Part shown: positions 1 to 64,000 of the stretch, one piece after another
Position numbering within the stretch: the stretch's first letter is position 1
Layout of the letters: the number at the start of each line of letters is the position of its first letter
DNA from: an uncultured Bacteroidales bacterium
GTDB taxonomy: Bacteria; Bacteroidota; Bacteroidia; Bacteroidales; Bacteroidaceae
Reading direction: 5' to 3'
Assembly: GCA_902786925.1 (NCBI GenBank)
Contig: CADAEK010000001.1
Coordinates: 62,001 to 126,000, forward strand
DNA: 64,000 nucleotides
Position numbers and translations under genes: made by a program
The notes under the pieces: model-generated
What the model was told of the DNA's origin: nothing
Databases searched by the model: none
The model's input: only the letters and a program-made list of their open reading frames with translations

Positions 1-639
1 GATGGGCGGATTCTCGGACACTTCCCAACGGGCTGCATCTTGCAACTTCTCGAGCAGATTGCTGAGCCCGTCGCGGTCGCGGGCAGCACGCAGCGCATCG
101 AGCTTCGCCTTGTTGGCCTGCTGCTTCTGGAGGAAGAGGGCCTCAGCGTCGCGCTGCTCGCGGGCAGTCTCGTAGCCGTCCATATCGGCATCAGCGCAGG
201 TCTTGCCCGTCACGATGTAGAACTGGTACTTGTCGCTGGCGCGCTGAGGATTCTCGTCGTCGCCGTCGCGCGCGGCAGCCAGAACGCCTCGCCTGTTGAA
301 GTGCTGGGGCCAGCGGATTTCAGCCGGAATGCGCTCGGCGATGGTGTCGCCGTTGGCGTCGGTGTGGGGCTTGTAGCCCTCGGGACGTGTGGCGGGATCG
401 CCCGTCTGTATCATGAAATTGCGGATGACGCGGTGAAAGGTTACACCCGTGTAGAGACCCTCCTTGACGTTGCGCACGAAGTTGTCTCGGTGTCCAGGGG
501 TGTCGTTGTACAGTTTCACGCGGATGTTGCCGGCTGTGGTCTCCAGCACGACTTCAGTCTCTTGCTCCTTGTTCTGCCCCGTGCAGCCCACGCTGACCAA
601 GCAGCTCAGCAGCAGGGCGAATGTGATGTTCTTTTTCAT
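1..639 (-). CDS. Cyclophilin-type peptidyl-prolyl isomerase lipoprotein (C-terminus cut off by window edge)
   Basis: Predicted peptidyl-prolyl cis-trans isomerase of the cyclophilin family, acting on proteins in the cell envelope. The first 20 or so residues form a signal peptide ending in a lipobox (VSVGC), so the product should be a lipoprotein. The cyclophilin core begins around residue 30 with the typical ETTAGNIRVKLYNDTPGH stretch, followed by NFVRNVKEGLYTG, FHRVI and FMIQTGDP. A charged insert with many Lys, Gln and Arg residues follows near residues 155-195, which is common in Bacteroidales cyclophilins. The frame is open to base 1, giving 213 codons, so the C-terminal part is missing. 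The start at 639 follows a good minus-strand promoter at 665-693. Confidence 0.9.
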   Translation of the reverse strand, partial: MKKNITFALLLSCLVSVGCTGQNKEQETEVVLETTAGNIRVKLYNDTPGHRDNFVRNVKEGLYTGVTFHRVIRNFMIQTGDPATRPEGYKPHTDANGDTIAERIPAEIRWPQHFNRRGVLAAARDGDDENPQRASDKYQFYIVTGKTCADADMDGYETAREQRDAEALFLQKQQANKAKLDALRAARDRDGLSNLLEKLQDAARWEVSENPPI

Positions 640-664
640 TTTGCGGCTCTTGGCTTTTCTGCGG

Positions 665-693
665 CAAATGTACACATTTTTGCGGGAACTCAA
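665..693 (-). promoter_or_regulatory. Bacteroidota-type promoter of the cyclophilin gene
   Basis: On the minus strand a TACATTTG box (665-672) has a TTG (691-693) 18 bp upstream. This matches the -33/-7 pattern of the Bacteroidota primary sigma factor. The leader would be about 25 nt. Confidence 0.65.
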
Positions 694-770
694 TTGCTGT
701 TTCATGTCCTATTTATGTCAGAGTGTAAAAAAGAGAACCTACCCAAGTTGTTTTTTGAACACGAACTTTG

Positions 771-870
771 TTAATTGACAATTGACAGTTAGTTCGCTGA
801 GGTTTGGGCGCGACTCGGCATAGTTCGAGCGAGATTGACACGCTCTAGCTGCTACAAATGTTGACAATTA
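771..870 (-). repeat. Dispersed intergenic repeat, copy 1 (inverted relative to copy 2)
   Basis: Read on the minus strand this stretch matches 2084-2190 over about 90 bp. A central block of about 34 bp is identical, from GAACTATGCC through CCTCAGCGAA. Both copies end in TTGACAATT-type words. Copies 1 and 2 flank the rluA-like gene in opposite orientations. The whole gap 640-1015 holds only this copy, the cyclophilin promoter and a hairpin at 906-983; I see no gene in it. Confidence 0.75.
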
Positions 871-905
871 GGGCAGGTGTGATGTTTAAGGACACAGAGA
901 TTTTT

Positions 906-983
906 ATCAAGAATTAGAGAACGCAGAAGGCCTCGCTTTCGATCGCGAGGTCTTCGGCGTTCCCAAATTCTCTAATTCTTGAT
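906..983. repeat. Long hairpin downstream of the rluA-like gene
   Basis: A perfect 16-bp inverted repeat (906-921 with 968-983, starting ATCAAGAATTAGAG) encloses a second stem formed by CCTCGC and GCGAGG. It lies 33 bp past the rluA-like stop codon and could end that transcript, but there is no clear T-run after the stem on either strand. Confidence 0.6.
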
Positions 984-1015
984 ATAATAAATAATAAATG
1001 CGATTCGTGTCCCCC

Positions 1016-1684
1016 CTACTTGCCGAAGGACTGCCAAAGCTTGTCGTCGGGCAGCGGTGCCTCGACTGAGATTTCCTTCTTGCTGACGGGGTGGATGAAC
1101 TGCATCGTGCGGCTCAGCAGGGAGATGCTCCCGTCGGGATTGGAGCGCTTGGCGCCATACTTGAGGTCGCCCTTGATGGGGCAGCCTATCTTGGCAAGCT
1201 GGCAACGTATCTGATGATGACGGCCCGTCTTGAGGTTCACTTCGATAAGGGTGTAGTTGTCGGAACGCCCAATGACGCGATAGTCGAGCTCGGCACGTTT
1301 GCTGCGAGGCACTTCGTGGTCGTAGGCGTAGGACTTGTTCTGCTTCTCATTGCGCACCAGCCAATGGATGAGAGTTCCCTCTGGCTGCTCGGGCGCGTTC
1401 TTCACAATGGCCCAGTAGCGCTTGAGCACCTGTCCGCCAGCAAACATCGCATTGAGCCGCGAGAGAGCCTTGGAGGTGCGGGCGAACATGACGAGTCCTG
1501 CCACAGGACGATCCAGACGGTGCACCACACCGAGGAACACGTCGCCGGGCTTGGCGTAGGCTTCCTTGATGTATTGCTTGACAGTGTCGCTGAGGGGCTT
1601 GTCGCCGGTCTTGTCGCCTTGCACGATTTCACCAGCCGTCTTGGAGACGATGATGATGTGGTTGTCTTCGTATATTACTTGCAC
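1016..1684 (-). CDS. RluA-family rRNA/tRNA pseudouridine synthase
   Basis: Converts uridine to pseudouridine in structured RNA; which RNA is not clear from sequence. The fold starts at VIYEDNHIIIVSK, and the catalytic motif HRLDRPVAG carries the nucleophilic Asp. The later RHHQIR and GDLKYGA motifs are also typical of RluA. There is no S4 domain in front, so this is the short, single-domain type of about 222 residues. Start choice is uncertain. The open frame extends upstream to a TTG at 1792, but that stretch only translates 7-bp repeats and contains no ATG. A GTG at 1684 puts the start exactly where the conserved domain begins, so I use it. The gene stands alone between two inverted repeat copies. 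Confidence 0.85.
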   Translation of the reverse strand: MQVIYEDNHIIIVSKTAGEIVQGDKTGDKPLSDTVKQYIKEAYAKPGDVFLGVVHRLDRPVAGLVMFARTSKALSRLNAMFAGGQVLKRYWAIVKNAPEQPEGTLIHWLVRNEKQNKSYAYDHEVPRSKRAELDYRVIGRSDNYTLIEVNLKTGRHHQIRCQLAKIGCPIKGDLKYGAKRSNPDGSISLLSRTMQFIHPVSKKEISVEAPLPDDKLWQSFGK

Positions 1685-1693
1685 TGGAATGAG

Positions 1694-1756
1694 TTGAGAG
1701 TTGACAGTTGACAGTTGACAGTTGACAGTTGATAGTTGACAGTTGACAGTTGACAG
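1694..1756 (-). repeat. 7-bp tandem repeats (TTGACAG, 9 units) upstream of the rluA-like gene
   Basis: Nine consecutive heptamers, mostly TTGACAG with single TTGAGAG and TTGATAG variants, end about 10 bp before the chosen GTG start. On the coding strand the unit reads CTGTCAA. The rest of the gap up to 2195 holds two copies of GGCTTGCGCGGTGTT (about 1760 and 1864), AT-rich simple sequence and the dispersed repeat; I see no gene. Confidence 0.9.
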
Positions 1757-1956
1757 TTGGGCTTGCGCGGTGTTTGTTTTGTTGCTACGCAAGAAATCTG
1801 AAAAATCTTATAAAAAATCTAAGGGGCAAAGCCCAGAAATAAGGAGAGCCTCGGTGCGGCTCTGGCTTGCGCGGTGTTCTTTTAATCTCACACAGATTAC
1901 GTGGATGACACAGATTTTTGGAGCCTCGGATGGCTCTTGGAAGATTGCACAGATGA

Positions 1957-2088
1957 CAATTAGCTTCGCTGAGCTGCTACAAACGTTGAGAATTGACAAT
2001 TGTCATTTAGGCAGACACCCCGCATGGCTAATTATCAATTATCAATTATCAATTGTCAATTAACCATAACACCCTGCATGGCAATTAT
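1957..2088. repeat. Deleted copy of the dispersed repeat plus ATCAATT-rich hairpin
   Basis: The segment from about 1960 to 2003 joins the two ends of the repeat seen at 771-870 and 2084-2190 (GCTTCGCTGA directly followed by GCTGCTACAAACGTTGA) and lacks the central 60 bp. It is followed by several ATCAATT heptamers and a TTGACAATTG / CAATTGTCAA inverted pair. The word CACCCYGCATGGC occurs twice here (about 2017 and 2070). Confidence 0.6.
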
Positions 2089-2190
2089 CAATTCTCAACG
2101 TTTGTAGCAGCGAGAGCAGAGTCAAGTGTACTTGAACTATGCCGAGTCGCGCCCAAACCTCAGCGAAGCTAATTCTCTTTTTGTCAATTA
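2084..2190 (+). repeat. Dispersed intergenic repeat, copy 2
   Basis: Matches the reverse complement of 771-870, including an identical central block from GAACTATGCC through CCTCAGCGAA (about 2132-2166). It lies directly downstream of fabG, between its stop codon and the rluA-like gene. Confidence 0.75.
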
Positions 2191-2195
2191 ACTGA

Positions 2196-2954
2196 TTACA
2201 TGTTCATGCCGCCATCAATCTGGATGACCTGGCCGCTCACGTAGCTTGACATGTCGGATGCGAGGAAGAGACACACGTTGGCGATGTCCTCTACCTGACC
2301 ACCACGACGAAGTGGAATCTTCTTCATCCAGTCGGCACGAATTTCCTCAGGAAGCTGAGCTGTCATAGCGGTCTCGATGAAGCCTGGAGCTACCGCGTTG
2401 GCACGCACGCCCTTAGGACCGAGCTCCTGTGCGATAGACTTGGCCAAGCCAATCATACCAGCCTTTGATGCTGAGTAGTTGCACTGACCGGCGTTGCCGT
2501 GAACACCTACTACTGAAGACATGTTGATGATGGAGCCGCCACGCTGACGGAGCATGATAGGAGCACAAGCGTGGATGAAGTTGAAGGCTGACTTGAGGTT
2601 GACGCTCAGCACAGCGTCCCACTGCTGCTCGGTCATGCGGAGCATGAGGCCGTCCTTCGTGATGCCAGCGTTGTTCACCAAGATGTCGATAGAGCCAAAG
2701 TCAGCGTGAATCTGCTTCACAACCGCTTCTGTCTCAGCAAAATCAGCAGCGTTACCTGCATAAGCGCGACAAGTAACTCCGAGTGCCTCAATCTCCTTGC
2801 GAGTAGCCTCGAGGCCTGCGGCCATATCGTCGTTGAGCACCAAATCTGTGAATGCAATGTTAGCACCTTCCTGTGCAAACTTCATAGCGACAGCTTTACC
2901 GATGCCGCGTGCAGCGCCTGTTACAATCGCTGTCTTACCTGTTAAAAGTCCCAT
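2196..2954 (-). CDS. fabG: 3-oxoacyl-[acyl-carrier-protein] reductase FabG
   Basis: NADPH-dependent reduction of 3-oxoacyl-ACP in fatty-acid elongation, in the cytosol. The 252-residue product is a classical short-chain dehydrogenase. The nucleotide motif TGAARGIGKAVA lies near residue 12 and NNAG in the middle. The catalytic Ser is in INMSSVVG and the Tyr/Lys pair in YSASKAG, and the C-terminus ends in GQVIQIDGGMNM as in FabG. The start at 2954 gives MGLLTGKTAIVTG. It lies 77 bp downstream of the TetR-type gene on the same strand and has no clear promoter of its own, so the two may be cotranscribed. Confidence 0.92.
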   Translation of the reverse strand: MGLLTGKTAIVTGAARGIGKAVAMKFAQEGANIAFTDLVLNDDMAAGLEATRKEIEALGVTCRAYAGNAADFAETEAVVKQIHADFGSIDILVNNAGITKDGLMLRMTEQQWDAVLSVNLKSAFNFIHACAPIMLRQRGGSIINMSSVVGVHGNAGQCNYSASKAGMIGLAKSIAQELGPKGVRANAVAPGFIETAMTAQLPEEIRADWMKKIPLRRGGQVEDIANVCLFLASDMSSYVSGQVIQIDGGMNM

Positions 2955-3031
2955 GAATCTTTTGTTGTTTTAAAGTTTATATTATTCTTTGTCTCGTTGA
3001 TACTGAGCGAGCGGCCAGGGGCGCGCCCGAA

Positions 3032-3631
3032 TCAGTATGCGCCGTATTTCAAGTTTCTTCCAAAATGGCGGAATACCATGTTGCGCACGTAGGGATAGAG
3101 TTCCTCGGCGTTCTTGGCTGCATAGCGGCCGTAGATGTAAGGCACCTCGCACCCCTTGAGGCAGTAGTGCATGATTTCGGACGAGAGGCGCACGTTGCGG
3201 ATGTCGAAGACTCCCTTGTCGATGCCCTCGTTCATGATGCGGCGAAAGAGGTTCATCTCGTTCTTGTCGAAGTTCTTGCGCACCGACTCCACTTTCCACA
3301 CGTCGCGGAAGAACTCTGCACGCAGGTTGCCGTTCCGATAGACAGCTTCCTTCATCACCTCCAAGTGGGCAAATATGAGCTGCACCATCTTCTCCTCGGG
3401 GGAGATATTGCGGCGGGCCACTTCCTCCATGCGCTCATAGAGGCGGTCGAGCTCTGTCTGGATGACCGCCAGATAGATTTCTTCTTTGCTGTTGAAATAT
3501 GTATAAAGGGTGCGGCGCCCACGATTTGCGGCTACTGCGATATCGTTCATCGACGTGTCTTCAAACCCGTTCTTTGCGAAAAGCTGACGAGCTACATCGA
3601 CCAAAAGCGCCCTTGTCTTTACAACCGACAT
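3032..3631 (-). CDS. TetR/AcrR-family transcriptional regulator
   Basis: A 199-residue one-component repressor-type protein. Residues 1-50 form the TetR helix-turn-helix (VDVARQLFAKNGFEDTSMND, then AANRGRRTLYTYFNSKEEIY). The rest is a helical ligand-binding domain with no recognisable ligand signature. It precedes fabG by 77 bp on the same strand, which suggests control of fatty-acid synthesis genes or of itself, but I cannot see an operator. A strong promoter lies about 95 bp upstream of the start. Confidence 0.88.
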   Translation of the reverse strand: MSVVKTRALLVDVARQLFAKNGFEDTSMNDIAVAANRGRRTLYTYFNSKEEIYLAVIQTELDRLYERMEEVARRNISPEEKMVQLIFAHLEVMKEAVYRNGNLRAEFFRDVWKVESVRKNFDKNEMNLFRRIMNEGIDKGVFDIRNVRLSSEIMHYCLKGCEVPYIYGRYAAKNAEELYPYVRNMVFRHFGRNLKYGAY

Positions 3632-3724
3632 GAGTTTGAGTTTTTTGTATTCTACTTATTGTGTATGTGCATGTGTACTTTCATTGTCCGGAAGGATAAC
3701 AGGCACACAAGTTGTTTCCGTGTG

Positions 3725-3755
3725 CAAAATTACAGAAAAAAGTTGAATAGACAAA
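3725..3755 (-). promoter_or_regulatory. Promoter of the TetR-fabG unit
   Basis: On the minus strand TTTG (3752-3755) and TAATTTTG (3725-3732) are separated by 19 bp, a full match to the Bacteroidota -33/-7 consensus. The 5' leader would be about 90 nt. Confidence 0.7.
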
Positions 3756-3842
3756 AGTTTTTTTGCACATCTTTTTTACCCGCAAGTGTACCCGTTTGTT
3801 TTCTAAACGATTACAACGTGCACATACGGAGGCTCATTTCGT

Positions 3843-5228
3843 TTATCCAAACAGTTCTCTCAGGGCTTCTTCCACTTTTCGGACTGGCACAACAGTAATC
3901 TTGAATTTGCTGGTGTCGAGTCCGTTCATGTTGGCTCGCGGCACAATCATCTTGCGGAATCCCAGCTTGTCGGCTTCGGCTATGCGCTGCAAGATGCGGC
4001 TCACGGGACGCACCTCGCCGCTCAGGCCCACCTCGCCCGCAAAGCAGATGTCGCGAGGAATGCCCGTGTCCACGTTGCTGGAGAGCACAGCGGCGATGAC
4101 GCTCAGGTCGATAGCGGGGTCGGTCACCCGGATGCCTCCGGCAATGTTGAGGAACACGTCGCGCTGGGGCAGTTTGAAGCCGACACGCTTCTCGAGCACA
4201 GCGAGCAGCATATTGAGGCGGCGCAGGTCGAAGCCTGTGGCCGAGCGCTGAGGCGTGCCGTAGGCGGCGGTGCTGACCAGCGCCTGGGTCTCGATGAGCA
4301 GAGGGCGCACACCCTCGATGGAGCAGGCCACAGCGACTCCGCTCAGCTCTTCTCCGTCTTTCACGTCGCTGAGCAGCAACTCAGAGGGGTTCTCCACAGG
4401 ACGCAGCCCGTTGTGCACCATCTCGTAGATGCCCAGTTCGGCAGTGGAGCCAAAGCGGTTCTTGATGGCGCGAACGATGCGGTACATATAGTGCTGGTCG
4501 CCCTCGAACTGCAGCACGGTGTCCACCATGTGCTCCAGTATCTTGGGACCGGCAATGGCGCCCTCTTTGGTGATGTGGCCTATGACAATGACGGGCACGC
4601 CGGACTCTTTGGCATATTTGAGCAACATCGCTGCACACTCGCGTATCTGGGTGACGCTGCCGGGCGACGACTCGACTGTCTCGGTGGCCATCGTCTGGAT
4701 AGAGTCAATCACCAGCAGGTCGGGCTCCACTTCCTTGATGTGCTCAAGCACACGCTCCATCATCGCCTCGCACACGACGTAGAGCGTGGACAGCTGGGGG
4801 CTGGAGCCTTCAACAATTCGGTCGGCACGCATCTTCAGTTGGCGAGCACTCTCCTCACCGCTCACATAGAGCACCTTGTGCCCCTTGAGGCGCAGCACCG
4901 TCTGCAAGATGAGCGTAGATTTTCCGATGCCGGGCTCGCCGCCCAGAAGCGTCATGCTGCCCGGCACAAGGCCTCCGCCCAGCACCCGGTTCAGTTCCCC
5001 GTCGCCCATGTTGATGCGGGGCTCGTCGTCTGTCTGAATGTGCGACATCAGCACGGGGCTTGTCTTCTGCGCCCCACTCTCCAGACTTGAGAGCACCTGA
5101 GGAGCCGCCTTCCCCACTCTGTACTCGGAGAAGGTGTTCCACTCGCCACAGGCGGGGCATTTGCCTATCCACTTCGGACTGTCATATCCGCACGATGTGC
5201 ACACGTATGCTATCTTTTCTTTTGCCAT
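3843..5228 (-). CDS. radA: DNA repair protein RadA (Sms)
   Basis: RecA-like ATPase/helicase that promotes branch migration during recombinational repair. The 461-residue product has the expected order: an N-terminal zinc finger (CTSCGYDSPKWIGKCPACGEW), then Walker A GGEPGIGKSTL near residue 95. These are followed by the RadA KNRFG motif (AIKNRFGSTAELG) and a C-terminal Lon-protease-like domain (LPQRDVFLNIAGGIRVTDPA). The length is normal. Its promoter appears to be at 5427-5434, so the 5' leader of nearly 200 nt consists mostly of 7-bp repeats. Confidence 0.96.
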   Translation of the reverse strand: MAKEKIAYVCTSCGYDSPKWIGKCPACGEWNTFSEYRVGKAAPQVLSSLESGAQKTSPVLMSHIQTDDEPRINMGDGELNRVLGGGLVPGSMTLLGGEPGIGKSTLILQTVLRLKGHKVLYVSGEESARQLKMRADRIVEGSSPQLSTLYVVCEAMMERVLEHIKEVEPDLLVIDSIQTMATETVESSPGSVTQIRECAAMLLKYAKESGVPVIVIGHITKEGAIAGPKILEHMVDTVLQFEGDQHYMYRIVRAIKNRFGSTAELGIYEMVHNGLRPVENPSELLLSDVKDGEELSGVAVACSIEGVRPLLIETQALVSTAAYGTPQRSATGFDLRRLNMLLAVLEKRVGFKLPQRDVFLNIAGGIRVTDPAIDLSVIAAVLSSNVDTGIPRDICFAGEVGLSGEVRPVSRILQRIAEADKLGFRKMIVPRANMNGLDTSKFKITVVPVRKVEEALRELFG

Positions 5229-5239
5229 TCTATTTTGAG

Positions 5240-5386
5240 TTAGGAGTGAGGAGTTAGGAGTTAGGAGTGAGGAGTTAGGAGTTAGGAGTGAGGAGTTAGG
5301 AGTGAGGAGTTAGGAGTGAGGAGTTAGGAGTGAGGAATGAGGAATTAGGAATTAGGAATGAGGAATTAGGAATGAGGAATTAGGAG
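5240..5386 (-). repeat. 7-bp tandem repeat array, 21 units, in the radA leader
   Basis: Exactly 21 consecutive heptamers, all of the form TTAGGAG, TGAGGAG, TTAGGAA or TGAGGAA, occupy 147 bp and end 11 bp before the radA start codon. On the radA coding strand they read CTCCTAA-like. Immediately to the right (5387-5412) the pattern changes to TTCACCT-like words that are pyrimidine-rich on the plus strand, facing the divergent DUF3943 gene. Confidence 0.95.
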
Positions 5387-5426
5387 TTTCACCTTCTTCA
5401 CCTTTCACCTTGTCCTTACCGAAAGG

Positions 5427-5434
5427 CAAAGATA
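5427..5434 (-). promoter_or_regulatory. -7 box of radA
   Basis: TATCTTTG on the minus strand, matching TAnnTTTG. I do not see a clear -33 TTTG at the right distance. The box sits upstream of the heptamer array, which would therefore be transcribed. Confidence 0.5.
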
Positions 5435-5477
5435 CGGAACTTTTCTTTGTGTCAGCATTTTTTTCTGCAAATAGTGA

Positions 5478-5507
5478 TTGCCGAATACAAAAAAATTCCT
5501 ACCTTTG
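5478..5507 (+). promoter_or_regulatory. Promoter of the DUF3943 gene
   Basis: TTG (5478-5480) and TACCTTTG (5500-5507) with 19 bp between them. The leader to the ATG at 5552 would be about 40 nt. This position also argues against the in-frame upstream start at 5447, which lies before the promoter. Confidence 0.65.
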
Positions 5508-5551
5508 TGTTCAAATCCTTAAATCAAACACAATTAAAACCAGATATCAGT

Positions 5552-7171
5552 ATGCGTCGCATAAGAATTCTCTTCACCTTACTCATATTTAATTGCATTT
5601 TACTTGAAGCCAAGACCTCGGAGTCTGACTCCATCTGGCACGACTCTATCACGGGCATCCGCATGCACCTGCAACGTCCAGGCACGCTGAGCCCCTACAC
5701 CTGTCCTGTGTCCATCTTCGGCAAGAAGGACAAAAGCCTGGCGGACAGCACCCAATTGTCTAATCTCCGTTCTCCTGCCCTCCAGGCACTCACAGAGGCA
5801 CTCGCTATCAACGCGACGGTGCTCAGCTGGGACTACTTCGTCAAGGACCGCTCATGGGCACGAATCTCTCGCGGGGTCATTCGCGACCACCTCACCAACG
5901 GCTGGGTGTGGGACAACGACAGCTATTCAGGCAACCAGTTCTCGCACCCCTATCACGGAGGCATGTTCTACAACGCGGCGCGTGAGCACGGACTCTCATA
6001 CGGTGTCTCGCTCCTCTACCCCGTGGTGGGCTCCCTCACATGGGAACTCTTCTGCGAGACGAACCGACCCGCCATGAACGACTTGCTCTCTACGGGCATC
6101 GGAGGCGCCGCCATCGGTGAAATCACCCACCGCGCTTCAGACATCTTCTTCGACAACACACAAAGGGGCTTCCGGCGCGTGCTGCGCGAAATCGTGGGCA
6201 CAGCCCTCAACCCTGTGCGAGGCTTTCACCGAATGGTGTCGGGCGAGATGTTCCGCGTGAACCGCCTCAATGCAGGCAAGAAGGAAGCACCCGAGCCTTA
6301 CAGCTTCCAAGTGGGCATGGGCGAACGTTTTATCTACGACGTGGGAGACATTCACCCCCTGGTGGGAAAGCGCTACAAGCACGGCATCCCCTACTTCGAC
6401 GTGCACTTCACCTACGGAAACCACTATAATAACTTGGACTTGGGCAAGGCCGCTCGCGCTTTCGACTACTTCGAGCTCTATGCGCTCGTGAACCTTGCGG
6501 CGCACAATCCCACTGTGGGCGAACTCGACTTGAGAGGACGCATCGGCTCTATTCAGCGCCAACTGCCCCACGAGTGGAAACTCGACATCGGCTTCTATCA
6601 GAACATACGCCTCATAGACCACTATAGCGGCAAGGAGACCCAGTCGCCAGGCAATCTGGCACTCATCTCCGAAGCAGCCAGCTTCGGTGCCGGATTCCAC
6701 GCTGAGCGTCAAGGGGCAAAAGTGAGTCTCATGCACGACTTGCTGATTTCGGCCGTTCCGTTGGGAGGATGCGCTGCCGACTATTACCCCCTGCGACGCT
6801 ACAACTTCGGAACGGGATTCTCCGTAGAGCACAAGTTCCAGCTGTTCCGGAACCGTTACCTCTCGCTCTCCAACGAGTTCTACTTCATGCGCCTCTTCAT
6901 CATACGAGGAGCCGACCTTGACAAGCTCCGCCGCTATCACGAGGACCCCCTGAACTATCACGAAGAGCTGGAGGAAGGCATCAACGCCTGGGGCGACAAG
7001 GGGCAGCAGAGCGTGCTGCGCAACCGTCTGCAATTCAATGTGCACATCACTTCCAATACGCAGATTCACCTCATGCACGAGTTTAACCTCCGACACGGAA
7101 AGTACGAGTTCTACCCCTCCGTCACCGCTAAGAGTCACGAGTGGAAGGCGGGCATCAGCTACGCAATGTAA
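5552..7171 (+). CDS. DUF3943 domain-containing envelope protein
   Basis: A 539-residue exported protein of unknown function. It starts with a signal peptide (MRRIRILFTLLIFNCILLEA). A region resembling DUF3943 follows, with WDYFVKDRSW, HPYHGGMFYNAAR and a stretch rich in aromatic residues and glycines. The C-terminal half (from about residue 280) alternates aromatic and polar residues and ends in KAGISYAM, as outer-membrane beta-barrels do, so an outer-membrane location is plausible. An in-frame start at 5447 exists, but it would add 35 residues ahead of the signal peptide and lies upstream of the promoter. The family assignment is from memory of the motif pattern; the role is unknown. Confidence 0.8.
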   Translation: MRRIRILFTLLIFNCILLEAKTSESDSIWHDSITGIRMHLQRPGTLSPYTCPVSIFGKKDKSLADSTQLSNLRSPALQALTEALAINATVLSWDYFVKDRSWARISRGVIRDHLTNGWVWDNDSYSGNQFSHPYHGGMFYNAAREHGLSYGVSLLYPVVGSLTWELFCETNRPAMNDLLSTGIGGAAIGEITHRASDIFFDNTQRGFRRVLREIVGTALNPVRGFHRMVSGEMFRVNRLNAGKKEAPEPYSFQVGMGERFIYDVGDIHPLVGKRYKHGIPYFDVHFTYGNHYNNLDLGKAARAFDYFELYALVNLAAHNPTVGELDLRGRIGSIQRQLPHEWKLDIGFYQNIRLIDHYSGKETQSPGNLALISEAASFGAGFHAERQGAKVSLMHDLLISAVPLGGCAADYYPLRRYNFGTGFSVEHKFQLFRNRYLSLSNEFYFMRLFIIRGADLDKLRRYHEDPLNYHEELEEGINAWGDKGQQSVLRNRLQFNVHITSNTQIHLMHEFNLRHGKYEFYPSVTAKSHEWKAGISYAM

Positions 7172-7199
7172 GGGAAGGTGAAAGGCGAAGATGGAGATT

Positions 7200-7263
7200 T
7201 CACATCTCTCCTCTCACATTTCACCTCTCACCTTTCACATTTCATAATAAAGTTGTATCTTTG
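7200..7263 (+). promoter_or_regulatory. CT-rich heptamers and -7 box upstream of the pectate lyase gene
   Basis: Seven heptamers (TCACATC, TCTCCTC, TCACATT, TCACCTC, TCACCTT, TCACATT, TCATAAT; 7200-7248) run up to a TATCTTTG -7 box at 7256-7263. The array occupies the place where the -33 element would be, and no TTTG is visible there. The leader to the ATG at 7320 is about 50 nt. Confidence 0.6.
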
Positions 7264-7319
7264 TCGCCAAAACGGCTTGTGGGCAATCGCCACACAAGAT
7301 ATAGGCAACGAAGCGAACA

Positions 7320-10304
7320 ATGAAAAAAGCATTTCTTTTATTATCCTGGATTCTGACCTGTTCTGTACAGGCACAACAATTAGCATTCCCCGGAGCCGAA
7401 GGATATGGTGCCTACGCATCAGGCGGACGCGGCTGCACGGTGGTGCACGTAACCAACCTGAATGCTGCGGGCGCAGGCTCTCTGGCCAATGCCGTGAGCC
7501 AGCCTAACCGCTTTGTAGTATTTGACGTGGGCGGTGTCATCGACATCACGGGCAAGAGCATCACCATTGCCAGCAACATCACCATTGCGGGACAGACTGC
7601 ACCCGGAGAGGGAATCACCATTTACGGCGGGCGCGTCATCGCCTCTAAGGCCAAGAACGTCATTATGCGATATATCCGCATGAGAGGCGGCAAGAGCGTG
7701 AACAGCAGCAAGTGTACACTCACACTGGACGAATGCGAGAACTTTATCATGGACCACTGTTCTGTGTCGTGGGGACCGTGGGACAATGTGCACATCAAAG
7801 ATGCTAACAACATCACGTGGCAGTACTGCATCAACGCAGAGGGCATCGAGCCTCAACGCTTTGGCTCTATTACTGACGGAACAAGAAACTGGACGGTTCA
7901 TCACTGCCTGTGGGCTGACAACAAGAGCCGCAACCCCAAGATGAAGTGCTACATGCAGTATTACAACAATGTGGTGTACAATTACGGCATGGGCATTATC
8001 GGCGGACATTCGGCTGCAGACAACTATCAGGACGTGATGAACAATTACTTCATCGCTGGTCCGAACGGTTCAGCCAAGTATTTTGACGACTGGACTGCTA
8101 CCGACCATTTATATAGCTCGGGCAACTACTTCGACGGCAACTGCGACGGTGTGCTGAATGGCACACTCATCGCCGACCACAACAGCGCCACAGCAATGTC
8201 GAAGCCTAACTTCAACACAACGCACCCCATGAATGTGGAAACGGCGAAGCAGGCTTATCAGACGATTGTGGATCATGTGGGCGCCTCACGCGTGAGAGAT
8301 ATGCACGACAAGCGCATTCTGGAACAGCTGACCTCGCTGGGCAAAAAGGGTAGTTTCATCACCAACGAGGATGAACTGGGCGGTATCGGAACTGTTGCCA
8401 ACGGACCGAAACCCGCAGATGCCGATAATGACGGAATGGCGGATGATTGGGAGAAGGAGAATGGGTTGAATCCTGCAGTAAACGATGCAAATGCCTACAC
8501 ACTGGGAGGAGGATACACGAACATTGAGCACTATGTGAACAGCCTGGCGCAGAAGAGCAGCTACCTGATGTATCCGACCCATCCGGAGGTGAAGCTGCTA
8601 AACGCCACAACAGCAGAACTGAAGTGGGTGAACAACGAGACTGAGAATGCGGAGGCGATTGTGGTGGAGCTGTCAGAGGACGGCAAAACGTTTACTGAGA
8701 TTCAACGCTTGGCAGGCAACGCAGAGAAGACGCAGGTGGAAGGACTGATGGCCGACAAGATATATCATTTCCGGATGAAGGTCATCGGACAAGACGGGAT
8801 AGAATCGCTCTACTCGGCTACCGTATCGGTAAACGACGAATATATGCGTCCCGGAGGAGGAACCCGAGCAGGAAGCAACCCTTTCGTGCCCACAGAAGGA
8901 AAGCTGTACCGCATCATCTGTTATGCAACAGCGCCCTACAACTCGGGCACTACGCTGCAGGGCACTCCGAAGTATCTCACGTTCAACGCTAACGGAACTC
9001 TCGGTTCTACTGAAAATTACCTGTGGAATGACCCTGATTTGCTTTGGGTCATCACCCCCACAACAGGAGGCTTTAACATCCGAAACTATGGGAACAAGAA
9101 ATATATCGCTGACCGCAACGCAAGCATCAGCAACACAGACCGCATCGGAATGTCCAGCAACCCGACGGTGCTGAGCATTAACTATACAGGCGACCAGCAG
9201 CCTTCCCAGTCGGGACTGTACAGCGCGGTGTCGATGTACCGAATCAACAGCGCCGCAGCCAGCAATCAGCAGATTCGCGCACGCGGATTCGCAGATGACT
9301 GGTTTTGGGGCTCTGGCACTTTTGACCGCGCAGATATGGTGTTCACCTTTGTGGAAATTGACGCCTCGCTGGTGACAGTCTTCCTGACAAAGTTCAACGC
9401 GACCTTAGAGAATGCCTTGAAGTTGGCGAGGGAGGCCCAAACGGACGTGACACTGGGCTACCCCTCTGAAGCAGTTGACCAGCTGATGGACGTAATTAAC
9501 GATGCGAACGCTTTCGCAGAGCACATCACAGGAGAAACCGGCCAAGAGGAAGTTGATGCGCAGGTGACTGCTCTCACCAACGCAATGACAGCATTCAAGA
9601 ATACAAAAATCTACACGTTTGAAGGCTTTTCCACAGATTTGGCCTACAACATCTACAGTTACGGCACTCACCCGGGAGCTCGCGACGCAAATGCGACAAC
9701 ATCCACTCAACGGCGCTATCTCTATGCGGTGAACAAGAACAGCGGAGAAAACGATGATTTGGTGTACCGCATCGGGCTGTCGGACAACAGCATCAACAGC
9801 GGAGAGGTTGATGCCTACAGAAGGGACCCTGCTGCCTTATGGGCTTTTGAGTCGGCTGGGAACGGGTATGTGCGAGTTCGCAATCTGTCAGACGGGCAAT
9901 ATCTGCAAATAGAGAACCAGCTCTCGGTGCAACCTGTCGCAATATACCCCTACTACGCGAAGCAAGACAACGGGAAGATGGCTTTCTATCTGGACGCTAC
10001 AGAGGAAGGCAAACGTCTTTTCAATGTGGGAGCTGCTGACGCAGACGGCAAAGGTGGACCTTTGGAGTTCTTTGCCAGTCATGCAGACAGAACCCGCTTG
10101 CGCTGGGTGATTGAGGAAACGGATGTGGAAGCGAATTTCCCTTCTACCGCTATCTCGCCCATCAATGGTTCACGACCTTTGCCCACTCGCTTTTTTACGT
10201 TGCAAGGCATCGAGATGAACCAACGCCCAACAAATGGGATTTACATGGAGCAGACTACAGGAGCCGACGGGAACATCAACACAAAGAAAATCTTAACAAA
10301 GTAA
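7320..10304 (+). CDS. Secreted multidomain PL1-type pectate lyase
   Basis: Predicted to cleave polygalacturonan by beta-elimination outside the cytoplasm. The 994-residue product has a signal peptide (MKKAFLLLSWILTCSVQAQ) and then the family start AFPGAEGYGAYASGGRG. A right-handed beta-helix covers about residues 20-340, with GEGITIYGGRV, MRYIRMRGGK, MDHCSVSWG and HHCLWADNKSRNPK. A Thr/Asp-rich linker (PADADNDGMADDWE, which resembles a calcium-binding repeat) leads to a fibronectin type III-like domain (about 425-505). Two beta-rich modules and a short helical FIVAR-like segment (about 680-750) follow. The last 45 residues (FFTLQGIEMNQRPTNGIY) resemble a Bacteroidales C-terminal sorting or anchoring tail. 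A TlpA-like lipoprotein gene follows on the same strand. Confidence 0.88.
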   Translation: MKKAFLLLSWILTCSVQAQQLAFPGAEGYGAYASGGRGCTVVHVTNLNAAGAGSLANAVSQPNRFVVFDVGGVIDITGKSITIASNITIAGQTAPGEGITIYGGRVIASKAKNVIMRYIRMRGGKSVNSSKCTLTLDECENFIMDHCSVSWGPWDNVHIKDANNITWQYCINAEGIEPQRFGSITDGTRNWTVHHCLWADNKSRNPKMKCYMQYYNNVVYNYGMGIIGGHSAADNYQDVMNNYFIAGPNGSAKYFDDWTATDHLYSSGNYFDGNCDGVLNGTLIADHNSATAMSKPNFNTTHPMNVETAKQAYQTIVDHVGASRVRDMHDKRILEQLTSLGKKGSFITNEDELGGIGTVANGPKPADADNDGMADDWEKENGLNPAVNDANAYTLGGGYTNIEHYVNSLAQKSSYLMYPTHPEVKLLNATTAELKWVNNETENAEAIVVELSEDGKTFTEIQRLAGNAEKTQVEGLMADKIYHFRMKVIGQDGIESLYSATVSVNDEYMRPGGGTRAGSNPFVPTEGKLYRIICYATAPYNSGTTLQGTPKYLTFNANGTLGSTENYLWNDPDLLWVITPTTGGFNIRNYGNKKYIADRNASISNTDRIGMSSNPTVLSINYTGDQQPSQSGLYSAVSMYRINSAAASNQQIRARGFADDWFWGSGTFDRADMVFTFVEIDASLVTVFLTKFNATLENALKLAREAQTDVTLGYPSEAVDQLMDVINDANAFAEHITGETGQEEVDAQVTALTNAMTAFKNTKIYTFEGFSTDLAYNIYSYGTHPGARDANATTSTQRRYLYAVNKNSGENDDLVYRIGLSDNSINSGEVDAYRRDPAALWAFESAGNGYVRVRNLSDGQYLQIENQLSVQPVAIYPYYAKQDNGKMAFYLDATEEGKRLFNVGAADADGKGGPLEFFASHADRTRLRWVIEETDVEANFPSTAISPINGSRPLPTRFFTLQGIEMNQRPTNGIYMEQTTGADGNINTKKILTK

Positions 10305-10337
10305 AATCTTAGACACGAAACATACATATATTGATTT

Positions 10338-11501
10338 ATGATGAAGAAACATTATACAGGAATGGCGCTGATGGCGCTGATGATGACTGCTTGCTCACAA
10401 GGTGACTATTTCCACGTGGAGGGCACTATCGAGGGGGCGAAGGATTCTATGTTGTATCTGGTGCAGAATGGGTTGGAGGGGGTTCAGCGACTGGACTCAG
10501 TAAAACTGAAAGAGGATGGGACTTTTGCCTTCAAGGCACAAGCCCCAGGGGAAGCGCCCGAATTCTATGCGCTAGTAGCTGGACACCATGTGGTGCACTT
10601 CGCGGTGGACAGCACAGAGACTATCACGGTGAAAGCTAAGTTGTCCTCTATGGAACGGGACTATTCAATCGAAGGCAACGAGAGTAATCTTAAGATTAAA
10701 GAAATCAGCAGATTGCAGCAGGATGTACAAGCACAGTTGATTGCGGTTGAGAAGAATCAAGACCTTTTGCCGGGCGATCAGCGAGACAGCCTGGAGAATA
10801 TCTTGAACGACTATAAGGAACGGATGAAACGTGATTACATTGTGGGAAATCCAATGTTGGAAGTTGCCTATTTCGCTGTGTGCCAAAGCATCACCGACTT
10901 GGGAGGCACGTTTCAGTTGTTCAACCCGTTGACGAATCGAGACGATGTGAGATGCTACGCAGCTGTGGCTACAGCATGGGACGGCGCATACCCGGATGCT
11001 CCCCGCACGAAGCAGCTTTGCAATATGGCGATTAAGGGAATGGACAATACAGCCACACCCCAACAGCAGACGTTGGAGGTGGACGAGGAGAAGGTTTCTG
11101 AAACGGGTATCATCGACATTGAGTTACCCGACATCAACGGAAACTTGCGCAGCATCAAGAAACTGAGGGGGAAGGTGGTGATGATAGACTTCACGATGTA
11201 TGGCGCGAAGGAGTCGGCAGAACGCACACGAATAATGCGCTCGCTTCATGAGAAGTATCACGAACAGGGTTTCGAAATCTACCAGATTTCGTTGGACGAA
11301 GATTTGCACTTCTGGAAATTCGCTTGTGAGAATCTGCCTTGGGTCTGTGTACACGAGACGAATGGAACAACAACCAACATCTATAACGTGAAGAATCTGC
11401 CTACATTCTTCCTGGTGAACAGAAATAACGAAATCGTTGTGCGCAGCGACTTTATGGAGGGAAGCCTCGAATCTAATCTTCTGAAACTTTTGGCTAATTG
11501 A
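10338..11501 (+). CDS. DUF4369/thioredoxin-fold lipoprotein lacking the CXXC motif
   Basis: A 387-residue envelope lipoprotein (lipobox around Cys19, MMTAC). Residues 24-110 match the DUF4369 domain usual at the N-terminus of Bacteroidales TlpA-like disulfide reductases. A helical linker follows, then a TlpA/AhpC-type thioredoxin fold from about residue 255 (ELPDINGNLRSIKKLRGKVV, cis-Pro loop LPTFFLV). At the active site, where the family has WCxxC, the protein reads YGAKES (residues 288-293), so both catalytic cysteines are gone and it cannot be a normal thiol reductase. It follows the pectate lyase gene by 33 bp and may be cotranscribed. Confidence 0.85.
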   Translation: MMKKHYTGMALMALMMTACSQGDYFHVEGTIEGAKDSMLYLVQNGLEGVQRLDSVKLKEDGTFAFKAQAPGEAPEFYALVAGHHVVHFAVDSTETITVKAKLSSMERDYSIEGNESNLKIKEISRLQQDVQAQLIAVEKNQDLLPGDQRDSLENILNDYKERMKRDYIVGNPMLEVAYFAVCQSITDLGGTFQLFNPLTNRDDVRCYAAVATAWDGAYPDAPRTKQLCNMAIKGMDNTATPQQQTLEVDEEKVSETGIIDIELPDINGNLRSIKKLRGKVVMIDFTMYGAKESAERTRIMRSLHEKYHEQGFEIYQISLDEDLHFWKFACENLPWVCVHETNGTTTNIYNVKNLPTFFLVNRNNEIVVRSDFMEGSLESNLLKLLAN

Positions 11502-11538
11502 CAATTAGTTTAACAAGGGGCTAGTTGCTATAAACGTT

Positions 11539-11622
11539 GAAAATTGACAATTGATTATTACCAAGCGGGATGCTGTCTATCAGCAGGCACCGCGTAAGCG
11601 TAATCATCAATTGTCAATTTTC
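11539..11622. repeat. Long inverted repeat between convergent genes (dispersed repeat, copy 4)
   Basis: Two 23-bp arms (11539-11561 and 11600-11622, starting GAAAATTGACAATTG) pair with one mismatch around a 38-bp centre. It lies between the 3' ends of the convergent lipoprotein and manC genes and may serve as a two-way terminator. The sequence just left of it (GCTATAAACGTTGA) resembles the end of the repeat family at 771-870 and 2084-2190. Confidence 0.7.
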
Positions 11623-11645
11623 TATTATCTATTCTTATAAGAATA

Positions 11646-12734
11646 TCACACGAACTCTTCTCCGAGGTTGAGCTGTGCGTCGTTGACAAACTTTCGGATA
11701 TTCTTCTGATCGCCTTTCTTACAAATGACAAGCACATTGCCCTCCTCAACCACAACGTAGTCTTCTAGTCCCTGAACCACTGCCACGTGACCATCTGGAA
11801 GCTTAATGATACAGTCTTTGCAATCATAAAGGAGAGATTTGGAATCGATTACCACATTGCCCCTATCCGACTGAGGCAAAGCATCGTGCACAGCAGCCCA
11901 AGTACCAAGGTCAGACCATCCGAAGTGACAAATCATCACATCTACATTGTCCACTTTCTCAAGCACGCTCTGTTCAAGACTCATGTTTGGGCACTTGGCA
12001 AAGAGCTCCAGCAGAAGGTCGGAAATGAATTCACCGCTACTATAGGCTTCTACGACTCTCTGTACAATGAGCGAAAACTCGGGGCTAACATCCTGCACGG
12101 CACCTAAAAATGCGTCAGCGCTCCACATGAAGATACCTGTATTCCAAAGGAACTCGCCACTCTCGAAGAATATTCTGGCAAAGTCATTGGCTGGCTTCTC
12201 TGTAAAACTCTGAACACGACACACATGCTCCACCCCTTCAACAGGATCGCCCATCTGAATGTAGCCATAGGAAACTTCGGGACGATTAGGCTTTGCGCCC
12301 ATTGTAAGAAGCACCGAATGTGTACCGATATAGTCGAGACCACTCAGCACATCAGCACGAAATGCATCATAGTCTGTGATGTTTTGGTCAGAAGGACTCA
12401 CGATGAGCCGGCCTTCAGGACAACGCCTCTTCACCTCGAGTGCCGCCCATGTGACTGCAGGAACTGTATTGCGCCGCATCGGCTCCATTAGCACGTTCTC
12501 ATATTTTATTCCTGGTATCTGCTCGACTACAAGCTGCCGATAGGCCTCATTCGTAACAACGATAATGTTGTCAGTATCTATGAAACTAGCAAAACGTTCA
12601 TAGGTCATTTGCAAAAGAGACTTTCCAATACCCAACACGTCAATAAACTGTTTGGGTTTCCGCTCACGACTCATGGGCCAAAGGCGTGTGCCTAGTCCAC
12701 CAGCCAATATCACACAATAATTTCTCTTATCCAT
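11646..12734 (-). CDS. manC: Mannose-1-phosphate guanylyltransferase
   Basis: Makes GDP-mannose from mannose-1-phosphate and GTP, for capsule, O-antigen or GDP-fucose synthesis. The 362-residue product starts with the nucleotidyltransferase signature LAGGLGTRLWPMSRERKPKQF. It contains FTEKPA and WNTGIFMWSAD, both typical of ManC. It ends after the transferase and its beta-helical tail and lacks the phosphomannose isomerase domain found in the longer bifunctional ManC/AlgA enzymes. The start at 12734 is backed by the conserved MDKRNYCVILAGG. Only a weak -7 box (TATATTCG at about 12773-12780) is visible upstream. Confidence 0.93.
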   Translation of the reverse strand: MDKRNYCVILAGGLGTRLWPMSRERKPKQFIDVLGIGKSLLQMTYERFASFIDTDNIIVVTNEAYRQLVVEQIPGIKYENVLMEPMRRNTVPAVTWAALEVKRRCPEGRLIVSPSDQNITDYDAFRADVLSGLDYIGTHSVLLTMGAKPNRPEVSYGYIQMGDPVEGVEHVCRVQSFTEKPANDFARIFFESGEFLWNTGIFMWSADAFLGAVQDVSPEFSLIVQRVVEAYSSGEFISDLLLELFAKCPNMSLEQSVLEKVDNVDVMICHFGWSDLGTWAAVHDALPQSDRGNVVIDSKSLLYDCKDCIIKLPDGHVAVVQGLEDYVVVEEGNVLVICKKGDQKNIRKFVNDAQLNLGEEFV

Positions 12735-12874
12735 GTCTTGGTATCAATTAGGTTAGTTGGTGTTTGTATTTGCGAATATAGGGATAAAAGCGACACCATC
12801 CAAATATTTTGTGAAAATAATGATATCCATCCGCAAAAAGACGTTGAATGAATGTGTTTCAAGAAAAAAAGTCG

Positions 12875-12882
12875 TACCTTTG
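12875..12882 (+). promoter_or_regulatory. -7 box of the ABC ATPase gene, very close to the start codon
   Basis: TACCTTTG ends only 8 bp before the ATG at 12891, so the transcript would have a leader of about five bases. There is no clear TTTG at the -33 position. Confidence 0.55.
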
Positions 12883-12890
12883 TCAGCATT

Positions 12891-13964
12891 ATGAGTATAT
12901 CAATCGAACTGAAAGACCTCACTACGGGGTATGTGACAAAAAAAGGCAAAAAAGCCATTGCTTCGGGACTGAATGCGACGTTGGAAAGTGGTGAGATGAC
13001 TTGTCTGCTGGGTCCTAACGGAGCGGGCAAGTCAACACTTCTGCGGACATTGGCTGCTTTCCAGCCTTCGCTAGGTGGAACGATTGAAGTGATGGGTCGA
13101 AAGCTTGAGGAATACACAAACAAGGAACTGGCCCAGGTGGTGAGCGTGGTGTTGACAGACAACTCCGACATCAAGAACATGAGAGCGGAGGAAGTGGTGG
13201 CTATGGGCCGAAGCCCCTATACGGGTTTCTGGGGAAAATTGAACGAGAAGGACAAAACGGTCATCAAGAAATGCCTGCATTGGGTGGGTATTGAGGATTT
13301 AGCAGACCGCAGGATGCAAACTCTCTCGGACGGTGAGCGACAGAAGGTGATGATTGCAAAGGCTGTTGCACAAGAGACACCAGTTATTTTACTGGACGAA
13401 CCCACGGCCTATCTGGACTACCCCAGCAAGATTGCCATGATGCTCCTGCTGCACCGATTGGCTAAAGCCCTGAAGAAAACAGTATTTATGAGCACACACG
13501 ACTTGGAGCATGCTCTGCAAGTGGCAGACCAAGTGTGGCTACTAGACAAAGAACAGGGACTCACGACGGGACTGCCCGAAGACTTGAGTCTGGACGGTAG
13601 CATTGAGCGCTACTTCAGCAGGGACGACATGATGTTTGACAGAGAATCGTGCACATTCTCCATCACGCATGAAACGGCCCGTGACCTCATTGTAGAAGGC
13701 AACCCCAACACACTGGCCTATAAACTATTTCAAAAGGCGCTTGTCCGCAACGGCATCCGCCCCGTCACAAAGCAGGATACCAGCGAGGCGAGCAAAGATG
13801 TATATGTGAAAGTTGACACAGACTACTTCCATCTATTGGAAAAAGGGGAAGAAAGTCTCTGCACAAAGAAAATGGGCCCTATTCTTCGGGCTATCGTACC
13901 CGCCATCACTAAACATCAAATTTCTGCTATCAGAGAGGCTGCGGACATGAACTCGTATGAATAA
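12891..13964 (+). CDS. FecE/BtuD-type ABC transporter ATP-binding protein with C-terminal extension
   Basis: ATPase subunit of the kind that drives import of iron-siderophore, haem or cobalamin. Over about residues 1-240 it has Walker A GPNGAGKSTLL, signature LSDGERQK, Walker B VILLDEPTAYLDYPS and the switch His in STHDLEHA. FecE-type subunits usually end near residue 255. Here about 100 further residues follow, with a helical, mixed-charge pattern that I do not recognise. No FecCD-like permease or periplasmic binding protein lies nearby. A CbiK-like gene follows after 18 bp, which hints at a tetrapyrrole or metal substrate. The start at 12891 is preferred over 12852, which lies upstream of the promoter. 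Confidence 0.87.
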   Translation: MSISIELKDLTTGYVTKKGKKAIASGLNATLESGEMTCLLGPNGAGKSTLLRTLAAFQPSLGGTIEVMGRKLEEYTNKELAQVVSVVLTDNSDIKNMRAEEVVAMGRSPYTGFWGKLNEKDKTVIKKCLHWVGIEDLADRRMQTLSDGERQKVMIAKAVAQETPVILLDEPTAYLDYPSKIAMMLLLHRLAKALKKTVFMSTHDLEHALQVADQVWLLDKEQGLTTGLPEDLSLDGSIERYFSRDDMMFDRESCTFSITHETARDLIVEGNPNTLAYKLFQKALVRNGIRPVTKQDTSEASKDVYVKVDTDYFHLLEKGEESLCTKKMGPILRAIVPAITKHQISAIREAADMNSYE

Positions 13965-13982
13965 TCGCTCTGTACTATATTT

Positions 13983-14885
13983 ATGAAAAGACTTCTCACG
14001 ATCATGCTCATCTTAGCGACAAATTGCTGTGTCGCACTTGCACAGGAAACGGAGATGGAGCAGAACTTATTTGAAACCATGCGTGAAGGCGACAAAGCGG
14101 CCATCATAGCGGTGCACCAAGGGGCAGGCGATGCTCAAAGCCGCTTAAGTATAGACCGCTTTAATGCACGTCTGCGCAAGGCATATCCCAATTACTCGTT
14201 TTATGAAGCATGGACTTCCAGACGATTCATCCAGCAGATGAGTGTCAATGGAGTCAGTTACGTCCCTACTCCCGATGAACTATTCAATCAACTACAAAAA
14301 GAAGGCTATACACATGTGCTCATTCAGTCGTCAAACATCGTAAACAGCGCAGACATGCAATTTTTGCGCCACATGGTGGAAGCTGCTCAACCGCATTTCA
14401 AGCACATGCGATTGGGCGAGCCTCTGCTGACTGACGAGCAGGACTACACAGAAGCAGCACAAGCAACAGCAGAAGCTTTTGGCAGCGAGAAAGAAGCCAA
14501 TGTGCTGATGTGCAGCAGCGAGGTCGGAACAGAGAATGCACAGTTTGCAATGCTAGATTACGCACTGAAGGATCATGACTTCAGAGGTTGGTATGTCGGG
14601 ACGACAGGAGGATATCCCTCACTGGAGAGCCTCATCCGACAACTGAAACATCAAAAAGTTAAAAAAGTGCACCTGATTCCATTTGTGTTTACTGCCAACG
14701 CACAAGCCACCAACGAGATGGCTCACGAATGGGCTCAGCACTTACAAAAGGCTGGTTACAAAGTAACTGCAGAAGTTCGCTGTCTTGCAGATGTAGATGC
14801 AATCATGGATATCTTTGAGCGTCACATTCGCCATGCGGAGAAGTTCAGAAGGTTGACAGCGAAGGAACTAAAACTGATTAGATGA
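13983..14885 (+). CDS. Exported CbiK-like (sirohydrochlorin chelatase family) protein without metal ligands
   Basis: A 300-residue protein with a signal peptide (residues 1-20) and the two-lobed fold of the anaerobic cobalt chelatase CbiK, so it should act in the periplasm. Matching stretches include FYEAWTSRRFIQQM, HVLIQSSNIVN, GGYPSLESLI and VHLIPFVFTANAQATNEMA. Compared with Salmonella CbiK (from memory), the two metal-binding histidines are replaced: the GHG motif reads CSS (177-179) and GDHAIND reads NAQATNE (Gln241). The acidic residue near 123-126 is also not conserved. It is therefore probably not an active cobaltochelatase, but it could bind a tetrapyrrole. It directly follows an importer-type ATPase gene. 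Confidence 0.8.
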   Translation: MKRLLTIMLILATNCCVALAQETEMEQNLFETMREGDKAAIIAVHQGAGDAQSRLSIDRFNARLRKAYPNYSFYEAWTSRRFIQQMSVNGVSYVPTPDELFNQLQKEGYTHVLIQSSNIVNSADMQFLRHMVEAAQPHFKHMRLGEPLLTDEQDYTEAAQATAEAFGSEKEANVLMCSSEVGTENAQFAMLDYALKDHDFRGWYVGTTGGYPSLESLIRQLKHQKVKKVHLIPFVFTANAQATNEMAHEWAQHLQKAGYKVTAEVRCLADVDAIMDIFERHIRHAEKFRRLTAKELKLIR

Positions 14886-14951
14886 AGTTAGCAGCACTAC
14901 TCAGCACTCCCATACATTTTTTCATTTCACAACCAACATTTTCATTCACCA

Positions 14952-16712
14952 ATGGCAAAGCCATTTCTTGAAATACAAGGACTGACCAAGCGCATCGGCC
15001 ACAGAGTTCTATTTGAAAACATCTCGTTCACCGTGAACGAGCGTGAACACATCGGCCTAATTGCGAAGAACGGTACAGGCAAATCTACCCTACTCAGCAT
15101 CATTGCTGGACAAGAAGGCAATGATGGGGGCAAGATGATCTTCCGCAACGACCTGAAGGTGGGGTATCTTGAACAGACTCCTCATATAGATGGGCACAAA
15201 TTGGCAGGACTTGATGATGAATACCTGCAGCGCTACAAGCAACTACTCACCCAGATGAAAATCACTCCTGAGGAGGCAGAACGTCCCGAAGCTCAATTAA
15301 GCGGCGGACAGGTGAAACGTATCGCTTTAGCAAGAGTGCTGGCAGGAGAGCCCGACATGTTGATTTTGGACGAGCCTACCAACCATCTGGACTTGCAGAT
15401 GATAGAATGGCTTGAGAATCTGTTGCGGCGCTCCACAATGGCCATTCTAATGGTCACCCACGACCGTTATTTCCTCGACCGTATCTGCTCAAGCATCATC
15501 GAAATGGACAATTCCCGCATCTACACCTATCAAGGCAACTACGCCTACTATCTGGAGAAGCGACAGGAGCGAATTGACAATATGAATGCTGAGATTGCAC
15601 GTGCCAACAACTTATACAGAACAGAGTTAGAGTGGATGCGCTCAACTCCATGTGCACGCAGTTCGAAGGCAAGATACAGAATTGAGTCTTTCTACGAGCT
15701 GGAGAAGGTTGCTAAGCAGCGGATTGAGGAACGAAACGTAAGGTTAGAGATAGGCGGCACATATATTGGCAATAAGATTTTCGAGGCGAAGGACGTATGC
15801 AAAGCCTTTGGAGAGCACATCATTCTGAAAGACTTTAACTACAACTTTGCCCGATATGAGAAGCTGGGCATTGTAGGCAACAACGGAACAGGAAAATCCA
15901 CTTTCGTGAAAATGCTGTTAGGCATTGAGCCACACGATAGCGGCACTATCGAGATAGGTGAAACCGTTCGATTCGGCTATTACTCGCAACAGGGGATGGC
16001 CTTCAACGAAGACCAAAAGGTCATTGACGCAGTAAGAGACATTGCCGAGTATGTTGATATGGGCAATGGAGAGAAACTGTCAGCAAGCCAATTCCTGCAG
16101 CACTTCCTCTTCCCTCCCGAAGAGCAATATAGTTACATCTACAAGTTGAGCGGCGGAGAGAAGCGGAGACTCTATCTGTGTACCGTGCTGATGAAAGCGC
16201 CAAATTTCCTTATCCTAGACGAGCCCACCAATGACCTTGATATCGTGACTCTCCAAATTTTGGAAGAATACTTGAAGAACTTCAGGGGTTGTCTCATCAT
16301 CGTGAGCCACGACCGCTATTTCATGGATCGCGTTGTGGACCACACTTTAGTCTTTCACGGCAACGGCAACATACAGGACTTCCCCGGCAGCTACAGCCAG
16401 TACCGCGATTGGGAAGAACAAAATGAGAAGCCACAAGAAGTTGAAAAGCCACAAACCAAGTCCGAGAAAAAGACTGACGGGAGAAATCAAAACAGAGCAA
16501 GAAAACTCACGTTCAAAGAAAAACAAGAATACAATCAGCTGGAGCAAGATATCGCTGCCCTCGAGACTGAAAAGAAACAGATAGAAACGGCACTCTGCGG
16601 AGGCACCACCTCTATAGAAGAAATCACAGAAATGAGCAAACGCCTTCCTCTCCTTTCCGCAGAACTAGAAGAAAAGGAGATGCGCTGGCTCGAACTCGCA
16701 GAATTTGCATAA
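14952..16712 (+). CDS. ABC-F family ATPase (ribosome-associated, Uup/EttA type)
   Basis: Soluble protein with two ABC domains and no membrane segments, 586 residues. It probably acts on the ribosome, as ABC-F proteins do. Domain 1 has Walker A KNGTGKSTLL, signature LSGGQVKRIALAR and LILDEPTNHLDL. Domain 2 has NNGTGKSTFVKM, LSGGEKRRLYL and LILDEPTNDLDI. The two are joined by the long charged linker of the family, which contains RSTPCARSSKARYR. A charged tail (about 500-586: Lys/Glu rich, then coiled coil) resembles the Uup C-terminal domain. The engB gene follows after a 1-bp gap, so the two are cotranscribed. Confidence 0.9.
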   Translation: MAKPFLEIQGLTKRIGHRVLFENISFTVNEREHIGLIAKNGTGKSTLLSIIAGQEGNDGGKMIFRNDLKVGYLEQTPHIDGHKLAGLDDEYLQRYKQLLTQMKITPEEAERPEAQLSGGQVKRIALARVLAGEPDMLILDEPTNHLDLQMIEWLENLLRRSTMAILMVTHDRYFLDRICSSIIEMDNSRIYTYQGNYAYYLEKRQERIDNMNAEIARANNLYRTELEWMRSTPCARSSKARYRIESFYELEKVAKQRIEERNVRLEIGGTYIGNKIFEAKDVCKAFGEHIILKDFNYNFARYEKLGIVGNNGTGKSTFVKMLLGIEPHDSGTIEIGETVRFGYYSQQGMAFNEDQKVIDAVRDIAEYVDMGNGEKLSASQFLQHFLFPPEEQYSYIYKLSGGEKRRLYLCTVLMKAPNFLILDEPTNDLDIVTLQILEEYLKNFRGCLIIVSHDRYFMDRVVDHTLVFHGNGNIQDFPGSYSQYRDWEEQNEKPQEVEKPQTKSEKKTDGRNQNRARKLTFKEKQEYNQLEQDIAALETEKKQIETALCGGTTSIEEITEMSKRLPLLSAELEEKEMRWLELAEFA

Positions 16713-16713
16713 T

Positions 16714-17310
16714 ATGAAAATAACATCAGCCACTTACATTGGGTCAAAACCCAACCATACACAATGTCCTAATGACCAGCGTCCTGAATACGCATTCATT
16801 GGACGAAGCAATGTCGGGAAATCATCACTCATTAATGCTCTGACGGAACGACGTAACTTGGCGCTGACTTCCTCCACGCCTGGCAAAACCATGTGCATCA
16901 ATCATTTTCTCATCAACAACGAGTGGTACCTGGTCGATTTGCCCGGTTACGGTTATGCACAACGCGGTAAGAAGGAAATGGAGAAACTGAAGAACATGAT
17001 CAGCGGATATGTGCTAGAGCGTGAGCAACTGACATGCCTCTTTGTTCTTATCGACATCCGGCACGACCCACAGAAGGTAGATATGGCTTTCCTGCATTTT
17101 CTGGGCAGCAATGAAGTTCCGTTCGCTATCGTCTTCACCAAAGCAGACAAACTGGCTCCATCGAAAATCAAACCTACTGTGCAGAAATATCTAGCTACTT
17201 TACAGGAAGAATGGGAAGAACTTCCACCCCACTTCATCACCAGCTCAGCCAACAAACTCGGTCGAGAAGACATTCTCTCCTATATAGAGAACATCAACAA
17301 GACCTTCTGA
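16714..17310 (+). CDS. engB: Ribosome biogenesis GTPase EngB (YsxC/YihA)
   Basis: Small GTPase needed for large ribosomal subunit assembly. The 198-residue product shows G1 GRSNVGKSSLIN, G3 DLPGYGYA, G4 TKADK and G5 TSSA, with the usual EngB spacing. The ATG at 16714 begins one base after the stop codon of the ABC-F gene. An in-frame TTG nine bases earlier is less likely. The gene ends just before a strong terminator at 17317-17347. Confidence 0.95.
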   Translation: MKITSATYIGSKPNHTQCPNDQRPEYAFIGRSNVGKSSLINALTERRNLALTSSTPGKTMCINHFLINNEWYLVDLPGYGYAQRGKKEMEKLKNMISGYVLEREQLTCLFVLIDIRHDPQKVDMAFLHFLGSNEVPFAIVFTKADKLAPSKIKPTVQKYLATLQEEWEELPPHFITSSANKLGREDILSYIENINKTF

Positions 17311-17316
17311 AAACAG

Positions 17317-17347
17317 CACTCAGGAACTTTTCCTGAGTGTTTTTTTA
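17317..17347 (+). terminator. Rho-independent terminator after engB
   Basis: Nine-bp stem (CACTCAGGA with TCCTGAGTG) and a 5-base loop, followed directly by a run of T residues. Confidence 0.92.
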
Positions 17348-17355
17348 TCCTTTTT

Positions 17356-17387
17356 TTTGTCCAAATGAAAAATAATCCCTATTTTTG
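17356..17387 (+). promoter_or_regulatory. rho: Promoter of rho
   Basis: TTTG (17356-17359) and TATTTTTG (17380-17387) separated by 20 bp, a full consensus match. The start codon is at 17600, so the leader is over 200 nt long. Confidence 0.75.
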
Positions 17388-17400
17388 CACCATACTTTAG

Positions 17401-17563
17401 GACAGCACATCTTTTTGTAGCGTACAAAGCGCTGTCTTGAAGAACTTATCTCATTCAAATCATTCCAAGATTACTTAATCAGCAACTCTTAATACATGAT
17501 TTATAATGTATGGTTAGGGCTGATGCGATGCATTTAAGTCGCATGCTTGTGTACATTATAAAT
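17401..17563 (+). promoter_or_regulatory. Structured 5' leader of rho
   Basis: Two stem-loops are visible in the leader. The first pairs GACAGC (17401-17406) with GCTGTC (17431-17436), with an inner TTTGTA/TACAAA stem. The second pairs ATTTATAATGTA (17499-17510) with TACATTATAAAT (17552-17563), perfect over 12 bp, and encloses ATGCGA/TCGCAT. No T-run follows either one. In Escherichia coli rho is autoregulated by premature termination in its leader; a similar role here is inference. Confidence 0.5.
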
Positions 17564-17599
17564 TAAACATTAAGAAAAGCATTAACACCTATATTTTCT

Positions 17600-19582
17600 A
17601 TGTACAAATTAGAAGAACTGAACCGCAAGAGCAAAGAAGAGCTTGTGAATATTGCCAACGAGTTGGGTATCAAAAACACCAACAAGATGGATGAGGCAGA
17701 ATTGCGGCTAACCATCATAGATGAGCAGGCAGCCAACTTTGCTTCGACAGCTGCAACAGAGAAGACTCCCCGCAAGCGCGCCCGTGTCAGTGTGAAAAGC
17801 GTGGATCGTGTCTATTCAGCCAACCAAGAAAAGGTAAAGAAGATAGACAAGACCATGAAGATCACAAGAGACGAATCCATGTTCGCAGACCTTTCCGACG
17901 AAGAGAAAGCCATGCTAACTCCTACAACAGTACCAGCTGAAACACCCGCTACACCAACAGAAGAACCAGTAGCGACAGAGCCCAAAAAGCGTGGACGCAA
18001 ACCTAAGGCAAAGGCTGAAGAAGAGGAAGTTTTGGAGACGGTAAAGGTCTCTCAAGCAGAGAGTACGGAAGAACCGGTGACTGCAGAACCCAAGAAGCGT
18101 GGACGTAAGCCCAAAGCAAAGACAGAAGAAACTGAGAATACGGTTGAAACACTACAAGAGCAAGATACTCCTAAAAAGATAGAAGAAGCTATCATCCCAG
18201 AGGAAGTGTTCGAGTCAACAGAGGACCATCCTCTGCAAACCATCTACACTACTGCAGGAAAGGAGCAGGGAGCCAATAGCGAGGACTTCATCATCATCGA
18301 GGACATTCCCAATGAAGCTGAGTACTATCAGCCTCTGGAAATCTTCAACCGCTATGAAGAAGAGAAAAACGTGGAACAGAGCTACGCAGCCCCTGTCTAC
18401 GACAACTTTGAGGCACCTTTGGCACCAGCTAAGAAAGAACGCATTCAGAAGGAGAAGCCATACGACTTCGACAATATCATACGCGTAAGTGGAGTACTTG
18501 AAACGGTAGATAATTACGGATTCCTCCGCAGCAGCGACTACAACTATCTCCCATCACCTGACGATGTTTACGTGAACCTACAGCAAATCAAACACTACGG
18601 TTTGAAGACAGGCGATGTCGTAGACGGATTCGTGCGTCCACCTAAAGAGGGCGAGCGCTTCTTCCCATTGGCCAGTGTTGAGAAAATCAACGGATGCGAC
18701 CCTGCCCGTGTGCGCGACCGCGTAGGCTTCGAGTTCCTCACGCCGCTCTTCCCTGACGAGAAGTTCAAACTTTGCAAAGGCTTCAACGACAGCAAGTCAT
18801 CACGTATTGTCGACCTCTTCTCGCCTATCGGTAAAGGACAGCGCGCACTCATCGTGGCACAACCCAAAACAGGTAAGACGATGTTGATGAAGGATATTGC
18901 CAACTCTATTGCAGCCAACCATCCTGAAGCATACCTCATGATGCTGCTCATTGACGAACGCCCTGAAGAGGTGACAGACATGGCTCGTACCGTCAATGCT
19001 GAAGTCATCGCATCTACGTTCGATGCACCAGCAGAGAACCATGTAAAGATTGCAGGCATCGTGCTTGAAAAGGCCAAGCGCATGGTAGAATGCGGACATG
19101 ACGTAGTCATCTTCCTCGACTCCATCACTCGTCTGGCACGTGCATACAACACCGTTTCACCAGCATCAGGTAAAGTGCTCTCAGGCGGTGTCGATGCCAA
19201 TGCCCTTCACAAGCCTAAGCGCTTCTTCGGTGCAGCCCGCAACATCGAAAACGGCGGTTCACTCACCATCATCGCTACAGCCCTCATCGATACAGGTTCC
19301 AAGATGGACGAAGTTATCTTCGAGGAATTCAAGGGTACAGGCAACATGGAGTTGCAGCTTGACCGCAGCCTTGCCAACAAGCGCGTCTTCCCTGCAGTCA
19401 ACCTCACAGCATCTTCTACTCGTCGCGACGACCTGCTTCAGGATCAGACAACTCTCAACCGTATGTGGGTACTCCGCAACCACCTTGCCGACATGAACTC
19501 GATGGAGGCTATGGACTTCGTAATGAAACAGGTGGAACGTACAAAGAACAACGAGGAGTTCCTCATCAGCATGAATGGCTAA
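17600..19582 (+). CDS. rho: Transcription termination factor Rho with long disordered insert
   Basis: Hexameric RNA helicase that ends transcription. Of 660 residues, about 1-48 form the Rho N-terminal helical domain ([20 protein letters not shown]). Residues 52-288 are a low-complexity insert rich in Glu, Lys, Pro and Thr. The insert holds two copies of an AT-hook-like [11 protein letters not shown] motif (about 128-138 and 164-174). The RNA-binding cold-shock domain follows ([15 protein letters not shown]), then the ATPase domain with [26 protein letters not shown] and [13 protein letters not shown]. Rho of Bacteroides thetaiotaomicron has been reported to carry a comparable disordered region that drives condensate formation; the same behaviour here is inference. 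Confidence 0.97.
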
Positions 19583-19654
19583 TTATACAAAAAGCTTTAG
19601 CAACGCTTTTCAAGAGGCAAGAACAAAGAATAAGCAAATATACATTATCAATAG

Positions 19655-19696
19655 CAAGAGAGGCCCAAACGATATCTTTCGTTTGGGCCTCTCTTG
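19655..19696. terminator. Two-way terminator between rho and a convergent lipoprotein gene
   Basis: An 18-bp perfect stem (19655-19672 with 19679-19696) and a 6-base loop lie between the convergent 3' ends. Confidence 0.85.
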
Positions 19697-19710
19697 TATT
19701 TATGTGACAT

Positions 19711-20412
19711 TCACTCACCACGTTCGCAGCGCTCCATATATAGCCGCACATCCTTATTATTGCGGAACGTATCAGGAGCACGCCCATAAATCTCGTCTAT
19801 TTGGGGAGTGGTAGTTGGGAAGCCAAACTGATTATATGCATTGTCACACAACACTAAGAAATAGGTAACGCCCAACACATTATCAAAATTATCGACCACA
19901 AAATCCGTTTCGAGCTTATCGATGGCCATACGAAGACTACCCTCCTCTTCACCTAACTGACGAAGAATCTCATCCTCCTCAAAACCATCCAGAATCATCC
20001 GTGTCTGCTTGCGAGGCAACTCCTGAAGCATAAACATCAACGAGTCACGCTCTGTCATAAAAGCATAGAACTTATCGTTCAGAGGAGTGCCCTCTACCTT
20101 CATCGCATTGTTCAAGTCAATCACCTTGATGTTGCCCTCTTCCAAAATGATAGGAATATTGTCACCACCATTACCAAAGAACATCCTCACACACATAACC
20201 GAGTCCACAGGACCGCACATGGAGAATGCTCCATGCAGAATCTTGCATGAATCTACAGCCTTAGTGTCATCCCCACCCAGAGGGCGCAGATACACCATAT
20301 CGCCATCACAGAACGAACGCATGGAAGTACCCGAAATATTGTAACTCGTAGAGCACGCTCCAAACATCGTTGCAAGAATTACTGCCAGAAAAATATAGAA
20401 TTGACCTTTCAT
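19711..20412 (-). CDS. DUF4369-type lipoprotein
   Basis: A 233-residue predicted lipoprotein with a signal peptide ending in FGAC. Residues 25-110 resemble DUF4369, with a beta-rich pattern around DGDMVYLRPLGGDD and IPIILEEGNIKVI. The helical remainder is like the linker found in DUF4369/thioredoxin proteins, but the thioredoxin domain itself is absent, so this is a stand-alone form. The start at 20412 lies just 4 bp downstream of the -7 box, so the transcript would begin at or next to the ATG. A TTG nearly in the promoter (20427) is rejected as a start. Confidence 0.8.
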   Translation of the reverse strand: MKGQFYIFLAVILATMFGACSTSYNISGTSMRSFCDGDMVYLRPLGGDDTKAVDSCKILHGAFSMCGPVDSVMCVRMFFGNGGDNIPIILEEGNIKVIDLNNAMKVEGTPLNDKFYAFMTERDSLMFMLQELPRKQTRMILDGFEEDEILRQLGEEEGSLRMAIDKLETDFVVDNFDNVLGVTYFLVLCDNAYNQFGFPTTTPQIDEIYGRAPDTFRNNKDVRLYMERCERGE

Positions 20413-20416
20413 ATTG

Positions 20417-20448
20417 CAAAAGTACAAAACCTACCCCACCCCCACAAA
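20417..20448 (-). promoter_or_regulatory. Promoter giving a nearly leaderless transcript
   Basis: On the minus strand TTTG (20445-20448), 20 bp, then TACTTTTG (20417-20424), a full consensus match. The ATG at 20412 begins 5 bases after the box. Since Bacteroidota transcription starts a few bases past this box, the mRNA should have practically no leader. Confidence 0.75.
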
Positions 20449-20614
20449 CGATTTAGTACTTCTTCACCCACAATTAATTATTTTTAATGATTACACCCAT
20501 TTCTGCTCTACCATGCCAATACAGCTTTCCTCATGAAAAACATCTCTATACCTCCACACAACGAACATGAACAAAAAGCACCACCAAAGGTCATCCAAAG
20601 GCCGGCATAACAAC

Positions 20615-20645
20615 AAGGCACAAAGTCCGTCGGACTTTGTGCCTT
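20615..20645. terminator. Terminator hairpin after asnS
   Basis: Fifteen-bp perfect stem (AAGGCACAAAGTCCG and its complement) 27 bp past the asnS stop codon. The gap 20413-20671 otherwise holds the promoter of the DUF4369 gene and nothing I recognise. Confidence 0.75.
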
Positions 20646-20671
20646 TATATATAAATATGTGGAATTGTCGA

Positions 20672-22093
20672 TTAGAACTCGGCAGTCTTTGGGGTGCGAG
20701 GGAAAGGAATCACGTCGCGGATGTTCTGCATGCCAGTGACGAAGAGGATGAGACGCTCGAAACCAAGTCCGAATCCAGCGTGTGGGCATGAACCAAACTT
20801 ACGAGTGTCGAGATACCACCACATGTCCTTCATTGGGATGTTGCGCTCTTCGATTTCACCCATCAGCTTGCCGTAGTCCTCCTCACGGACAGAACCACCG
20901 ATAATCTCGCCAATCTGTGGGAAGAGCACATCTGTACCCTGCACCGTCTGAGCCATCTCCTGACCGTCGAGCACGGGGTTCTTGTCGTCAATCTTCATGT
21001 AGAAGGCCTTGATGGCTTTAGGATAATGCGTCATGATGACAGGCTTCTTGAAGTGTTCCTCCACCAAGTAGCGCTCATGCTCGCTGGCGAGGTCATCACC
21101 CCAGTTGCATGGGAACTCGAACTTGCGGCCATCCTTAATAGCCTGCTGAAGAATGCGAATACCCTCTGTGTAGTCAAGACGTACGAAGTCCTCACGGAGC
21201 ACACCCTCAAGACGTTCGATGAGTCCCTTGTCAATCATCTTGTTGAGGAACTCCAGGTCGTCCTTACAGTTGTCGAGTGCCCAACGCACGCAGTACTTGA
21301 TGAAGTCTTCCTCCAGATCCATCAAGTCAGGCAGATCCATAAAGGCAATCTCAGGCTCAATCATCCAGAACTCAGCCAAGTGGCGAGGAGTGTTGGAGTT
21401 CTCAGCACGGAAGGTAGGACCGAAGGTGTAGATAGCACCCAGCGCGGTAGCACCGAGCTCACCTTCAAGCTGACCTGACACCGTGAGAGAAGTCTGCTTG
21501 CCAAAGAAGTCATCGTCATAGATGATAGAACCGTTCTCGTCCTTCTTCAGGTCGTAGAGGTTCTTGGTAGTCACCTGGAACATCTGGCCAGCACCCTCAC
21601 AGTCAGAAGCTGTGATGATAGGTGTGTGGAAATAGAAGTAACCATGCTGGTGGAAGTATGTGTGGATGGCCATTGCCATGTTGTGGCGGATGCGCATCAC
21701 AGCACCAAACGTGTTTGTGCGCAGACGCATGTGAGCGTGCTGACGCATATACTCGAAAGACTGTCCCTTCTTCTGCATGGGGTAGTCGGCAGGACATTCG
21801 CCAAACACCTTGATGTCGGTAGCCTGCACCTCCACTGCCTGACCAGAGCCGATAGACTCAACCATCGTACCCGTAACAGAAAGACAGGCACCGGTAGTGA
21901 TGAGCTTCATCATCTCGGGGTCAAACTTCTCCACATCAGCCACCACCTGTACATTCTTGATGGTGGAGCCATCGTTGAGGGCGATGAAGTTAACGGCCTT
22001 GCTGCCACGCTTCGTGCGCACCCAACCCATAACAGTGACCTCAGCGCCAAAATCGGTGCGCTGCAAAAGGTCTATAATTTTTGTACGTTTCAT
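20672..22093 (-). CDS. asnS: Asparaginyl-tRNA synthetase
   Basis: Charges tRNA(Asn). The 473-residue product has the N-terminal OB-fold anticodon-binding domain ([19 protein letters not shown]) and the class II catalytic core. The core shows motif 2 [20 protein letters not shown] and motif 3 [12 protein letters not shown]. The [15 protein letters not shown] stretch is characteristic of AsnRS rather than AspRS. The gene follows the RsuA-type synthase gene by 107 bp, a gap filled by inverted heptamer repeats that could form a hairpin just before its start. Confidence 0.97.
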
Positions 22094-22102
22094 CTTTATT
22101 TA

Positions 22103-22197
22103 AGTTAGGAGTTAGGAGTTAAGAGTTAGGAGTTAGGCTAACGCGATGCGTTCTATCCGCATGGCAAATCCTAACTCCTAACTTCTCACTCTTAACT
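22103..22197. repeat. Inverted heptamer arrays forming a hairpin upstream of asnS
   Basis: Heptamers of TTAGGAG type (22105-22139) are followed by a unique centre and then by the complementary array CCTAACTCCTAAC... (22170-22197), so the whole element can fold into a long hairpin. It begins 10 bp upstream of the asnS start and ends 4 bp before the stop codon of the upstream gene. Confidence 0.85.
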
Positions 22198-22200
22198 GAT

Positions 22201-23637
22201 TTATTCGTAGTGTCCTGTGTGCAACATTGCAACCTCCTGCTCGGTGAGGAAGCGCCAGTCGCCACGTTTGATGCCCTTCTTCGTAAGACCGGCGAACATC
22301 ACGCGGTCGAGCTTGCACACCTTGTAGCCAAGGCTTTCGAAGATACGGCGCACGATGCGGTTCTTACCAGAGTGAATCTCGATACCCACCTGCTTGCGGT
22401 CCGTGTCAGAGGCGTAGCTGATAGCATCTGCCTTGATGTCGCCATCCTCCAGCGTGATGCCCTCTGCAATCTGCTTCATGTCGGCAGCTGTGAGGTTCTT
22501 GTCAAGGAACACGTGGTAGATCTTCTTCTTCAAGAACTTAGGATGTGTAAGCTTTGAAGCCAAGTCACCATCGTTAGTGAAGAGCAGCACACCCGTTGTG
22601 TTGCGGTCCAGACGACCTACAGGGTAGATGCGCTCGCGGCAGCAGTTCTTCACGAGATCCATCACCGTCTTGCGCTGCTGTGGGTCATCAGAGGTGGTCA
22701 CGTAATCCTTTGGCTTGTTCAGGATGACATATACCTTCTTCTCGATGCTGACGAGCTGGTCGTGGAAGTGCACCTGGTCGGTACGCTGCACCTTAGTACC
22801 CAACTCTGTCACCACCTGTCCGTTGACTGTCACCACACCAGCCTGAATGAACTGGTCGGCCTCACGACGTGAGCAAACACCTGCATTAGCCAGGAACTTG
22901 TTCAGACGGATAGGTGCGTTAGGATCCTCGAGGTACTCCTTATATTCAATCTGCTTCTTCAAGCTGTATTTCGCATTGGGGTTGTAGTCGGCAGTGCGTG
23001 GGCGATAGCCGCCTGGACGCTGCTGATAACCGCCGCGGTTGTTATTGTTGTTGTAGCCGCCACGCTGCTGGTAACCACCCTGGCGCTGCTGATAGCCGCC
23101 GCGGTTGTTGTTATAACCGCCACGCTGCTGGTAACCGCCGCGCTGCTGATAGCCGCCCTGACGTGGCTGATAGCCACCCTGCTGCTCGAAGTTGCCTTCT
23201 CCGTCGCCATTCTGCTGATAGCCACGGTTATTGTTGTATCCACCGCGCTGCTGATAGCCGCCACGGTTGTTGTTATAGCCGCCACGCTGCTGGTAACCAC
23301 CACGCTGCTGATAGCCGCCATTATTGTATGGACGCTGCTGATAGCCGCCCTGACGAGGCTGGTAGCCACGCTGTTCGCCTTCGTTGCCTTCTGAAGAGCC
23401 ACCAAAGCCAGAGGGACGGAAGCCGCGCTCATTCTGTACGCCATTAGAACTGTATGCAGCACGCTCGCTACGATTGAAACGAGGACGCTGCGGACGGTCG
23501 CCACGATTAAAAGATGGGCGGCCACCAAAATTGTTTTCACGGTTGTAAGATGGACGGAAGCCCTCACGGTCGCCGCCATTGTCAGATCTTTCTTCTGCTG
23601 CAGGTGCATTGCCCTGCCATTCTTCAATTTCAGACAT
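22201..23637 (-). CDS. RsuA/RluB-type pseudouridine synthase with Gly-Arg-Gln-Tyr repeat N-terminus
   Basis: Modifies rRNA, most likely 23S. The C-terminal half (from about residue 240) has an S4 RNA-binding domain (IRLNKFLANAGVCSRREAD) and the RsuA-family catalytic domain (GRLDRNTTGVLLFTNDG; nucleophilic Asp in GRLDR). The first 235 or so residues are low complexity: after a charged start they repeat units such as GGYQQR and GGYNNNR more than a dozen times. This is far longer than the usual N-terminus of the family. Such Arg/Gly/Tyr repeats are typical of RNA-binding, condensate-forming proteins. purB lies 78 bp upstream on the same strand. Confidence 0.92.
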   Translation of the reverse strand: MSEIEEWQGNAPAAEERSDNGGDREGFRPSYNRENNFGGRPSFNRGDRPQRPRFNRSERAAYSSNGVQNERGFRPSGFGGSSEGNEGEQRGYQPRQGGYQQRPYNNGGYQQRGGYQQRGGYNNNRGGYQQRGGYNNNRGYQQNGDGEGNFEQQGGYQPRQGGYQQRGGYQQRGGYNNNRGGYQQRQGGYQQRGGYNNNNNRGGYQQRPGGYRPRTADYNPNAKYSLKKQIEYKEYLEDPNAPIRLNKFLANAGVCSRREADQFIQAGVVTVNGQVVTELGTKVQRTDQVHFHDQLVSIEKKVYVILNKPKDYVTTSDDPQQRKTVMDLVKNCCRERIYPVGRLDRNTTGVLLFTNDGDLASKLTHPKFLKKKIYHVFLDKNLTAADMKQIAEGITLEDGDIKADAISYASDTDRKQVGIEIHSGKNRIVRRIFESLGYKVCKLDRVMFAGLTKKGIKRGDWRFLTEQEVAMLHTGHYE

Positions 23638-23715
23638 AATCTAATTATTAACTATTAACTTAACTTTAAACTATTTATTTTGCGATTGTATCGTTTTTAC
23701 TTATAACAATCTTCT

Positions 23716-25062
23716 CTACATTCCGGTATAACTATGAGGAGTAATGGCACGAAGTTCGGCCTTCACGCTTTCGGCCACTTCCAGGCCTTCGATAAAGTTG
23801 CTGATGCTCTCAGCTGTAATCGCTGCATTTGTGCGAGTAAGTGCCTTGAGTGCCTCGTAGGGATGTGGGTAAGCCTCACGGCGGAGAATGGTCTGAATGC
23901 CCTCAGCGCACACAGCCCAGCAGTTGTCGAGGTCGCGGTTGATGGCGTCCTGATTAAGCAAGAGCTTGCGCAGTCCCTTCAAGGTTGACTGGATGGAGAT
24001 AACCATGTGGCCCATTGGAACGCCTACGTTGCGGAGCACGGTAGAGTCTGTCAGGTCGCGCTGCAGACGGCTCACTGGCAACTTCTGGCTCAAGAAAGCC
24101 AAGATTGCGTTAGCCATGCCGAGGTTGCCCTCCGAGTTCTCAAAGTCGATAGGGTTCACCTTGTGAGGCATTGCAGAAGAGCCCACCTCACCTGCCTTAA
24201 TCTTCTGCTTGAAGTACTCCATAGACACATACATCCAGAAGTCGCGGTCAAGGTCGATGATGATGGTATTGATGCGCTTCATGGCATCGAAGATAGCGCC
24301 CAAGTTGTCGTAGTTGCTGATTTGTGTAGTCCACTGCTCACGCTCCAGACCCAGTTTCTCGCTCACGAACTTGTTGCCAAACTCTTTCCAGTCATAGGCT
24401 GGATAAGCAATGTGGTGTGCATTGTAGTTGCCGGTTGCACCGCCAAACTTAGCAGTAATCTTGCAAGCCTTCAGCTGGTTGAGCTGCTCGGTGAGACGAT
24501 ACACGTACACCATCACCTCCTTGCCCAAACGTGTGGGTGAAGCAGGCTGGCCGTGAGTCTTAGCCAGCATAGACACATCCTTCCACTCCTCGGCATAAGC
24601 CTTCAGTTGGTCAATCAGTTCCTCCATCAGAGGGTAATACACCTCGTTGAGCGCATCCTTGATGCTGAGAGGTACAGATGTGTTGTTGATGTCCTGGCTG
24701 GTCAAGCCAAAGTGGATGAATTCCTTGTAGCTGTCGAAGTTGCCGATTTTGTCCAACTCCTCCTTGATGAAATATTCTACAGCCTTCACGTCGTGGTTGG
24801 TCACCTTCTCGATGTCCTTCACACGCTGTGCATCTGCCTCCGAGAAATTGCGGTAGATGTCACGCAGACGCTCGAAGAGGTTCTTGTCAAACCCTTCCAG
24901 CTGTGGGAGTGGCAGTTCACAGAGTGTAATGAAATACTCTATTTCAACACGAACGCGATACTTGATAAGTGCATATTCGGAAAAATACGAAGCAAAGTCT
25001 TGTGTCTTGCCTCTGTAACGGCCGTCAATCGGAGACACAGCCGTAAGTGCATTCAGTTCCAT
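23716..25062 (-). CDS. purB: Adenylosuccinate lyase
   Basis: Purine synthesis: cleaves SAICAR to AICAR and adenylosuccinate to AMP, releasing fumarate. The 448-residue protein begins with LTAVSPIDGRYRGKT, the hallmark of the PurB branch. It has the catalytic TSQDINNT and KTHGQPASPT stretches and the fumarase/lyase signature GSSAMPHKVNPIDFEN. The length is normal. A -7 box lies about 115 bp upstream. Confidence 0.97.
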   Translation of the reverse strand: MELNALTAVSPIDGRYRGKTQDFASYFSEYALIKYRVRVEIEYFITLCELPLPQLEGFDKNLFERLRDIYRNFSEADAQRVKDIEKVTNHDVKAVEYFIKEELDKIGNFDSYKEFIHFGLTSQDINNTSVPLSIKDALNEVYYPLMEELIDQLKAYAEEWKDVSMLAKTHGQPASPTRLGKEVMVYVYRLTEQLNQLKACKITAKFGGATGNYNAHHIAYPAYDWKEFGNKFVSEKLGLEREQWTTQISNYDNLGAIFDAMKRINTIIIDLDRDFWMYVSMEYFKQKIKAGEVGSSAMPHKVNPIDFENSEGNLGMANAILAFLSQKLPVSRLQRDLTDSTVLRNVGVPMGHMVISIQSTLKGLRKLLLNQDAINRDLDNCWAVCAEGIQTILRREAYPHPYEALKALTRTNAAITAESISNFIEGLEVAESVKAELRAITPHSYTGM

Positions 25063-25178
25063 ATTCAGATTGCTTTTTCTTGTCTATATAAATCTTTTAC
25101 CTTTTCATGCGTCACCCAGACGCTATACTTCTTTTCTCGATTCGAACTAATTCGGGAATGATTCAACTTTTCTGGCCA

Positions 25179-25186
25179 CAAAGTTA
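25179..25186 (-). promoter_or_regulatory. -7 box upstream of purB
   Basis: TAACTTTG on the minus strand. No convincing -33 element is seen. It would give a leader of about 110 nt. Confidence 0.45.
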
Positions 25187-25255
25187 AGGGTTTTCCCTTA
25201 CACATTATTTATATGAAGGGAAGAAAATGGGTCTCACATTCGTTTTTTTCCTATT

Positions 25256-25657
25256 TTAGTCCTTTTCTGCCCTCGGAATACGAAATGCGGTATATACTTC
25301 GACCACCACAAAGAAGACAAATGGGAGCATCCATGATGAGCGTCCCACCCACAAACCGAAGTAGAAGTCGGCTGGCGTCAGCATCAGCGCTGCAGCCACA
25401 GCCAAGGCGATAATGCCATACACACGCTGGTGATACAGTCTCCGCAAGGTCAAGTTACGCGGGTCGTGCGAGAGATAATTCTGGTAAAAAGGCTTAGGCA
25501 AAAGACGACCCAGCGCCAGCAGCACCGTCGCTACTACCATCACCACACCTGCCGCCGTACGGAGCGACATCTCTGGTACCATCCACATACATGCAGCCGC
25601 CATCACCAAGGTGAGTCCTGCCATTTCCACATACCCTAAAAAAAGTTCTTTATTCAT
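25256..25657 (-). CDS. Small four-helix membrane protein of unknown function
   Basis: A 133-residue protein with about four hydrophobic segments (residues 8-28, 34-52, 80-97 and 103-123), so it is integral to the inner membrane. Between the second and third lies a basic, polar loop (KPFYQNYLSHDPRNLTLRRLYHQR). I do not recognise a family. The ATG at 25657 gives a natural start; the open frame extends 21 codons further up but without a hydrophobic or signal character. It is monocistronic, with a promoter box at 25741-25748. Confidence 0.7.
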   Translation of the reverse strand: MNKELFLGYVEMAGLTLVMAAACMWMVPEMSLRTAAGVVMVVATVLLALGRLLPKPFYQNYLSHDPRNLTLRRLYHQRVYGIIALAVAAALMLTPADFYFGLWVGRSSWMLPFVFFVVVEVYTAFRIPRAEKD

Positions 25658-25740
25658 GTCAGAAATTCTTATGCGTCTTAAAAAGGCAACGCTGCTGCTT
25701 GCCTTGCAGTCCATATTCACATCGCTCGTGGCGAACGCTG

Positions 25741-25748
25741 CAAAGGTA
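25741..25748 (-). promoter_or_regulatory. -7 box of the small membrane protein gene
   Basis: TACCTTTG on the minus strand, about 84 bp upstream of the start codon; no clear -33 box. Confidence 0.5.
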
Positions 25749-25944
25749 CGAAAACTTTGTCACACACGATTCTGTCGTGAAAGACTTTTTTACCTTTCGC
25801 AGAACTTCTTTCGCCTTCTGAGAAACAATCCTTGTATTTGTGATATAAACTGAAAAGAAAAGACTGTCTGGACAATGCTCATTCGTGTCCAAATATCAGC
25901 GAAACGAAGCACCGTCTCAACAGGCACTTCTTGTACCACAAAAT

Positions 25945-26009
25945 CGGTGTGACTCAGACCGGCATAGGCGGTGTGACTCAGACCGGCACCCTCGGTGTGA
26001 CTCACACCG
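25945..26009 (+). repeat. Triple palindrome array, site A (3 x 17 bp, period 24)
   Basis: Three 17-bp near-palindromes start at 25945, 25969 and 25993. Units 1 and 2 are CGGTGTGACTCAGACCG, and unit 3 differs by one base, which makes it symmetrical around its centre. The 7-bp spacers GCATAGG and GCACCCT differ from each other. The left flank contains CTTCTTGTACCAC, and the right flank TTTTCGAGGCTGTGGAAG. Site B (46569-46633) has the same layout and word. The gap 25658-26264 (607 bp, between divergent genes) holds this array, two promoter boxes and no gene I can support. Confidence 0.9.
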
Positions 26010-26211
26010 TTTTCGAGGCTGTGGAAGAGCGTCCAAAACGAGGCACGATGCGAGTAGCCCTAAGCGGCACTTATAGGGAATCCCACCTTATGAGGGCGCT
26101 GCATCTGCGCCTCACACGAATCGGGTTAACAAATAGCGGGCAATCTTTATTTTTTCCACACTTTTTCACCATTTTTTTAGTGTGTATGTACATTATTGTA
26201 TAATATTTTTA

Positions 26212-26219
26212 TACATTTG
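26212..26219 (+). promoter_or_regulatory. -7 box of the 112-residue protein gene
   Basis: TACATTTG in an AT-rich stretch 45 bp before the ATG at 26265; no clear -33 element. Confidence 0.45.
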
Positions 26220-26264
26220 TGCCCGCTATTCAAAAAACACAGATGAAAAAACACATCAACTAAT

Positions 26265-26603
26265 ATGAAAACACTACATACATATATTCCAGCTAAAGGC
26301 GAAGGTGCGCTTGAATTTGTGCGGCGCATCATTGAGCACCAACCTGACTACAAACCCTTACACATTGTAGAGCATCTAGTGGAGATTGCCCTGGATGAAC
26401 TGAAGGAGCGGCCATGCGAAGTGTGCGCCGAGACATCGGAGAAGCAACTGACTGTGATACTGCACCACAACGGGAAGCCTATCGATGAACGAACCGTGTG
26501 GGTGATGGGCGACCATACCGACTACGTGGACTACTATCCAGAAGGCGACGAATGGGTGCTCACCATCCGCCGAGACGTTCCGCCGCTCTTCATCGACTGG
26601 TAA
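26265..26603 (+). CDS. Small hypothetical protein
   Basis: A 112-residue acidic, cytosolic-looking protein without signal peptide or membrane segment. I do not recognise a family with confidence. The middle (PCEVCAETSEKQLTVILHHNGKPID) has the rhythm of a small GHKL-type ATPase domain as in anti-sigma factor kinases, but the catalytic N and G boxes are not evident. It has its own promoter box and a strong terminator, so it looks like a real single gene. Confidence 0.65.
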   Translation: MKTLHTYIPAKGEGALEFVRRIIEHQPDYKPLHIVEHLVEIALDELKERPCEVCAETSEKQLTVILHHNGKPIDERTVWVMGDHTDYVDYYPEGDEWVLTIRRDVPPLFIDW

Positions 26604-26683
26604 GAAAAACAAAGAGTTAATCGCTGAACGATTGATACGACTCACACAAAAAAAGCGGGAAACAAGCGAATGAAATAAAACAA

Positions 26684-26721
26684 TGAAGGGGCTGCTATCT
26701 TGACACATAGCAGCCCCTTCA
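26684..26721. terminator. Two-way terminator
   Basis: A 15-bp perfect stem (TGAAGGGGCTGCTAT and its complement) with an 8-base loop lies between convergent genes. The minus-strand side is followed by a T-rich stretch. Confidence 0.88.
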
Positions 26722-26767
26722 TGTTATCTTTATGCACCTACGAAAATGGCAGCATTCGGCCCCACCA

Positions 26768-27412
26768 TCATTTCTTTTCAAGCTTCATGCCAACATACAG
26801 ACTCTTGTATTGGCTGAGGATGCTGGAAACGGTGCCCATCTGTGCAGAATAAGCACTAGCCTTAGCAGCAATGGCGTTAACGATAGCAAGCATCTTGTCT
26901 GCCTTCATGGCCATTTGCAGCGTAGTAAGTGAAATCTTAACGTTGGTCTTCACAGACTTGGCTGGCTGCTTGAACGTCAGTGTCAAGTCAGGGCCGTTCA
27001 CCTCATAAGTGCCTTTCACCGTCTTGGTGCCCACCTTGGTGGAGAAGGTCTTATCGGCATTGAAAGTGATGCTCATCTGTCCGGCTTTGATGCCTGCCTT
27101 TTCCAAACCCTGCTTCAGTTTCGCCTCAATCTTGGATTGCGCCGCGCTACCGGCCAGGTTGCTGAGTGCGTCCTCGCTTTCAAAGGCTACACAAGGCTGG
27201 GAATAGACCCATGTGCCCTCCAAACTCTTGGCAGTGACCTTCTTGGTTCCCAAAACATTCCCGACAACATCCACCACAGTTCCTGCTGCGGGCGACGTGC
27301 TGCTGACAACGTCTTTAGCCTTCTTGATAATGTTTGTAAGCTGAGCGTTCATCGCAACAGGCATTGCGGCTGCCATGAAGGCGACAGCCAGACGCAAAAT
27401 AGTCTTTTTCAT
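26768..27412 (-). CDS. DUF4923 family exported protein
   Basis: A 214-residue protein with a signal peptide (MKKTILRLAVAFMAAAMPVAMNA, cleaved after AMNA) and the pattern of the Bacteroidales DUF4923 family. An N-terminal segment ending in LEGTWVYSQPCVAFESEDAL is followed by a lipocalin-like beta region (MSITFNADKTFSTKVGTKTVKGTYEV). A C-terminal helical stretch runs to SLYVGMKLEKK. Its function is unknown; periplasmic or outer-membrane associated. It has a good promoter at 27457-27487. Confidence 0.82.
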   Translation of the reverse strand: MKKTILRLAVAFMAAAMPVAMNAQLTNIIKKAKDVVSSTSPAAGTVVDVVGNVLGTKKVTAKSLEGTWVYSQPCVAFESEDALSNLAGSAAQSKIEAKLKQGLEKAGIKAGQMSITFNADKTFSTKVGTKTVKGTYEVNGPDLTLTFKQPAKSVKTNVKISLTTLQMAMKADKMLAIVNAIAAKASAYSAQMGTVSSILSQYKSLYVGMKLEKK

Positions 27413-27456
27413 GTCAAATAGAAGTGTGAATTGTTATTGATAGATAAATTTCATTG

Positions 27457-27487
27457 CAAAATTAAGGCTCGTTGGCGACTTTTGCAA
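27457..27487 (-). promoter_or_regulatory. Promoter of the DUF4923 gene
   Basis: TTG (27485-27487) and TAATTTTG (27457-27464) on the minus strand, 20 bp apart. Confidence 0.65.
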
Positions 27488-27506
27488 TAAAATAATAAAG
27501 CGATAC

Positions 27507-27537
27507 TTGTAATTTAATGAATTTTAATCTAACTTTG
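27507..27537 (+). promoter_or_regulatory. Promoter of the FtsB/DivIC-like gene
   Basis: TTG (27507-27509) and TAACTTTG (27530-27537), 20 bp apart. It lies back to back with the DUF4923 promoter. Confidence 0.65.
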
Positions 27538-27571
27538 CCACTTATTGAAGAGAACAGAAACAAACAGCACT

Positions 27572-27868
27572 ATGAACAAGAACATCAAACAGTGGTTCTT
27601 TAAACTGAAATATGTCATCGCGTTAGCCATTTTTGTTGTGGCAGTGGGATTTGTGGGAGAGAGCAGTCTGTTGAAGCGTATCGAGCAACGCCAGGAAATC
27701 TCACGACTGCGCGAAGAAATAGACACATACAACCGCAAGTTTGAAGAAGACAAGAAGGTGCTGAATGCGCTGAAGCACGACCCTGAAGCCGTGAGGGACG
27801 TGGCACGCAGCCGCTACTACATGAAGACCGACAACGAAGACATCTTCATTGTGGAAGACGATCAATAA
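27572..27868 (+). CDS. Septum formation initiator family protein (FtsB/DivIC-like)
   Basis: A 98-residue bitopic membrane protein of the divisome. A short cytoplasmic start is followed by one membrane segment (about 13-31, KYVIALAIFVVAVGF). A coiled coil comes next (RIEQRQEISRLREEIDTYNRKFEEDKKVLNAL), then the conserved end of the family (DPEAVRDVARSRYYMKTDNED). It would bridge FtsL/FtsQ-type partners at the septum. The ATG at 27572 is preferred because it follows the promoter and gives the normal length. Confidence 0.88.
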   Translation: MNKNIKQWFFKLKYVIALAIFVVAVGFVGESSLLKRIEQRQEISRLREEIDTYNRKFEEDKKVLNALKHDPEAVRDVARSRYYMKTDNEDIFIVEDDQ

Positions 27869-27908
27869 GCTTTTCTTCCGTCTTCCCTTTTCATTCCGTT
27901 TTTATGAA

Positions 27909-29177
27909 TCACTTCCCTACTGTTTTCACCTTCACAGGGTGATTCACTGCGTCTTTCCACTTCTCTAAAGAGGAGAACCACTCCTTGGCTGTGTGATAGC
28001 CCTGCTCTTCCTTGTCAGCACAGAAGCTTACAAAATAACGGATGCGCTGCTGCTTGTCGGCTTTCAGCACATAGAGGTAGTTCAAGTCATCTTCTTGGGT
28101 GTCGCTGACATATTCCTTAGGCACATAGACCGCCAAGCCAACAGGCTCGGGAGCCCACAGCTGTTTTTTGCCCATGTCGGGATAGTCGCATCCCCACGAT
28201 GCAGCCAGTCCGTCTTTCTTCACGAATCCCTGCGACTTATGCCCTTTGCGTGTAGCCTCATCAGCTGTGGCGCCGACTCTCTGCACGCCCGTGCAGAAAC
28301 GCTTCTCCTCCATCAGCATTTTGTCCTGCACCGAACAGAGTTCCACATCCACTTGCATGTCACGATGGCCTGCATAGAGGGAATAGTACTGGTGCATGTC
28401 GTAGGTGGCACCATCACCGGTCTGCACACCGAGGTCATACACTTCCACCACTGTACGCAAGGGACCTGAAGTGACAATGCGCTGTCCTCTCACCGCCACA
28501 TTGCTCCAATTGGTCGGCATCCCATTCTGCCAGTCCTTCAACGAACCGCAGCCAATAGCATTTCCTGCCCAAAGCACATCCACACCATAGCCTTCTTCCA
28601 ACTGTTCGGCTGAAGTGTAGAACTGCGTCTGCGGCAGTTCAATGCGGCGATACCGCTTGCCATACAGGTCGATGTTCTGTCGCTGGTCAAAATAGATGCG
28701 GTAGCCCACCAGCTCCGACTCTACAGTGATGCCATGCATATAAATATCGTTGAAGATGTCACTCTTCCCAGAAGCCTCTACCCGCAATACATCAGGATGC
28801 TTATCCTGCTTGTCACGCAACTGCAAGGCGGTGTAGATGCGTGCTGGCACTTCGCGTTCTGAGGGTGCAGCATACAGCGTCACGTCATAAGTCTTCGTAT
28901 CTTTGCCTTTGAGAGCTGCGAGAAAGAACAGTTCATCGGCACGCAAGTCGCCATTCATATCGTCCAGCTGGCACGCCACTTCATTTCCTCCACAAGTTAC
29001 CTTTGCTCCTTTCACCTCGAAGCCAATTTTCTTCTGTGCGGGCAACTTCACCACGACGGGCTCGTTCTGCTTGTCTTCTGCCCAATTGTTCGCCACCGTC
29101 ACTTGCAGCGTTTTCACTTGTGCTGATGCAGCCACACAAGAGAGCAGCATCATCCATGCCAATATATTCTTTTTCAT
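27909..29177 (-). CDS. DUF4861 family exported protein
   Basis: A 422-residue secreted or periplasmic protein with a signal peptide (MKKNILAWMMLLSCVAASAQ). The body matches DUF4861 as I remember it: LQVTVANNWAEDKQNEPVVV at the start, CQLDDMNGDLRADELFFLA, YGVDVLWAGNAIGCGSL and a C-terminal half with EPVGLAVYVP and YFVSFCADKEEQGYHT. DUF4861 proteins often lie near pectin or uronate genes, but none adjoin here. Biochemical role unknown. It has a promoter box at 29204-29211. Confidence 0.85.
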   Translation of the reverse strand: MKKNILAWMMLLSCVAASAQVKTLQVTVANNWAEDKQNEPVVVKLPAQKKIGFEVKGAKVTCGGNEVACQLDDMNGDLRADELFFLAALKGKDTKTYDVTLYAAPSEREVPARIYTALQLRDKQDKHPDVLRVEASGKSDIFNDIYMHGITVESELVGYRIYFDQRQNIDLYGKRYRRIELPQTQFYTSAEQLEEGYGVDVLWAGNAIGCGSLKDWQNGMPTNWSNVAVRGQRIVTSGPLRTVVEVYDLGVQTGDGATYDMHQYYSLYAGHRDMQVDVELCSVQDKMLMEEKRFCTGVQRVGATADEATRKGHKSQGFVKKDGLAASWGCDYPDMGKKQLWAPEPVGLAVYVPKEYVSDTQEDDLNYLYVLKADKQQRIRYFVSFCADKEEQGYHTAKEWFSSLEKWKDAVNHPVKVKTVGK

Positions 29178-29203
29178 CTTTTTCCCTTTTTAGAATGATG
29201 GCA

Positions 29204-29211
29204 CAAAGGTA
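29204..29211 (-). promoter_or_regulatory. -7 box of the DUF4861 gene
   Basis: TACCTTTG on the minus strand, 26 bp upstream of the start codon. The rest of the divergent gap 29178-29492 shows only this box and that of the next gene; I see no RNA gene or repeat in it. Confidence 0.5.
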
Positions 29212-29445
29212 AGGAAAAAGCAGAGAAGAAGAACAATAAAACTGTGCTTTTTTATATCTGCAGGACTGAAGTGACTGATGCATATACAGGAAGTTACAAG
29301 ACGAGCGCCAACGAGGCTTGCTGAAGGCCTTTGGTCGCAGTTTCCCAATTGTCTAAGAGTGCCGATAGGCGCAATTCCCTATCAAGCAAAGGCATTTTCC
29401 CCAAACAATAGCACTTTTCCTACCTGTTTCCAATTTTTAATGCCG

Positions 29446-29453
29446 TACCTTTG
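29446..29453 (+). promoter_or_regulatory. -7 box of the tyrosine-rich lipoprotein gene
   Basis: TACCTTTG, 39 bp upstream of the ATG at 29493; no clear -33 box. Confidence 0.5.
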
Positions 29454-29492
29454 CCTTCGTCAAATCATTCAAAAACCTAAAAATTGAAGCAT

Positions 29493-30131
29493 ATGAAAAA
29501 GTTCTACTTCCTTTTCAACATTATCGCAGTGCTGAGCCTCTGCGCAGTGTTTACCTCATGCACCGAAGACGAGGACGTTGTTGAAGCCAGAGTGCTCTCC
29601 GGTGAATGGACCGGCGATTGGAAGATGTATTACGAAACCAATCGGGGACGCACCTTCTACGCTGATTATACAGACATCGTGTTCTATCGCAGCGGCAGCT
29701 ACACCAACCATGGTTATGGATATCAAGTGGACTTCTATTCCGCAGGGCCCTATACCTCTATCTATAGCCGCTTCACATGGAGCATCGAGAATGGTACTAT
29801 TTACATCGATTATCCCGACGATCACCGCTACGACACAACTATCTATGAATACCACTTGGATGACAGATACTTCTCTGGCAATTTAGGCGACAGCTATCTG
29901 CATTTCAAGATGAGCAAGATTGCCGGCTTCGACTGGAGCTACTACTACACCTATGATGACTACATCTATGACTATTACTACTGGCCTAACTCTTCCTACA
30001 TATGGGATGATGGTGACTACTACTATTGGAGCAAGACACGCAAGAACAAGGGCACCACACCATCCACATCAACAGCAGAAGACAACGAGCCCGAACAAAT
30101 CGTCAAGATTGGCAGCAACCTAGGCAATTAG
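29493..30131 (+). CDS. Tyrosine- and aspartate-rich lipoprotein of unknown function
   Basis: A 212-residue predicted lipoprotein (signal ending VFTSC). After the lipobox comes an acidic start (TEDEDVVEARVLSGEWTGDW) that resembles small lipocalin-like Bacteroidales lipoproteins. Tyr and Asp are then very frequent: residues 145-182 contain runs such as YYYTYDDYIYDYYYW. The Ser/Thr-rich tail carries no clear anchor. I do not recognise a specific family. An in-frame ATG three codons earlier (29484) is possible. Monocistronic, closed by the terminator at 30151-30184. Confidence 0.75.
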   Translation: MKKFYFLFNIIAVLSLCAVFTSCTEDEDVVEARVLSGEWTGDWKMYYETNRGRTFYADYTDIVFYRSGSYTNHGYGYQVDFYSAGPYTSIYSRFTWSIENGTIYIDYPDDHRYDTTIYEYHLDDRYFSGNLGDSYLHFKMSKIAGFDWSYYYTYDDYIYDYYYWPNSSYIWDDGDYYYWSKTRKNKGTTPSTSTAEDNEPEQIVKIGSNLGN

Positions 30132-30150
30132 GCAACGAACATAAATCAAA

Positions 30151-30184
30151 AAGTGAAGGGGGGAAGCAACTTCCTCCTTCACTT
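30151..30184. terminator. Terminator between convergent genes
   Basis: AAGTGAAGG pairs with CCTTCACTT, with an inner GAAG/CTTC stem. It lies just after the Tyr-rich lipoprotein gene and 52 bp beyond the end of the radical SAM gene. Confidence 0.75.
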
Positions 30185-30235
30185 TGTATGTATCTCATCA
30201 AGCGATGGAATTAAAGCGCGCACAAAGGAGCGCCT

Positions 30236-31315
30236 TTATCTTTCACGTTCTAATTTCTTCAGGTGGCAGAGCATCAAGCCGCCCTCCTCATCACGGAGGT
30301 GCATGCCCCCGCCTTCACAATAACGGAACATCTTGCAGTCGGCGCAATCGCCCTTCCGCATCCAGTCACGGTTGCGATAGTTTTGGAATCCATTTTCCCA
30401 CACGTCCCAAAAGCGGTCTTTGTAGATATTCCCTTGGTAATATTTGCCCCGAATGCTGGTGCAGGCCGAGATGCTGCCATCAATCAGCACGGAGGCCACA
30501 CTGATGCCTGCCGCACACTGATAGAGGTGGTCGCGAACCTTACCTTCATACGCACCCAAGAAACCTTCACAGGCAAAACTGGCATGTATCTTTCCTTCCT
30601 GGCGACAGGCAATGATAAAGTCCAACACCTCACGGAGCTTCCCATCAGGCAGTTGCAAGTCAGGATGCAGCTTTGCTCTACCTGCAGGGAAGATGGTGAA
30701 GAGTCGCCACTGGCGCACTCCTGCCTCATAAAGCATATCCTTCAATTGTGGCAGATACTGCACGTTGCGGTTGTTCACACAAGTTACTACATCCCATACC
30801 ACTCGGTTTTGCCCGGCCAAGAGGCGGATAGCACGCAGGGCATTTTTGAAACTGCTCTCATGACCGCGCATCCAGTTGTGGTCTTCCTCATTACCATCGA
30901 GGCTCACGGCCACGCTACGCAGTCCGGCCGCATACAACTGTCTGAAACGTTCCTCCGTGAAGAGCATACCATTGGTGACCATACCCCAAGGATACTCGCG
31001 GCGGTAAAGTGCCCGACCTACTTCCTCGAGGTCGTTTCTCATCAAGGGCTCACCTCCCGACAGAATTACCATCACCTCATGCGGATTCACATGAGGTGTC
31101 ACTTCCTCGTCTATCACACGGAGGAAGTCTTCAGCAGGCATGTCGGGCATCAAGCCTTCCATCTTGCAGTCGCTACCACAATGGCGACACTTCAGGTTGC
31201 AGCGCAACGTGCACTCCCAAAAGAGCTGCCGCAATGGATGCAACTGCTTCATGTTCTGCCGGAGCCGACGTTCGAGTTCAAGACCGACACGCTGTTTCAA
31301 TGATAAAGAGACCAT
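30236..31315 (-). CDS. Radical SAM/SPASM enzyme of the rSAM/lipoprotein system (TIGR04133-like)
   Basis: A 359-residue enzyme that should split S-adenosylmethionine with a [4Fe-4S] cluster to modify a peptide. The cluster motif CNLKCRHC is at residues 39-46 and the SAM-binding GGEP in ILSGGEPLMR. The C-terminal SPASM region carries further cysteines for auxiliary clusters (LIDGSISACTSI, GDCADCKMFRYCEGGG and a final Cys). From memory this matches the Bacteroidales family named for pairing with a lipoprotein. The gene just upstream, 17 bp away and in the same operon, encodes a small lipoprotein that is the likely substrate. The modification is unknown. Confidence 0.88.
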   Translation of the reverse strand: MVSLSLKQRVGLELERRLRQNMKQLHPLRQLFWECTLRCNLKCRHCGSDCKMEGLMPDMPAEDFLRVIDEEVTPHVNPHEVMVILSGGEPLMRNDLEEVGRALYRREYPWGMVTNGMLFTEERFRQLYAAGLRSVAVSLDGNEEDHNWMRGHESSFKNALRAIRLLAGQNRVVWDVVTCVNNRNVQYLPQLKDMLYEAGVRQWRLFTIFPAGRAKLHPDLQLPDGKLREVLDFIIACRQEGKIHASFACEGFLGAYEGKVRDHLYQCAAGISVASVLIDGSISACTSIRGKYYQGNIYKDRFWDVWENGFQNYRNRDWMRKGDCADCKMFRYCEGGGMHLRDEEGGLMLCHLKKLERER

Positions 31316-31332
31316 GGTTCAGGCGGCTCTCC

Positions 31333-31602
31333 TCATTTGGTGCGGAGGATAAAACCCGGATCCACTGTCTCAAATTGAACAGGAGCGACGCCATACATCA
31401 AACGCATCTCTTTGCCGTCTTTGGGAAAGCGTTGCTGGGCCGAGTCCGGCAATTCAGTGCCTTCGTTTGGTGCACCATACATCACAACAGGAGGGTCCAC
31501 CGCACGTTTGGACGTGCCACATCCAGCAAGTCCTAACAAGGCGATAGCAGCCGAAAGCACCTTGCTGGTGCCCTGCAGCCAATGTTTGCGCAATGCCTTC
31601 AT
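31333..31602 (-). CDS. Small lipoprotein, likely substrate of the radical SAM enzyme
   Basis: An 89-residue lipoprotein (lipobox LAGC, Cys28). The mature part is only about 60 residues and carries two similar motifs, MYGAP (41-45) and MYGVAP (69-74). Lipoproteins paired with this radical SAM family usually carry a YGxP-type motif close to the lipid anchor, so these tyrosine/proline sites are the best candidates for modification. Known partners as I remember them are longer (about 140 residues, with an extra beta domain), so this is a short version. The gene starts 6 bp after the rmlA stop codon and ends 17 bp before the enzyme gene. Confidence 0.8.
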   Translation of the reverse strand: MKALRKHWLQGTSKVLSAAIALLGLAGCGTSKRAVDPPVVMYGAPNEGTELPDSAQQRFPKDGKEMRLMYGVAPVQFETVDPGFILRTK

Positions 31603-31608
31603 AACCGT

Positions 31609-32505
31609 CTATTCAATTAACTCGCCAAAATATTTCGTATCGGCCAACTTCAGCAAGTACTGACCATACTGGTTCTTAAGCATTGGCTGCGCCAACTCAC
31701 GCAGCTTCTCTGTTGTAATCCACCCTTGATGATAAGCAATACCTTCCAGACAGGCGATTTTCAGCCCGGTACGCTTCTCAAGCACTTCAATGAAGGTGGA
31801 TGCTTCAGAGAGCGAATCGTGTGTGCCCGTATCGAGCCATGCGAAACCACGTCCCAGCAACTGCACCTTAAGATTCTTCTCGTTGAGGAACTCCTGATTC
31901 ACCGTGGTGATTTCCAGTTCTCCGCGTGCTGATGGCTTAATGTGCTTGGCTACTTCTACCACCTTGTTGGGGTAGAAATAGAGACCCACCACAGCATAAT
32001 TGCTCTTAGGGTTCGCTGGCTTTTCCTCGATGGAGAGGCAGTTACCATCTGCATCGAATTCTGCCACGCCATAGCGTTCGGGGTCTTGTACCCAGTAGCC
32101 AAACACGCTGGCCTTTCCACGCTTGGCATCCTCCACACACTCCTTCAACATGCCCGAGAATCCACGACCGTGGAAGATATTGTCGCCAAGAACAAGGCAC
32201 ACATCATCGTTGCCCACAAACTTCTCGCCAATGATAAAGGCCTGTGCCAACCCATCGGGAGAAGGCTGCTCGGCATACTCAAAACGCACGCCATAGTCAC
32301 TGCCATCACCCAGCAAGCGCTTGAAACCAGGCAGGTCTTGCGGTGTGGAAATAATGAGAATCTCTCTGATGCCTGCCAGCATCAGCACAGAGATAGGATA
32401 ATAGACCATTGGTTTGTCGAAAATCGGGATAAGCTGCTTGCTTACACCTTTCGTGATAGGATACAACCTTGTACCCGAACCACCTGCTAACACTATTCCT
32501 TTCAT
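31609..32505 (-). CDS. rmlA: Glucose-1-phosphate thymidylyltransferase
   Basis: First step of dTDP-L-rhamnose synthesis: dTTP plus glucose-1-phosphate gives dTDP-glucose. The 298-residue product has the signature [22 protein letters not shown] near residue 3, and then [24 protein letters not shown] and a substrate loop [19 protein letters not shown]. Length and motifs are those of RmlA. The start is ATG 32505; the open frame extends 19 codons further without conservation. The other rml genes are not in this window. It heads the operon with the lipoprotein and radical SAM genes. Upstream I see only a GACCTTTG-like box. Confidence 0.95.
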
Positions 32506-32684
32506 ATCGGTTCTGTCTTTACACAGACAAAGGTCGCACATTCTTCCCGAAGAAACAAACAAATTGCCGAAAAAGTGGCAAGAAAGACAGAAAGGGCCCT
32601 CTAAATGCCATCATACGGGTCCTCACCGCACTACACGGAAGAGCCATAACCCCAAAGCTTCCGGCAAAATAACAGGGCGAATGC

Positions 32685-32715
32685 TTGCAGACGCTCTGAA
32701 ATATGCGTAACTTTG
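32685..32715 (+). promoter_or_regulatory. Promoter of the araC-type gene
   Basis: TTG (32685-32687) and TAACTTTG (32708-32715), 20 bp apart, 65 bp before the start codon. Confidence 0.6.
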
Positions 32716-32780
32716 CAACACTAACATAAATCCTATGATAAAGGATTCGGGGAAATATCTTTTATAATCATCTCAACTTG

Positions 32781-33647
32781 ATGCAATTACCAATCGAGAG
32801 CCTTAATTTACAGATGCTGAACGTGGGACTTGCATTCCACAACGGCGACTGGAACTGGCAAAGAGTGTCTTCACCCTTTACCCGAATCTACTGCGTGACC
32901 AAGGGAGAGGCTCGACTACACATTGGTTCGGAGTCCATTCAGCTCCGTCCAGGACACCTCTACATGATTCCTGCCTACACCCTGCATTCGTATGAGTGCG
33001 AAGGCGAGTTCGAGCACTATTACCTGCATGTCTATGAGGGATTCAAGAACGAGACTAACGTACTGGAAATGTACCAGTTTCCCACGGAAGTAAGAGCACA
33101 GGAAAGCGACAGAAGCCTCATGGAGCAGATGGTGGCAGCACACCCTGAGGCCCGATTGCCCGAGAGTGACCCACAGACCTACGACAACGCAAGCATGTTC
33201 ACAGGATATGTGAAGCGTTACAACACCTTGCCTCTATGGGAAAAGATGCGGTTGAGAGGCGCCATTCTGCTATTATTTTCGCGTTTTCTGGAGAAAGCCA
33301 CCCCACGAGTGTGGACAACGGACGAACGCCTGACCAAAGTGCTGGCGCACGTACATAGTCATCTGCATGAGGAAATCAGCGTAGAGACTCTGGCCGAAAT
33401 GGCTTGTGTGACAAAGCCCTACCTCATCAGAGTGTTCAAGCACGAGTTCGGCATCCCCCCTTTGCAATATATTAACAAGAAGAAGATTGAACGTGCACAA
33501 CTGCTGCTCATCACAGAGGACTGGACGGTGAAGGAAGTGGCATGGAAACTGGGATTCGACGACCATTCCTACTTCATCCGCCTTTTCAAGAAACTCATCG
33601 GTACTACTCCCATGGATTACAGACGTAACCTGGATGTGGAAAGGTAA
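32781..33647 (+). CDS. AraC-family transcriptional regulator
   Basis: A 288-residue regulator. The N-terminal cupin-like domain (about residues 25-100; RPGHLYMIPAYTLHSYECEG) should bind a sugar or related effector. The C-terminal double helix-turn-helix (about 185-285) has SVETLAEMACVTKPYLIRVFKHEFG and VKEVAWKLGFDDHSYFIRLFKKLIGTTP. It lies just upstream of the deoxysugar operon on the same strand, so it is the likely activator of that operon. An array of palindromes that can act as a terminator separates them (33713-33781). Confidence 0.9.
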   Translation: MQLPIESLNLQMLNVGLAFHNGDWNWQRVSSPFTRIYCVTKGEARLHIGSESIQLRPGHLYMIPAYTLHSYECEGEFEHYYLHVYEGFKNETNVLEMYQFPTEVRAQESDRSLMEQMVAAHPEARLPESDPQTYDNASMFTGYVKRYNTLPLWEKMRLRGAILLLFSRFLEKATPRVWTTDERLTKVLAHVHSHLHEEISVETLAEMACVTKPYLIRVFKHEFGIPPLQYINKKKIERAQLLLITEDWTVKEVAWKLGFDDHSYFIRLFKKLIGTTPMDYRRNLDVER

Positions 33648-33712
33648 CAGCCATGATGCATGTGAGGCATGAAGAGGCTGCGTCATAAAATAGGCCTTGA
33701 CTACCTCTGAAG

Positions 33713-33781
33713 CGACGTGCCCCACATCGGTTGGCTGATGTGGGGCTCTACGACGAGCCGATGTGGGGCACGTCGTTTTTT
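33713..33781 (+). repeat. Triple palindrome array, site D, with terminator-like T-run
   Basis: Three 18-bp units start at 33713, 33735 and 33758. Unit 3 (CCGATGTGGGGCACGTCG) is the exact reverse complement of unit 1, and unit 2 shares the GATGTGGGGC core. Unit 1 can pair with unit 2 (10 bp) or with unit 3 (18 bp). The second pairing is followed directly by six T residues, so it should work as a terminator behind the araC-type gene. Flanks (left ACCTCTGAAG, right TTTTTTAGGATG) resemble those of sites A, B and C. Confidence 0.88.
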
Positions 33782-33904
33782 AGGATGTTGAACTTACGCC
33801 ATTTTAACACAGTCTCCCTCGATTTCCGGCCTTTATAATGCCCTAAAGATAATTTTGTGCTATCTTTGTAACATTTTATCCCATTATATATAAATAGGAA
33901 CACG

Positions 33905-33912
33905 TACCTTTG
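33905..33912 (+). promoter_or_regulatory. -7 box of the deoxysugar operon
   Basis: TACCTTTG, 27 bp before the start of the aldo/keto reductase gene. A second box, TATCTTTG, lies at 33861-33868; either could be used. No clear -33 element is present, which fits a promoter that needs an activator. Confidence 0.5.
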
Positions 33913-33939
33913 CAAGAGAAAAACTAATCATACAATATC

Positions 33940-34887
33940 ATGCGGTATACAGAACTGGGCAAAACTGGGATGAAAGTATCCCATCTGGCGTTCGGCGCAT
34001 CGTCGCTGGGCAGCGTTTTTCATGAGACAAAAGAGGCTGAAAGCATCCAGGCAGTGGAAGCAGCCATCGAAGGCGGCATCAACCTGATTGATGTAAGTCC
34101 TTATTATGGTCACTACAAGGCCGAAACGGTGCTGGGCAAGGCTTTGAAACTTATTCCACGCGACAAGTACTTCTTAAGCACGAAGGTGGGACGCTATGGC
34201 AAAGACGGAGTGAACACTTGGGATTACTCGGCCAAGCGTGCTACAGAAAGTGTGTATGAGAGCATGGAGCGCTTGAACGTGGATTTCATTGACCTCATCA
34301 ACGTGCACGACATTGAGTTCCAAGCAGCCATGGAAGGTGGCTTGCAGAAGGTTGTGGACGAGACACTCCCCGCCCTTGTGGAACTGAAGAAAAAGGGGGT
34401 GGTGGGACATGTGGGCATCACCGACCTGCAACTGGAGAACCTCAAGTGGGTGATTGAGCATTCGGAAGAAGGCACCGTCGAAAGTGTGCTGAACTTCTGC
34501 CACTACTGCCTGAATGATGACAAGCTGGTGGACTTCCTTGATTTCTTCGAGTCTAAGGGCATTGGCGTCATCAGCGCATCTCCTTTGAGCATGGGGCTGT
34601 TGTCACAACGTGGTGTGCCAGCATGGCATCCTGCGCCAAAGCCTCTGGTAGAGGCCTGCGCCAAAGCTGCGGCATATTGCAATGAGAAGGGTTACCCTAT
34701 TGAGAAACTGGCTATTCAATTTGCCGTCAGCAACGAGCGCATCGCCGGCACCTTGTTCTCATCAGCCAACCCAGAGAACGTGAAGCGCAACATCCAGTGG
34801 GCCAACGAAGAGCCCGACTGGCAATTGGTGAAGGAAGTACAAGAAATCATCGGTCAACAAAAGAGAGTATCATGGGCCAACTCATAA
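33940..34887 (+). CDS. Aldo/keto reductase, likely L-fucose (L-galactose-type) dehydrogenase
   Basis: NAD(P)-dependent oxidoreductase of 315 residues, probably oxidising L-fucose or a similar aldose to its lactone. The family's catalytic tetrad is visible as Asp51, Tyr56 (DVSPYYGH), Lys82 (STKVG) and His123 (NVHD). The start MRYTELGKTGMKVSHLAFGASSLG and the sequence around VGHVGITDLQLENL are close to the L-galactose/L-fucose dehydrogenase branch. It is the first gene of the operon. The next gene overlaps its end by 16 bp, so the two are translationally coupled. Confidence 0.87.
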   Translation: MRYTELGKTGMKVSHLAFGASSLGSVFHETKEAESIQAVEAAIEGGINLIDVSPYYGHYKAETVLGKALKLIPRDKYFLSTKVGRYGKDGVNTWDYSAKRATESVYESMERLNVDFIDLINVHDIEFQAAMEGGLQKVVDETLPALVELKKKGVVGHVGITDLQLENLKWVIEHSEEGTVESVLNFCHYCLNDDKLVDFLDFFESKGIGVISASPLSMGLLSQRGVPAWHPAPKPLVEACAKAAAYCNEKGYPIEKLAIQFAVSNERIAGTLFSSANPENVKRNIQWANEEPDWQLVKEVQEIIGQQKRVSWANS

Positions 34888-35762
34888 TTGATGCACATAC
34901 CCACCTGTGGAAGAAGCAAGACACTTGGGTGGACGGGAAACGGATTCTTTCCATGAAGAATGGCAGGAGCATCTTTATGGACGAGGAAGTACAGATGATG
35001 CCTCCATTCATGATTGACGAGCAGAACTCCGCAGAGGTGCTGCTGTCCAACATGAACTATGCACAGGTTGGCGCGGCTGTGGTGGTACAGGAAGTGATTG
35101 ATGGTAACCAAAACGCTTATCTCACGGAAGTACAACGGCAATACCCAGAGCGTTTCTTCTGCATGGGCATGGCATGGGATCTTGACGAAGCGAAAGCCGT
35201 ACACGCCGCTGGGATGAAGGGCATCGCATTTCCAGGACACCGCATGAAGGAGTCGCTTCTGGGACTAATGCCCGTGTTCAAATACATGGAAGAAGAGAGC
35301 ATGGTGCTGTCCATGTGCCTGGGCGAGGAAGAGAAACAAATTGGCGAGATGAAGGAAGTGATTCAGGAATGTCCTCAACTGAAAGTGGCGATTGGCCATT
35401 TCGGCATGGTGACCACACCTATCTTCAAGAACCAAGTCTTGCTGGCACGTGAAGGAGAAAATGTGATGATTGAATCGGGTGGCATCACCTGGCTCTTCAA
35501 CGCAGAGTTCTACCCCTACCCTTCTGCCATTCGCAGCATCAAGCAGGCAGCCGACTGGGTGGGCATGGACAAGTTGATGTGGGGCAGTGACTACCCCCGC
35601 ACCATTACAGCCATCACCTACAAGATGTCCTACGACTTCATTACCAAGTCGGCAGAACTGGCAGAGAAGGATAAAGCACTCTTTCTCGGTAAGAATGCCG
35701 AACATTTTTATGGGTTCAAGAACTTACCTAAATTACCTTATATAAAAAATATGTCAGAATAA
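34872..35762 (+). CDS. Amidohydrolase-2 family protein, likely L-fuconolactonase
   Basis: A 296-residue TIM-barrel metal-dependent hydrolase. The metal motif DAHTH is at residues 7-11, with further family marks AIGHFG in the middle and WGSDYPRT near the end. In an operon with an L-fucose-type dehydrogenase and FucP it most likely opens the sugar lactone to the aldonate. The ATG at 34872 lies inside the previous gene, with the conserved IDAHTHLW following directly. The open frame reaches further up but only in the overlap. Confidence 0.85.
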   Translation: MGQLIIDAHTHLWKKQDTWVDGKRILSMKNGRSIFMDEEVQMMPPFMIDEQNSAEVLLSNMNYAQVGAAVVVQEVIDGNQNAYLTEVQRQYPERFFCMGMAWDLDEAKAVHAAGMKGIAFPGHRMKESLLGLMPVFKYMEEESMVLSMCLGEEEKQIGEMKEVIQECPQLKVAIGHFGMVTTPIFKNQVLLAREGENVMIESGGITWLFNAEFYPYPSAIRSIKQAADWVGMDKLMWGSDYPRTITAITYKMSYDFITKSAELAEKDKALFLGKNAEHFYGFKNLPKLPYIKNMSE

Positions 35763-35819
35763 TCCGCCCTGAACAAGGCGATTCTATCTCTGGCATCAAC
35801 TGCATAATAGATAACAATC

Positions 35820-37124
35820 ATGAAAAAGCCTTTAGTATCAAAGAAATACCTTTTCACATTCATCCTCATCACGTCGTTGTTTGCCCTGTGGGGCTTTGCC
35901 AACGATATCACGAATCCTATGGTAGCGGCATTCCAGACAGTCATGGAACTGTCGGCAGCCAAAGCATCGCTGATTCAGTTTGCCTTCTACGGAGGCTATG
36001 CCACCATGGCTATTCCTGCCGCACTGTTCATCCGCAGGTATTCATACAAGAGCGGCATCCTTTTAGGTCTGGCGCTTTATGCAATAGGAGCATTCTTGTT
36101 TATTCCTGCTGCAGAGTGGCAAGAGTTCTCGTTCTTCTGCATCTCGCTTTATATCCTCACCTTTGGTTTGGCATTCCTGGAGACAACGGCAAACCCTTTC
36201 ATCCTTTCATTAGGCGAGAAGGAAACCTCAACCCGCCGACTAAACCTTGCACAGGCGTTCAACCCTGTGGGCTCATTGAGTGGCATGGCTGTCGCATCAT
36301 TCATCGTGCTGCCACATCTACTGTCTGACAAGCGTGATGAAGCAGGACAAATCATCTTCCCGTTCCTTTCCGAAGCGGAGAAGGCGGACATCCGTCTGCA
36401 TGACCTTGCTGTCATCCGAGACCCCTATGTGGCCATCGGTCTTGTCGTATTAGCCGTACTCATCGTCATTGCTCTCACCAAGATGCCCAAGACGGAAAGT
36501 GAGGAACAAAAGGCAGCAGGACAGACACACACGGTAAAGAAAACTTTATCGAACCTCTGGCACAACACCATCTATCGCGAAGGCGTATTTGCGCAGGTGT
36601 GCTATGTTGCTGCGCAGATTATGGTGTGGACCTTTATCATCCAATATGCCGATCACCTTGGCATCAATAAGGCCACAGCCCAGTTATACAATATTGTGGC
36701 TATGTCCTTCAATCTGGTAGGCCGCTTCATCGGCACCTTCATCATGCGCTACATCAATACACGCAAGTTACTTACCATCTTTGGCGTGGGAGCGTCAGTG
36801 TGCACACTTGGCGCCATCTGTATTGAAGGCGAGGTGGGCCTTTACAGCCTTGTCTGCATCAGTCTCTTCATGTCCATCATGTTCCCCTCCATCTATGGCA
36901 TTGCTCTGGAGAACGTTGACACGAAGGACACTCACCTTGGTGCCGCATTTCTGGTCATGGCCATTGTGGGCGGTGCGCTCATGCCACCACTACAGGGCTT
37001 AATGATTGACCAAGGCACCATCTGGGGCATGCCAGCTGTGAACATGTCGTTCATGCTTCCTTTGGCTTGCTTCCTCGTGATTATCGTGTATGGATATCGA
37101 GCATACAAACAATTAAACAACTAA
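35820..37124 (+). CDS. fucP: L-fucose:H+ symporter FucP (MFS)
   Basis: Inner-membrane sugar importer of 434 residues with 12 predicted membrane segments. The start (FILITSLFALWGFANDITNPMV) is the classic FucP opening, containing the Asn/Asp pair needed for transport. GLAFLETTANPFILSLG and SLFMSIMFPSIYGIALENV are typical of the FHS family. The neighbours support fucose or a closely related sugar as substrate. The dehydrogenase gene follows after 3 bp. Confidence 0.93.
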   Translation: MKKPLVSKKYLFTFILITSLFALWGFANDITNPMVAAFQTVMELSAAKASLIQFAFYGGYATMAIPAALFIRRYSYKSGILLGLALYAIGAFLFIPAAEWQEFSFFCISLYILTFGLAFLETTANPFILSLGEKETSTRRLNLAQAFNPVGSLSGMAVASFIVLPHLLSDKRDEAGQIIFPFLSEAEKADIRLHDLAVIRDPYVAIGLVVLAVLIVIALTKMPKTESEEQKAAGQTHTVKKTLSNLWHNTIYREGVFAQVCYVAAQIMVWTFIIQYADHLGINKATAQLYNIVAMSFNLVGRFIGTFIMRYINTRKLLTIFGVGASVCTLGAICIEGEVGLYSLVCISLFMSIMFPSIYGIALENVDTKDTHLGAAFLVMAIVGGALMPPLQGLMIDQGTIWGMPAVNMSFMLPLACFLVIIVYGYRAYKQLNN

Positions 37125-37127
37125 ATA

Positions 37128-38147
37128 ATGAAAGCTATTCAGATTAGTCACTCTCAAGAGTTGAACATCATTGAAATGGAGAAGCCAGCAGCATTGAAGG
37201 CTGGCGAAGTGTTGTTGAAACTGGAATATGTAGGTTTCTGCGGTTCCGACCTGAACACCTTCATGGGACGTAACACCATGGCCCTGAATCCTGTCATCCC
37301 AGGACATGAGATTGGTGCTGTCATCGAGGCAGTGGGCAGTGACGTGCCCGCCAACCTTCAAGTAGGCATGGTGGTGACCTGCAATCCCTACACCAACTGC
37401 AACCATTGTGCTTCGTGCCGCAACGGACGAGTAAACGCTTGTCAGCACAACGAGACGCTGGGCGTACAGCGCAATGGTGCCATGAAGGAATACATTGTAA
37501 TGCCGTGGGAGAAGATTATTCCATCCGGCAGTCTCTCCGCCAAGACCAGCGCACTGATTGAACCTATGAGTGTAGGCTTCCACGCGGTAAGCCGTGCACA
37601 GGTGACCGATGTCGACACCGTGATGGTCATCGGATGCGGCATGGTAGGCATGGGTGCCATTGTACGCGCCGTCACTCGTGGTGCCACTGTAATTGCTGCT
37701 GATCTCGACGACGAGAAACTGGCTTTAGCTAAGCAAATGGGCGCAGCATACGCTATCAACACCAAGACGGAAGACGTGCACCAGCGTTTAGCAGACATTA
37801 CTGGAGGCTTTGGACCAGATGTCATCATTGAAGCAGTCGGCAACCCCTTCACTTATCAGATGGCAGTCAATGAGGTGGCCTTCACTGGCCGTGTTGCCTG
37901 CATCGGCTATGCCAAGAGCGACGTCACCTTCCAGACCAAACTTTTCGTACAGAAAGAGCTGGATATCCGTGGCTCGCGCAACGCCACCCCTGAAGACTTC
38001 CGAGGTGTTATCCGCTATCTGGAGCGCGGCACATGCCCTGTAGAAGAACTCATCACCAAGGTTATTCGCCCAGAAGAAGCATTAGAAACGATGCAGTGGT
38101 GGAGCGAGAATCCAGGAAAGGTATTCAGAATTCTAGTGAAGTTTTAA
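37128..38147 (+). CDS. Zinc-dependent alcohol dehydrogenase
   Basis: Medium-chain dehydrogenase of 339 residues. Catalytic zinc ligands are Cys38 (GFCGSD) and His60-Glu61 (PGHE). The structural zinc loop is present (TNCNHCASCRNGRVNAC) and the nucleotide motif is GCGMVGMGA. It resembles L-galactonate 5-dehydrogenase and sorbitol-type enzymes. In this operon it may oxidise the aldonate made by the lactonase, or a keto-deoxy intermediate; which one is inference. It starts 3 bp after fucP. Confidence 0.87.
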   Translation: MKAIQISHSQELNIIEMEKPAALKAGEVLLKLEYVGFCGSDLNTFMGRNTMALNPVIPGHEIGAVIEAVGSDVPANLQVGMVVTCNPYTNCNHCASCRNGRVNACQHNETLGVQRNGAMKEYIVMPWEKIIPSGSLSAKTSALIEPMSVGFHAVSRAQVTDVDTVMVIGCGMVGMGAIVRAVTRGATVIAADLDDEKLALAKQMGAAYAINTKTEDVHQRLADITGGFGPDVIIEAVGNPFTYQMAVNEVAFTGRVACIGYAKSDVTFQTKLFVQKELDIRGSRNATPEDFRGVIRYLERGTCPVEELITKVIRPEEALETMQWWSENPGKVFRILVKF

Positions 38148-38161
38148 ACATCATAAGATAT

Positions 38162-38213
38162 GCCTGAGGCAAGAAGCAAGAGGCACACACGCTTCTCACT
38201 TCTCGCCTCAGGC
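38162..38213 (+). repeat. Intra-operon hairpin
   Basis: GCCTGAGGC (38162-38170) pairs with GCCTCAGGC (38205-38213). Inner segments also pair (AGAAG with CTTCT, then a further partial stem), giving a long hairpin 19 bp before the start of the fusion gene. There is no T-run, so it is more likely an mRNA-stability or processing element than a terminator. Confidence 0.7.
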
Positions 38214-38232
38214 TACATACACCTCACACATT

Positions 38233-39429
38233 ATGAAAGTATTTGTTAGTGGTTGTTACGATCTGCTCCACAGTGGACACGTGGAGTTCTTCCGACAAGC
38301 AAGCCAATATGGTGAACTGTATGTTGGCATTGGCTCTGATGCAACCATCCTCAATTATAAAAACCACAAGACACTGTACCCCGAGCAAGAACGCCTCTTC
38401 ATGGTGAAGAGCATCCGCTACGTGAAGGATGCTTTCATCAATCAAGGCTCTGGCATTATGGACTTCATTCCCACAGTGGAAGCCTTGAAACCAGACCGCT
38501 TTGTGGTGAATGTGGACGGTTCCAGCGAAGAAAAGCGTCGTTTCTGCGAAGAGCACGGCATCGAATACATCGTCCTTGACCGCACTCCTGCAGAGGGACT
38601 AGAAGCACGAAGCAGCACCAGCATTAAGGCCACTCTAGCCCATAAATCAAATGGTGATGCACAACCGGCCAATGGTATCCCCACTCGTCTTGACCTTGCA
38701 GGCACATGGATTGACCAGCCTTACGTAAGCACCTATGCACCAGGATGGGCCATCACCATTTCACTCATGCCTACTTTCGAGATTCGTGAACGATGTGGTC
38801 TTTCTACCTCCACACGCAACCAGATTAAACGCATCTGGCCCGTTCACCTGCCCGACATGGACCCTGAGATGCTGGCTAAGCTGGTCTTCTGCTTTGAGAA
38901 TGACCCCGAACGCACAGACGGCATCATCAGCGGTGCACAAGACGCCATCGGTATCTGCGTACCTGGACTCTGCCGCCACTATTACAACGCTCATTACTGG
39001 CCTGAACGCATTGAGTCATGCACCGACGAACAGGTTCTCCAATGGTTGGAAAGCCATCTGTGCATGGTGCCCATGTTCCCACGACGTCCCGGTTGCTCCG
39101 TAGTGGAAGGCAAGTGTATCAATGAGTCCAATGTCAAGGCGCTGGCACAAGCAGCAGACGACTGCTGGCAAGCGATCCTGAAGACAGACCTCGACGCATT
39201 CGCCACAGCCTATCGAGACTCATTCAAGGCACAGACAACCCTCTTCCCCGCCATGCTTCAACCTGGAGTGAAGGATTACATCGATCGCTACGCTCCCCTG
39301 CCCGATGTCTTGGCATGGAAGATGCCTGGAGCTGGAGGTGGCGGTTACTTAGCCCTCGTAGTAAAAGATGCTAACGCTTTCTGCCAGCAACACGAGGAAG
39401 CCATTCCACTGGTCATCAGAAGGAAGTAA
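38233..39429 (+). CDS. Cytidylyltransferase/GHMP-kinase fusion
   Basis: A 398-residue two-domain protein. Residues 1-140 are a small nucleotidyltransferase of the GCT/RfaE type (GCYDLLHSGHVEFF with the HxGH motif, His13 and His16; closing RSSTSIKATL). Residues 150-398 look like a GHMP sugar kinase: TRLDLAGTWIDQP at the start, GAQDAIG (234-240), and the C-terminal glycine loop KMPGAGGGGYLALV. The kinase ATP loop, normally GLGSSxA, reads GLSTSTRN (189-196). Together this suggests phosphorylation and nucleotide activation, or salvage, of a deoxysugar, arranged differently from the fucose enzyme Fkp. The exact reaction is unknown. Confidence 0.82.
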   Translation: MKVFVSGCYDLLHSGHVEFFRQASQYGELYVGIGSDATILNYKNHKTLYPEQERLFMVKSIRYVKDAFINQGSGIMDFIPTVEALKPDRFVVNVDGSSEEKRRFCEEHGIEYIVLDRTPAEGLEARSSTSIKATLAHKSNGDAQPANGIPTRLDLAGTWIDQPYVSTYAPGWAITISLMPTFEIRERCGLSTSTRNQIKRIWPVHLPDMDPEMLAKLVFCFENDPERTDGIISGAQDAIGICVPGLCRHYYNAHYWPERIESCTDEQVLQWLESHLCMVPMFPRRPGCSVVEGKCINESNVKALAQAADDCWQAILKTDLDAFATAYRDSFKAQTTLFPAMLQPGVKDYIDRYAPLPDVLAWKMPGAGGGGYLALVVKDANAFCQQHEEAIPLVIRRK

Positions 39430-39486
39430 GGAATACAAGAGTGTAACAAGATTCTCATACAACTCAAATATTTCAACCAATAAAAG

Positions 39487-39831
39487 ATGAAGACCAAACG
39501 TTACGTACAGACATTAGACCTGCGCGATGATCCGGACATGATTCGAGAATATCGCAAGTGGCACTCCAAAGAGTTCCATTGGAAAGAGGTACGCGACGGC
39601 ATTCGTGCCGTAGGCATCCTTGAGATGGAGATCTACATTCTCGGCACTCGACTCGTGATGGTAGTCGATACCCCCGAAGACTTCAACTGGGACAAGGCGA
39701 TGCAACAACTATCCACCTTGCCACGTCAGGCTGAGTGGGAAGCCTTCGTATCAAAGTTCCAAGGCTGCAATGCTCAAGCCACCAGCAACGAGAAGTGGCA
39801 GATGATGGAAAGAATGTTCTATCTCTATTAA
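39487..39831 (+). CDS. L-rhamnose/L-fucose mutarotase family protein
   Basis: A 114-residue protein of the RhaM (DUF718) family, which interconverts alpha and beta anomers of deoxysugars in the cytosol. Visible family features are TLDLRDDPDMIREYRKWH at the start, RAVGILEMEIYILGTRLVMVVD in the middle and the closing KWQMMERMFYL. Its position between the kinase fusion and the alpha-fucosidase supports an L-fucose-type substrate over rhamnose. Confidence 0.88.
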   Translation: MKTKRYVQTLDLRDDPDMIREYRKWHSKEFHWKEVRDGIRAVGILEMEIYILGTRLVMVVDTPEDFNWDKAMQQLSTLPRQAEWEAFVSKFQGCNAQATSNEKWQMMERMFYLY

Positions 39832-39901
39832 AACTCATATTCAAAGATAACATTCAATATTAAGACCTATCTTTTATAGGTCACACACAAACAAATTCCC
39901 T

Positions 39902-41572
39902 ATGACTATCAAACAACTGACTTTAGCTACACTGACACTAGTTGCGGCACACATGTCCGCACAAAATCAGACTTATCAGATTCCCGTTCAAGAGAATGAC
40001 GAGCCCATGGCCACAGGAGCGTTCACACCAGACTGGGAATCATTGAAGACTTACGAAGTGCCCGAATGGTTCCGCGATGCCAAGTTTGGCATCTGGGCAC
40101 ACTGGGGGCCACAATGCGTAGAAGGTAGCGGTGACTGGATGGCACGCAAAATGTATATTGAAGGAGATTACCAGTATAAATATCACCGTGAGCACTATGG
40201 GCATCCCTCGGAAGTAGGCTTCAAGGACATACTGCCCCTTTTCAAGGCCGAGAACTGGACACCCGACGAACTCGTAAAGTTTTACAAGGAAGAATGTGGC
40301 GCTCAATACTTCTTCGCCCTTGGTAACCACCACGACAACTTCGACCTTTGGGACAGCCAATATCAAGAGTGGAACTCCAAGAACATTGGCCCAAAGAAAG
40401 ACATACTTGACGGATGGGCTAAAGCTGCGAAAAAAGCAGGACTGCCTTTCGGCATCTCTTTCCATGCCGACCATTCATGGACATGGTACGAGCCCTCACG
40501 CCGCTTCGACCTCAAAGGCGAAAAGCGAGGAGTGAAATACGACGGATGGCTAACCAAGGAAGACGGCTACAAGCTCAATCCTGACGGCACAGAGAAGTGG
40601 TGGAAAGGTCTTGACCCACAGAAACTCTATGCACAAGAGCACGACTTCTCTGACAACACATGGGACAACGGTGCGATTCATCGCCAGTGGGGATGGCAGA
40701 ATGGTGCGAACCTACCTACACAAGAGTTCGTAACCAACTTCTACAACCGCACGCTCGATGCTATCAACCGCTATAACCCAGACCTTATCTACTTCGATGT
40801 GACCGTCCTGCCCTTCTACCCCATTAGCGATGCAGGCATGAAGATAGCAGCCCACATGTACAACCATAGCGCGGCCACACACAAAGGAAAGAACCAAGCC
40901 GTGGTGTTCGGCAAGATACTAGAAGAGGACATGAAGGACGCCCTCGTATGGGATGTCGAGCGCGGTGCGCCAAACAAGATTATGGAGCGTCCTTGGCAGT
41001 GCTGCAACTGCATCGGAGACTGGCACTACAACACAGGCGTCTATGAGCGCAACGGCTACAAGAATGCACACACCATCGCTAAGCTACTCGTTGACATCGT
41101 CAGCAAGAATGGCAACATGCTTCTCTCCGTTCCCCTCCGTGCCGACGGAACTCCAGACGAGAAGGAGCTTGCTATCATGAAAGAGTTTGGCGCATGGATG
41201 AAAATAAATAGCGAAAGCATCGTGAAGACTCGCCCTTGGAAGATTTTCGGTGAAGGCCCCATTGCCAATGCCAACATCAAAATCAACGACCAAGGCTTCA
41301 ACGATGGACAGTACATCAAGGCTGGAGCCGATGAGATACGTTTCAATCAAACAGAGAAATATCTCTACATCACTCCACTTGCCTGGCCGAAGAACCATCA
41401 AGTGACCATCAAAGCACTTGCTGAAGGTTCTGAGCACTTTGCTTCACCCATCAAGAGCATAGAGCTGCTTGGCTATGGCAAAGTGAAGTTCCAGCGCACC
41501 CAAGATGCCCTCACTGTCACACTGCCCCAACCTATCAACAACATCATGCCGGTGTTGAAAATCAAGAAATAG
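39902..41572 (+). CDS. GH29 alpha-L-fucosidase
   Basis: Exported enzyme of 556 residues (signal peptide to about residue 20, HMSA) that should release L-fucose from glycans. The GH29 opening WFRDAKFGIWAHWGPQCVEG is clear, and FALGNHHDNFDLW follows. The expected catalytic nucleophile is Asp299 in PDLIYFD. The C-terminal beta domain is present (TEKYLYITPLAWP). It is the first of three consecutive hydrolase genes in the operon. Confidence 0.94.
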   Translation: MTIKQLTLATLTLVAAHMSAQNQTYQIPVQENDEPMATGAFTPDWESLKTYEVPEWFRDAKFGIWAHWGPQCVEGSGDWMARKMYIEGDYQYKYHREHYGHPSEVGFKDILPLFKAENWTPDELVKFYKEECGAQYFFALGNHHDNFDLWDSQYQEWNSKNIGPKKDILDGWAKAAKKAGLPFGISFHADHSWTWYEPSRRFDLKGEKRGVKYDGWLTKEDGYKLNPDGTEKWWKGLDPQKLYAQEHDFSDNTWDNGAIHRQWGWQNGANLPTQEFVTNFYNRTLDAINRYNPDLIYFDVTVLPFYPISDAGMKIAAHMYNHSAATHKGKNQAVVFGKILEEDMKDALVWDVERGAPNKIMERPWQCCNCIGDWHYNTGVYERNGYKNAHTIAKLLVDIVSKNGNMLLSVPLRADGTPDEKELAIMKEFGAWMKINSESIVKTRPWKIFGEGPIANANIKINDQGFNDGQYIKAGADEIRFNQTEKYLYITPLAWPKNHQVTIKALAEGSEHFASPIKSIELLGYGKVKFQRTQDALTVTLPQPINNIMPVLKIKK

Positions 41573-41633
41573 GGAACGAACCATCATTCCAATTCAGGGG
41601 CATCACAAGAGAACAACGTAACAACTACGAGAT

Positions 41634-44012
41634 ATGAAAAGAATACTGACAACTATGCTGATGGCCGCTGCTGTGACAGCGGCCCATGCACAGGAGAAAC
41701 TGTATCACGACGAGTTTCCCCTCGGTGATGTAACCCTATTGGATGGTCCGTTAAAGAAAGCACGCGACCTAAACATCAAGACTCTGTTGCAATACAATTG
41801 CGACCGCCTTCTGGCTCCCTATCGGAAAGAAGCCGGATTAGAGTCCAAAGCTAAGACGTATCCCAACTGGGACGGACTCGACGGCCATGTAGGAGGTCAT
41901 TATCTGACAGCTATGGCGATGAATGCAGCCACAGGCAATGACGAATGCCGACAGCGCATGGAGTATATGATTAGCGAGCTGCAACTATGCGCAGAGGCCA
42001 ATGCCAAGAACCATCCCGGATGGGGCAAAGGCTATGTGGGCGGCATGCCCAATAGCGACCGCATCTGGAGCAATTTCAAAAAAGGAGATTTCGGTGTGTA
42101 CTTCGGTTCGTGGGCACCATTTTACAATCTGCACAAGATGTATGCTGGTCTGCGCGACGCATGGCTTTACTGCGGCAATGAGCAAGCTAAAACCTTATTT
42201 CTGGGTTTCTGTGACTGGGCTATTGACTTGACAGCGAATCTCAGCGATACACAGATGGAACAGATGCTAGGCAATGAGCATGGTGGCATGAACGAAGTAC
42301 TGGCCGATGCCTATGCCATCACCCAAGACACCAAATATCTCAAGGCTGCCACACGCTTCTCGCACCGTCGACTGCTTACCCCCATGTCGCAACGACAAGA
42401 CTGTCTCGACAATATGCATGCCAACACACAAGTGCCCAAAGTGGTGGGATTTGAACGCATCAGTGAGCTCTCCAATGATGAGAACTATCATGAGGCAGCC
42501 AACTTCTTCTGGGACATTGTCACAGGCGAACGCAGTCTCGCATTTGGCGGCAACTCACGCAGAGAGCACTTTCCCAGCAAGGAGGCATGCACAGACTTCA
42601 TCAACGACATTGACGGTCCTGAGAGCTGTAACACCAACAACATGCTGAAACTGACCGAGGACCTGCACCGCCGTAATCCCGAAGCCCGTTATGCAGACTA
42701 CTACGAACTGGCCACCTTCAACCATATCCTTTCTTCACAACACCCCGAGCACGGAGGCTACGTGTACTTTACGCCTGCTCGTCCACGCCACTACCGCAAC
42801 TATTCCGCTCCCAACGAGGCTATGTGGTGCTGTGTAGGTACAGGCATGGAGAACCATGGCAAATACGGACAGTTCATTTACACGCACATGGGTGATGCCC
42901 TTTACGTGAACCTCTTCGTAGCCTCAGAACTGAACTGGAAAGAGAAGAATATCAGTCTGCGTCAAGAGACCTCTTTCCCATACAGCGAATCCAGCCGTAT
43001 TACCATCACCAGCGGTAAGGGCCAGTTCCCCTTGCTGGTGCGCTATCCCAACTGGGTAAAGCCAGGTGAGTTCGCTGTGACAGTGAACGGCAAGCCCGTA
43101 AGCATTATCAGCGGCCCTTCATCCTACGTCACGATTGACCGCAAGTGGAAGAAAGGCGATGTAGTCAACATCACCTTCCCCATGCACAACAGCATCAAGT
43201 ACCTGCCCAACGTACCGCAGTATATTGCGCTGATGCATGGTCCTATCCTCTTAGGCATGAAGACAGGCACAGAAGATTTGGCGCACCTCGTGGCCGACGA
43301 TAGCCGCTTCGGACAGTATGCTGGCGGCAAGAAGCTTCCCGTCAACAAAGCCCCCATTCTCATCAACGATCATATCGATGAGATAGCCGACCAACTAAGC
43401 CCCATCGCAGGCAAACCCTTGCATTTTACTCTCAACACAAAGATGGAGAATGCAACCTCCAACGAGTTGCAACCCTTCTTCGAAATACATGATTCCCGTT
43501 ACATGATTTACTGGCTTGCCCTCTCCGAAAGCAGCTACAAGAGCTATCTACAGCAACTGGAAAAAGAAGAGCAGGAGCGCCAAGCCCTCGAAGCCCGTAC
43601 CATAGACAAAGTGCAGCCCGGCGAACAGCAACCCGAGACTGACCACCGCATGGAGACCGACCAGTCTCAAACAGGCAACACTAACGACGTATTCTGGCGT
43701 GATGCCAGCAATGGGCACTATTTCAGCTACCTCATGCAGACTGCTGGACGCACCGACCTCTCGCTCCGTCTGAAATTCTGGGGAGTTGGCGAATGGAAGA
43801 GCCATGAGTTCGACGTCTTCATCGACGACCAGTTACTCACCTCCATCAACAATACTGGCAAATACAGAATTTCCGAGTTCAAATACGAGACTTTCAGCAT
43901 CCCTGCAAGCATGCTGAAAGGCAAACAGCAGATTCGAGTAAAGTTCGTAGCAAAGCCACACAAACAAATCGGAGAAATCTATGGCGTACGGTTGGTAAGC
44001 CCTGCAAAATAA
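41634..44012 (+). CDS. GH127-family glycoside hydrolase
   Basis: Exported 792-residue enzyme (signal peptide to HAQ, residue 20) of the beta-L-arabinofuranosidase family (formerly DUF1680). The barrel begins at FPLGDVTLLDGPLKKARDLN. The zinc-site residues known from the family are all visible: Glu330 and Cys332 (ESC) and the Cys399-Cys400 pair (WCCVGTG). Because GH127 includes several specificities, the substrate here is not certain. A C-terminal beta domain (about 690-790, after a Gln/Glu-rich linker) resembles the extra module in many GH127 proteins. Confidence 0.92.
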   Translation: MKRILTTMLMAAAVTAAHAQEKLYHDEFPLGDVTLLDGPLKKARDLNIKTLLQYNCDRLLAPYRKEAGLESKAKTYPNWDGLDGHVGGHYLTAMAMNAATGNDECRQRMEYMISELQLCAEANAKNHPGWGKGYVGGMPNSDRIWSNFKKGDFGVYFGSWAPFYNLHKMYAGLRDAWLYCGNEQAKTLFLGFCDWAIDLTANLSDTQMEQMLGNEHGGMNEVLADAYAITQDTKYLKAATRFSHRRLLTPMSQRQDCLDNMHANTQVPKVVGFERISELSNDENYHEAANFFWDIVTGERSLAFGGNSRREHFPSKEACTDFINDIDGPESCNTNNMLKLTEDLHRRNPEARYADYYELATFNHILSSQHPEHGGYVYFTPARPRHYRNYSAPNEAMWCCVGTGMENHGKYGQFIYTHMGDALYVNLFVASELNWKEKNISLRQETSFPYSESSRITITSGKGQFPLLVRYPNWVKPGEFAVTVNGKPVSIISGPSSYVTIDRKWKKGDVVNITFPMHNSIKYLPNVPQYIALMHGPILLGMKTGTEDLAHLVADDSRFGQYAGGKKLPVNKAPILINDHIDEIADQLSPIAGKPLHFTLNTKMENATSNELQPFFEIHDSRYMIYWLALSESSYKSYLQQLEKEEQERQALEARTIDKVQPGEQQPETDHRMETDQSQTGNTNDVFWRDASNGHYFSYLMQTAGRTDLSLRLKFWGVGEWKSHEFDVFIDDQLLTSINNTGKYRISEFKYETFSIPASMLKGKQQIRVKFVAKPHKQIGEIYGVRLVSPAK

Positions 44013-44126
44013 GGAATGAGTAAATATTTCTCCACGTCATCCAGCTTTTCACTCGAAAGGCTATCACTATGACACCCAAATCTCACCCCACTAATAAAAA
44101 CAGAACACCTAGTACATTGATAATCT

Positions 44127-46469
44127 ATGATTAAAAAAAGCATTATTCTGTTCATGGCCCTCACAACCGCCATGACAATTCAAGCACAGAGAAAAACGTC
44201 GCCTGCTACTCAGACAAACAAAACTCTATTTGACAGCAGCTGGCAGTTCACACAACAAGGGAAAACCATCACAGTCGATTTGCCCCACGATTGGGACATC
44301 TACACTGCATCCGACCCTTCCACAGGAGCCACTGGCACAGGCGGAGGCTGGTTTCAAGGTGGCAAAGGAGAATATAAGAAGGCTTTCAAGACCCCTGCGG
44401 CAGAACTGGTGAAACTCCACTTTGAAGGCGTCTATCAACACGCAGAAGTGTTTATCAACGGGCAGAAGGCAGGACAGCACGCATACGGATACACCCCCTT
44501 CACCATCGATGCCACACCCTATTTGCGCAAGGACAAGCGCCTTAACGAAGTGCTTGTTAAGGTGGATAACAGCCTGCAGCCCAACTGCCGTTGGTACTCT
44601 GGTTCAGGCATCTATCGCCACGTATGGCTCGAGACAATGCCAGCCCTACACATTGCCGAGAACGGTGTATTCGTGACAACCCCAGAAATCTCTGCCGATA
44701 AAGCACAAGTCAAGGTAGAAGTAGCCGTTGCCAACGAGTCCGACCACGACAGAAACGCCACAGTCGTAGTGGGTGGCAGCAAGCTGCAAGTTGCAGTTCC
44801 TGCCCATCAAACCCAAACCGTAACGACAACCTATGACATACAAAGACCCCAATTGTGGTCGCCTGACAACCCATACCTCTACGAGACACGAGTAGAGTTG
44901 AATGAGGCAGGTACCATCACCGACCAGCAACGAGTACGGTTCGGTGTCCGCTCCTTCTCTTTCGATGCACAGCGAGGCTTCCTGCTCAATGGAAAACCAC
45001 TGCCCATCAACGGTGCGTGCGTACACCATGACGACGGCGTGCTCGGAGCCATGGCTTTCGATGCAGCAGAGATACGGAAGGTGCGACAGATGAAAGATGC
45101 AGGTTTCAACCTCATCCGCACCTCACACAACCCCACTACCCGTGCGTTCCTCGACGCTTGTGACTCCATCGGCATGCTCGTTATCGGTGAAGCCTTCGAC
45201 GGTTGGCGTTCTGCCAAGTTGGCTCACGACTATTCCACCGTCATCGACTCATGCTACCGACAGGACCTCCATACAATGGTGCTTCGCGACCGCAACCATC
45301 CCAGCATCATCTCGTGGAGCATCGGTAACGAAGTTATCGAACGTAAGGATATCCGCGTCGTCACCACAGCTCGCTTGATGAAGAAGGCTATCCTTGAGCT
45401 GGACACTACACGTCCCGTCACTGAGGCACTCTGCGCATGGGACCGCGACTGGGAAATCTACGACCCACATGCCGAAGTACTCGACGTAGTAGGCTACAAC
45501 TACATGATTCACAAGCATGCCAGCGACCATGCACGCGACCCTCAGCGCGTCATGTGGCAGACAGAGAGCTATCCTCGCCATGCCTTTGGCAACTGGGCCA
45601 TCGTGCACGACTATCCCTATGTGGTAGGCGACATCGTATGGACAGGTCTCGACTACCTCGGTGAATCAGGCATTGGCCGTTACTACTATGAGGGCGAGCG
45701 CCCTGGAGAATCATACGTTGAAGGCGGACAGCCCGACTGGCATGGAGCCTACTGTGGCGATGTGGACATCACAGGCTGGCGCAAGCCTATCAGCCACTAC
45801 CGCGAGACGCTGTGGAAAGACTCTGCGCCCCTTTACATGGCAGTGAAAGAGCCTGATGGCTATCGAGGCAAGATACACGAAACCTCATGGAGCGTATGGC
45901 CCACATGGGAAAGCTGGAACTGGAAAGGATGGGAAGGCAAGCCCATCGAAGTGGAAGTGTACACAAAGGCGCCAGAAGTGAAGCTCTATCTGAACAACAA
46001 GCTCGTCGGAACAAAAGCTGTTGGCCGCAACACAGAGTTCAAGGCAGTCTTCACTCTGCCTTATGAACCAGGCACCCTGCGTGCTGAAGCTGACGGCAAG
46101 AGCGTCACACTCAGCACAGCAGGAGAACCTGCAAGACTGCGCCTCACAGCCGACCGCTCCACCATCGCTGCAAATGGTCAGGACCTAGCATACATCACCG
46201 TTGAAGTGACAGACAGCGAAGGTCGCCTCTGCCCCGATGCCGCCATTCCATGCGAGGCATTAGTCAATGGACAAGGCAAACTCATGGCCTTTGCCTCAGC
46301 CGACCTTAAAGACCGTGAGCCTTCCACCTCCGCAAGAGTCACCACTTGGAAAGGCCGTGCTCTGTTAGTCGTACGCAGCACAGAGAAAGGTGGACGCATG
46401 CAAGTTGCCATCAAGAGCAGCCTGCCCACCTCTACCCTCACTATCTCTTCTGCCAAGCTCTCCAAATAA
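44127..46469 (+). CDS. GH2 beta-galactosidase-like hydrolase
   Basis: Exported enzyme of 780 residues (signal peptide to about residue 20). A sugar-binding domain (about 25-180) and an Ig-like domain come before the catalytic barrel. The general acid/base is Glu402 in SWSIGNEV and the nucleophile Glu480 in WQTES. A DUF4982-like and a C-terminal Ig-like domain follow. It most resembles Bacteroidales GH2 beta-galactosidases, and together with the fucosidase it may trim fucosylated galactosides such as those on xyloglucan or host glycans. Last gene of the operon; a terminator follows at 46507-46546. Confidence 0.93.
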   Translation: MIKKSIILFMALTTAMTIQAQRKTSPATQTNKTLFDSSWQFTQQGKTITVDLPHDWDIYTASDPSTGATGTGGGWFQGGKGEYKKAFKTPAAELVKLHFEGVYQHAEVFINGQKAGQHAYGYTPFTIDATPYLRKDKRLNEVLVKVDNSLQPNCRWYSGSGIYRHVWLETMPALHIAENGVFVTTPEISADKAQVKVEVAVANESDHDRNATVVVGGSKLQVAVPAHQTQTVTTTYDIQRPQLWSPDNPYLYETRVELNEAGTITDQQRVRFGVRSFSFDAQRGFLLNGKPLPINGACVHHDDGVLGAMAFDAAEIRKVRQMKDAGFNLIRTSHNPTTRAFLDACDSIGMLVIGEAFDGWRSAKLAHDYSTVIDSCYRQDLHTMVLRDRNHPSIISWSIGNEVIERKDIRVVTTARLMKKAILELDTTRPVTEALCAWDRDWEIYDPHAEVLDVVGYNYMIHKHASDHARDPQRVMWQTESYPRHAFGNWAIVHDYPYVVGDIVWTGLDYLGESGIGRYYYEGERPGESYVEGGQPDWHGAYCGDVDITGWRKPISHYRETLWKDSAPLYMAVKEPDGYRGKIHETSWSVWPTWESWNWKGWEGKPIEVEVYTKAPEVKLYLNNKLVGTKAVGRNTEFKAVFTLPYEPGTLRAEADGKSVTLSTAGEPARLRLTADRSTIAANGQDLAYITVEVTDSEGRLCPDAAIPCEALVNGQGKLMAFASADLKDREPSTSARVTTWKGRALLVVRSTEKGGRMQVAIKSSLPTSTLTISSAKLSK

Positions 46470-46506
46470 TTTTTCATAAGAGACGAAACGACATTTCACT
46501 CATGAC

Positions 46507-46546
46507 GGGACTGTGCCGAATCAACGACACAGTCCCTTTCTTTTTC
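46507..46546 (+). terminator. Terminator of the deoxysugar operon
   Basis: Nine-bp stem GGGACTGTG/CACAGTCCC with a 12-base loop, followed by TTTCTTTTTC. Confidence 0.88.
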
Positions 46547-46568
46547 CCCTCTTCCTGCACCACTTTGG

Positions 46569-46633
46569 CGGTGTGAGTCACACCGGCATGGTCGGTCTGA
46601 GTCACACCGCCACCATCGGTGTGACTCAGACCG
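46569..46633 (+). repeat. Triple palindrome array, site B (3 x 17 bp, period 24)
   Basis: Units start at 46569, 46593 and 46617: CGGTGTGAGTCACACCG (perfectly symmetrical around its centre), CGGTCTGAGTCACACCG and CGGTGTGACTCAGACCG. The 7-bp spacers are GCATGGT and CCACCAT. The third unit is identical to units 1 and 2 of site A, 20.6 kb away. The left flank CTCTTCCTGCACCAC and the right flank TTTTGGGGCTGTGGAAG also match site A. Confidence 0.9.
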
Positions 46634-46677
46634 ATTTTGGGGCTGTGGAAGCAAGGGAGAAGGCGGCATATCAACGA

Positions 46678-46711
46678 GCAAGCCCCAACGCACGAATGCA
46701 TTGGGGCTTGC
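46678..46711. terminator. Hairpin after the M13 peptidase gene
   Basis: An 11-bp perfect stem (GCAAGCCCCAA and its complement) 50 bp past the peptidase stop codon. The T-run is poor on the minus strand, so its strength as a terminator is uncertain. Confidence 0.6.
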
Positions 46712-46761
46712 TTGTTATTGAAAGTGGAAGGTGGTTCCTTCCTGTGTAGGAATCGGCTGTA

Positions 46762-48786
46762 TTACCAAATCTTCACACGCTTGTCGGCTGGCACGAACAT
46801 GGGGTCGCTCTCGGTGATGCCGAAAGCATCGTACCATGCATCCACAAGTGGAAGGGCTCCGTTGACACGCCAACGGCCAAGGGAGTGAGGGTCGCTGGTG
46901 GTGAGGTTGCGAATGGCCTCCTCGGTGATGTTGCCTGCCCACACGCCGGCATAGGAGAGGAAGAAGCGCTGCTCTGGTGTGAAGCCGTTCTTCACGGGCA
47001 GTGGATTATCCTTAGTCGCATTCTTGAAGGCGGTATAGGCAAACTTGATGCCACCGTGGTCGCCGAGGTTCTCTCCACAGCAAAGGTCGCCGTTGGCATT
47101 GAGGTCGGGCAACACCTTAATGGCTGAGAAGAAGTCCTTGATGACTTGGGCACGCTCCTTGTACTTGTCTCCATCGCCTTCTGCCCACCAGTCGCGGAAG
47201 TTACCATCCTTGTCGAACTGACGGCCCTGATCGTCGAAGCCATGTGACATCTCGTGACCGATGACTACGCCAATGGCTCCATAGTTGAAGGCATCATCGG
47301 CTTCCATGTCGAAGAAAGGATACTGAAGAATACCTGCAGGGAAGCAGATTTCGTTGGTAGTAGGATTGTAGTAGGCGTTAACGGTCTGTGGATTCATGTA
47401 CCACTCGTCACGGTCAACTGGCTTCTTCCACTTGCGAGCCAACATATCTGCGTGTGCCCACTTGGACACCTCTTTCATGTTCTCATAGAGTGTCTTGGCA
47501 GGGTCGATATCGAGCTTTGAGTAGTCGCGCCACTTGTTGGGATAACCCACTTTGACATAGAAGGCGTCAAGCTTCTCGTGAGCAGCCTTCTTGGTGGACT
47601 CGCTCATCCATTCTTGTGCGTCGATGCGTTCGCCAAGGGCTATCTGCAAGTTCTTGATAAGCTGTTCCATGCGCGCCTTGTTAGCTGGTGGGAAGTACTT
47701 CTCCACGTAGAGCTGACCTACAGCTTCACCGAGGATACTGTTGACCACGCTCACGCTGCGCTTCCAGCGAGGACGGGGCTCTTGTGCTCCGGTCATGATG
47801 CGTCCGTTGAAGTCGAAGAACTCTTCATACACTTTGTCACCCAGCATGGAACCTGCTGCATCGAGCATCTGCCACTGTACCCAGTCCTTGAGTACGGCCA
47901 CAGGAGTGTCAGCCAACACGGCGAGAGCCTCTTTTACGGCTTCGGGCTGAGCTACAGAGAGGGAGTCGATGTCGGTGATGCCCTGCATGTCAAAGTAGGT
48001 CTTCCAGTCAAAACCGGCATATTCCTTGACAAAGTCAGAGAATGACATCTTGTTATAGTTTGAAGCAGGGTCGCGCAGCGCCACATTGTCACGTCCGGCC
48101 TTGGCCATGCGTGTCTCCAGCGACAAGATGTTCTCCATCTTCTGCTGTGCGGCAGCGGGCTTTTCACCGACGAGCTGGAACATCTTGACGATGTGTGCCT
48201 TGTAGGCCTCAAGTATTTTCTTGTTGGCCTCGTCGTCCTTCACGTAGTAATCGCGCTCGATGGAGTATCCGCCCTGAGAAAGCTCCAGCAGATTCTGAGT
48301 GGAGTTCATCATATCGGCGCTGATGTATGAGCCCCACAGTTCGCCAAAGCCCACACCTTCTTGGTTCATCTTGTTCATGAGAGCAATGAGTTCAGGGGTG
48401 CTCTTCACCTTTGCCACACGCTTGAGGTCGGCCAGCACAGGCTTAACGCCATCTTTGTTCTGACGCACAGAGTCCATGCGCAGGGCATATAGGTCGCCTA
48501 TCTTCTGACCCAGGGAGCCACGCTCCTGTGGATGAGCTGCCAATCCTTCAATAATCTCGCGGATGCGCTTCTGATTCTCCTCTGCCACCACATCAAAACT
48601 GCCGAAGCGTGAATATTCGGGCTTGAGAGGATTGTTCGCAATCCAACCGCCACAGGCATACTGATAGAAGTCTGTGCCAGGCTTGGCAGTCGTGTCCATG
48701 TTCTCCAACTTGATACCCATAGTCTGGGCATTCACCATTGTCGATGCTGCCATTGTCATCATCATCAAAAAGTTTTTAGTTTTCAT
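46762..48786 (-). CDS. M13-family (neprilysin-like) metallopeptidase
   Basis: Exported zinc endopeptidase of 674 residues, signal peptide to about residue 21. The HExxH zinc motif is HEMSH at residues 511-515, followed by GFDDQGRQFD as in the family. The third-ligand region reads GENLGDHGG, slightly different from the common ENxAD. The C-terminal end KIW is the usual M13 finish, and the N-terminal helical domain (FYQYACGGWI, FGSFDVVAEENQ) is complete. It degrades peptides in the periplasm or at the surface. Monocistronic, with a promoter box at 48817-48824. Confidence 0.94.
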   Translation of the reverse strand: MKTKNFLMMMTMAASTMVNAQTMGIKLENMDTTAKPGTDFYQYACGGWIANNPLKPEYSRFGSFDVVAEENQKRIREIIEGLAAHPQERGSLGQKIGDLYALRMDSVRQNKDGVKPVLADLKRVAKVKSTPELIALMNKMNQEGVGFGELWGSYISADMMNSTQNLLELSQGGYSIERDYYVKDDEANKKILEAYKAHIVKMFQLVGEKPAAAQQKMENILSLETRMAKAGRDNVALRDPASNYNKMSFSDFVKEYAGFDWKTYFDMQGITDIDSLSVAQPEAVKEALAVLADTPVAVLKDWVQWQMLDAAGSMLGDKVYEEFFDFNGRIMTGAQEPRPRWKRSVSVVNSILGEAVGQLYVEKYFPPANKARMEQLIKNLQIALGERIDAQEWMSESTKKAAHEKLDAFYVKVGYPNKWRDYSKLDIDPAKTLYENMKEVSKWAHADMLARKWKKPVDRDEWYMNPQTVNAYYNPTTNEICFPAGILQYPFFDMEADDAFNYGAIGVVIGHEMSHGFDDQGRQFDKDGNFRDWWAEGDGDKYKERAQVIKDFFSAIKVLPDLNANGDLCCGENLGDHGGIKFAYTAFKNATKDNPLPVKNGFTPEQRFFLSYAGVWAGNITEEAIRNLTTSDPHSLGRWRVNGALPLVDAWYDAFGITESDPMFVPADKRVKIW

Positions 48787-48816
48787 TTATGATTGGTTTT
48801 TGTCTGTATCGAGCCG

Positions 48817-48861
48817 CAAAGGTACGACTTTTTCATGTGAAAGGTGGAATGTGGAATGTGA
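48817..48861 (-). promoter_or_regulatory. -7 box and CT-rich heptamers upstream of the M13 peptidase gene
   Basis: TACCTTTG on the minus strand (48817-48824), preceded on that strand by heptamers of the TTTCACA/TTCCACA type (48834-48861). The arrangement resembles the pectate lyase upstream region. The divergent gap 48787-49111 otherwise contains AT-rich sequence, the next gene's promoter and nothing else I recognise. Confidence 0.55.
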
Positions 48862-49079
48862 AAAATCAATAATGAGCAGACGTGATGCAGATATAAAGCG
48901 AAAGGGGTGAGGTCAAATGTCAAAGGCGAACAGTGGAGACATTGCCCTATATGAAAGCTCTCGAAGAGCATCAATTCAATCACCTAACAACCGGCAACTT
49001 AAGCGTCAGGGCAATTGGAATATGCATTTTTAACATATAAATTATGAATGGTGAATGATGAATTATAAATTAAAACCAT

Positions 49080-49087
49080 TACCTTTG
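49080..49087 (+). promoter_or_regulatory. -7 box of the 65-residue protein gene
   Basis: TACCTTTG, 24 bp before the ATG at 49112; no clear -33 box. Confidence 0.5.
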
Positions 49088-49111
49088 CACCCAAGAATAC
49101 ACAAAACACCT

Positions 49112-49309
49112 ATGACCAAGAAGAAACAAATAGATCAGCTTAACCGTCTCGTCAACCTTATCAGCGATGACTGTGAACTACTTAGCCGCGCCAGCACTTT
49201 CATGCAGAACCTTGTGGACAGCAGGACTGTTGTGAATGGAAAGCAGGACCTCTCTTCTCAACTGAGCGAACAAGCCCAGAAGGATGCCAAGGACGAGCGT
49301 CCTCAATAG
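49112..49309 (+). CDS. Small hypothetical protein
   Basis: A 65-residue cytosolic, helical-looking protein (MTKKKQIDQLNRLVNLISDD followed by a Ser/Gln/Lys-rich tail). No family recognised. Support comes from a promoter box just upstream and the tight spacing (26 bp) to the following amidase gene, with which it probably forms an operon. Confidence 0.6.
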   Translation: MTKKKQIDQLNRLVNLISDDCELLSRASTFMQNLVDSRTVVNGKQDLSSQLSEQAQKDAKDERPQ

Positions 49310-49335
49310 TCTATCTTTTTTGGTTTCTCTACCCT

Positions 49336-50205
49336 ATGAAACGAATTGCCCTATTGTTCCTTGTTGTATGCACTTGGCTCTGCACATATGCGAAGTATGT
49401 AGAGTACACACCAGAAGACAGCGCCCGTGTGGTGCAGTTGCTGGACGAGGCAACAAGGCAGCGAGGCAACGAAAACCGTGTCTTCTATTTTGGCAAGAAG
49501 TTTCTGGGGCTTCCTTATGTGGCTCACACGCTTGAACTGGGCGACTCTGAGCATCTCATTGTCAATCTTCATGAACTGGACTGCACCACTTTCGTCGAGA
49601 CGGTGGTGGCGCTTGCGTTGTGTGACTTGCAGGACAAACGCACCTTTGACGATTTCTGTGACAATCTCACCCGCATCCGGTTCCGTCAGGGCCAAATGAC
49701 CGACTACACTTCACGCCTCCATTATTTCACATGGTGGGCCGAAGACAACGAGCAACTGGGCATCGTGAAGGACATCGCTCCTCAATCGGCTCCTTGGGGA
49801 GCTTTCACAGCTGTGCAGACCATCAACATTAACTACATGTCTGCTCATCCCACATTATACAAGCAGCTGAAGAACCACCCCGAGTTTGTGCCCGCCATCG
49901 AAGCGTATGAACAGGCCAGCAACGGGAAAAGGTTCCGCTTTATTCCTAAGCAGAATCTGGCTTGGAAGCAAAGCAACGCATTGAAGGCGGTGAAAGATGG
50001 CGACATCGTGGCCATGCTGACCAACAACGACGGTCTTGACACCCGTCACATCGGCATCGCCTTTTGGCAGAACGGGCGTCTCCATCTGCTCCATGCCTCA
50101 AGCCTCTACAAGAAAGTGCTCATGAGCAAGGAGACTTTCTACCAATATGAGATGAAGCAGCCTAAGCACACAGGCATTCGAGTGTTTAGGATGGTTGAGA
50201 ATTAA
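49336..50205 (+). CDS. DUF1460 (N-acetylmuramoyl-L-alanine amidase-like) exported protein
   Basis: A 289-residue NlpC/P60-like cysteine hydrolase, exported (signal peptide about 1-19), probably acting on peptidoglycan fragments. The catalytic cysteine is Cys83 in ELDCTTFVET. The partner histidine is likely in GLDTRHIGIAFW, and the ending LHASS...KKVLMS is typical of DUF1460. Structures of the family show amidase activity on muropeptides; the activity of this one is inferred. The ferredoxin-like gene follows after 11 bp. Confidence 0.87.
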   Translation: MKRIALLFLVVCTWLCTYAKYVEYTPEDSARVVQLLDEATRQRGNENRVFYFGKKFLGLPYVAHTLELGDSEHLIVNLHELDCTTFVETVVALALCDLQDKRTFDDFCDNLTRIRFRQGQMTDYTSRLHYFTWWAEDNEQLGIVKDIAPQSAPWGAFTAVQTININYMSAHPTLYKQLKNHPEFVPAIEAYEQASNGKRFRFIPKQNLAWKQSNALKAVKDGDIVAMLTNNDGLDTRHIGIAFWQNGRLHLLHASSLYKKVLMSKETFYQYEMKQPKHTGIRVFRMVEN

Positions 50206-50216
50206 AGGCAAGAGAT

Positions 50217-50912
50217 ATGATATATTGTTTTTCCGGTACGGGCAACAGCCAATGGGTGGCTGATAAACTCCAAGGACTGCTCCAAGATGAGACAGACTCT
50301 TTTGGACTCATCTTTCCTATCTACGCATGGGGCGTTCCTAAAGTGGTTACACAGTATATCCAGAAGCATTTGGAGGAAATCAAGACTGCCAAGTACGTAT
50401 GGGCCGTCATGACTTGTGGAGATGACATCGGTTATGCCGATACCATCCTCAACCAACTGCTGGAGGGAAAGCTGGATGCAGCTTTCTCGGTCCACATGCC
50501 TAACACGTATGTGTGTCTGCCTGGCTTTGACGTTGACCCCTACGATGTGGCGAAAGCTAAGGTGCAAGAGACCTTGAAACGCTTGCCCGCCATTGCCGAA
50601 AGCATCGGAAAGCGTGAGAGAAAGACAGAAGTGGTAAGAGGAGGTGCTGCTTGGCTGAAGACATACGTGCTACGTCCTGTCTTCAACCGTTTCCTCGTCA
50701 CTGACAAATATTTTCACACAAATATACACTGCATACACTGCAAGCGCTGTGTCCGTGAGTGTCCTCAAGGCAACATCACCCTCGATGCAGATGACAATAT
50801 TCGTTGGAAGCATGAGAACTGCACGGGTTGTCTCCGATGCTATCACCGGTGCCCCTGCCACTCAGTACACTTCGGCATCTTCACCAAAAACAAGGGACAA
50901 CACCATCTGTAA
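50217..50912 (+). CDS. EFR1-family ferredoxin/flavodoxin-like protein
   Basis: A 231-residue cytosolic electron-transfer protein. Residues 1-150 are flavodoxin-like (YCFSGTGNSQWVADKL binds FMN phosphate). The C-terminal part has two [4Fe-4S] motifs, CIHCKRCVRECP and CTGCLRCYHRCP. This domain order is that of the EFR1 family. Its partner is unknown. It lies 11 bp after the DUF1460 gene and 13 bp before the B3/4 gene. Confidence 0.88.
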   Translation: MIYCFSGTGNSQWVADKLQGLLQDETDSFGLIFPIYAWGVPKVVTQYIQKHLEEIKTAKYVWAVMTCGDDIGYADTILNQLLEGKLDAAFSVHMPNTYVCLPGFDVDPYDVAKAKVQETLKRLPAIAESIGKRERKTEVVRGGAAWLKTYVLRPVFNRFLVTDKYFHTNIHCIHCKRCVRECPQGNITLDADDNIRWKHENCTGCLRCYHRCPCHSVHFGIFTKNKGQHHL

Positions 50913-50925
50913 GCACTTTTTCCCC

Positions 50926-51591
50926 ATGAAAGTAATCGTATCAAATGAGATAGAGCAAATCTGCCCTGAATTTGTCGGAGCATGTCTAGAGGCTGAGGTG
51001 GTCAATTCACCTTACAATGAAGCATTGTGGACAGAGATTAGCTTATTGGGAGAACGGTTCCGTAAAGAATTGACCACAGAATCGCTGAAGGAGTTGACCA
51101 GCATATCGGCCACCAGAAGAGTGTACAGGGCTTGTGGCAAAGACCCTTCCAGATACCGTCCGGCTTCCGAGGCGCTGATACGCCGCATGCTCCAAGGCAA
51201 GGAACTCTACCAAAGAGACACGCTTGTTGACCTCATCAATCTGGCATCCATTGCCTACGGATACAGCATCGGAGGCTTTGATGCAGACAAATTTGTAGGT
51301 GATACACTCACTTTAGGCATCGGACGTGAAGGAGAACCGTATGAAGGCATCGGACGTGGCTTCATCAATATTCATGGTCTGCCCGTGTATCGTGACGAGC
51401 AAGGCGGTGTGGGAACTCCCACAAGCGATAATGAACGGACGAAGATGACCCTTGGAACCCGTCACTTACTCGTTCTCATCAACGGCTATGACGGCAACGA
51501 GCAACGCGTCCGCGACAATGCAACTTACATACAAACCTTGCTCCAGAGATATGCACAAAGCGATGGAGGTTCTTTCTTTATTTACAGATAA
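50926..51591 (+). CDS. B3/B4 tRNA-binding domain protein
   Basis: A 221-residue stand-alone B3/B4 domain, as found in the beta subunit of phenylalanyl-tRNA synthetase, where it acts in editing. Family features: ISATRRVYRACGKDPSRYRP, LVDLINLASIAYGYSIGGFD and TRHLLVLINGYDG near the end. Such free-standing domains are thought to hydrolyse or bind mischarged tRNA; the role here is not certain. The ATG at 50926 gives the conserved start; the open frame extends upstream into the previous gene. Confidence 0.85.
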   Translation: MKVIVSNEIEQICPEFVGACLEAEVVNSPYNEALWTEISLLGERFRKELTTESLKELTSISATRRVYRACGKDPSRYRPASEALIRRMLQGKELYQRDTLVDLINLASIAYGYSIGGFDADKFVGDTLTLGIGREGEPYEGIGRGFINIHGLPVYRDEQGGVGTPTSDNERTKMTLGTRHLLVLINGYDGNEQRVRDNATYIQTLLQRYAQSDGGSFFIYR

Positions 51592-51670
51592 GCACCGACC
51601 AAAGACAAAGTGCTGTGGATAGATAATGAGGATTCAAGAAATACGATGGCCTTGCATACAAGGAAACGAA

Positions 51671-51706
51671 AATAGCCATAAAGTCGAATGGGACTTTATG
51701 GCTATT
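51671..51706. terminator. Two-way terminator
   Basis: A 15-bp perfect stem (AATAGCCATAAAGTC and its complement) with a 6-base loop between the convergent B3/B4 and tamL genes. Confidence 0.85.
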
Positions 51707-51738
51707 TGTTATGCTATACTTGCTTGAGGAAGGAACCA

Positions 51739-54117
51739 TCAGAATGGATAGCCTACTGCAAAGTGGAAACCGAGGCTGTCTTTGAACTTGCGCATGTTGT
51801 AGTAGGAGGATTTTCCCGTATCGTAAGGGGAATGGATGCCGACACCGACATCAAAACGAAGAATCAGGAACTCAAGGTCGTAGCGAATACCTGCGCCTGT
51901 ACCTACTGCCAAAGACTTGAAAAAGCCACCGTCTCCAAAGCGTCCACCCGGATGCTGGTCGTCACCATGCATGAGCCACACATTACCTGCATCGAGGAAG
52001 AGAGCGCCCTGAAGAGCCTTGACCAAAGGGAAACGATACTCTGCATTCATTTCCAACTTCATGTCACCTGATTGGTCTAGATAAGTGCCACGACCATTAG
52101 TGTCTTGGTAACGACCAGGGCCAATGCTGCGCACGGCAAAGGCACGGATGCTGTTGGCACCACCAATGTAGAAGAGCTCGCTATAGGGGGCATAGTTAGA
52201 GTTTCCATAAGTCCAAATACCACCCAAAAGCACACGCGTGGCAATAGAGGTCTTATCCGAAAGATGGAATGTATTCTTGAGGGTAAACAGGAACTTGAGG
52301 AACTGTGAATATTGAGTGAAGAGCAACTTCTTGTCCTTCTGATAATAGTCAAAGCCCAACAAAGAGTTGGTTAGATTGAGGAAGTTGCCTGATTCCTTCA
52401 CCGTGCCCTCAAAGTGCATGGAGTGCGGAATACGATTGTTCCAGGTGTTATCGTAGATGATGGAATACTGCATGGCAGGAATGAACTGGTCACGCAACGA
52501 GACATAAAGGGCGGAGTTGCGTGACACAATAGAGTCAAAACGGGCCGTCGTTTCCTGCATTTTGTTGTAGGAAATGGTGAAGGGAGAGAGTTGATGGCTC
52601 CATGAGCGTGAAGTTTGGAAGCCATACGTGGCTTCTGCCATGAAGGACATCAGACGGTAGTAGTTAGCACGGTTCAGTTGATTGACATTCACACGGAAAC
52701 GTGTGGATGTGGGATACTTGTAGAAACGCTTGTTGAGCCAAGGGAAAGCAATCCAAGGATAAGCCAGAGAGATGTCAGCGCCTATCTCGTAGGAGTCTAT
52801 ACGCTTATTTTGGCCAAACTGCTTTTGGGTCTGCCACTCGTAACTTCCTTTCAGCCCCACAGAAAGTGTCTCACCGTGATGGAAGGCGTTACGCTTGGAG
52901 AGGGTAATGCCCAAGTTGGGGCCTATCTGTGAATTGGACTTTTGAGTGATGTTGAAGTCTATCTCCGTGTCCATCAGCTGGTCAAGCGTCAGGTCAAGGC
53001 GGATATCAATGGTATCGGACGCCAGTGCCTGCTGGGAGTTGAGAACAGAAAGGCTATCTGTAGCCTCGCGCTGCGTAAACGTGAATTTGACACCAGAAAA
53101 GATGTCCATACTGTGCAGGTTAGCCAATGTCTGGTCCACGCTGGATTGATTAAACAGCTGCCGGCGTCGGAACTTAAAATTCTTGAATAGCACACGGGGA
53201 GCAATCGGCATGCGATCTCCTTGGTATGCCACTTTTAAGCTGCGCATCACGAGCGAGTCATCGTAGGTGTTTGTAGTACCAGCCGCACGACGCTTCACAC
53301 CCTCACTGCTACGCATGTTCTGACGGATGTATGTGCTCACCTTTCCGAAATAGTACTGCCGCTTGGCTTTCTCTGGCATATCCCAATCTGCAGCCACCAA
53401 AAGGTTTACCCGATACGGGGTATTGACGGAGTCGGCAAGATATGTGACATAATCTGGCCTGTAATAATAAAAGCCATTGTTGCGAAGAGCCGTGACGATA
53501 CGAGTCTTCTCATTGGTGAGGTCAAGGGTGGAAAACTGAGAGCCCTTCCGTATGTATGGCTCGTCTATAGAAGAGTGAATGATGCTGTCCTCCAACTCAG
53601 GGAAGGCATAACGGATGCTGTCGAACAGATAGGGTTGCCCTAACTTCACGTCGTAAGCAATCTTTTGCTTCTTCGGATTTTTCTGTTCAACAATCTCATA
53701 ACCCACCTTTCCTCTGAAATAGCCGTAGTTCTGCAGGAGGTTGGTAGCCACTTTCACACGCGTCTCTGGCGACACATGAGTCATAGTCACCGGCTGCGCA
53801 GCAAACGAATTAAACATCCACTTGTTAAAGCCGACACGTGGCTGGTTCACATAGGCATTGTACACCCACAAACCGACCTGTAAAGGAGAGCGAGCAAATG
53901 AACTACCCATGAAAGAGCCATTTGGTGCATAGTCAAGCGCAGCTTGTACTTCCAGAAGGGCATTCTCTTCCTCTGTTGTACCCAGCTTATCATGCACTTT
54001 CACCCTGTCTATACCTGTATAGAGGACCTCGCCTTCTGGCAGGTTGGAGGTGGTGGAGCATGCAGCCTGCACCAGTGCCACTATTATATATAATATGTAT
54101 AGTAATTGCTTCTTCAT
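51739..54117 (-). CDS. tamL: TamL-type outer-membrane lipoprotein (BamA/TamA family)
   Basis: A 792-residue Omp85-family protein. The N-terminus is a lipoprotein signal (QAACSTTSNLPEG), a feature that distinguishes Bacteroidota TamL from TamA. POTRA domains follow (about 25-330), then a C-terminal 16-strand barrel (from about 400: DIRLDLTLDQLMDTEIDFNIT, SLGFHFAVGYPF at the end). With TamB it should help insert or transport outer-membrane proteins and lipids. Its ATG overlaps the tamB stop codon by 4 bp (ATGA), so the pair is translationally coupled. Confidence 0.92.
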   Translation of the reverse strand: MKKQLLYILYIIVALVQAACSTTSNLPEGEVLYTGIDRVKVHDKLGTTEEENALLEVQAALDYAPNGSFMGSSFARSPLQVGLWVYNAYVNQPRVGFNKWMFNSFAAQPVTMTHVSPETRVKVATNLLQNYGYFRGKVGYEIVEQKNPKKQKIAYDVKLGQPYLFDSIRYAFPELEDSIIHSSIDEPYIRKGSQFSTLDLTNEKTRIVTALRNNGFYYYRPDYVTYLADSVNTPYRVNLLVAADWDMPEKAKRQYYFGKVSTYIRQNMRSSEGVKRRAAGTTNTYDDSLVMRSLKVAYQGDRMPIAPRVLFKNFKFRRRQLFNQSSVDQTLANLHSMDIFSGVKFTFTQREATDSLSVLNSQQALASDTIDIRLDLTLDQLMDTEIDFNITQKSNSQIGPNLGITLSKRNAFHHGETLSVGLKGSYEWQTQKQFGQNKRIDSYEIGADISLAYPWIAFPWLNKRFYKYPTSTRFRVNVNQLNRANYYRLMSFMAEATYGFQTSRSWSHQLSPFTISYNKMQETTARFDSIVSRNSALYVSLRDQFIPAMQYSIIYDNTWNNRIPHSMHFEGTVKESGNFLNLTNSLLGFDYYQKDKKLLFTQYSQFLKFLFTLKNTFHLSDKTSIATRVLLGGIWTYGNSNYAPYSELFYIGGANSIRAFAVRSIGPGRYQDTNGRGTYLDQSGDMKLEMNAEYRFPLVKALQGALFLDAGNVWLMHGDDQHPGGRFGDGGFFKSLAVGTGAGIRYDLEFLILRFDVGVGIHSPYDTGKSSYYNMRKFKDSLGFHFAVGYPF

Positions 54118-57100
54118 TGCTGCGTTACATTCCTGTCTGTGATTTCCCTTTCATGGTTGTCCTCTTGTGCTCCGCTTTCTGGCGCTTGCTCCCTTCTCCT
54201 CATCGGAGGAACTTCTTCCTTCTTCTTACGCCAGATAAATAGGTCGGAGAACTTGTCCATCTTCTTGCGCAACAGCACACCTGCACCATTCTTGTCCAAC
54301 TCTCCTTCAATCAAGTTTGAGTAGTCCTTTTCATGGAAGAGCCGCACATACTGCGTGCCACCATTGTCAAGCCTCCACTCTAATGAGACGTCATCAATGT
54401 AGGCACCAGATTCGTGATACTGTTCACTACCGCCATCGGAGCTTACCTTACCTCCAATCACCACATTGAGTCGGTCTGAGAAGAAGCGGCGCGAGAATTT
54501 GAACGAGTAATCGGTTCGGGTGGTTCCGTCATCACGCGTGGTCTGTTCCATGCCCACGTTCACATCCACCATCGTGGACATCGCCTTGCCTGCGATGTTG
54601 TTAATTTCGTTCTGCAAGAAACTGTTCAACGCATTGCCTGCTGTGAAGCCTTTCTTGTTTGAGCCTGAGAGGTACATGCCGGTGGCAAGCATGCCTACGG
54701 CCAACTTGTTCTTTTCCTCAGCCGAGCAAGCAGCCAGTTCGTTCTGAACGGTAATATCTTCAGGCGCATCGATGATGAACTCCAGTCCCATGTTCGAGAG
54801 CGTGTTCGAGATCTTCAAACCCGCATCGAATGCTACGCTTCGACTGGTTCCATCGCTTTCACCCACGGTTGTCTTCACACGCTCAGTAGCTGTGATGTTA
54901 AGCACAGGATTAGCAGGTTCGCCAGCAAACTCGATGTATGAACCATTATGGATGGTAAAGGTTTTCAACGGAATTACCGGGAGAGTGTATTTCATCTCAC
55001 CCTCATTGATGGTATAGCGGCCCTGCATGTTCAGCACACCTTCAGGCGTGTAGGTCATGGTGACAGAGCCACCTCCTTGCACCTTCACGTAACTCTCATG
55101 GTCAGCAGAAAGGTCTGCATTCAGTTTGGCACCGTCCTCAATGCTGAGTGTCAGGTTCATATCCATACCCATAAAGGTCTTCTTCACCATTTCGTCACGA
55201 GGTGGTGGAGGAGCGTTGAAATCGATAAATGTCACGATATCTTCCAGACGGTCCGTCTGATAAAGAGGCGTATCTGTCAGCACATAAGTGATGTTGGTCG
55301 TAGGCAATACACGCACCATGCCACGCACCGTCATGTCTTGCGTAGAGCCCAGCACACGCACGAAAAAGTCGCCATACATATCACCATACAGAAGCGATTT
55401 GGCTGCAGGCTTTGCTTCTATCACGTGAAAATTGCGTCCCATCAGCGAGAGCGACATAAATATTTCTGAGAAGTCAGCGAAATCCACATAACCGTTCAGC
55501 GTAAGCGGATTGTCATCAGCACCATAGAACTTGAAGGCATTGAAGTCCACGCGGCTATTGTTGAATGGTATGGGCTGATTATCCAATGCCAAGTCAATAC
55601 TATAAGGCCTAGAGAGCACATGCACATCCTTCGGTTGCAGAGCACCATTGAAGAGCAAAGCACTCATTGGTCCTGTCACCTTCAGGTTACCAGCCAAGAG
55701 ACCGTTGAAGGCCAATAACTGGTTCGGCATGAATGCGTCGAACATCGACATGGGCACATCCATGAAGGCCATATTAGCATCAAGAGCACCCTCTCCTTCC
55801 GCCAGATATGTACCATCCAACTGAATCACATCACGGTCATCAAGGGCCAGTGTTGCATCCACCGTATGCATCGTCTCTCCCTGTGGCATATAGGTGAAGC
55901 GAGTGCCCACATTGCCCACAGACATACCTTCATAAGTAAAGCGGTTCACATCCAGTGTTCCCTCCACCATGAAGTTCTCGCCTTGGTCTATGTAGGTAGC
56001 ATCTGCCGCCAGCATGCCCGTCATGTTAGGCAATCCCGGAATAGGCACCACCGTCAGGATTTCCTTCAGGTTCACGTCATTCACAATCACATTGGCGATT
56101 TGCTTACCAATGTCACTCTCATCGGCATACACGGCCACATAAGCGCTATCAGTCATGCTGGCCAGACGCACATCTGCCATGATAGGCCGATTAGGACGGG
56201 TAACTATGTAGTTGTCGCTATTCAGAGCGAACTCACGATACGCAATAATAGGATGCTGTGGATAAAGGCTGAAGGTCACACATGAATCATTGGCCACACC
56301 ATTCACACCCAAATCAATGCCCTTCTTTCCCTGTTTATCGAAGAAGGTGAGATGAGCATCCACTTCATCCGCCTTCAGGAATCCATCCACATAAGCACGG
56401 AAAGCAGGCAGCAACAACTGTTCCTTACACTGCACGCCCACGTGGTAATCCAACTTCGCAGAATCTTGTGCCAAGTCAAAGAAGGCGGTATCAATCTTTA
56501 CACTATCCGTCTTGAAGGAATACACATGTCCTTTACCCATCAAACCTGTTTCAGGAGATGCTTCCACATGCGCCACAAATTCATCGAATTGTATGCCATA
56601 CACTTTCAGCACGTCCATCAACGGATTCTGCTTGCCGGCAGAGGCATGCACCCACAGTTCGGGCAAGTAGGAGCGCAAGACATTCAAGTCCACATCACGC
56701 TTCTTGAACTGTTTCATCGTTTCCTTCTCCAGCTTCTCTATCTTGGGCATCAGGTTAAACATGTTGTTTGGGGTGAAGAACGAGAAATCCAAGTCGCCTG
56801 TTTGCAGCATGGCAAACGTAGTGTCCTTCTTGGCCTCAGCCTTCAAGTCGAAAGTCTCTGTCAAGATGCTGTCGTTACCCAGTTTCAAACTCAGCGCATC
56901 AATGTGGGAATCCACACGGAAGAGCTTGTCCATGTTATAGGAGAGTTCCACTGTTCCGCTCGTGCTGGCCTGCAACACATCCTCACTGAAGCCCATAGCT
57001 TGAGCATCCAGCCAAGGCAATTGAAGATTCAGCAAGCCCTTCAACAGATTCTTCTTCAGTTCACCGTCAAACGTCAGGTCTGTCTGCACCTGATTATTAT

Positions 57101-58691
57101 CGGCTGTCAAATCCAGCAGCACCTTTCCACCCTTCTTCGTCGCATTAGCTGTGATGTTGCTCAAGTTCATCTTTCCCATGCGGGCATCAGTCAGCAAAAC
57201 ATCCGCCTCCAGAGTTGTAGAGGGCGAGAAGAAGTCAAACCCATGGCCGGAAGCCTTCATATGTCCCGACAGCATCGTCTGTTCCGCCATCGGCACAAAG
57301 CGATTGAGCACAAACTGATGCAGTCTGACATCGGCTCGATATGCCTCCTGTGCCATCACATAACTTGCCTCAATGTCAGCTTTTCCGCCACGCAAATCTT
57401 CTGCCTTCAGCTTCGTCTCCAATGACAAGTCGTCCACTACATTCCACAACATTGCCTTACCATCCACCTGAGCCAGTCCTGGCACTTTCAGATAGAGCGT
57501 GCTCACATCGAGTGCCTTCAGGTTGCCTTCAGCCTTAAGCTGCACCTCCGAAGGGCGCACGGGCAACCATTGGTTCATCATTGAACACACATCGCGCGTG
57601 TCCGGACCTCCCATACGGGTAAAGAACAAGATGTCGCCTTTGCCCACTTGCCCTTCACTCACTACAGAGAACTGGCCTGGATTCTCCTCATCAAAGGCAT
57701 CCAAATCCATCTTATAGGCAGTAGTCAAGTCGCTGTCCGCCGTCTTCAAATGAAGCTTCGGAATGGTCAGCGACAGAGAATCCATCTCCAATCGGCACGT
57801 CGTCTCCTGAATGGTCAAGCCCGATTGCTCAACAGCAGCAAATTGGCTCAAGCGCATTGAGAGGTCCTTACCCACCGCCGAAAGCGAATCCACCCGAAGG
57901 TGAATGTCGTCAAACAGCAAATGGTTAGGGTCAAGTTGCTGAGGTAGCTGAGGTTCCTTCTGGCGGTCATAAGCCACCATCGACTCTTGCATCTCCAGCC
58001 AATCCACCTTATACGCCCCTTCCTTCAAGTCAAGGAAAGCCTTCGTCTGCAGGTTGCCAATATCAGCAGCCACCCAGGTGCTGTCCGCATTCGGTGTCAG
58101 CAACACGTTCAGCTTCACTCGCTTCAGTTGCAAGTCATCCAGCTGCACACGCCAATCAATCGTAGTCGTGTCCTCAGGCACCGAGTCTGCCAAGATGACC
58201 GTCAAGTCGGCATCTCTCAGCAGAGCCTCATTTATCACAGCAAGCCCATTCTTGATGTCCGTACTGTGAGAATTGAGACTGAGTTCGGCAAGGTTACCCT
58301 TCAACACACACAAGTCAATCATTCCCTTCGTGTTCAACTTGGCATCATACAGATGGACTCCATCCACCTCCGCCTCCAGCCGGAACAGCGGCAAAGCCCT
58401 CACGCTCACATCCAGTTCTCGCGCATCCAGCAGCGTGTCGCCCTCATCTACCGCCAGCACCCCTCCCATCGAAAGGTCAAGCGGGAACTTCAGACACACA
58501 CGCTCCACCGACACCTCCATGCCCGTTTCCTCACTCAGCATCTCAGCGGCCTTATCCACCGCATACTTTTGGACAGGAGGCACATAAATCAGCACGAAAA
58601 GCAACAATAACAAGAAGATTGGAGTTAGCACCATTCCCAAGAGAATGCGCCAACTCCAACCTACAAGCGTATACTTTCCGTACTTCTTCAT
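54114..58691 (-). CDS. tamB: TamB (translocation/assembly module, AsmA-like)
   Basis: A 1525-residue protein with one N-terminal membrane anchor (about residues 10-35). A long chain of beta-rich repeats follows, of the bridge-like, lipid-transfer AsmA/TamB type. The conserved TamB C-terminal domain is recognisable around FTIHNGSYIEFAGEPANPVLNITATERVKTTV and NPVLNI. It would span the periplasm between the inner membrane and TamL. The ATG at 58691 is used; a TTG nine bases earlier is less likely. Heptamer inverted repeats lie directly upstream. Confidence 0.94.
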   Translation of the reverse strand: MKKYGKYTLVGWSWRILLGMVLTPIFLLLLLFVLIYVPPVQKYAVDKAAEMLSEETGMEVSVERVCLKFPLDLSMGGVLAVDEGDTLLDARELDVSVRALPLFRLEAEVDGVHLYDAKLNTKGMIDLCVLKGNLAELSLNSHSTDIKNGLAVINEALLRDADLTVILADSVPEDTTTIDWRVQLDDLQLKRVKLNVLLTPNADSTWVAADIGNLQTKAFLDLKEGAYKVDWLEMQESMVAYDRQKEPQLPQQLDPNHLLFDDIHLRVDSLSAVGKDLSMRLSQFAAVEQSGLTIQETTCRLEMDSLSLTIPKLHLKTADSDLTTAYKMDLDAFDEENPGQFSVVSEGQVGKGDILFFTRMGGPDTRDVCSMMNQWLPVRPSEVQLKAEGNLKALDVSTLYLKVPGLAQVDGKAMLWNVVDDLSLETKLKAEDLRGGKADIEASYVMAQEAYRADVRLHQFVLNRFVPMAEQTMLSGHMKASGHGFDFFSPSTTLEADVLLTDARMGKMNLSNITANATKKGGKVLLDLTADNNQVQTDLTFDGELKKNLLKGLLNLQLPWLDAQAMGFSEDVLQASTSGTVELSYNMDKLFRVDSHIDALSLKLGNDSILTETFDLKAEAKKDTTFAMLQTGDLDFSFFTPNNMFNLMPKIEKLEKETMKQFKKRDVDLNVLRSYLPELWVHASAGKQNPLMDVLKVYGIQFDEFVAHVEASPETGLMGKGHVYSFKTDSVKIDTAFFDLAQDSAKLDYHVGVQCKEQLLLPAFRAYVDGFLKADEVDAHLTFFDKQGKKGIDLGVNGVANDSCVTFSLYPQHPIIAYREFALNSDNYIVTRPNRPIMADVRLASMTDSAYVAVYADESDIGKQIANVIVNDVNLKEILTVVPIPGLPNMTGMLAADATYIDQGENFMVEGTLDVNRFTYEGMSVGNVGTRFTYMPQGETMHTVDATLALDDRDVIQLDGTYLAEGEGALDANMAFMDVPMSMFDAFMPNQLLAFNGLLAGNLKVTGPMSALLFNGALQPKDVHVLSRPYSIDLALDNQPIPFNNSRVDFNAFKFYGADDNPLTLNGYVDFADFSEIFMSLSLMGRNFHVIEAKPAAKSLLYGDMYGDFFVRVLGSTQDMTVRGMVRVLPTTNITYVLTDTPLYQTDRLEDIVTFIDFNAPPPPRDEMVKKTFMGMDMNLTLSIEDGAKLNADLSADHESYVKVQGGGSVTMTYTPEGVLNMQGRYTINEGEMKYTLPVIPLKTFTIHNGSYIEFAGEPANPVLNITATERVKTTVGESDGTSRSVAFDAGLKISNTLSNMGLEFIIDAPEDITVQNELAACSAEEKNKLAVGMLATGMYLSGSNKKGFTAGNALNSFLQNEINNIAGKAMSTMVDVNVGMEQTTRDDGTTRTDYSFKFSRRFFSDRLNVVIGGKVSSDGGSEQYHESGAYIDDVSLEWRLDNGGTQYVRLFHEKDYSNLIEGELDKNGAGVLLRKKMDKFSDLFIWRKKKEEVPPMRRREQAPESGAQEDNHEREITDRNVTQQ

Positions 58692-58700
58692 AAAAAACAA

Positions 58701-58774
58701 GAATTAGGAATTAGGAATCAGGGATTGTCTCAACCAGCATTGGTTCATTCAACTCCTAATTCCCCATTCCTAAT
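58701..58774. repeat. Inverted heptamer repeats between mdh and tamB
   Basis: GAATTAGGAATTAGGAATCAGG (58701-58722, written here as three heptamer-like words) pairs imperfectly with CTCCTAATTCCCCATTCC-like sequence (58753-58774). An inner AACCA/TGGTT stem is present. It starts 10 bp before the tamB start codon. Confidence 0.75.
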
Positions 58775-58785
58775 CTCTCATTAAA

Positions 58786-59784
58786 TTACAAGTTTGGATT
58801 AATCTTGCTCCACTCCGAAATAGGAGGAACGATGTTCAATGTCACGAGCTCGTCGCGCATCTTACAGAGGTGCTCATAAGAAGCATCCAGCTTAGCCATC
58901 TCCTCAGGAGTGCCAGTAGGCATCTTGTAGGTGCAGCCGTTCGTGTCGAGCGTAGTGTCCATAGCCATCATGATGTGGTTGTACTTCTCGTTGTTCACGT
59001 AAGTACCTGCAGGCCAACGGAACTTCTCGCCACCCATCACAGAGCGAATCATCTCTACAGAGCAGAAAGCAGGGCTCTGCCAAGAGCTGCGGCCACGGAG
59101 CTCGATAATCTTCGCGCCACCCTTCGTCACAGCCACCTTCAGCTGTTCCCATTCCTCCTCAGGAAGAGCAGGAGTGCCGATGAGCTCGTTCAGAGGCTTG
59201 CCAGCCACCTTCACAGCGCTGCCAAACACAGCCATCTGCTCGCCATGACCGCCAAATGTAGCACAACCAGTCACCTCATACTGCTTCACGCCAAACTTCT
59301 TGGCCAAAGCAGACTGCAGGCGAGTAGAGTCGAGTGCAGCCAGCGTAGTCACCTGACCTGGCTTCAAGCCAGAGTACAGCAGCGTAACCAGACCAGTCAA
59401 GTCAGCAGGGTTGAAGATGACAGTCACGTGCTTCACGTCAGGGCAATATGCTTTGATGTTCTTACCCAGGTCTTCAGCAATCTTGCAGTTGCCAGCCAGA
59501 AGGTCCTCGCGGGTCATGCCAGCCTTACGTGGAGCGCCGCCAGAAGAAATGATGTACTTAGCATCCTTGAATGCTTCAGCCACATCCGTAGTAGCGGTGA
59601 GGTTCACACCATCATATCCGCAATGGAACATCTCTTCCATCACGCCCTCCATACCTGGAGCATACACATCATAGAGACACACATTAGGAGTCAGCTTCAT
59701 CGTCAGAGCCAACTGCACCATTGTGGAACCGATAGCGCCACCGGCACCCACAATCACGAGCTTATCGTTAGTCAAAAATCCCAT
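58786..59784 (-). CDS. mdh: Malate dehydrogenase
   Basis: NAD-dependent oxidation of malate to oxaloacetate in the reductive/oxidative branch of the TCA pathway. The 332-residue product has the dinucleotide motif VGAGGAIGSTM and the substrate loop GGAPRKAGMTREDLL with its Arg residues. TVIFNPADLT and the His-containing CATFGGHGEQM active-site region follow. It belongs to the lactate/malate dehydrogenase superfamily; the Bacteroidales malate branch is favoured by context and GGAPRK. The promoter at 59825-59855 is a full consensus match. Confidence 0.92.
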   Translation of the reverse strand: MGFLTNDKLVIVGAGGAIGSTMVQLALTMKLTPNVCLYDVYAPGMEGVMEEMFHCGYDGVNLTATTDVAEAFKDAKYIISSGGAPRKAGMTREDLLAGNCKIAEDLGKNIKAYCPDVKHVTVIFNPADLTGLVTLLYSGLKPGQVTTLAALDSTRLQSALAKKFGVKQYEVTGCATFGGHGEQMAVFGSAVKVAGKPLNELIGTPALPEEEWEQLKVAVTKGGAKIIELRGRSSWQSPAFCSVEMIRSVMGGEKFRWPAGTYVNNEKYNHIMMAMDTTLDTNGCTYKMPTGTPEEMAKLDASYEHLCKMRDELVTLNIVPPISEWSKINPNL

Positions 59785-59824
59785 AATACTAGTGGTTTTT
59801 AAAAGTTATAAATATTATCTTTTG

Positions 59825-59855
59825 CAAATGTACCCCTTTTTTCGTTACCCGCCAA
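59825..59855 (-). promoter_or_regulatory. Promoter of mdh
   Basis: TTG (59853-59855) and TACATTTG (59825-59832) on the minus strand, 20 bp apart. Confidence 0.7.
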
Positions 59856-59947
59856 CTATTCCGCCACTTTTTCTTGATTATTTTTCAGCAGACGACATAC
59901 TCTTCAGCCGCAAACGGGGGCCATCCGCACACACCTTAAACAAAAGC

Positions 59948-60757
59948 TCAGCGAACCACTTCGGTAAACTCCGGCTGAGCCCCTTCTTCCTTACCTACAG
60001 TCACATAGATAGTAGAAGTGCTCTCCGCCCCATTCATACCCATGCTCGTCACAGCAAACTTATAATCCGTTGAAGTTTCCGTCTCGCGTTTGCCCACCGT
60101 CTTAGGGGTGCCGAGAGGGAATTGATAAGTGGAGCAAGCAGCGCTGAACACAGCCGAGTCCTCTGGAGTCACAGGCACCTGTTCACCGTAGGCAGGCAGA
60201 GGAGCCACTTTACCCTCCTTGTAGCCGTTTTCAATCAAGAAACGATCCAGCTCTTTAGCTGCTGCAGCCACACGTGCCGTACGCACGCCATAGCCCTGCT
60301 TGATTTTAGCCTGTGGCAGCGCCTCTCGCAGCGCCTCAGACGAAGTATTCAGACCACCGCTGCCAAACGTGCAGAACGGCACAATCGTCTTGCCGGCAAA
60401 GTCATTCTCCTTCACCAGTGTAGCGATAGGCATGGCATAAGTGCCAAACCAAATGGGATAGCCTAAGAAGATGACATCATAGTCAGCCCATTTCTTCTGA
60501 AGAGGCTGAATAGCAGGGAGTGTTCCGCTGTTCTTCTCCTCATTTCCGCGCTGTATGGTCGCTTGGAAGTCCCCATCATAAGGATTCACAGCCTCAATAC
60601 GCTCCATGTCAGCGCCTAATTGTTTCTGCAACTCTTCGGCAACAGCCTGTGTTGCGCCATTCTGAGAATAATACAGCACCAGCACCTTTTGCTGCGTGCA
60701 ACCCGTGATGAAGCATGCCATCACGGCCAATGACATCAAAGTCTTTTTCAGATTCAT
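59948..60757 (-). CDS. Flavodoxin-like lipoprotein
   Basis: A 269-residue protein with a lipoprotein signal (FITGC, Cys20) followed directly by a flavodoxin fold. YYSQNGATQAVAEEL should bind the FMN phosphate; FLGYPIWFGTYAMP and PFCTFGSGGLN are the later flavin-contact loops. Flavodoxins usually work in the cytosol, so an exported, lipid-anchored one is unusual. The C-terminal 80 residues carry an extra beta-rich segment (FAVTSMGMNGAESTSTIYVTVG). The start at 60757 gives the signal peptide directly. A promoter box lies 28 bp upstream. Confidence 0.82.
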   Translation of the reverse strand: MNLKKTLMSLAVMACFITGCTQQKVLVLYYSQNGATQAVAEELQKQLGADMERIEAVNPYDGDFQATIQRGNEEKNSGTLPAIQPLQKKWADYDVIFLGYPIWFGTYAMPIATLVKENDFAGKTIVPFCTFGSGGLNTSSEALREALPQAKIKQGYGVRTARVAAAAKELDRFLIENGYKEGKVAPLPAYGEQVPVTPEDSAVFSAACSTYQFPLGTPKTVGKRETETSTDYKFAVTSMGMNGAESTSTIYVTVGKEEGAQPEFTEVVR

Positions 60758-60784
60758 ATACAATAAGTTTTAGATGAATGGACG

Positions 60785-60792
60785 CAAAGATA
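60785..60792 (-). promoter_or_regulatory. -7 box of the flavodoxin-like lipoprotein gene
   Basis: TATCTTTG on the minus strand; no clear -33 element. Confidence 0.5.
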
Positions 60793-61028
60793 GTTATTTA
60801 TTCTCGACACCCACAAGAGATAAGGCAACAAAAATCCTCTGCTCCAGCATTTTCTGCTGCAGCAGGCCGTAAACTGAAAAAGCAAGATAACAACCTTTTT
60901 CGTACAATCCAAACAACTTGTGGGCAAAACGCACAAGTGTTAGCGGACAAGCCATCATTGTGTTACCGAGCAACTCATCATGGCATGACTGGGCAAACCA
61001 CAATGCACCCTCTTCCTGCACCTCTAAA

Positions 61029-61093
61029 CCGACCTCGTCGACGTCGGTTCACCGATGTCGTCGAGGTCGGTTGACCGACGTCGACGATGTCGG
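61029..61093 (+). repeat. Triple palindrome array, site C (3 x 19 bp, period 23)
   Basis: Three 19-bp near-palindromes start at 61029, 61052 and 61075. All have the form CCGAYNTCGWCGANGTCGG, with 4-bp spacers TTCA and TTGA. Unit 1 matches the reverse complement of unit 3 with one mismatch. The left flank (CTCTTCCTGCACC, then TCTAAA) is nearly identical to that of site B, and the right flank (TTTGGAGG) pairs with CCTCTAAA. The large gap 60793-61505 holds this array and the inverted repeats at 61357-61459, with no gene I can support. Confidence 0.88.
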
Positions 61094-61356
61094 TTTGGAG
61101 GGGATATTTAAGTCCTTGTATGAACTCACGAAAAAGAGGTTTATTTTTTACGAACACGAATTGCACGAATTACACGAATATGAAGCCTTTTCAAGGCTCT
61201 AAGATTGGTATAGATTCGTGTTCGTCTTAAAACATCGTGCCTGTGCCGAAGGCACCATCTGCTCAATCAGATAAAATCAGAGAAATCTGGTCAATCTGCG
61301 TAATCACCGCGAAGCGGTATGTTTTACATAACCGCCCCTCCAAATATATTTTTGAA

Positions 61357-61459
61357 GATTGATGTATCAATTCACGAAGATTGACGTGTAAGAAAAAGAC
61401 TGATAATGATTCATTCGACGTGAATCTCCGTCAATATAAACGTCAATCTACATCAATTC
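61357..61459. repeat. Interleaved inverted repeats
   Basis: GATTGATGTA, TTCACG and GATTGACGT (61357-61387) recur as reverse complements CGTGAA, ACGTCAATC and TACATCAAT (61419-61457), in an order that would give interleaved rather than simply nested stems. Confidence 0.5.
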
Positions 61460-61505
61460 ATTAACTTAAGTAATAGACACGACCTCTCTGTTATACGCCG
61501 TGGAA

Positions 61506-62255
61506 TCAGTCTGCGTCCTTGAGGACGGGGAATTTGCTGCGGAAGTCGCGGAGTTTCTGCAAGTCGAGTTCGACGGTGATGACGGATGGCTCACTGAGCG
61601 GACAAGCGGCTACCGTACGGCCATAAGCATCGACGAGCATAGTGCCACCACTGTACTGACAGGCGGGATCGGCGCCGATGCGGTTCACTCCTACCACATA
61701 GCACTGGTTCTCAATGGCACGAGCATGGAGCAGGGTGTCCCACACAGGAAGGCGAGACGAAGGCCACGAAGCCACGTAGAGGGCACAGTCATAAGGCACC
61801 TTCTCGTTGTTGCGCGAGAAGACTGGGAAACGGAGGTCGTAGCACACTTGCAGCAAGAATCGGCAACCACGGAACTCGACGACGGTGCGCTGGTTGCCAC
61901 GCTGGTAGTGACGGTGCTCGTTCCCATAGGTGAAGAGGTGGCGCTTGTCGTAGGTGACCACCTCTCCATTGGGTTTGACGAAGTAGAAACGGTTGTAGTA
62001 GTTGCCACCTTCTTCTGTGGCCACACTGCCACACACGGCTCCTTTCAGTTCTGCTGCCATCTGCTTCATCCAGGCAAGAGAACTGCCATCGGCCTCGGCA
62101 ATGTCTGCGGGCTCGACAGCAAAGCCAGTAGAGAACATCTCAGGCAGTACGTAGAGGTCGCTCGGTGCTGCCTCTCGCATCATGCGCGCCAACGCTTCTT
62201 GGTTGGCCTGGGGATTGCCCCACACGATGTCGGGCTGGAACAGAGATAGCTTCAT
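61506..62255 (-). CDS. Nitrilase/omega-amidase-type carbon-nitrogen hydrolase
   Basis: A 249-residue cytosolic amidase of the nitrilase superfamily, closest in look to YafV/omega-amidase. The Glu-Lys-Cys triad is visible in LYVLPEMFSTGF, TYDKRHLF and LLQVCYDLRFPVFSR. Likely substrates are alpha-keto amides such as 2-oxoglutaramate. It starts 21 bp after the YfhO gene ends, so the two are probably cotranscribed. Two heptamer-like words (AGTTGAC, AGGTGAC) lie just upstream of its start. Confidence 0.9.
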   Translation of the reverse strand: MKLSLFQPDIVWGNPQANQEALARMMREAAPSDLYVLPEMFSTGFAVEPADIAEADGSSLAWMKQMAAELKGAVCGSVATEEGGNYYNRFYFVKPNGEVVTYDKRHLFTYGNEHRHYQRGNQRTVVEFRGCRFLLQVCYDLRFPVFSRNNEKVPYDCALYVASWPSSRLPVWDTLLHARAIENQCYVVGVNRIGADPACQYSGGTMLVDAYGRTVAACPLSEPSVITVELDLQKLRDFRSKFPVLKDAD

Positions 62256-62276
62256 AAATCAGTTGACAGGTGACAG

Positions 62277-64000
62277 TTAATTCTCCTTCTTTTTGAGGAA
62301 AGGAATTGAGGGGGCCACAAATGCCAAGATAATCAGCAAGACAAGGATACCAAGTGCCACGTAGGCGATGGTTTCGGTAGTGGAGACGCTCTCAGGATGG
62401 AAGGCGAAGACCACTTCGTGCTTGCCAGCTGGCACATTGAGGGCGCGCAGCACGTAGTTGGCACGACCTATCTCTGCAGACTGACCGTCGATGGTAGCGG
62501 TCCATCCAGGATAATAGACTTCGGAGAAGACAACTAAGCCGCCATCTGCAGACTCGACCTCATACTTGGCCTCGTCGGAGCCGTAGGACGTGAGACGGAC
62601 GGTGCCGGCACCTCCTGCCTTCAGGAATCCAAAGTCGGACTTAGCGACGACAGCGGTATTGCGGAGGTTCACCTGCGAGAGCGCATCCAACTCCTCATTG
62701 GCATTGGCTGCCCAATGGATGTCGCGAACGAACCAAGCGTTACCCATGGCTGTAGTGTTCTCCACAGGGAGTTTGACTTCACCCTTCTCGCCTGCGCCGA
62801 GGATAAACCAGCGCGTGTTGAGCATATTGATGACGGGGAAGAGGGAATCGGTGTTCACCTCAGAGAGGTCGTAGATGGGGAACTGAGATGCCTGCTGCAT
62901 CATGGCAACGGTATCGACTGGCGCCATGCGCAGAGCGGCATACACCTTGGACATCTCGGGAGCGATGTGCTGCTCGATGAGTTCCTGATAGCGACGGAGT
63001 TTTGCAGCGTGATAGCCACCCACAGAACTGTAGAAGGCGCTGGTGTTGTTGTCGTTGAAGGTAGAGACGGTGAAGTTCAACACGCGGTAGTCGCGTCCGT
63101 CACCACTCTTCTCCAAGATATAGGAGTCGGCCTCGGTCTTCTGGATGCGTGCCACACCTTGTGGCTCCACGAACATATCGTCGTAGAGGTAGCGCTTGTT
63201 CACGCCCCACATATCGACAAGGCAAATTGCCAAGAGTGCCACACACAAGATGGTGGTGTGGACAGGCTTGAGCTCTTGCTTCTTGGCATACCACCACATG
63301 GCCACCACACCCAGCATGATGAAGAGGATGCTGCGCCAAGCGTCGGCCTTGACCATTGCGGCACGCATATCGGAAAGGCTGCGGAGAATGTTCTGTCCGA
63401 AAGCCTCATCGAAATAGCCAGCACCGACATACTGCGACACGGCCTGACGGTCGGAGAGGCTGAGGAGGTCATGCCCCAAGCCGGGAGCCATCACGTAGAT
63501 GAGGCAGATGACGACAGTGAAGATGGTGGCGGCATAAAGCGGTTTCAACACAGGCTTTTCCACCCACTCCTTCAAGCCCCACAACGCAATGAAAGGCACC
63601 ACAAACTCGACCACCACCAAGATGCTGGCCACGGTGCGGAACTTGGCGTACATGGGCACATGATCAATGAAGAAGTTGGTGAATGGCATGAAGTTGTGTC
63701 CCCAAGAGAGCAAGAGGGTGAGCAGGGCTGCTGCCAAGAGTGCCCACTTGAGCGGATTGCGGTGAGGGATAACCATAAGGCCCAAGATGAAGAGCATGCA
63801 CACGAGGGCGCCTAAATAGACAGGGCCACTGGTGCCAGGCTGGTCGCCCCAATACTGCGTAAAGGCGTTGTAGATGCCCATCTGCTCCAACTGACCATCG
63901 GCCTGCTTCATGGCTGTCTTGTTCAGAGAGAGAGGCACGCTGGCTCCACCCTTCACGTCGGGAATGAGGAAGGTCATGGACTCGTCGATGCCATAACTCC
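62277..64000 (-). CDS. YfhO-family membrane protein (N-terminus cut off by window edge)
   Basis: Large multi-pass inner-membrane protein; the visible C-terminal part is 574 residues. The frame is open through base 64000 (SYGIDESMTFLIPDVKGGAS at the start of what is seen), so the true start lies outside. About eight hydrophobic segments are present in the visible part (for example VYLGALVCMLFILGLMVI and a last one near the C-terminus). A beta-rich periplasmic domain lies in between (SEVYYPGWTATIDGQ is the YfhO hallmark). YfhO proteins are linked to glycosylation of cell-wall polymers in Gram-positive bacteria; the role in Bacteroidales is unknown. Confidence 0.9.
   Translation of the reverse strand, partial: SYGIDESMTFLIPDVKGGASVPLSLNKTAMKQADGQLEQMGIYNAFTQYWGDQPGTSGPVYLGALVCMLFILGLMVIPHRNPLKWALLAAALLTLLLSWGHNFMPFTNFFIDHVPMYAKFRTVASILVVVEFVVPFIALWGLKEWVEKPVLKPLYAATIFTVVICLIYVMAPGLGHDLLSLSDRQAVSQYVGAGYFDEAFGQNILRSLSDMRAAMVKADAWRSILFIMLGVVAMWWYAKKQELKPVHTTILCVALLAICLVDMWGVNKRYLYDDMFVEPQGVARIQKTEADSYILEKSGDGRDYRVLNFTVSTFNDNNTSAFYSSVGGYHAAKLRRYQELIEQHIAPEMSKVYAALRMAPVDTVAMMQQASQFPIYDLSEVNTDSLFPVINMLNTRWFILGAGEKGEVKLPVENTTAMGNAWFVRDIHWAANANEELDALSQVNLRNTAVVAKSDFGFLKAGGAGTVRLTSYGSDEAKYEVESADGGLVVFSEVYYPGWTATIDGQSAEIGRANYVLRALNVPAGKHEVVFAFHPESVSTTETIAYVALGILVLLIILAFVAPSIPFLKKKEN

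Follow-up and report, generated by a model that had tools for sequence, protein, structure and literature searches.

A dispersed element of three adjacent palindromes in a genus of uncultured rumen bacteria

What is a row of three near-identical palindromes doing between two divergent genes, and does it belong to any known kind of bacterial repeat? We investigated such a row, site A (25926-26030), in a window of 64,000 nucleotides, the whole stretch of DNA that was analyzed. Site A is made up of three 17-bp near-palindromes, CGGTSTGASTCASACCG, spaced by exactly 24 bp and placed between two arms; the half-sites of the units are named a (CGGTGTGA) and b (CGGTCTGA).

25926-25944, no strand: left arm of site A, CTTCTTGTACCACAAAAT, an inverted copy of the right arm
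25945-25961, no strand: unit 1, palindrome CGGTGTGACTCAGACCG, half-sites a,b
25969-25985, no strand: unit 2, palindrome CGGTGTGACTCAGACCG, half-sites a,b
25993-26009, no strand: unit 3, palindrome CGGTGTGACTCACACCG, half-sites a,a
26010-26027, no strand: right arm of site A, TTTTCGAGGCTGTGGAAG

Three 17-bp palindromes with starts at 25945, 25969 and 25993, a 24-bp period and a position between divergent genes had been reported in a preliminary description of this DNA, and all of this was confirmed; both small flanking open reading frames are conserved in the sister species G010. The array is not a chance arrangement, because its unit pattern had 110 matches per strand in its own genome (G000; 2.59 Mb, 48 contigs) and none in the reversed control, and a word-free three-palindrome detector, which found about 200 distinct arrays in the examined DNA, found none in 1.1 Mb of shuffled sequence. 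The genome-wide scan that the preliminary description had called for was run and yielded 36 three-unit arrays of the site A type in G000, every period being exactly 24, together with a few solitary units that carry these arms. A second family in this genome, of the site D type (unit CCGAYSTCGWCGASRTCGG, period 23), occupies about 12 places.

The window holds three further sites of this kind.

33696-33792, no strand: site B, same plan as site A, word GTGCCCCAC, middle unit decayed
46551-46651, no strand: site C, units 46569-46585, 46593-46609 and 46617-46633, word of site A, arms present
61013-61109, no strand: site D, units 61029-61047, 61052-61070 and 61075-61093, word CCGAYSTCGWCGASRTCGG, period 23, arms present

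The spacing is 24 in sites A and C and 23 in site D, whose word is also written TCGWCGA. At the orthologous place of site B, G010 has the remnant of one unit only. A covariance model was trained on 24 period-23 arrays including their arms; site D was among these, and sites A, B and C were not. In the window, this model found exactly four places, namely D (E-value 7.5e-20), B (2e-12), A (4.9e-10) and C (1.9e-7). The four sites belong to one superfamily; the preliminary description had placed them on one plan. It had misassigned the words, however, giving A and B a common word and C and D one each: sites A and C share a word, and those of B (GTGCCCCAC) and D (TCGWCGA) differ. A shared orientation of all four sites, which it also stated, is meaningless, because each flank is the inverted repeat of the other, and the model indeed matched every site on both strands. 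The idea of conserved flanks around an exchangeable, threefold palindromic core held good, but the flank word CTTCYTGYACC alone showed no enrichment in the genome (23 matches vs 24 for the reversed control) and was dropped as a stand-alone marker. Other repeats occur in the window as well. Arrays of a 7-bp motif (GAGTTAG / GAGTGAG) lie at 5237-5390 and 22103-22197, with direct and inverted copies at several window places, and a 37-nt inverted repeat, 97% complementary, lies at 793-829 and 2131-2167, about 1.3 kb apart with an open reading frame (1016-1792) between; its copies may mark the two ends of a small mobile element.

We examined how widely the element occurs, all genomes being draft assemblies, metagenome assemblies among them. 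The word of site A was present in 8 of 120 relatives, all 8 in this genus; the matches listed in named genomes all came from metagenome assemblies of rumen or reticulum, classified under Bacteroidaceae, Prevotellaceae or Bacteroidales. According to the covariance model, the superfamily is abundant in 18 of the 45 species of the genus and absent from about 20; given this patchiness, the genus as a whole does not depend on whatever service the arrays may do the cell. The model matches outside the genus were three weak ones, in G046 only, and represent a plain 23-bp tandem array. This array, at a contig start (L378 84-180) in a genome of another genus, repeats GCGATGGCTCCGTCATCGGCAAG, with the same period and an unrelated word. 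The array elements had no match among plasmids, phages or viral contigs.

To what extent are the arrays maintained? We compared 33 orthologous array pairs of the site A type between G000 and G010, scoring the 14 fixed letters of each unit and 14 nt of the adjoining arms; a version of 27 pairs with alignments accompanies this comparison. Counting only pairs with a detectable array in both species, which biases the result somewhat toward conservation, 3 of 1386 fixed unit letters were changed (0.2%), whereas 39 of 462 spacer positions (8%) and 146 of 924 arm positions (16%) were. The half-site letter, a or b, was changed in 2 of 198 cases and the central base in 11 of 99, 10 of these 11 changes being C<->G. 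The pair G012 and G036 repeats the pattern (fixed letters 1/672, arms 82/448). Some "orthologous" pairs of lower identity are possibly chance pairings via arm repeats, and no conclusion draws on them. Since unit letters are nearly frozen while arms diverge, these are not decaying copies, and the comparison indicates that array units are under sequence-specific purifying selection at orthologous loci. Between G000 and G010, units were lost by exact 48-bp and 24-bp deletions. Departures from three units consisted of such reductions to one or two units and of one longer array in G007 (L107 14243-14400), a tandem array of more than three units with period 23 and GGTATGAGTCTTACC-like palindromes, which is the only clear upward departure from three.

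The arrays are not confined to gaps between genes, although the preliminary description had made "intergenic" a defining trait. Arrays of the site D type lie in frame within a glycerate kinase gene (PF02595) and a GSCFA-family gene (PF08885). The glycerate kinase and the GSCFA protein gain a strongly basic stretch (e.g., SVDRCRRRRSTDVDDV) from the in-frame arrays in L203 2043-3176 and L202 2152-3171. At the GSCFA place, 10 of 42 matching species have an array, and the filled alleles always hold three units and are 123 or 126 nt long, whereas the other alleles read have only 27-63 nt there. Four word classes were found at this place (TCGWCGA, a GGGG-centred word, GTGGGGCAC and GTACCCGAGGGGTAC), and filled alleles of the glycerate kinase place likewise carry four word classes at one position. 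Replacement also occurs between genes, where the word of site A in G000 faces that of site D in G036 (L053/L133) and the D word in G025 faces another word, E, in G013 (L363/L387), with several A/D and D/E replacements in all. Judged from sequence, orthologous places carry different words in different species, always with three units, so that the exchangeability of the core, first noted from site to site, extends to orthologous positions. On how words change, the signals are mixed: the glycerate kinase arrays of G000 (D) and G012 (E) have the same two spacers, which would favor in-place, point-by-point change, whereas at L247/L282 the core differs throughout despite 91% neighboring identity, which would favor exchange of the core as a whole.

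Both flanks are inverted arms that point outward and carry words in a 23-bp register. Measured outward from the center of the last unit, GAGG and GGAAG recur at offsets of 14, 37 and 60 and of 22, 45, 68 and 91, that is, in 23-bp steps, in both families, and fade beyond about 95 bp. Taken as a whole, then, the element is symmetric, an array in a roughly 23-bp register of which the three central members are palindromic. Terminal inverted repeats of a MITE would have fixed ends; the arms, inverted repeats themselves, fade outward in 23-bp steps, and a fixed end was not found. A separate intrinsic-terminator-like hairpin (e.g., AAGGGGCTGTGTCG...GACACAGCCCCTT) often begins a few tens of bases beyond the arms, in many arrays (e.g., L050, L053, L055). 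One genome, G015, has a sole element of 197 bp, 95% identical to a copy in G025, with nothing shared outside those 197 bp, and is otherwise free of covariance-model matches. Such a copy in a foreign context means that copies move, and the shared length suggests 197 bp as the size of the moving unit. The genes beside the G015 element, considered as a sign of an autonomous copy, encode no DNA-binding or transposase domain (Pfam), and no recurrent gene family, as a candidate transposase or binder, was found adjoining the arrays.

These observations lead to an explanation that is the most economical one and in which we place about as much belief as doubt: site A would be a copy of a genus-specific dispersed element of three adjacent predicted protein-binding sites, spread non-autonomously and kept by selection. 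The core of 63-65 bp would comprise exactly three adjacent sites, each of them an odd palindrome (17-19 bp) with two half-sites, and putative sequence-specific dimeric DNA-binding proteins would read the units, the words being their several specificities. We infer a protein reader because the central C/G freedom fits a dyad-symmetric site. Copies would have arisen by non-autonomous spread, and ectopic conversion or re-insertion among copies with shared arms may have exchanged their cores, with words turning over as the putative binding proteins diverge. Selection would retain the arrays since, when bound, they would be of use to the cell, chromosomal binding sites being their most plausible role; local operators are less plausible because convergent, tandem and divergent gaps all hold arrays (12 convergent, 16 tandem and 8 divergent among the 36 arrays of the site A type in G000). 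Protein sites of differing specificity and a non-autonomous mobile element, both proposed in the preliminary description, keep support and may both be true.

Could the element instead be purely selfish? A non-autonomous MITE- or REP-like element, whose units and arms are recognized by a putative transposase and whose conservation reflects transposition-competent copies, is possible though we doubt it. The dispersed, near-identical copies with few dominant array types agree with it, as do the presence/absence traits of a MITE, namely the 197-bp G015 copy in an unrelated context and the existence of two genes in both filled and empty form. The arms, inverted and with repeated 23-bp words, resemble the multiple transposase sites at transposon ends, and clade-specific words are also found in REP/RAYT pairs. 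However, in the 33 orthologous pairs the copies have stayed in place between sister species although their flanks have diverged, so the conservation is not due to recent jumps, and divergence in the arms, on which a transposase would depend, almost equals that in the flanks. Neither fixed ends nor a target duplication could be defined, the junctions of empty and filled alleles being too diverged to show one. Moreover, RAYT (Y1_Tnp, PF01797) was absent from G000, G010, G012 and G034, four of the five genomes richest in arrays of the site A type, and gave only a sub-cut-off match in G036; as mobilizer of the arrays it was rejected.

The composition of the arrays is itself restricted. In 114 perfect arrays of the site A type from five species, exactly two b among six half-sites occurred in 97 vs 37.5 expected under independence, although orthologues among the 114 are not independent and the counts overstate the number of events. 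In the own genome, 30 of 32 arrays had exactly two b half-sites. Few of the possible arrangements occur: four make up nearly all two-b arrays, and the commonest, aababa, accounts for 40 of the 114. Asymmetric units have a fixed central base, whereas in symmetric ones it is mostly free. It is conceivable, and we put it forward tentatively as rather unlikely, that the arrays form a new class of chromosomal element, an address system: a fixed triple operator with a 4:2 half-site grammar and a 23-24-bp register shared with the arms, its words swapped between species. Diversifying DNA-binding proteins would then read the words, and the code would be rewritten between species at conserved chromosomal addresses.

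The same composition bears on RNA hairpins, that is, transcribed stem-loops acting as bidirectional terminators, RNA-processing sites or RNA-protein sites, an option of the preliminary description that we now consider improbable. Sites B, C and D fold strongly (z -7.1 to -9.6) and site A more weakly (z -2.8), words differ by compensatory changes (28 pairs changed on both sides), T-tracts adjoin units, and arrays in tandem gaps are mostly closer to the 3' end. Nevertheless, sister species keep the exact unit letters, beyond what pairing alone would require, and the aababa arrays carry half-site mismatches that pairing within or between units does not repair. Furthermore, 8 of the 36 arrays lie between divergent genes, and the array elements had no Rfam match at gathering score. 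Local transcription operators of several regulons are very improbable: a 17-19-bp palindrome with a free central base resembles a repressor site, but with arrays in convergent, tandem and divergent gaps and within coding sequences, and with unrelated genes beside the window sites (adenylosuccinate lyase, DUF4923, GH2, peptidase M13, flavodoxin, CN_hydrolase, AraC regulator), these are not ordinary operators or terminators.

Short bacterial palindromic repeats are usually viewed as decaying selfish DNA, whereas this family is nearly frozen at orthologous loci, and at greater distance the whole word is exchanged with position and unit number kept. If proteins read the units, the arrays would be a natural record of a DNA-binding specificity and dozens of genomic sites changing together, and they may point to a putative new protein family in rumen bacteria.

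Among known systems, matS/MatP, SlmA, Noc sites and parS are palindromic protein sites dispersed on the chromosome, single and with one word per species; here, the arrays are of three, with several words per genome and a putative binding protein. CRISPRs have identical repeats and unique spacers of about 30 nt, whereas the spacers here are of 4-7 nt and recur between loci. The preliminary description had held the plan to be unlike REPs, CRISPRs and ordinary operators, and this was borne out. REP/BIME/REPIN sequences are short intergenic palindromes, clustered and of high copy number (PMC2817692, PMC3116915). The present arrays share with REP/REPIN the clustered short palindromes, many copies and clade-specific words but differ in always having three units, in orthologous copies that are frozen in sequence, in phased arms and in words exchanged at fixed loci; no RAYT occurs in four rich genomes, and no GTAG tag outside the units is constant in the arm consensus. 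BrickBuilt, a MITE of Porphyromonas gingivalis, is likewise from a Bacteroidales host, has a 23-nt periodicity and is intergenic, with 19 copies (PMC4596501). It consists of 1 to 23 direct repeats without spacers, with a long leader and tail (PMC4596501), whereas the core here is three palindromes, fixed in number and with exchangeable words. The element lacks the tested defining features of both REP/RAYT and BrickBuilt. CGTC-tagged palindromic repeats also occur in Bacteroidetes without a dedicated transposase and are single or dimeric hairpins with an unpaired CGTC at one end (PMC3733652); here, CGTC occurs solely as part of the D and E palindromes, and the array is triple. Rickettsia palindromic elements, about 150 bp long, are fused in frame within unrelated metabolic genes, as are some of the present arrays, and the available text of the review (PMC10969869) does not mention a tripartite core, phased arms or word exchange for them. 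The nearest known kinds are REP/REPIN, BrickBuilt, Rickettsia palindromic elements and CGTC repeats, beside which stands a previously undescribed element, scattered in dozens of copies over the genomes of uncultured rumen bacteria of a single genus.

Follow-up and report, generated by a model that had tools for sequence, protein, structure and literature searches.

What does a radical SAM/SPASM enzyme of the family TIGR04133 do to the lipoprotein encoded beside it? TIGR04133 enzymes and their lipoprotein partners form a common gene pair in gut and rumen bacteria, which has been named, and for which we found no chemistry in the literature. As the first-pass annotation of this locus had supposed, the families are known by name only, and our search found no paper naming either TIGR04133 or TIGR04134. 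We investigated one such pair, from a gut (rumen) bacterium, within a stretch of 64,000 nucleotides (hereafter, the window). The features of the pair are as follows.

30236-31315, minus strand: TIGR04133 radical SAM/SPASM gene, 359 aa, predicted modifier of the lipoprotein YG sites
30266-30517, minus strand: SPASM region of the enzyme (C267, C285, C324, C327, C333, C350)
31178-31201, minus strand: radical SAM cluster motif CxxxCxxC (C39, C43, C46), invariant in 171 TIGR04133 sequences
31316-31332, minus strand: gap of 17 bp between the lipoprotein stop and the enzyme start
31333-31602, minus strand: prelipoprotein gene (open reading frame), 89 aa, predicted substrate
31381-31398, minus strand: motif 2, MYGVAP, residues 69-74, predicted splice site (family-wide xYGxP)
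31468-31482, minus strand: motif 1, MYGAP, residues 41-45, predicted splice site (family-wide xYGxP)
31519-31521, minus strand: Cys28, predicted lipid-bearing residue, with the lipobox LAGC in the sequence
31522-31602, minus strand: signal peptide (residues 1-27); it contains ALLGL, an element typical of partners of TIGR04133
30157-30179, found on the plus strand by consensus scan only: terminator-like hairpin, in the interval that separates the enzyme gene from a convergent gene

Both genes, their 17 bp spacing, and both MYG motifs were found at the minus-strand positions and residues first reported for them. The gene rfbA lies directly upstream of the lipoprotein gene (from 31609 on, minus strand), and downstream of the enzyme gene is the convergent gene (29484-30131, plus strand), from which it is separated by the terminator-like hairpin. 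The product of this convergent gene is a tyrosine-rich lipoprotein, whose similarities to Lipocalin_4 (18.6 bits) and BSAP-5i immunity proteins (18.5 bits, against a cut-off of 150) are both sub-threshold.

The signal peptide of the window lipoprotein ends in LLGLAG|C28, a lipobox spotted by eye, and leaves a mature protein of 62 residues, CGTSKRAVDPPVVMYGAPNEGTELPDSAQQRFPKDGKEMRLMYGVAPVQFETVDPGFILRTK. Both tyrosines of this mature sequence sit within MYG, and two MYG motifs would arise by chance with p = 5e-6 (200,000 shuffles of the 62 residues). No family match over cut-off was obtained for the lipoprotein from NCBIfam, including TIGR04134, or from Pfam. Against TIGR04134 it scored 12.2 bits (E 0.14; cut-off 39.8), over positions 2-37 only of the 150 in the profile, and we therefore rejected it as a member of that family; a TIGR04134 profile search of the window's genome likewise gave nothing better than weak, partial matches to other long frames. 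The aligned piece extends from the signal peptide as far as the first MYGAP, and is the part that matters, although it falls short of the model.

The partner had initially been described as unusually short, which did not hold, as mature parts of 22 and 23 residues occur at other loci (L175, with CHTRPKTKYGPPSDYRSSEKIR, and L172, respectively). Small size was accordingly discarded as a special feature, shorter partners being encoded next to other TIGR04133 enzymes. Nor is the doubled motif constant, even within the genus. One genus relative (L017) retains the second copy only, several others have MYS in place of the second MYG, and other TIGR04133 partners contain one, three or more copies.

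The enzyme matches TIGR04133 over the entire profile (574 bits, positions 1-350 of 350), above the curated cut-off of 425, and by its sequence is a full member of this family; Pfam Radical_SAM and SPASM were also both over cut-off. Of the two profile matches anticipated in the first-pass annotation, that of the SPASM-type radical SAM enzyme was thus confirmed, and that of the lipoprotein was not. We additionally compared the enzyme with the splicease model TIGR04103, which presumably corresponds to IPR026482 and hence represents the PlpX family. The window enzyme scored 111.8 bits on this model, far below its cut-off of 725, and slightly higher on two heme-pathway models, AhbD (125.8) and NirJ (118.4), and on TIGR04053 (123.4).

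An alignment of 171 distinct TIGR04133 sequences identified C50, D175, C179, R204, C249 and H339 as invariant or near-invariant. The first of these, four residues past CxxxCxxC, never varies within TIGR04133, and PlpX-type enzymes do not have it. In the window enzyme the usual SPASM Cx3C cysteine is Gly337, a position occupied by G, S or A in 171/171 TIGR04133 sequences and by C in 11/11 splicease-type sequences. These family-specific invariants, with the missing SPASM cysteine, suggest that TIGR04133 differs from splicease-type enzymes in its auxiliary clusters and perhaps in its reaction. We noted that C249 and H339, invariant in a SPASM region that lacks the Cx3C cysteine, might include an unusual auxiliary-cluster ligand. 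The AlphaFold2 model of the enzyme (pLDDT 90.8) has a SPASM-type barrel, and no RRE-like N-terminal domain was found in it. Its nearest matches in a fold search were SuiB (Z 26.2) and anSME (26.0), reflecting the general SPASM fold, and such fold matches do not reveal which reaction is catalysed. A sequence search of the PDB returned no structure of the PlpX type.

We investigated the distribution of the pair across 195 TIGR04133 loci, drawn from the genus, the order and a named genome collection. The enzyme was present in 26/45 genomes of the genus, and in 94/393 genomes and 64/207 genera sampled across its order within Bacteroidota. Within the genus, a relative of the lipoprotein was found in 22/26 enzyme-bearing genomes versus 0/19 genomes without the enzyme (Fisher 4e-9), supporting the earlier pairing of TIGR04133 enzyme and lipoprotein.

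Around 155 distinct partner proteins were recovered, and these have no common scaffold, the sole element shared between them being xYGxP. The adjacent partners have several architectures: lipoproteins whose mature part is short, flexible and disordered, and contains between one and four YG sites; longer proteins built on a carboxypeptidase-regulatory-like domain, mostly with a single YGxP close to the lipid cysteine (TIGR04134); and lipoproteins with coiled coils. TIGR04134 was matched at E <= 0.01 by 37/43 long partners versus 15/50 short ones. In the unbiased comparison, which sets lipoprotein-like frames adjacent to the enzyme gene against distant ones of the same loci (another count took only partners picked for YG), YGx(1-2)P was found in 109/128 adjacent versus 4/48 distant frames, with p 1e-21, although the loci are related and p-values such as this and that for the genus overstate independence. 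The signal element LG[FLVIMTW] within nine residues of the cysteine was similarly concentrated, in 85/128 adjacent lipoproteins versus 3/48 distant ones.

The fixed positions of the motif are the tyrosine, the glycine and usually a later proline only. Across 183 sites, the residue before the tyrosine was M at 70, V at 28, E at 27, C at 22, K at 21, L at 8 and A at 5, with one D and one N; the residue after the glycine was mostly small or hydrophobic, and could itself be glycine. The suggestion that the repeated MYG is the likely modification site is upheld by xYGxP being the one element common to the ~155 partners, and we consider it highly probable that YG is the site modified.

The motif also occurs in partners of other kinds. 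The L007 partner is anchored by a transmembrane segment, with no lipobox and the motif VYGPPP; the partners at L157 and L222 are secreted, encoded downstream of the enzyme, and contain QYGAP. At L180 (minus strand; 2210-2662 in enzyme orientation) we observed a signal-less, proline- and glutamate-rich protein adjoining the TIGR04133 enzyme, whose three IDDVEC[IV]YGPPP repeats make it a possible soluble multi-core substrate. As the motif is kept at these four loci without a lipid anchor, the constant element is the motif and not the lipid, and lipidation was rejected as an essential feature. At eight TIGR04133 loci (L089, L090, L092, L105, L220, L221, L223 and L224) no YGxP partner was found in the stretch examined, and their substrate may lie elsewhere or have been lost. 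We also observed a TIGR04133 enzyme with a TIGR04134 lipoprotein (CYGMPENYYSIKG) on plasmid pTS1 of Treponema saccharophilum (L208, 3622-5098), a spirochaete, so that the pair occurs in another phylum.

To which radical SAM enzymes is TIGR04133 related? In plasmid records, the top match of the window enzyme outside its own family was an unnamed Agathobacter enzyme (147 bits), followed by DUF1843-associated, GDL-motif and nif11-class-3 enzymes (107-119 bits), and at lower scores by TIGR04053 (about 100), MftC (85-89) and NirJ (85-87). In a tree with PqqE, MftC, NirJ, TIGR04053, TIGR04347 and AhbD-like enzymes as outgroups, TIGR04133 and the splicease-type enzymes formed one group with support of 98/96, in a part of the tree that is selected, as the relatives in it were mostly retrieved with the TIGR04103 model. 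A first tree without the AhbD-like enzymes gave this grouping 90/83, and the branch order within the splicease-type group was weak. Eight residues (G47, S48, H146, T178, W203, G251, E257 and C267) are common to TIGR04133 and splicease-type enzymes, and mostly missing in the outgroups. Reciprocally, TIGR04133 ranks as the third or fourth best NCBIfam model for YG-associated enzymes of the TIGR04103/TIGR03913 type. An order-wide search with TIGR04103 yielded few relatives.

Several of these relatives are themselves encoded beside proteins with YG-like sequences. A Nif11 precursor of Nostoc, beside a nif11-class-3 enzyme and a small protein of 71 aa, ends in GGRGSIALYGLPPELF (LYGLPPELF). At L144, in a genome from the same family as the window, the gene beside a TIGR04103-like radical SAM gene (L144:1468-2919) encodes a protein of 214 aa (L144:2955-3599), which has no Pfam or NCBIfam match and, with six copies of KYGYP repeated in the C-terminal part, looks like a multi-core precursor; the L144 and Agathobacter enzymes both have C50 and C249 in common with TIGR04133. 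Homologous proteins of 158-191 aa were observed upstream of TIGR04103-like enzymes at L141:941-1417, L142:2619-3116 and L226:832-1407. The L142 partner contains LYGTPP, and the C termini of the three are LYMAHSK in L141, LYGTPPVPLYQAPSK in L142 and LYMAKPK in L226, indicating that methionine as well as glycine is allowed after the tyrosine. Finally, DUF1843 peptides were observed beside GDL-motif radical SAM enzymes on Azospirillum and Aureibacter plasmids (L207, L210 and L212), with LYG, PYG, MYM, LYA or MYA near the N terminus, which suggests from sequence that DUF1843 is a substrate family.

Natural PlpXY sites are MYG and LYG, and PIRPLYGLPI, one of the PlpXY splice tags, is itself a YGxP sequence (PMC10533398). 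The two MYG motifs of the window lipoprotein match this known splicease cutting site, and the pair thus probably cuts tyrosine pieces from the protein backbone. A residue before the tyrosine that is so varied, and a glycine allowed after the glycine, likewise fit X-Tyr-Gly splicing. We propose that the pair would be a two-gene module that modifies a lipoprotein. In the prelipoprotein, a conserved signal peptide would precede a mature part that is short and flexible and contains two Met-Tyr-Gly sites, and the cytosolic TIGR04133 enzyme would bind it before export, probably via the signal peptide and the motif. Radical SAM chemistry would then cut tyramine (C8H9NO, ~135.07 Da) from each X-Tyr-Gly and rejoin the backbone, in the manner of PlpX, leaving Met41 and Met69 as alpha-keto-beta-amino residues (ketoamides), with a total loss of ~270.14 Da. 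Export would come next, then lipidation on Cys28 and anchoring in the envelope, where the ketoamides could, as electrophiles, capture nucleophiles such as protease active sites. For modification prior to lipidation there is a direct precedent in the DAG-RiPPs made by MNIO enzymes (PMC12636315).

The concrete chemistry, tyramine excision at XYG, is an unproven proposal drawn from the relatedness of the enzymes and the match between the motifs. We incline, by a modest degree, to the view that tyramine is removed from both MYG sites ahead of export, so that the protein anchored by its lipid would contain two ketoamides. The broader reading, in which the TIGR04133 family as a whole is a branch of lipoprotein spliceases, with a remodelled SPASM region, in this Bacteroidota order and in Treponema, that place reactive ketoamides in the backbone of envelope lipoproteins, we judge to be evenly poised. 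Some observations speak against tyramine excision: in CYGTP partners, found in part of the family, residue X would be the very cysteine that is lipidated, making an awkward substrate; MYS is present at one site in some genus relatives; and several loci have no YG neighbour.

The same YGxP sites might instead undergo another radical reaction, such as epimerisation, desaturation or oxidation at the tyrosine or glycine, or linkage of the tyrosine ring to a neighbouring atom, an alternative that we hold to be possible but somewhat doubtful. The motif evidence names a site and not a reaction; TIGR04133 has a variant SPASM region, with its own unique invariants C50, D175, C179, C249 and H339; and the closest solved folds span several chemistries (SuiB, anSME, ChlB, SkfB and, more distantly, the epimerase EpeE). 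Nevertheless, KYGGP is the sole site in the L166 and L170 partners, which excludes a side-chain-carbon link to the post-glycine residue there, and led us to reject such a cross-link as a family-wide rule. The residue before the tyrosine is so varied that its side chain can hardly participate, and the conservation of Tyr-Gly, with the LYGLPP of the nif11-class precursor, points to a reaction at X-Tyr-Gly.

It is improbable, in our view, that the lipoprotein is a carrier or anchor presenting another peptide, or that the enzyme acts on a small molecule. Such a role would be in keeping with the small companion proteins that often accompany radical SAM maturases, with the eight enzyme genes for which the DNA examined shows no YG protein, and with the heme-pathway enzymes among the relatives, but the partners have no common fold with which to serve as a carrier, sharing YGxP only. 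Two or three tandem partner genes, or repeated motifs, at several loci are as expected of substrates; and the closest relatives do not agree in the gene beyond the lipoprotein, which is rfbA in the window and encodes a lipoprotein of ~310 aa in others, so that no third conserved component is seen. That an ordinary lipoprotein gene lies beside the radical SAM gene by chance, the two being unrelated, is scarcely credible: although the lipoprotein has no family match over cut-off and rfbA on its other side is unrelated, the genus co-occurrence contradicts this, as does the presence of the enzyme in 64 of the 207 sampled genera with the partner motif conserved.

For TIGR04133 and its lipoprotein partners, the comparison of motifs and the enzyme tree together give one sharp prediction, the loss of 135.07 Da per YG site, in substrates that are very small (mature parts of 22-62 residues) and easy to study. 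If it is true, common gut bacteria bear ketone-bearing backbone residues on lipid-anchored proteins, and this built-in electrophile might inhibit proteases or make covalent bonds at the surface of the cell. These would be, to our knowledge, the first membrane-anchored spliced proteins.

Finally, we compared the window pair with known systems. PlpX is a SPASM radical SAM enzyme of IPR026482 (PMC11002830), several splices per precursor are on record for such enzymes (PMC10373908), and protease inhibition has been reported for spliceotides (PMC11117315). The window enzyme is likewise a radical SAM/SPASM protein in the same branch of the tree, and its partner similarly contains X-Tyr-Gly (MYGAP and MYGVAP), at more than one site per precursor and in a YGxP setting that splicease sites sometimes share. 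In contrast, the enzyme misses the TIGR04103 model and has Gly337 in place of one cysteine of the seven-cysteine SPASM motif of splicease-type sequences; no PlpY-like gene adjoins the window pair, nor is there a Nif11 or NHLP leader; and the predicted product stays in the membrane as a lipoprotein, whereas theirs is a peptide that is released. The missed model, the cysteine gap and the lack of a PlpY neighbour indicate that the window enzyme is not PlpX-type by membership, and our claim, made by analogy, is that it may work like a PlpX-type splicease. The splicease survey of Scott et al. 2022 (Chem 8:2659), as described in PMC10533398, covers 939 predicted systems, and TIGR04133 may already be included there or in an early radical SAM/peptide survey.

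The GDL-motif/DUF1843 maturases (TIGR03913), a sister of the PlpX type, have partners with LYG, PYG, MYM or LYA near the N terminus, but these partners are soluble and of ~54-70 aa, the glycine is not strict, and the enzymes are longer (~475-520 aa). TIGR04133 and TIGR04134 themselves form another close system: the window has a full TIGR04133 enzyme, an adjacent lipoprotein, and YGxP after the lipid cysteine. Its lipoprotein differs in scoring below the TIGR04134 cut-off, in having no carboxypeptidase-regulatory-like domain, and in its two motif copies on a short, probably flexible tail.

The lipid-anchored RiPP-like product foreseen in the first-pass annotation as a rare case has, since 2025, a precedent from a different enzyme class. 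DAG-RiPPs are RiPP-lipoprotein hybrids made by MNIO enzymes in Bacteroidota and other phyla (PMC12636315, a 2025 preprint), in which a cytosolic enzyme recognises a short motif and the normal lipoprotein pathway adds the lipid; their N termini vary between SPII signals, SPI signals and large proteins (PMC12636315). The window lipoprotein shares with them an SPII signal peptide and lipobox (LLGLAG|C28), with lipidation demonstrated for DAG-RiPPs and predicted from the lipobox here. The enzymes differ, the DAG-RiPP enzyme being an MNIO that acts on a C-terminal CPACGMG motif and the window enzyme a radical SAM/SPASM protein predicted to act on internal YG. If our reading is true, TIGR04133 would provide a second enzyme class for RiPP-lipoprotein hybrids, and thus the radical SAM counterpart of the DAG-RiPPs.

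Follow-up and report, generated by a model that had tools for sequence, protein, structure and literature searches.

Why should a gene cluster for the oxidation of L-fucose carry a protein that joins a nucleotidyltransferase to a sugar kinase-like domain? The question is raised by the window, by which we mean the whole 64,000-nucleotide stretch of DNA analysed here, taken from an uncultured Bacteroidales bacterium. An earlier note, made from the sequence alone, had described such a fusion with an altered ATP loop and had suggested that it may activate an unexpected intermediate or make a new CDP- or ADP-linked sugar. We analysed the fusion protein, its family and its gene neighbourhoods, and we compared it with FKP, which is described as the enzyme by which Bacteroides and Parabacteroides are known to salvage fucose (PMC8698959).

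Operon of the fusion gene

The cluster was headed by an AraC-type regulator (positions 32778-33647, plus strand; PF12833, 1.4e-22). Behind it, all on the plus strand, we found an aldo/keto reductase resembling L-galactose dehydrogenase and probably acting as an L-fucose dehydrogenase (33940-34887; PF00248, 2.1e-48; PDB entry 7lh6, L-galactose dehydrogenase, 7.2e-154), an amidohydrolase that is a probable lactonase with a putative start (34872-35762; PF04909, 2.3e-39), the L-fucose:H+ symporter FucP (35820-37124; TIGR00885, 1.4e-165), an RspB-like zinc alcohol dehydrogenase (37128-38147; PF00107, 1.1e-28; PDB entry 4ilk, 2.6e-44), the fusion gene, a mutarotase of the rhaM family (39487-39831; PF05336, 1.7e-25) and a GH29 alpha-L-fucosidase (39902-41572; PF01120, 4.9e-81). 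An enolase-superfamily (fuconate) dehydratase of PF13378 was not found in the window's genome, which is about 92% complete; since the oxidative fucose genes at 33940-38147 are present without it, the lower pathway may be unusual.

Several other features were observed in and around the cluster. Glycoside hydrolases of families GH127 and GH2 lay downstream of the fucosidase on the same strand (41634-46469). A strong hairpin (38162-38213; -34.9 kcal/mol, z -8.8) was located between the zinc alcohol dehydrogenase and fusion genes; it was single-copy in the genome when searched with an 18-base pattern allowing up to two mismatches, and the closest relative (L003) seemingly has a hairpin at the same spot with a different stem sequence, as judged by eye. 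Upstream of the regulator, a radical SAM/SPASM protein (29484-31315; TIGR04133, 9.1e-173) was found beside a lipoprotein-like open frame on the opposite strand.

Overall architecture of the fusion protein

The fusion gene is a single open frame on the plus strand (38233-39429) that encodes 398 residues. Its AlphaFold2 model (mean pLDDT 89.1, pTM 0.67; weak in the linker 133-146 only) revealed two known folds, at about residues 1-117 and 135-398, when compared by VIA. Combined with domain matches and conservation, the model places an HxGH nucleotidyltransferase domain at residues 1-135 (38233-38637), with HSGH at 13-16, R117 and RSSTS at 126-130, and a compact GHMP kinase domain at about residues 147-398 (38671-39426). 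The fusion of a nucleotidyltransferase ahead of a GHMP kinase, as the earlier note had it, is therefore real, as is the difference in transferase family from FKP, since the fusion protein had no match to PF07959. The domain order, which the note had called the reverse of that in FKP, turned out to be the same: residues 304-383 of the fusion matched positions 864-941 of the 974 in the FKP model, which places the FKP kinase at the C-terminus, and in an FKP protein that we retrieved, PF07959 spanned 67-422 and was followed by two GHMP domains (656-732 and 812-891). The FKP paper likewise describes a C-terminal GHMP kinase.

The family alignment comprised 123 rows, about 10 of which are repeat copies of the same locus. 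At two loci (L118 and L123), a mutarotase domain was fused ahead of the other two, which gives a natural mutarotase-transferase-kinase triple fusion.

Structure and relatives of the transferase half

Residues 5-98 matched PF01467 (CTP_transf_like) with an E-value of 1e-12 and 48.8 bits against a cut-off of 21. The predicted model of residues 1-117 overlaid on glycerol-3-phosphate cytidylyltransferase (2b7l) with a Z-score of 17.4 and an rmsd of 1.7 Å between 111 residues at 34% identity, and HldC was also among the matches of this half. The HxGH signature was present, with H13 and H16 each found in 122 of the 123 rows, and H13, S14, G15, H16, R117, S127 and T129 were conserved in 121-123 rows. 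Models of known sugar-activating enzymes were matched below their cut-offs: TIGR02199 (HldE/RfaE) gave 4.6e-11 and 42.7 bits against 181.5, the HldE model 26.2 bits against 521, and the fusion protein as a whole scored 33.1 bits against 721 with the FKP model NF009948. The closest kin of this half use CTP or ATP rather than GTP.

Structure of the kinase half and its altered loop

The kinase half did not reach the Pfam GHMP cut-off (PF08544, 14.4 bits against 21). In a PDB search, it matched FKP (5.6e-6) and a heptokinase (0.0024), and a 43-row family profile gave E-values of roughly 1e-18 to 1e-19 for WcbL, HddA and FKP (1.1e-18 for the FKP entry 9iip). Upon superposition by VIA, the predicted model had the GHMP superfamily fold; the best match was the WcbL heptokinase (4usk; Z-score 24.0, 3.1 Å, 246 residues, 19% identity), and the fucokinase part of FKP (9iip) gave a Z-score of 22.3 and an rmsd of 2.9 Å between 232 residues at 23% identity.

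The GHMP motifs and the catalytic aspartate were conserved across the family, namely motif 1, the QD pair and GAGGGGY, with the ATP loop modified to GLSTSTR. As the earlier note had observed, the loop in the window reads GLSTSTRN in place of GLGSSxA (residues 189-196, 38797-38820, plus strand) and the remaining kinase motifs are intact. R187, G189, S193, R195 and W202 were invariant in all 123 rows, and positions 191, 192 and 194 were limited to S/A, T/S and T/S, respectively. Because the altered loop is invariant family-wide, it is not a lesion but a conserved loop proper to this compact kinase. A second difference had been overlooked in the note: the whole family lacks most of the stretch that usually links motif 1 to the ATP loop, so that D161 of motif 1 and G189 of the loop are 28 residues apart, whereas D601 and the phosphate-binding G717 of FKP are separated by 116. 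The stretch that is missing here normally contributes to adenine binding, and the use of ATP is therefore less certain.

A sister family (L112-L116), about 28-29% identical, had QSGH instead of HSGH, the loop GLSTSTA and the same motif-1 tryptophan. All five of its rows had alanine at position 195, and its protein at L112 passed the Pfam GHMP cut-off with 37.7 bits. At some loci, the sister-family genes adjoined genes for a glycosyltransferase, Wzi or a Kdo transferase.

Predicted fucose pocket

In the structure of B. fragilis FKP, W599 is reported to stack on C4-C5-C6 of fucose 1-phosphate; the C3 hydroxyl is held by D601 and T602 and the C4 hydroxyl by D601 and Q761, while D762, the proposed general base, contacts the C2 hydroxyl and R592 aids catalysis (PMC11982464). 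The same report gives a more than 3000-fold loss for fucose in W599A and D601A (PMC11982464). HMMER aligned the FKP segments RSPVRIDMAGGWTDTPP and GGGWQDQ to the fusion family. Motif 1 of the fusion protein, PTRLDLAGTWIDQP (residues 150-163; 38680-38721, plus strand), thereby supplied R152, W159, D161 and Q162 at the positions of FKP R592, W599, D601 and T602, and Q236-D237 (38938-38943, plus strand) corresponded to Q761-D762. All six residues were invariant in the 123 rows. E222, found in 122 rows, is probably the counterpart of FKP E751, judging by its spacing.

The heptokinases in the same PDB search had AGGGTD or AGGGSD, with glycine at the position of W599. The fusion protein has AGTWID and thus departs from the GGG(T/S)D of HddA and WcbL. 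As predicted from these alignments, the substrate pocket of the fusion kinase is that of a fucokinase.

Gene neighbourhoods across the family

The earlier note had suggested a survey of the gene's neighbours, which we carried out by tblastn within 6 kb at 119 distinct loci; L112 of the sister family, three repeat loci and the short duplicates of loci retrieved again at greater length were left out, and neither the sister loci L113-L116 nor the fragment loci L119 and L120 entered the count of carriers. Genes for fucose uptake or release or for GDP-fucose synthesis were found at 100 of the 119 loci. An uptake or release gene was present at 83 loci (FucP at 66, a rhaM-type mutarotase at 66, GH29 at 20 and FucU at 2) and a GDP-fucose gene at 33 (Gmd at 23, Fcl at 21 and ManC-like at 12, these identities being confirmed by HMM on examples only), with both groups at 16. 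The scored fucose neighbours were almost all on the strand of the fusion gene. At the other 19 loci, some of which are short contigs, no scored neighbour lay within 6 kb. Oxidative genes were rare near the fusion and belonged almost entirely to the window's clade: the aldo/keto reductase was found at 13 loci, the amidohydrolase at 14 and the zinc alcohol dehydrogenase at 16.

Mutual exclusion with FKP

Taking a PF07959 score above the cut-off as the sign of FKP, we found no genome with both genes in any of five samples, which overlap in part and include many incomplete genomes. Among 221 Bacteroidaceae genomes, 61 had the fusion and 87 had FKP, where 24 genomes with both were expected (P = 4e-17; all P values ignore phylogeny). 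Within one genus of 139 genomes, the counts were 68 and 45, with 22 expected to have both (P = 2e-18). The 14 genomes of the window's genus were divided into 7 with the fusion and 4 with FKP (P = 0.035), and 295 genomes of the order gave 37 and 24 (hypergeometric P = 0.035). Carriers were few in a phylum sample of 247 genomes: four full-length fusions, one transferase-only protein and two FKPs. Within one genus, assembly gaps, if random, are insufficient on their own to cause this pattern.

The two genes also occupied the same place. In one genus, manC-gmd-fcl-FKP at one locus (L142) corresponded to gmd-fcl-fusion-mutarotase at another (L151), and the fusion was found elsewhere as manC-fusion-gmd-fcl (L167, L168) and fcl-gmd-fusion (L155). 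FKP adjoined FucP at two loci of the window's genus (L136, L137), and FKP loci had scored partners within 6 kb less often, at 7 of 15. The window's own genome contained gmd (7.8e-151), and FKP (PF07959) was not found in it. The simplest account is non-orthologous replacement, in which the fusion would take the place of FKP species by species.

Proposed function and alternative readings

We propose, with a probability of roughly 0.78, that the fusion is an L-fucose 1-kinase/NDP-fucose synthase that stands in for FKP in salvage, most likely to GDP-L-fucose. In this scheme, the GH29 fucosidase would free L-fucose, FucP would import it and the mutarotase would equilibrate its anomers. The GHMP domain would then phosphorylate C1, presumably with ATP, and the HxGH domain would convert the resulting beta-L-fucose 1-phosphate and an NTP to NDP-L-fucose, most likely GDP-L-fucose, and pyrophosphate. 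Salvaged GDP-L-fucose would join the pool made de novo by ManC, Gmd and Fcl and would be used for the bacterium's own surface glycans. A split of imported fucose between burning and building would explain why the kinase sits inside an oxidative operon. GTP is favoured as the nucleotide because FKP and the neighbouring genes make GDP-fucose and because all known fucosyltransferases, according to a 2025 paper, take GDP-fucose. In keeping with the earlier note, the fusion looks like an active kinase with an activating transferase; an unexpected intermediate of oxidative breakdown is not supported as its substrate, given that oxidative genes occur at a minority of loci and that FKP, the enzyme with which the fusion alternates, acts on free L-fucose.

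With transferases that use CTP or ATP as its nearest kin, the HxGH domain may instead make CDP- or ADP-L-fucose: the same salvage enzyme would supply it to dedicated transferases. The close fit to glycerol-3-phosphate cytidylyltransferase and the match to HldC count for such a product, as does the use of ATP by HldE-type HxGH domains to activate a sugar 1-phosphate. The alternation with GDP-fucose-making FKP, the place of the fusion in ManC-Gmd-Fcl operons, which lead to GDP-L-fucose, and the GDP-fucose use of known fucosyltransferases argue against it, and we consider it unlikely; the terms CDP-fucose and ADP-fucose were absent from the literature searched. The existence of two parallel donors, one of them CDP- or ADP-L-fucose from salvage and the other GDP-fucose made de novo, is doubtful to a similar degree. 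It is quite improbable that the kinase is a fucokinase whose guanylyl transfer is done by a ManC-like neighbour, with the HxGH domain regulatory or devoted to another substrate. A ManC-like gene lay directly upstream at several of the 12 loci that had one, but 107 loci had none nearby, the same gene also stood beside FKP (L140-L143, L150), which has no need of it for that step, and the HxGH residues are conserved in 121-123 of the 123 rows.

Three further readings were rejected. A role in catabolism, with the kinase of this oxidative operon phosphorylating fucose, fuconate or an intermediate further down the pathway, would suit the position of the gene between those for the zinc alcohol dehydrogenase and the mutarotase and the lack of a dehydratase match in the genome; the scarcity of oxidative partners across the 119 loci makes it very improbable. 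A heptose-type enzyme, in which a WcbL/HddA-like kinase and an HldC-like transferase would yield an NDP-heptose, agrees with WcbL as the best fold match and with HldC among the transferase matches, but Trp159 in place of the heptokinase glycine, the fucose uptake and release neighbours and the exclusion with FKP reduce it to a slender chance. A dead kinase might be suspected from a loop unlike GLGSSxA and from the long missing stretch in the shortened N-lobe. The earlier note had named a clearly dead ATP pocket as one result that would overturn its view; a dead pocket would drift, whereas the loop, the catalytic residues (Arg and Asp) and those of the fucose pocket were invariant in 123 of 123 rows, and this reading is the hardest of all to credit.

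Comparison with known systems

The fusion protein and B. fragilis FKP (9iip, 9iit, 5yys) share a transferase-first, GHMP kinase-last order, the predicted fucose-binding and catalytic residues and the company of FucP, ManC-like, Gmd and Fcl genes, and the two are found in sister species within the same genera. They differ in the transferase, which is of the HxGH type rather than PF07959, in length (398 residues against about 950 in FKP), in the GLSTSTR loop and in the absence of most of the pre-loop stretch from the fusion kinase. The HddA/WcbL heptokinases (3k85, 4usk) share the GHMP fold but have glycine instead of tryptophan in motif 1, different neighbours and, in the matched chains, no transferase domain. 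HldE/RfaE, the heptose kinase/adenylyltransferase, resembles the fusion in having a sugar kinase and an HxGH transferase in one chain; its kinase, unlike that of the fusion, is ribokinase-type and N-terminal. Glycerol-3-phosphate cytidylyltransferase (2b7l, 1coz), which shares the fold of residues 1-117, is a single-domain enzyme that uses glycerol 3-phosphate and CTP.

A 2025 survey of FKP evolution relied on HMMs for fucokinase, GDP-fucose pyrophosphorylase and FKP sequences, and a term search of the paper gave no occurrence of Prevotella, cytidyl- or GHMP (PMC12732313). No description of the fusion was found in the literature searched, which mostly excluded subscription papers. The fusion is very probably a previously unrecognised enzyme of many gut and rumen Bacteroidales that does a known job with a transferase half unrelated to that of FKP. 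A B. fragilis mutant without GDP-fucose synthesis was reported to be outcompeted in the mouse gut (PMC8698959), and T. forsythia and other species in which FKP is absent have been assumed to be without salvage. If the proposal is correct, a second salvage enzyme would redraw the map of which species salvage fucose and would make available a small enzyme for the production of activated fucose; it would also add GTP to the nucleotides of HxGH sugar transferases or reveal a new nucleotide sugar.

Besides the 61 of 221 sampled Bacteroidaceae, the fusion gene was present in Segatella copri isolates (L064, L072) and elsewhere in Bacteroidota. Some genomes (G011, G176, G443 and G687) carried two copies of it.
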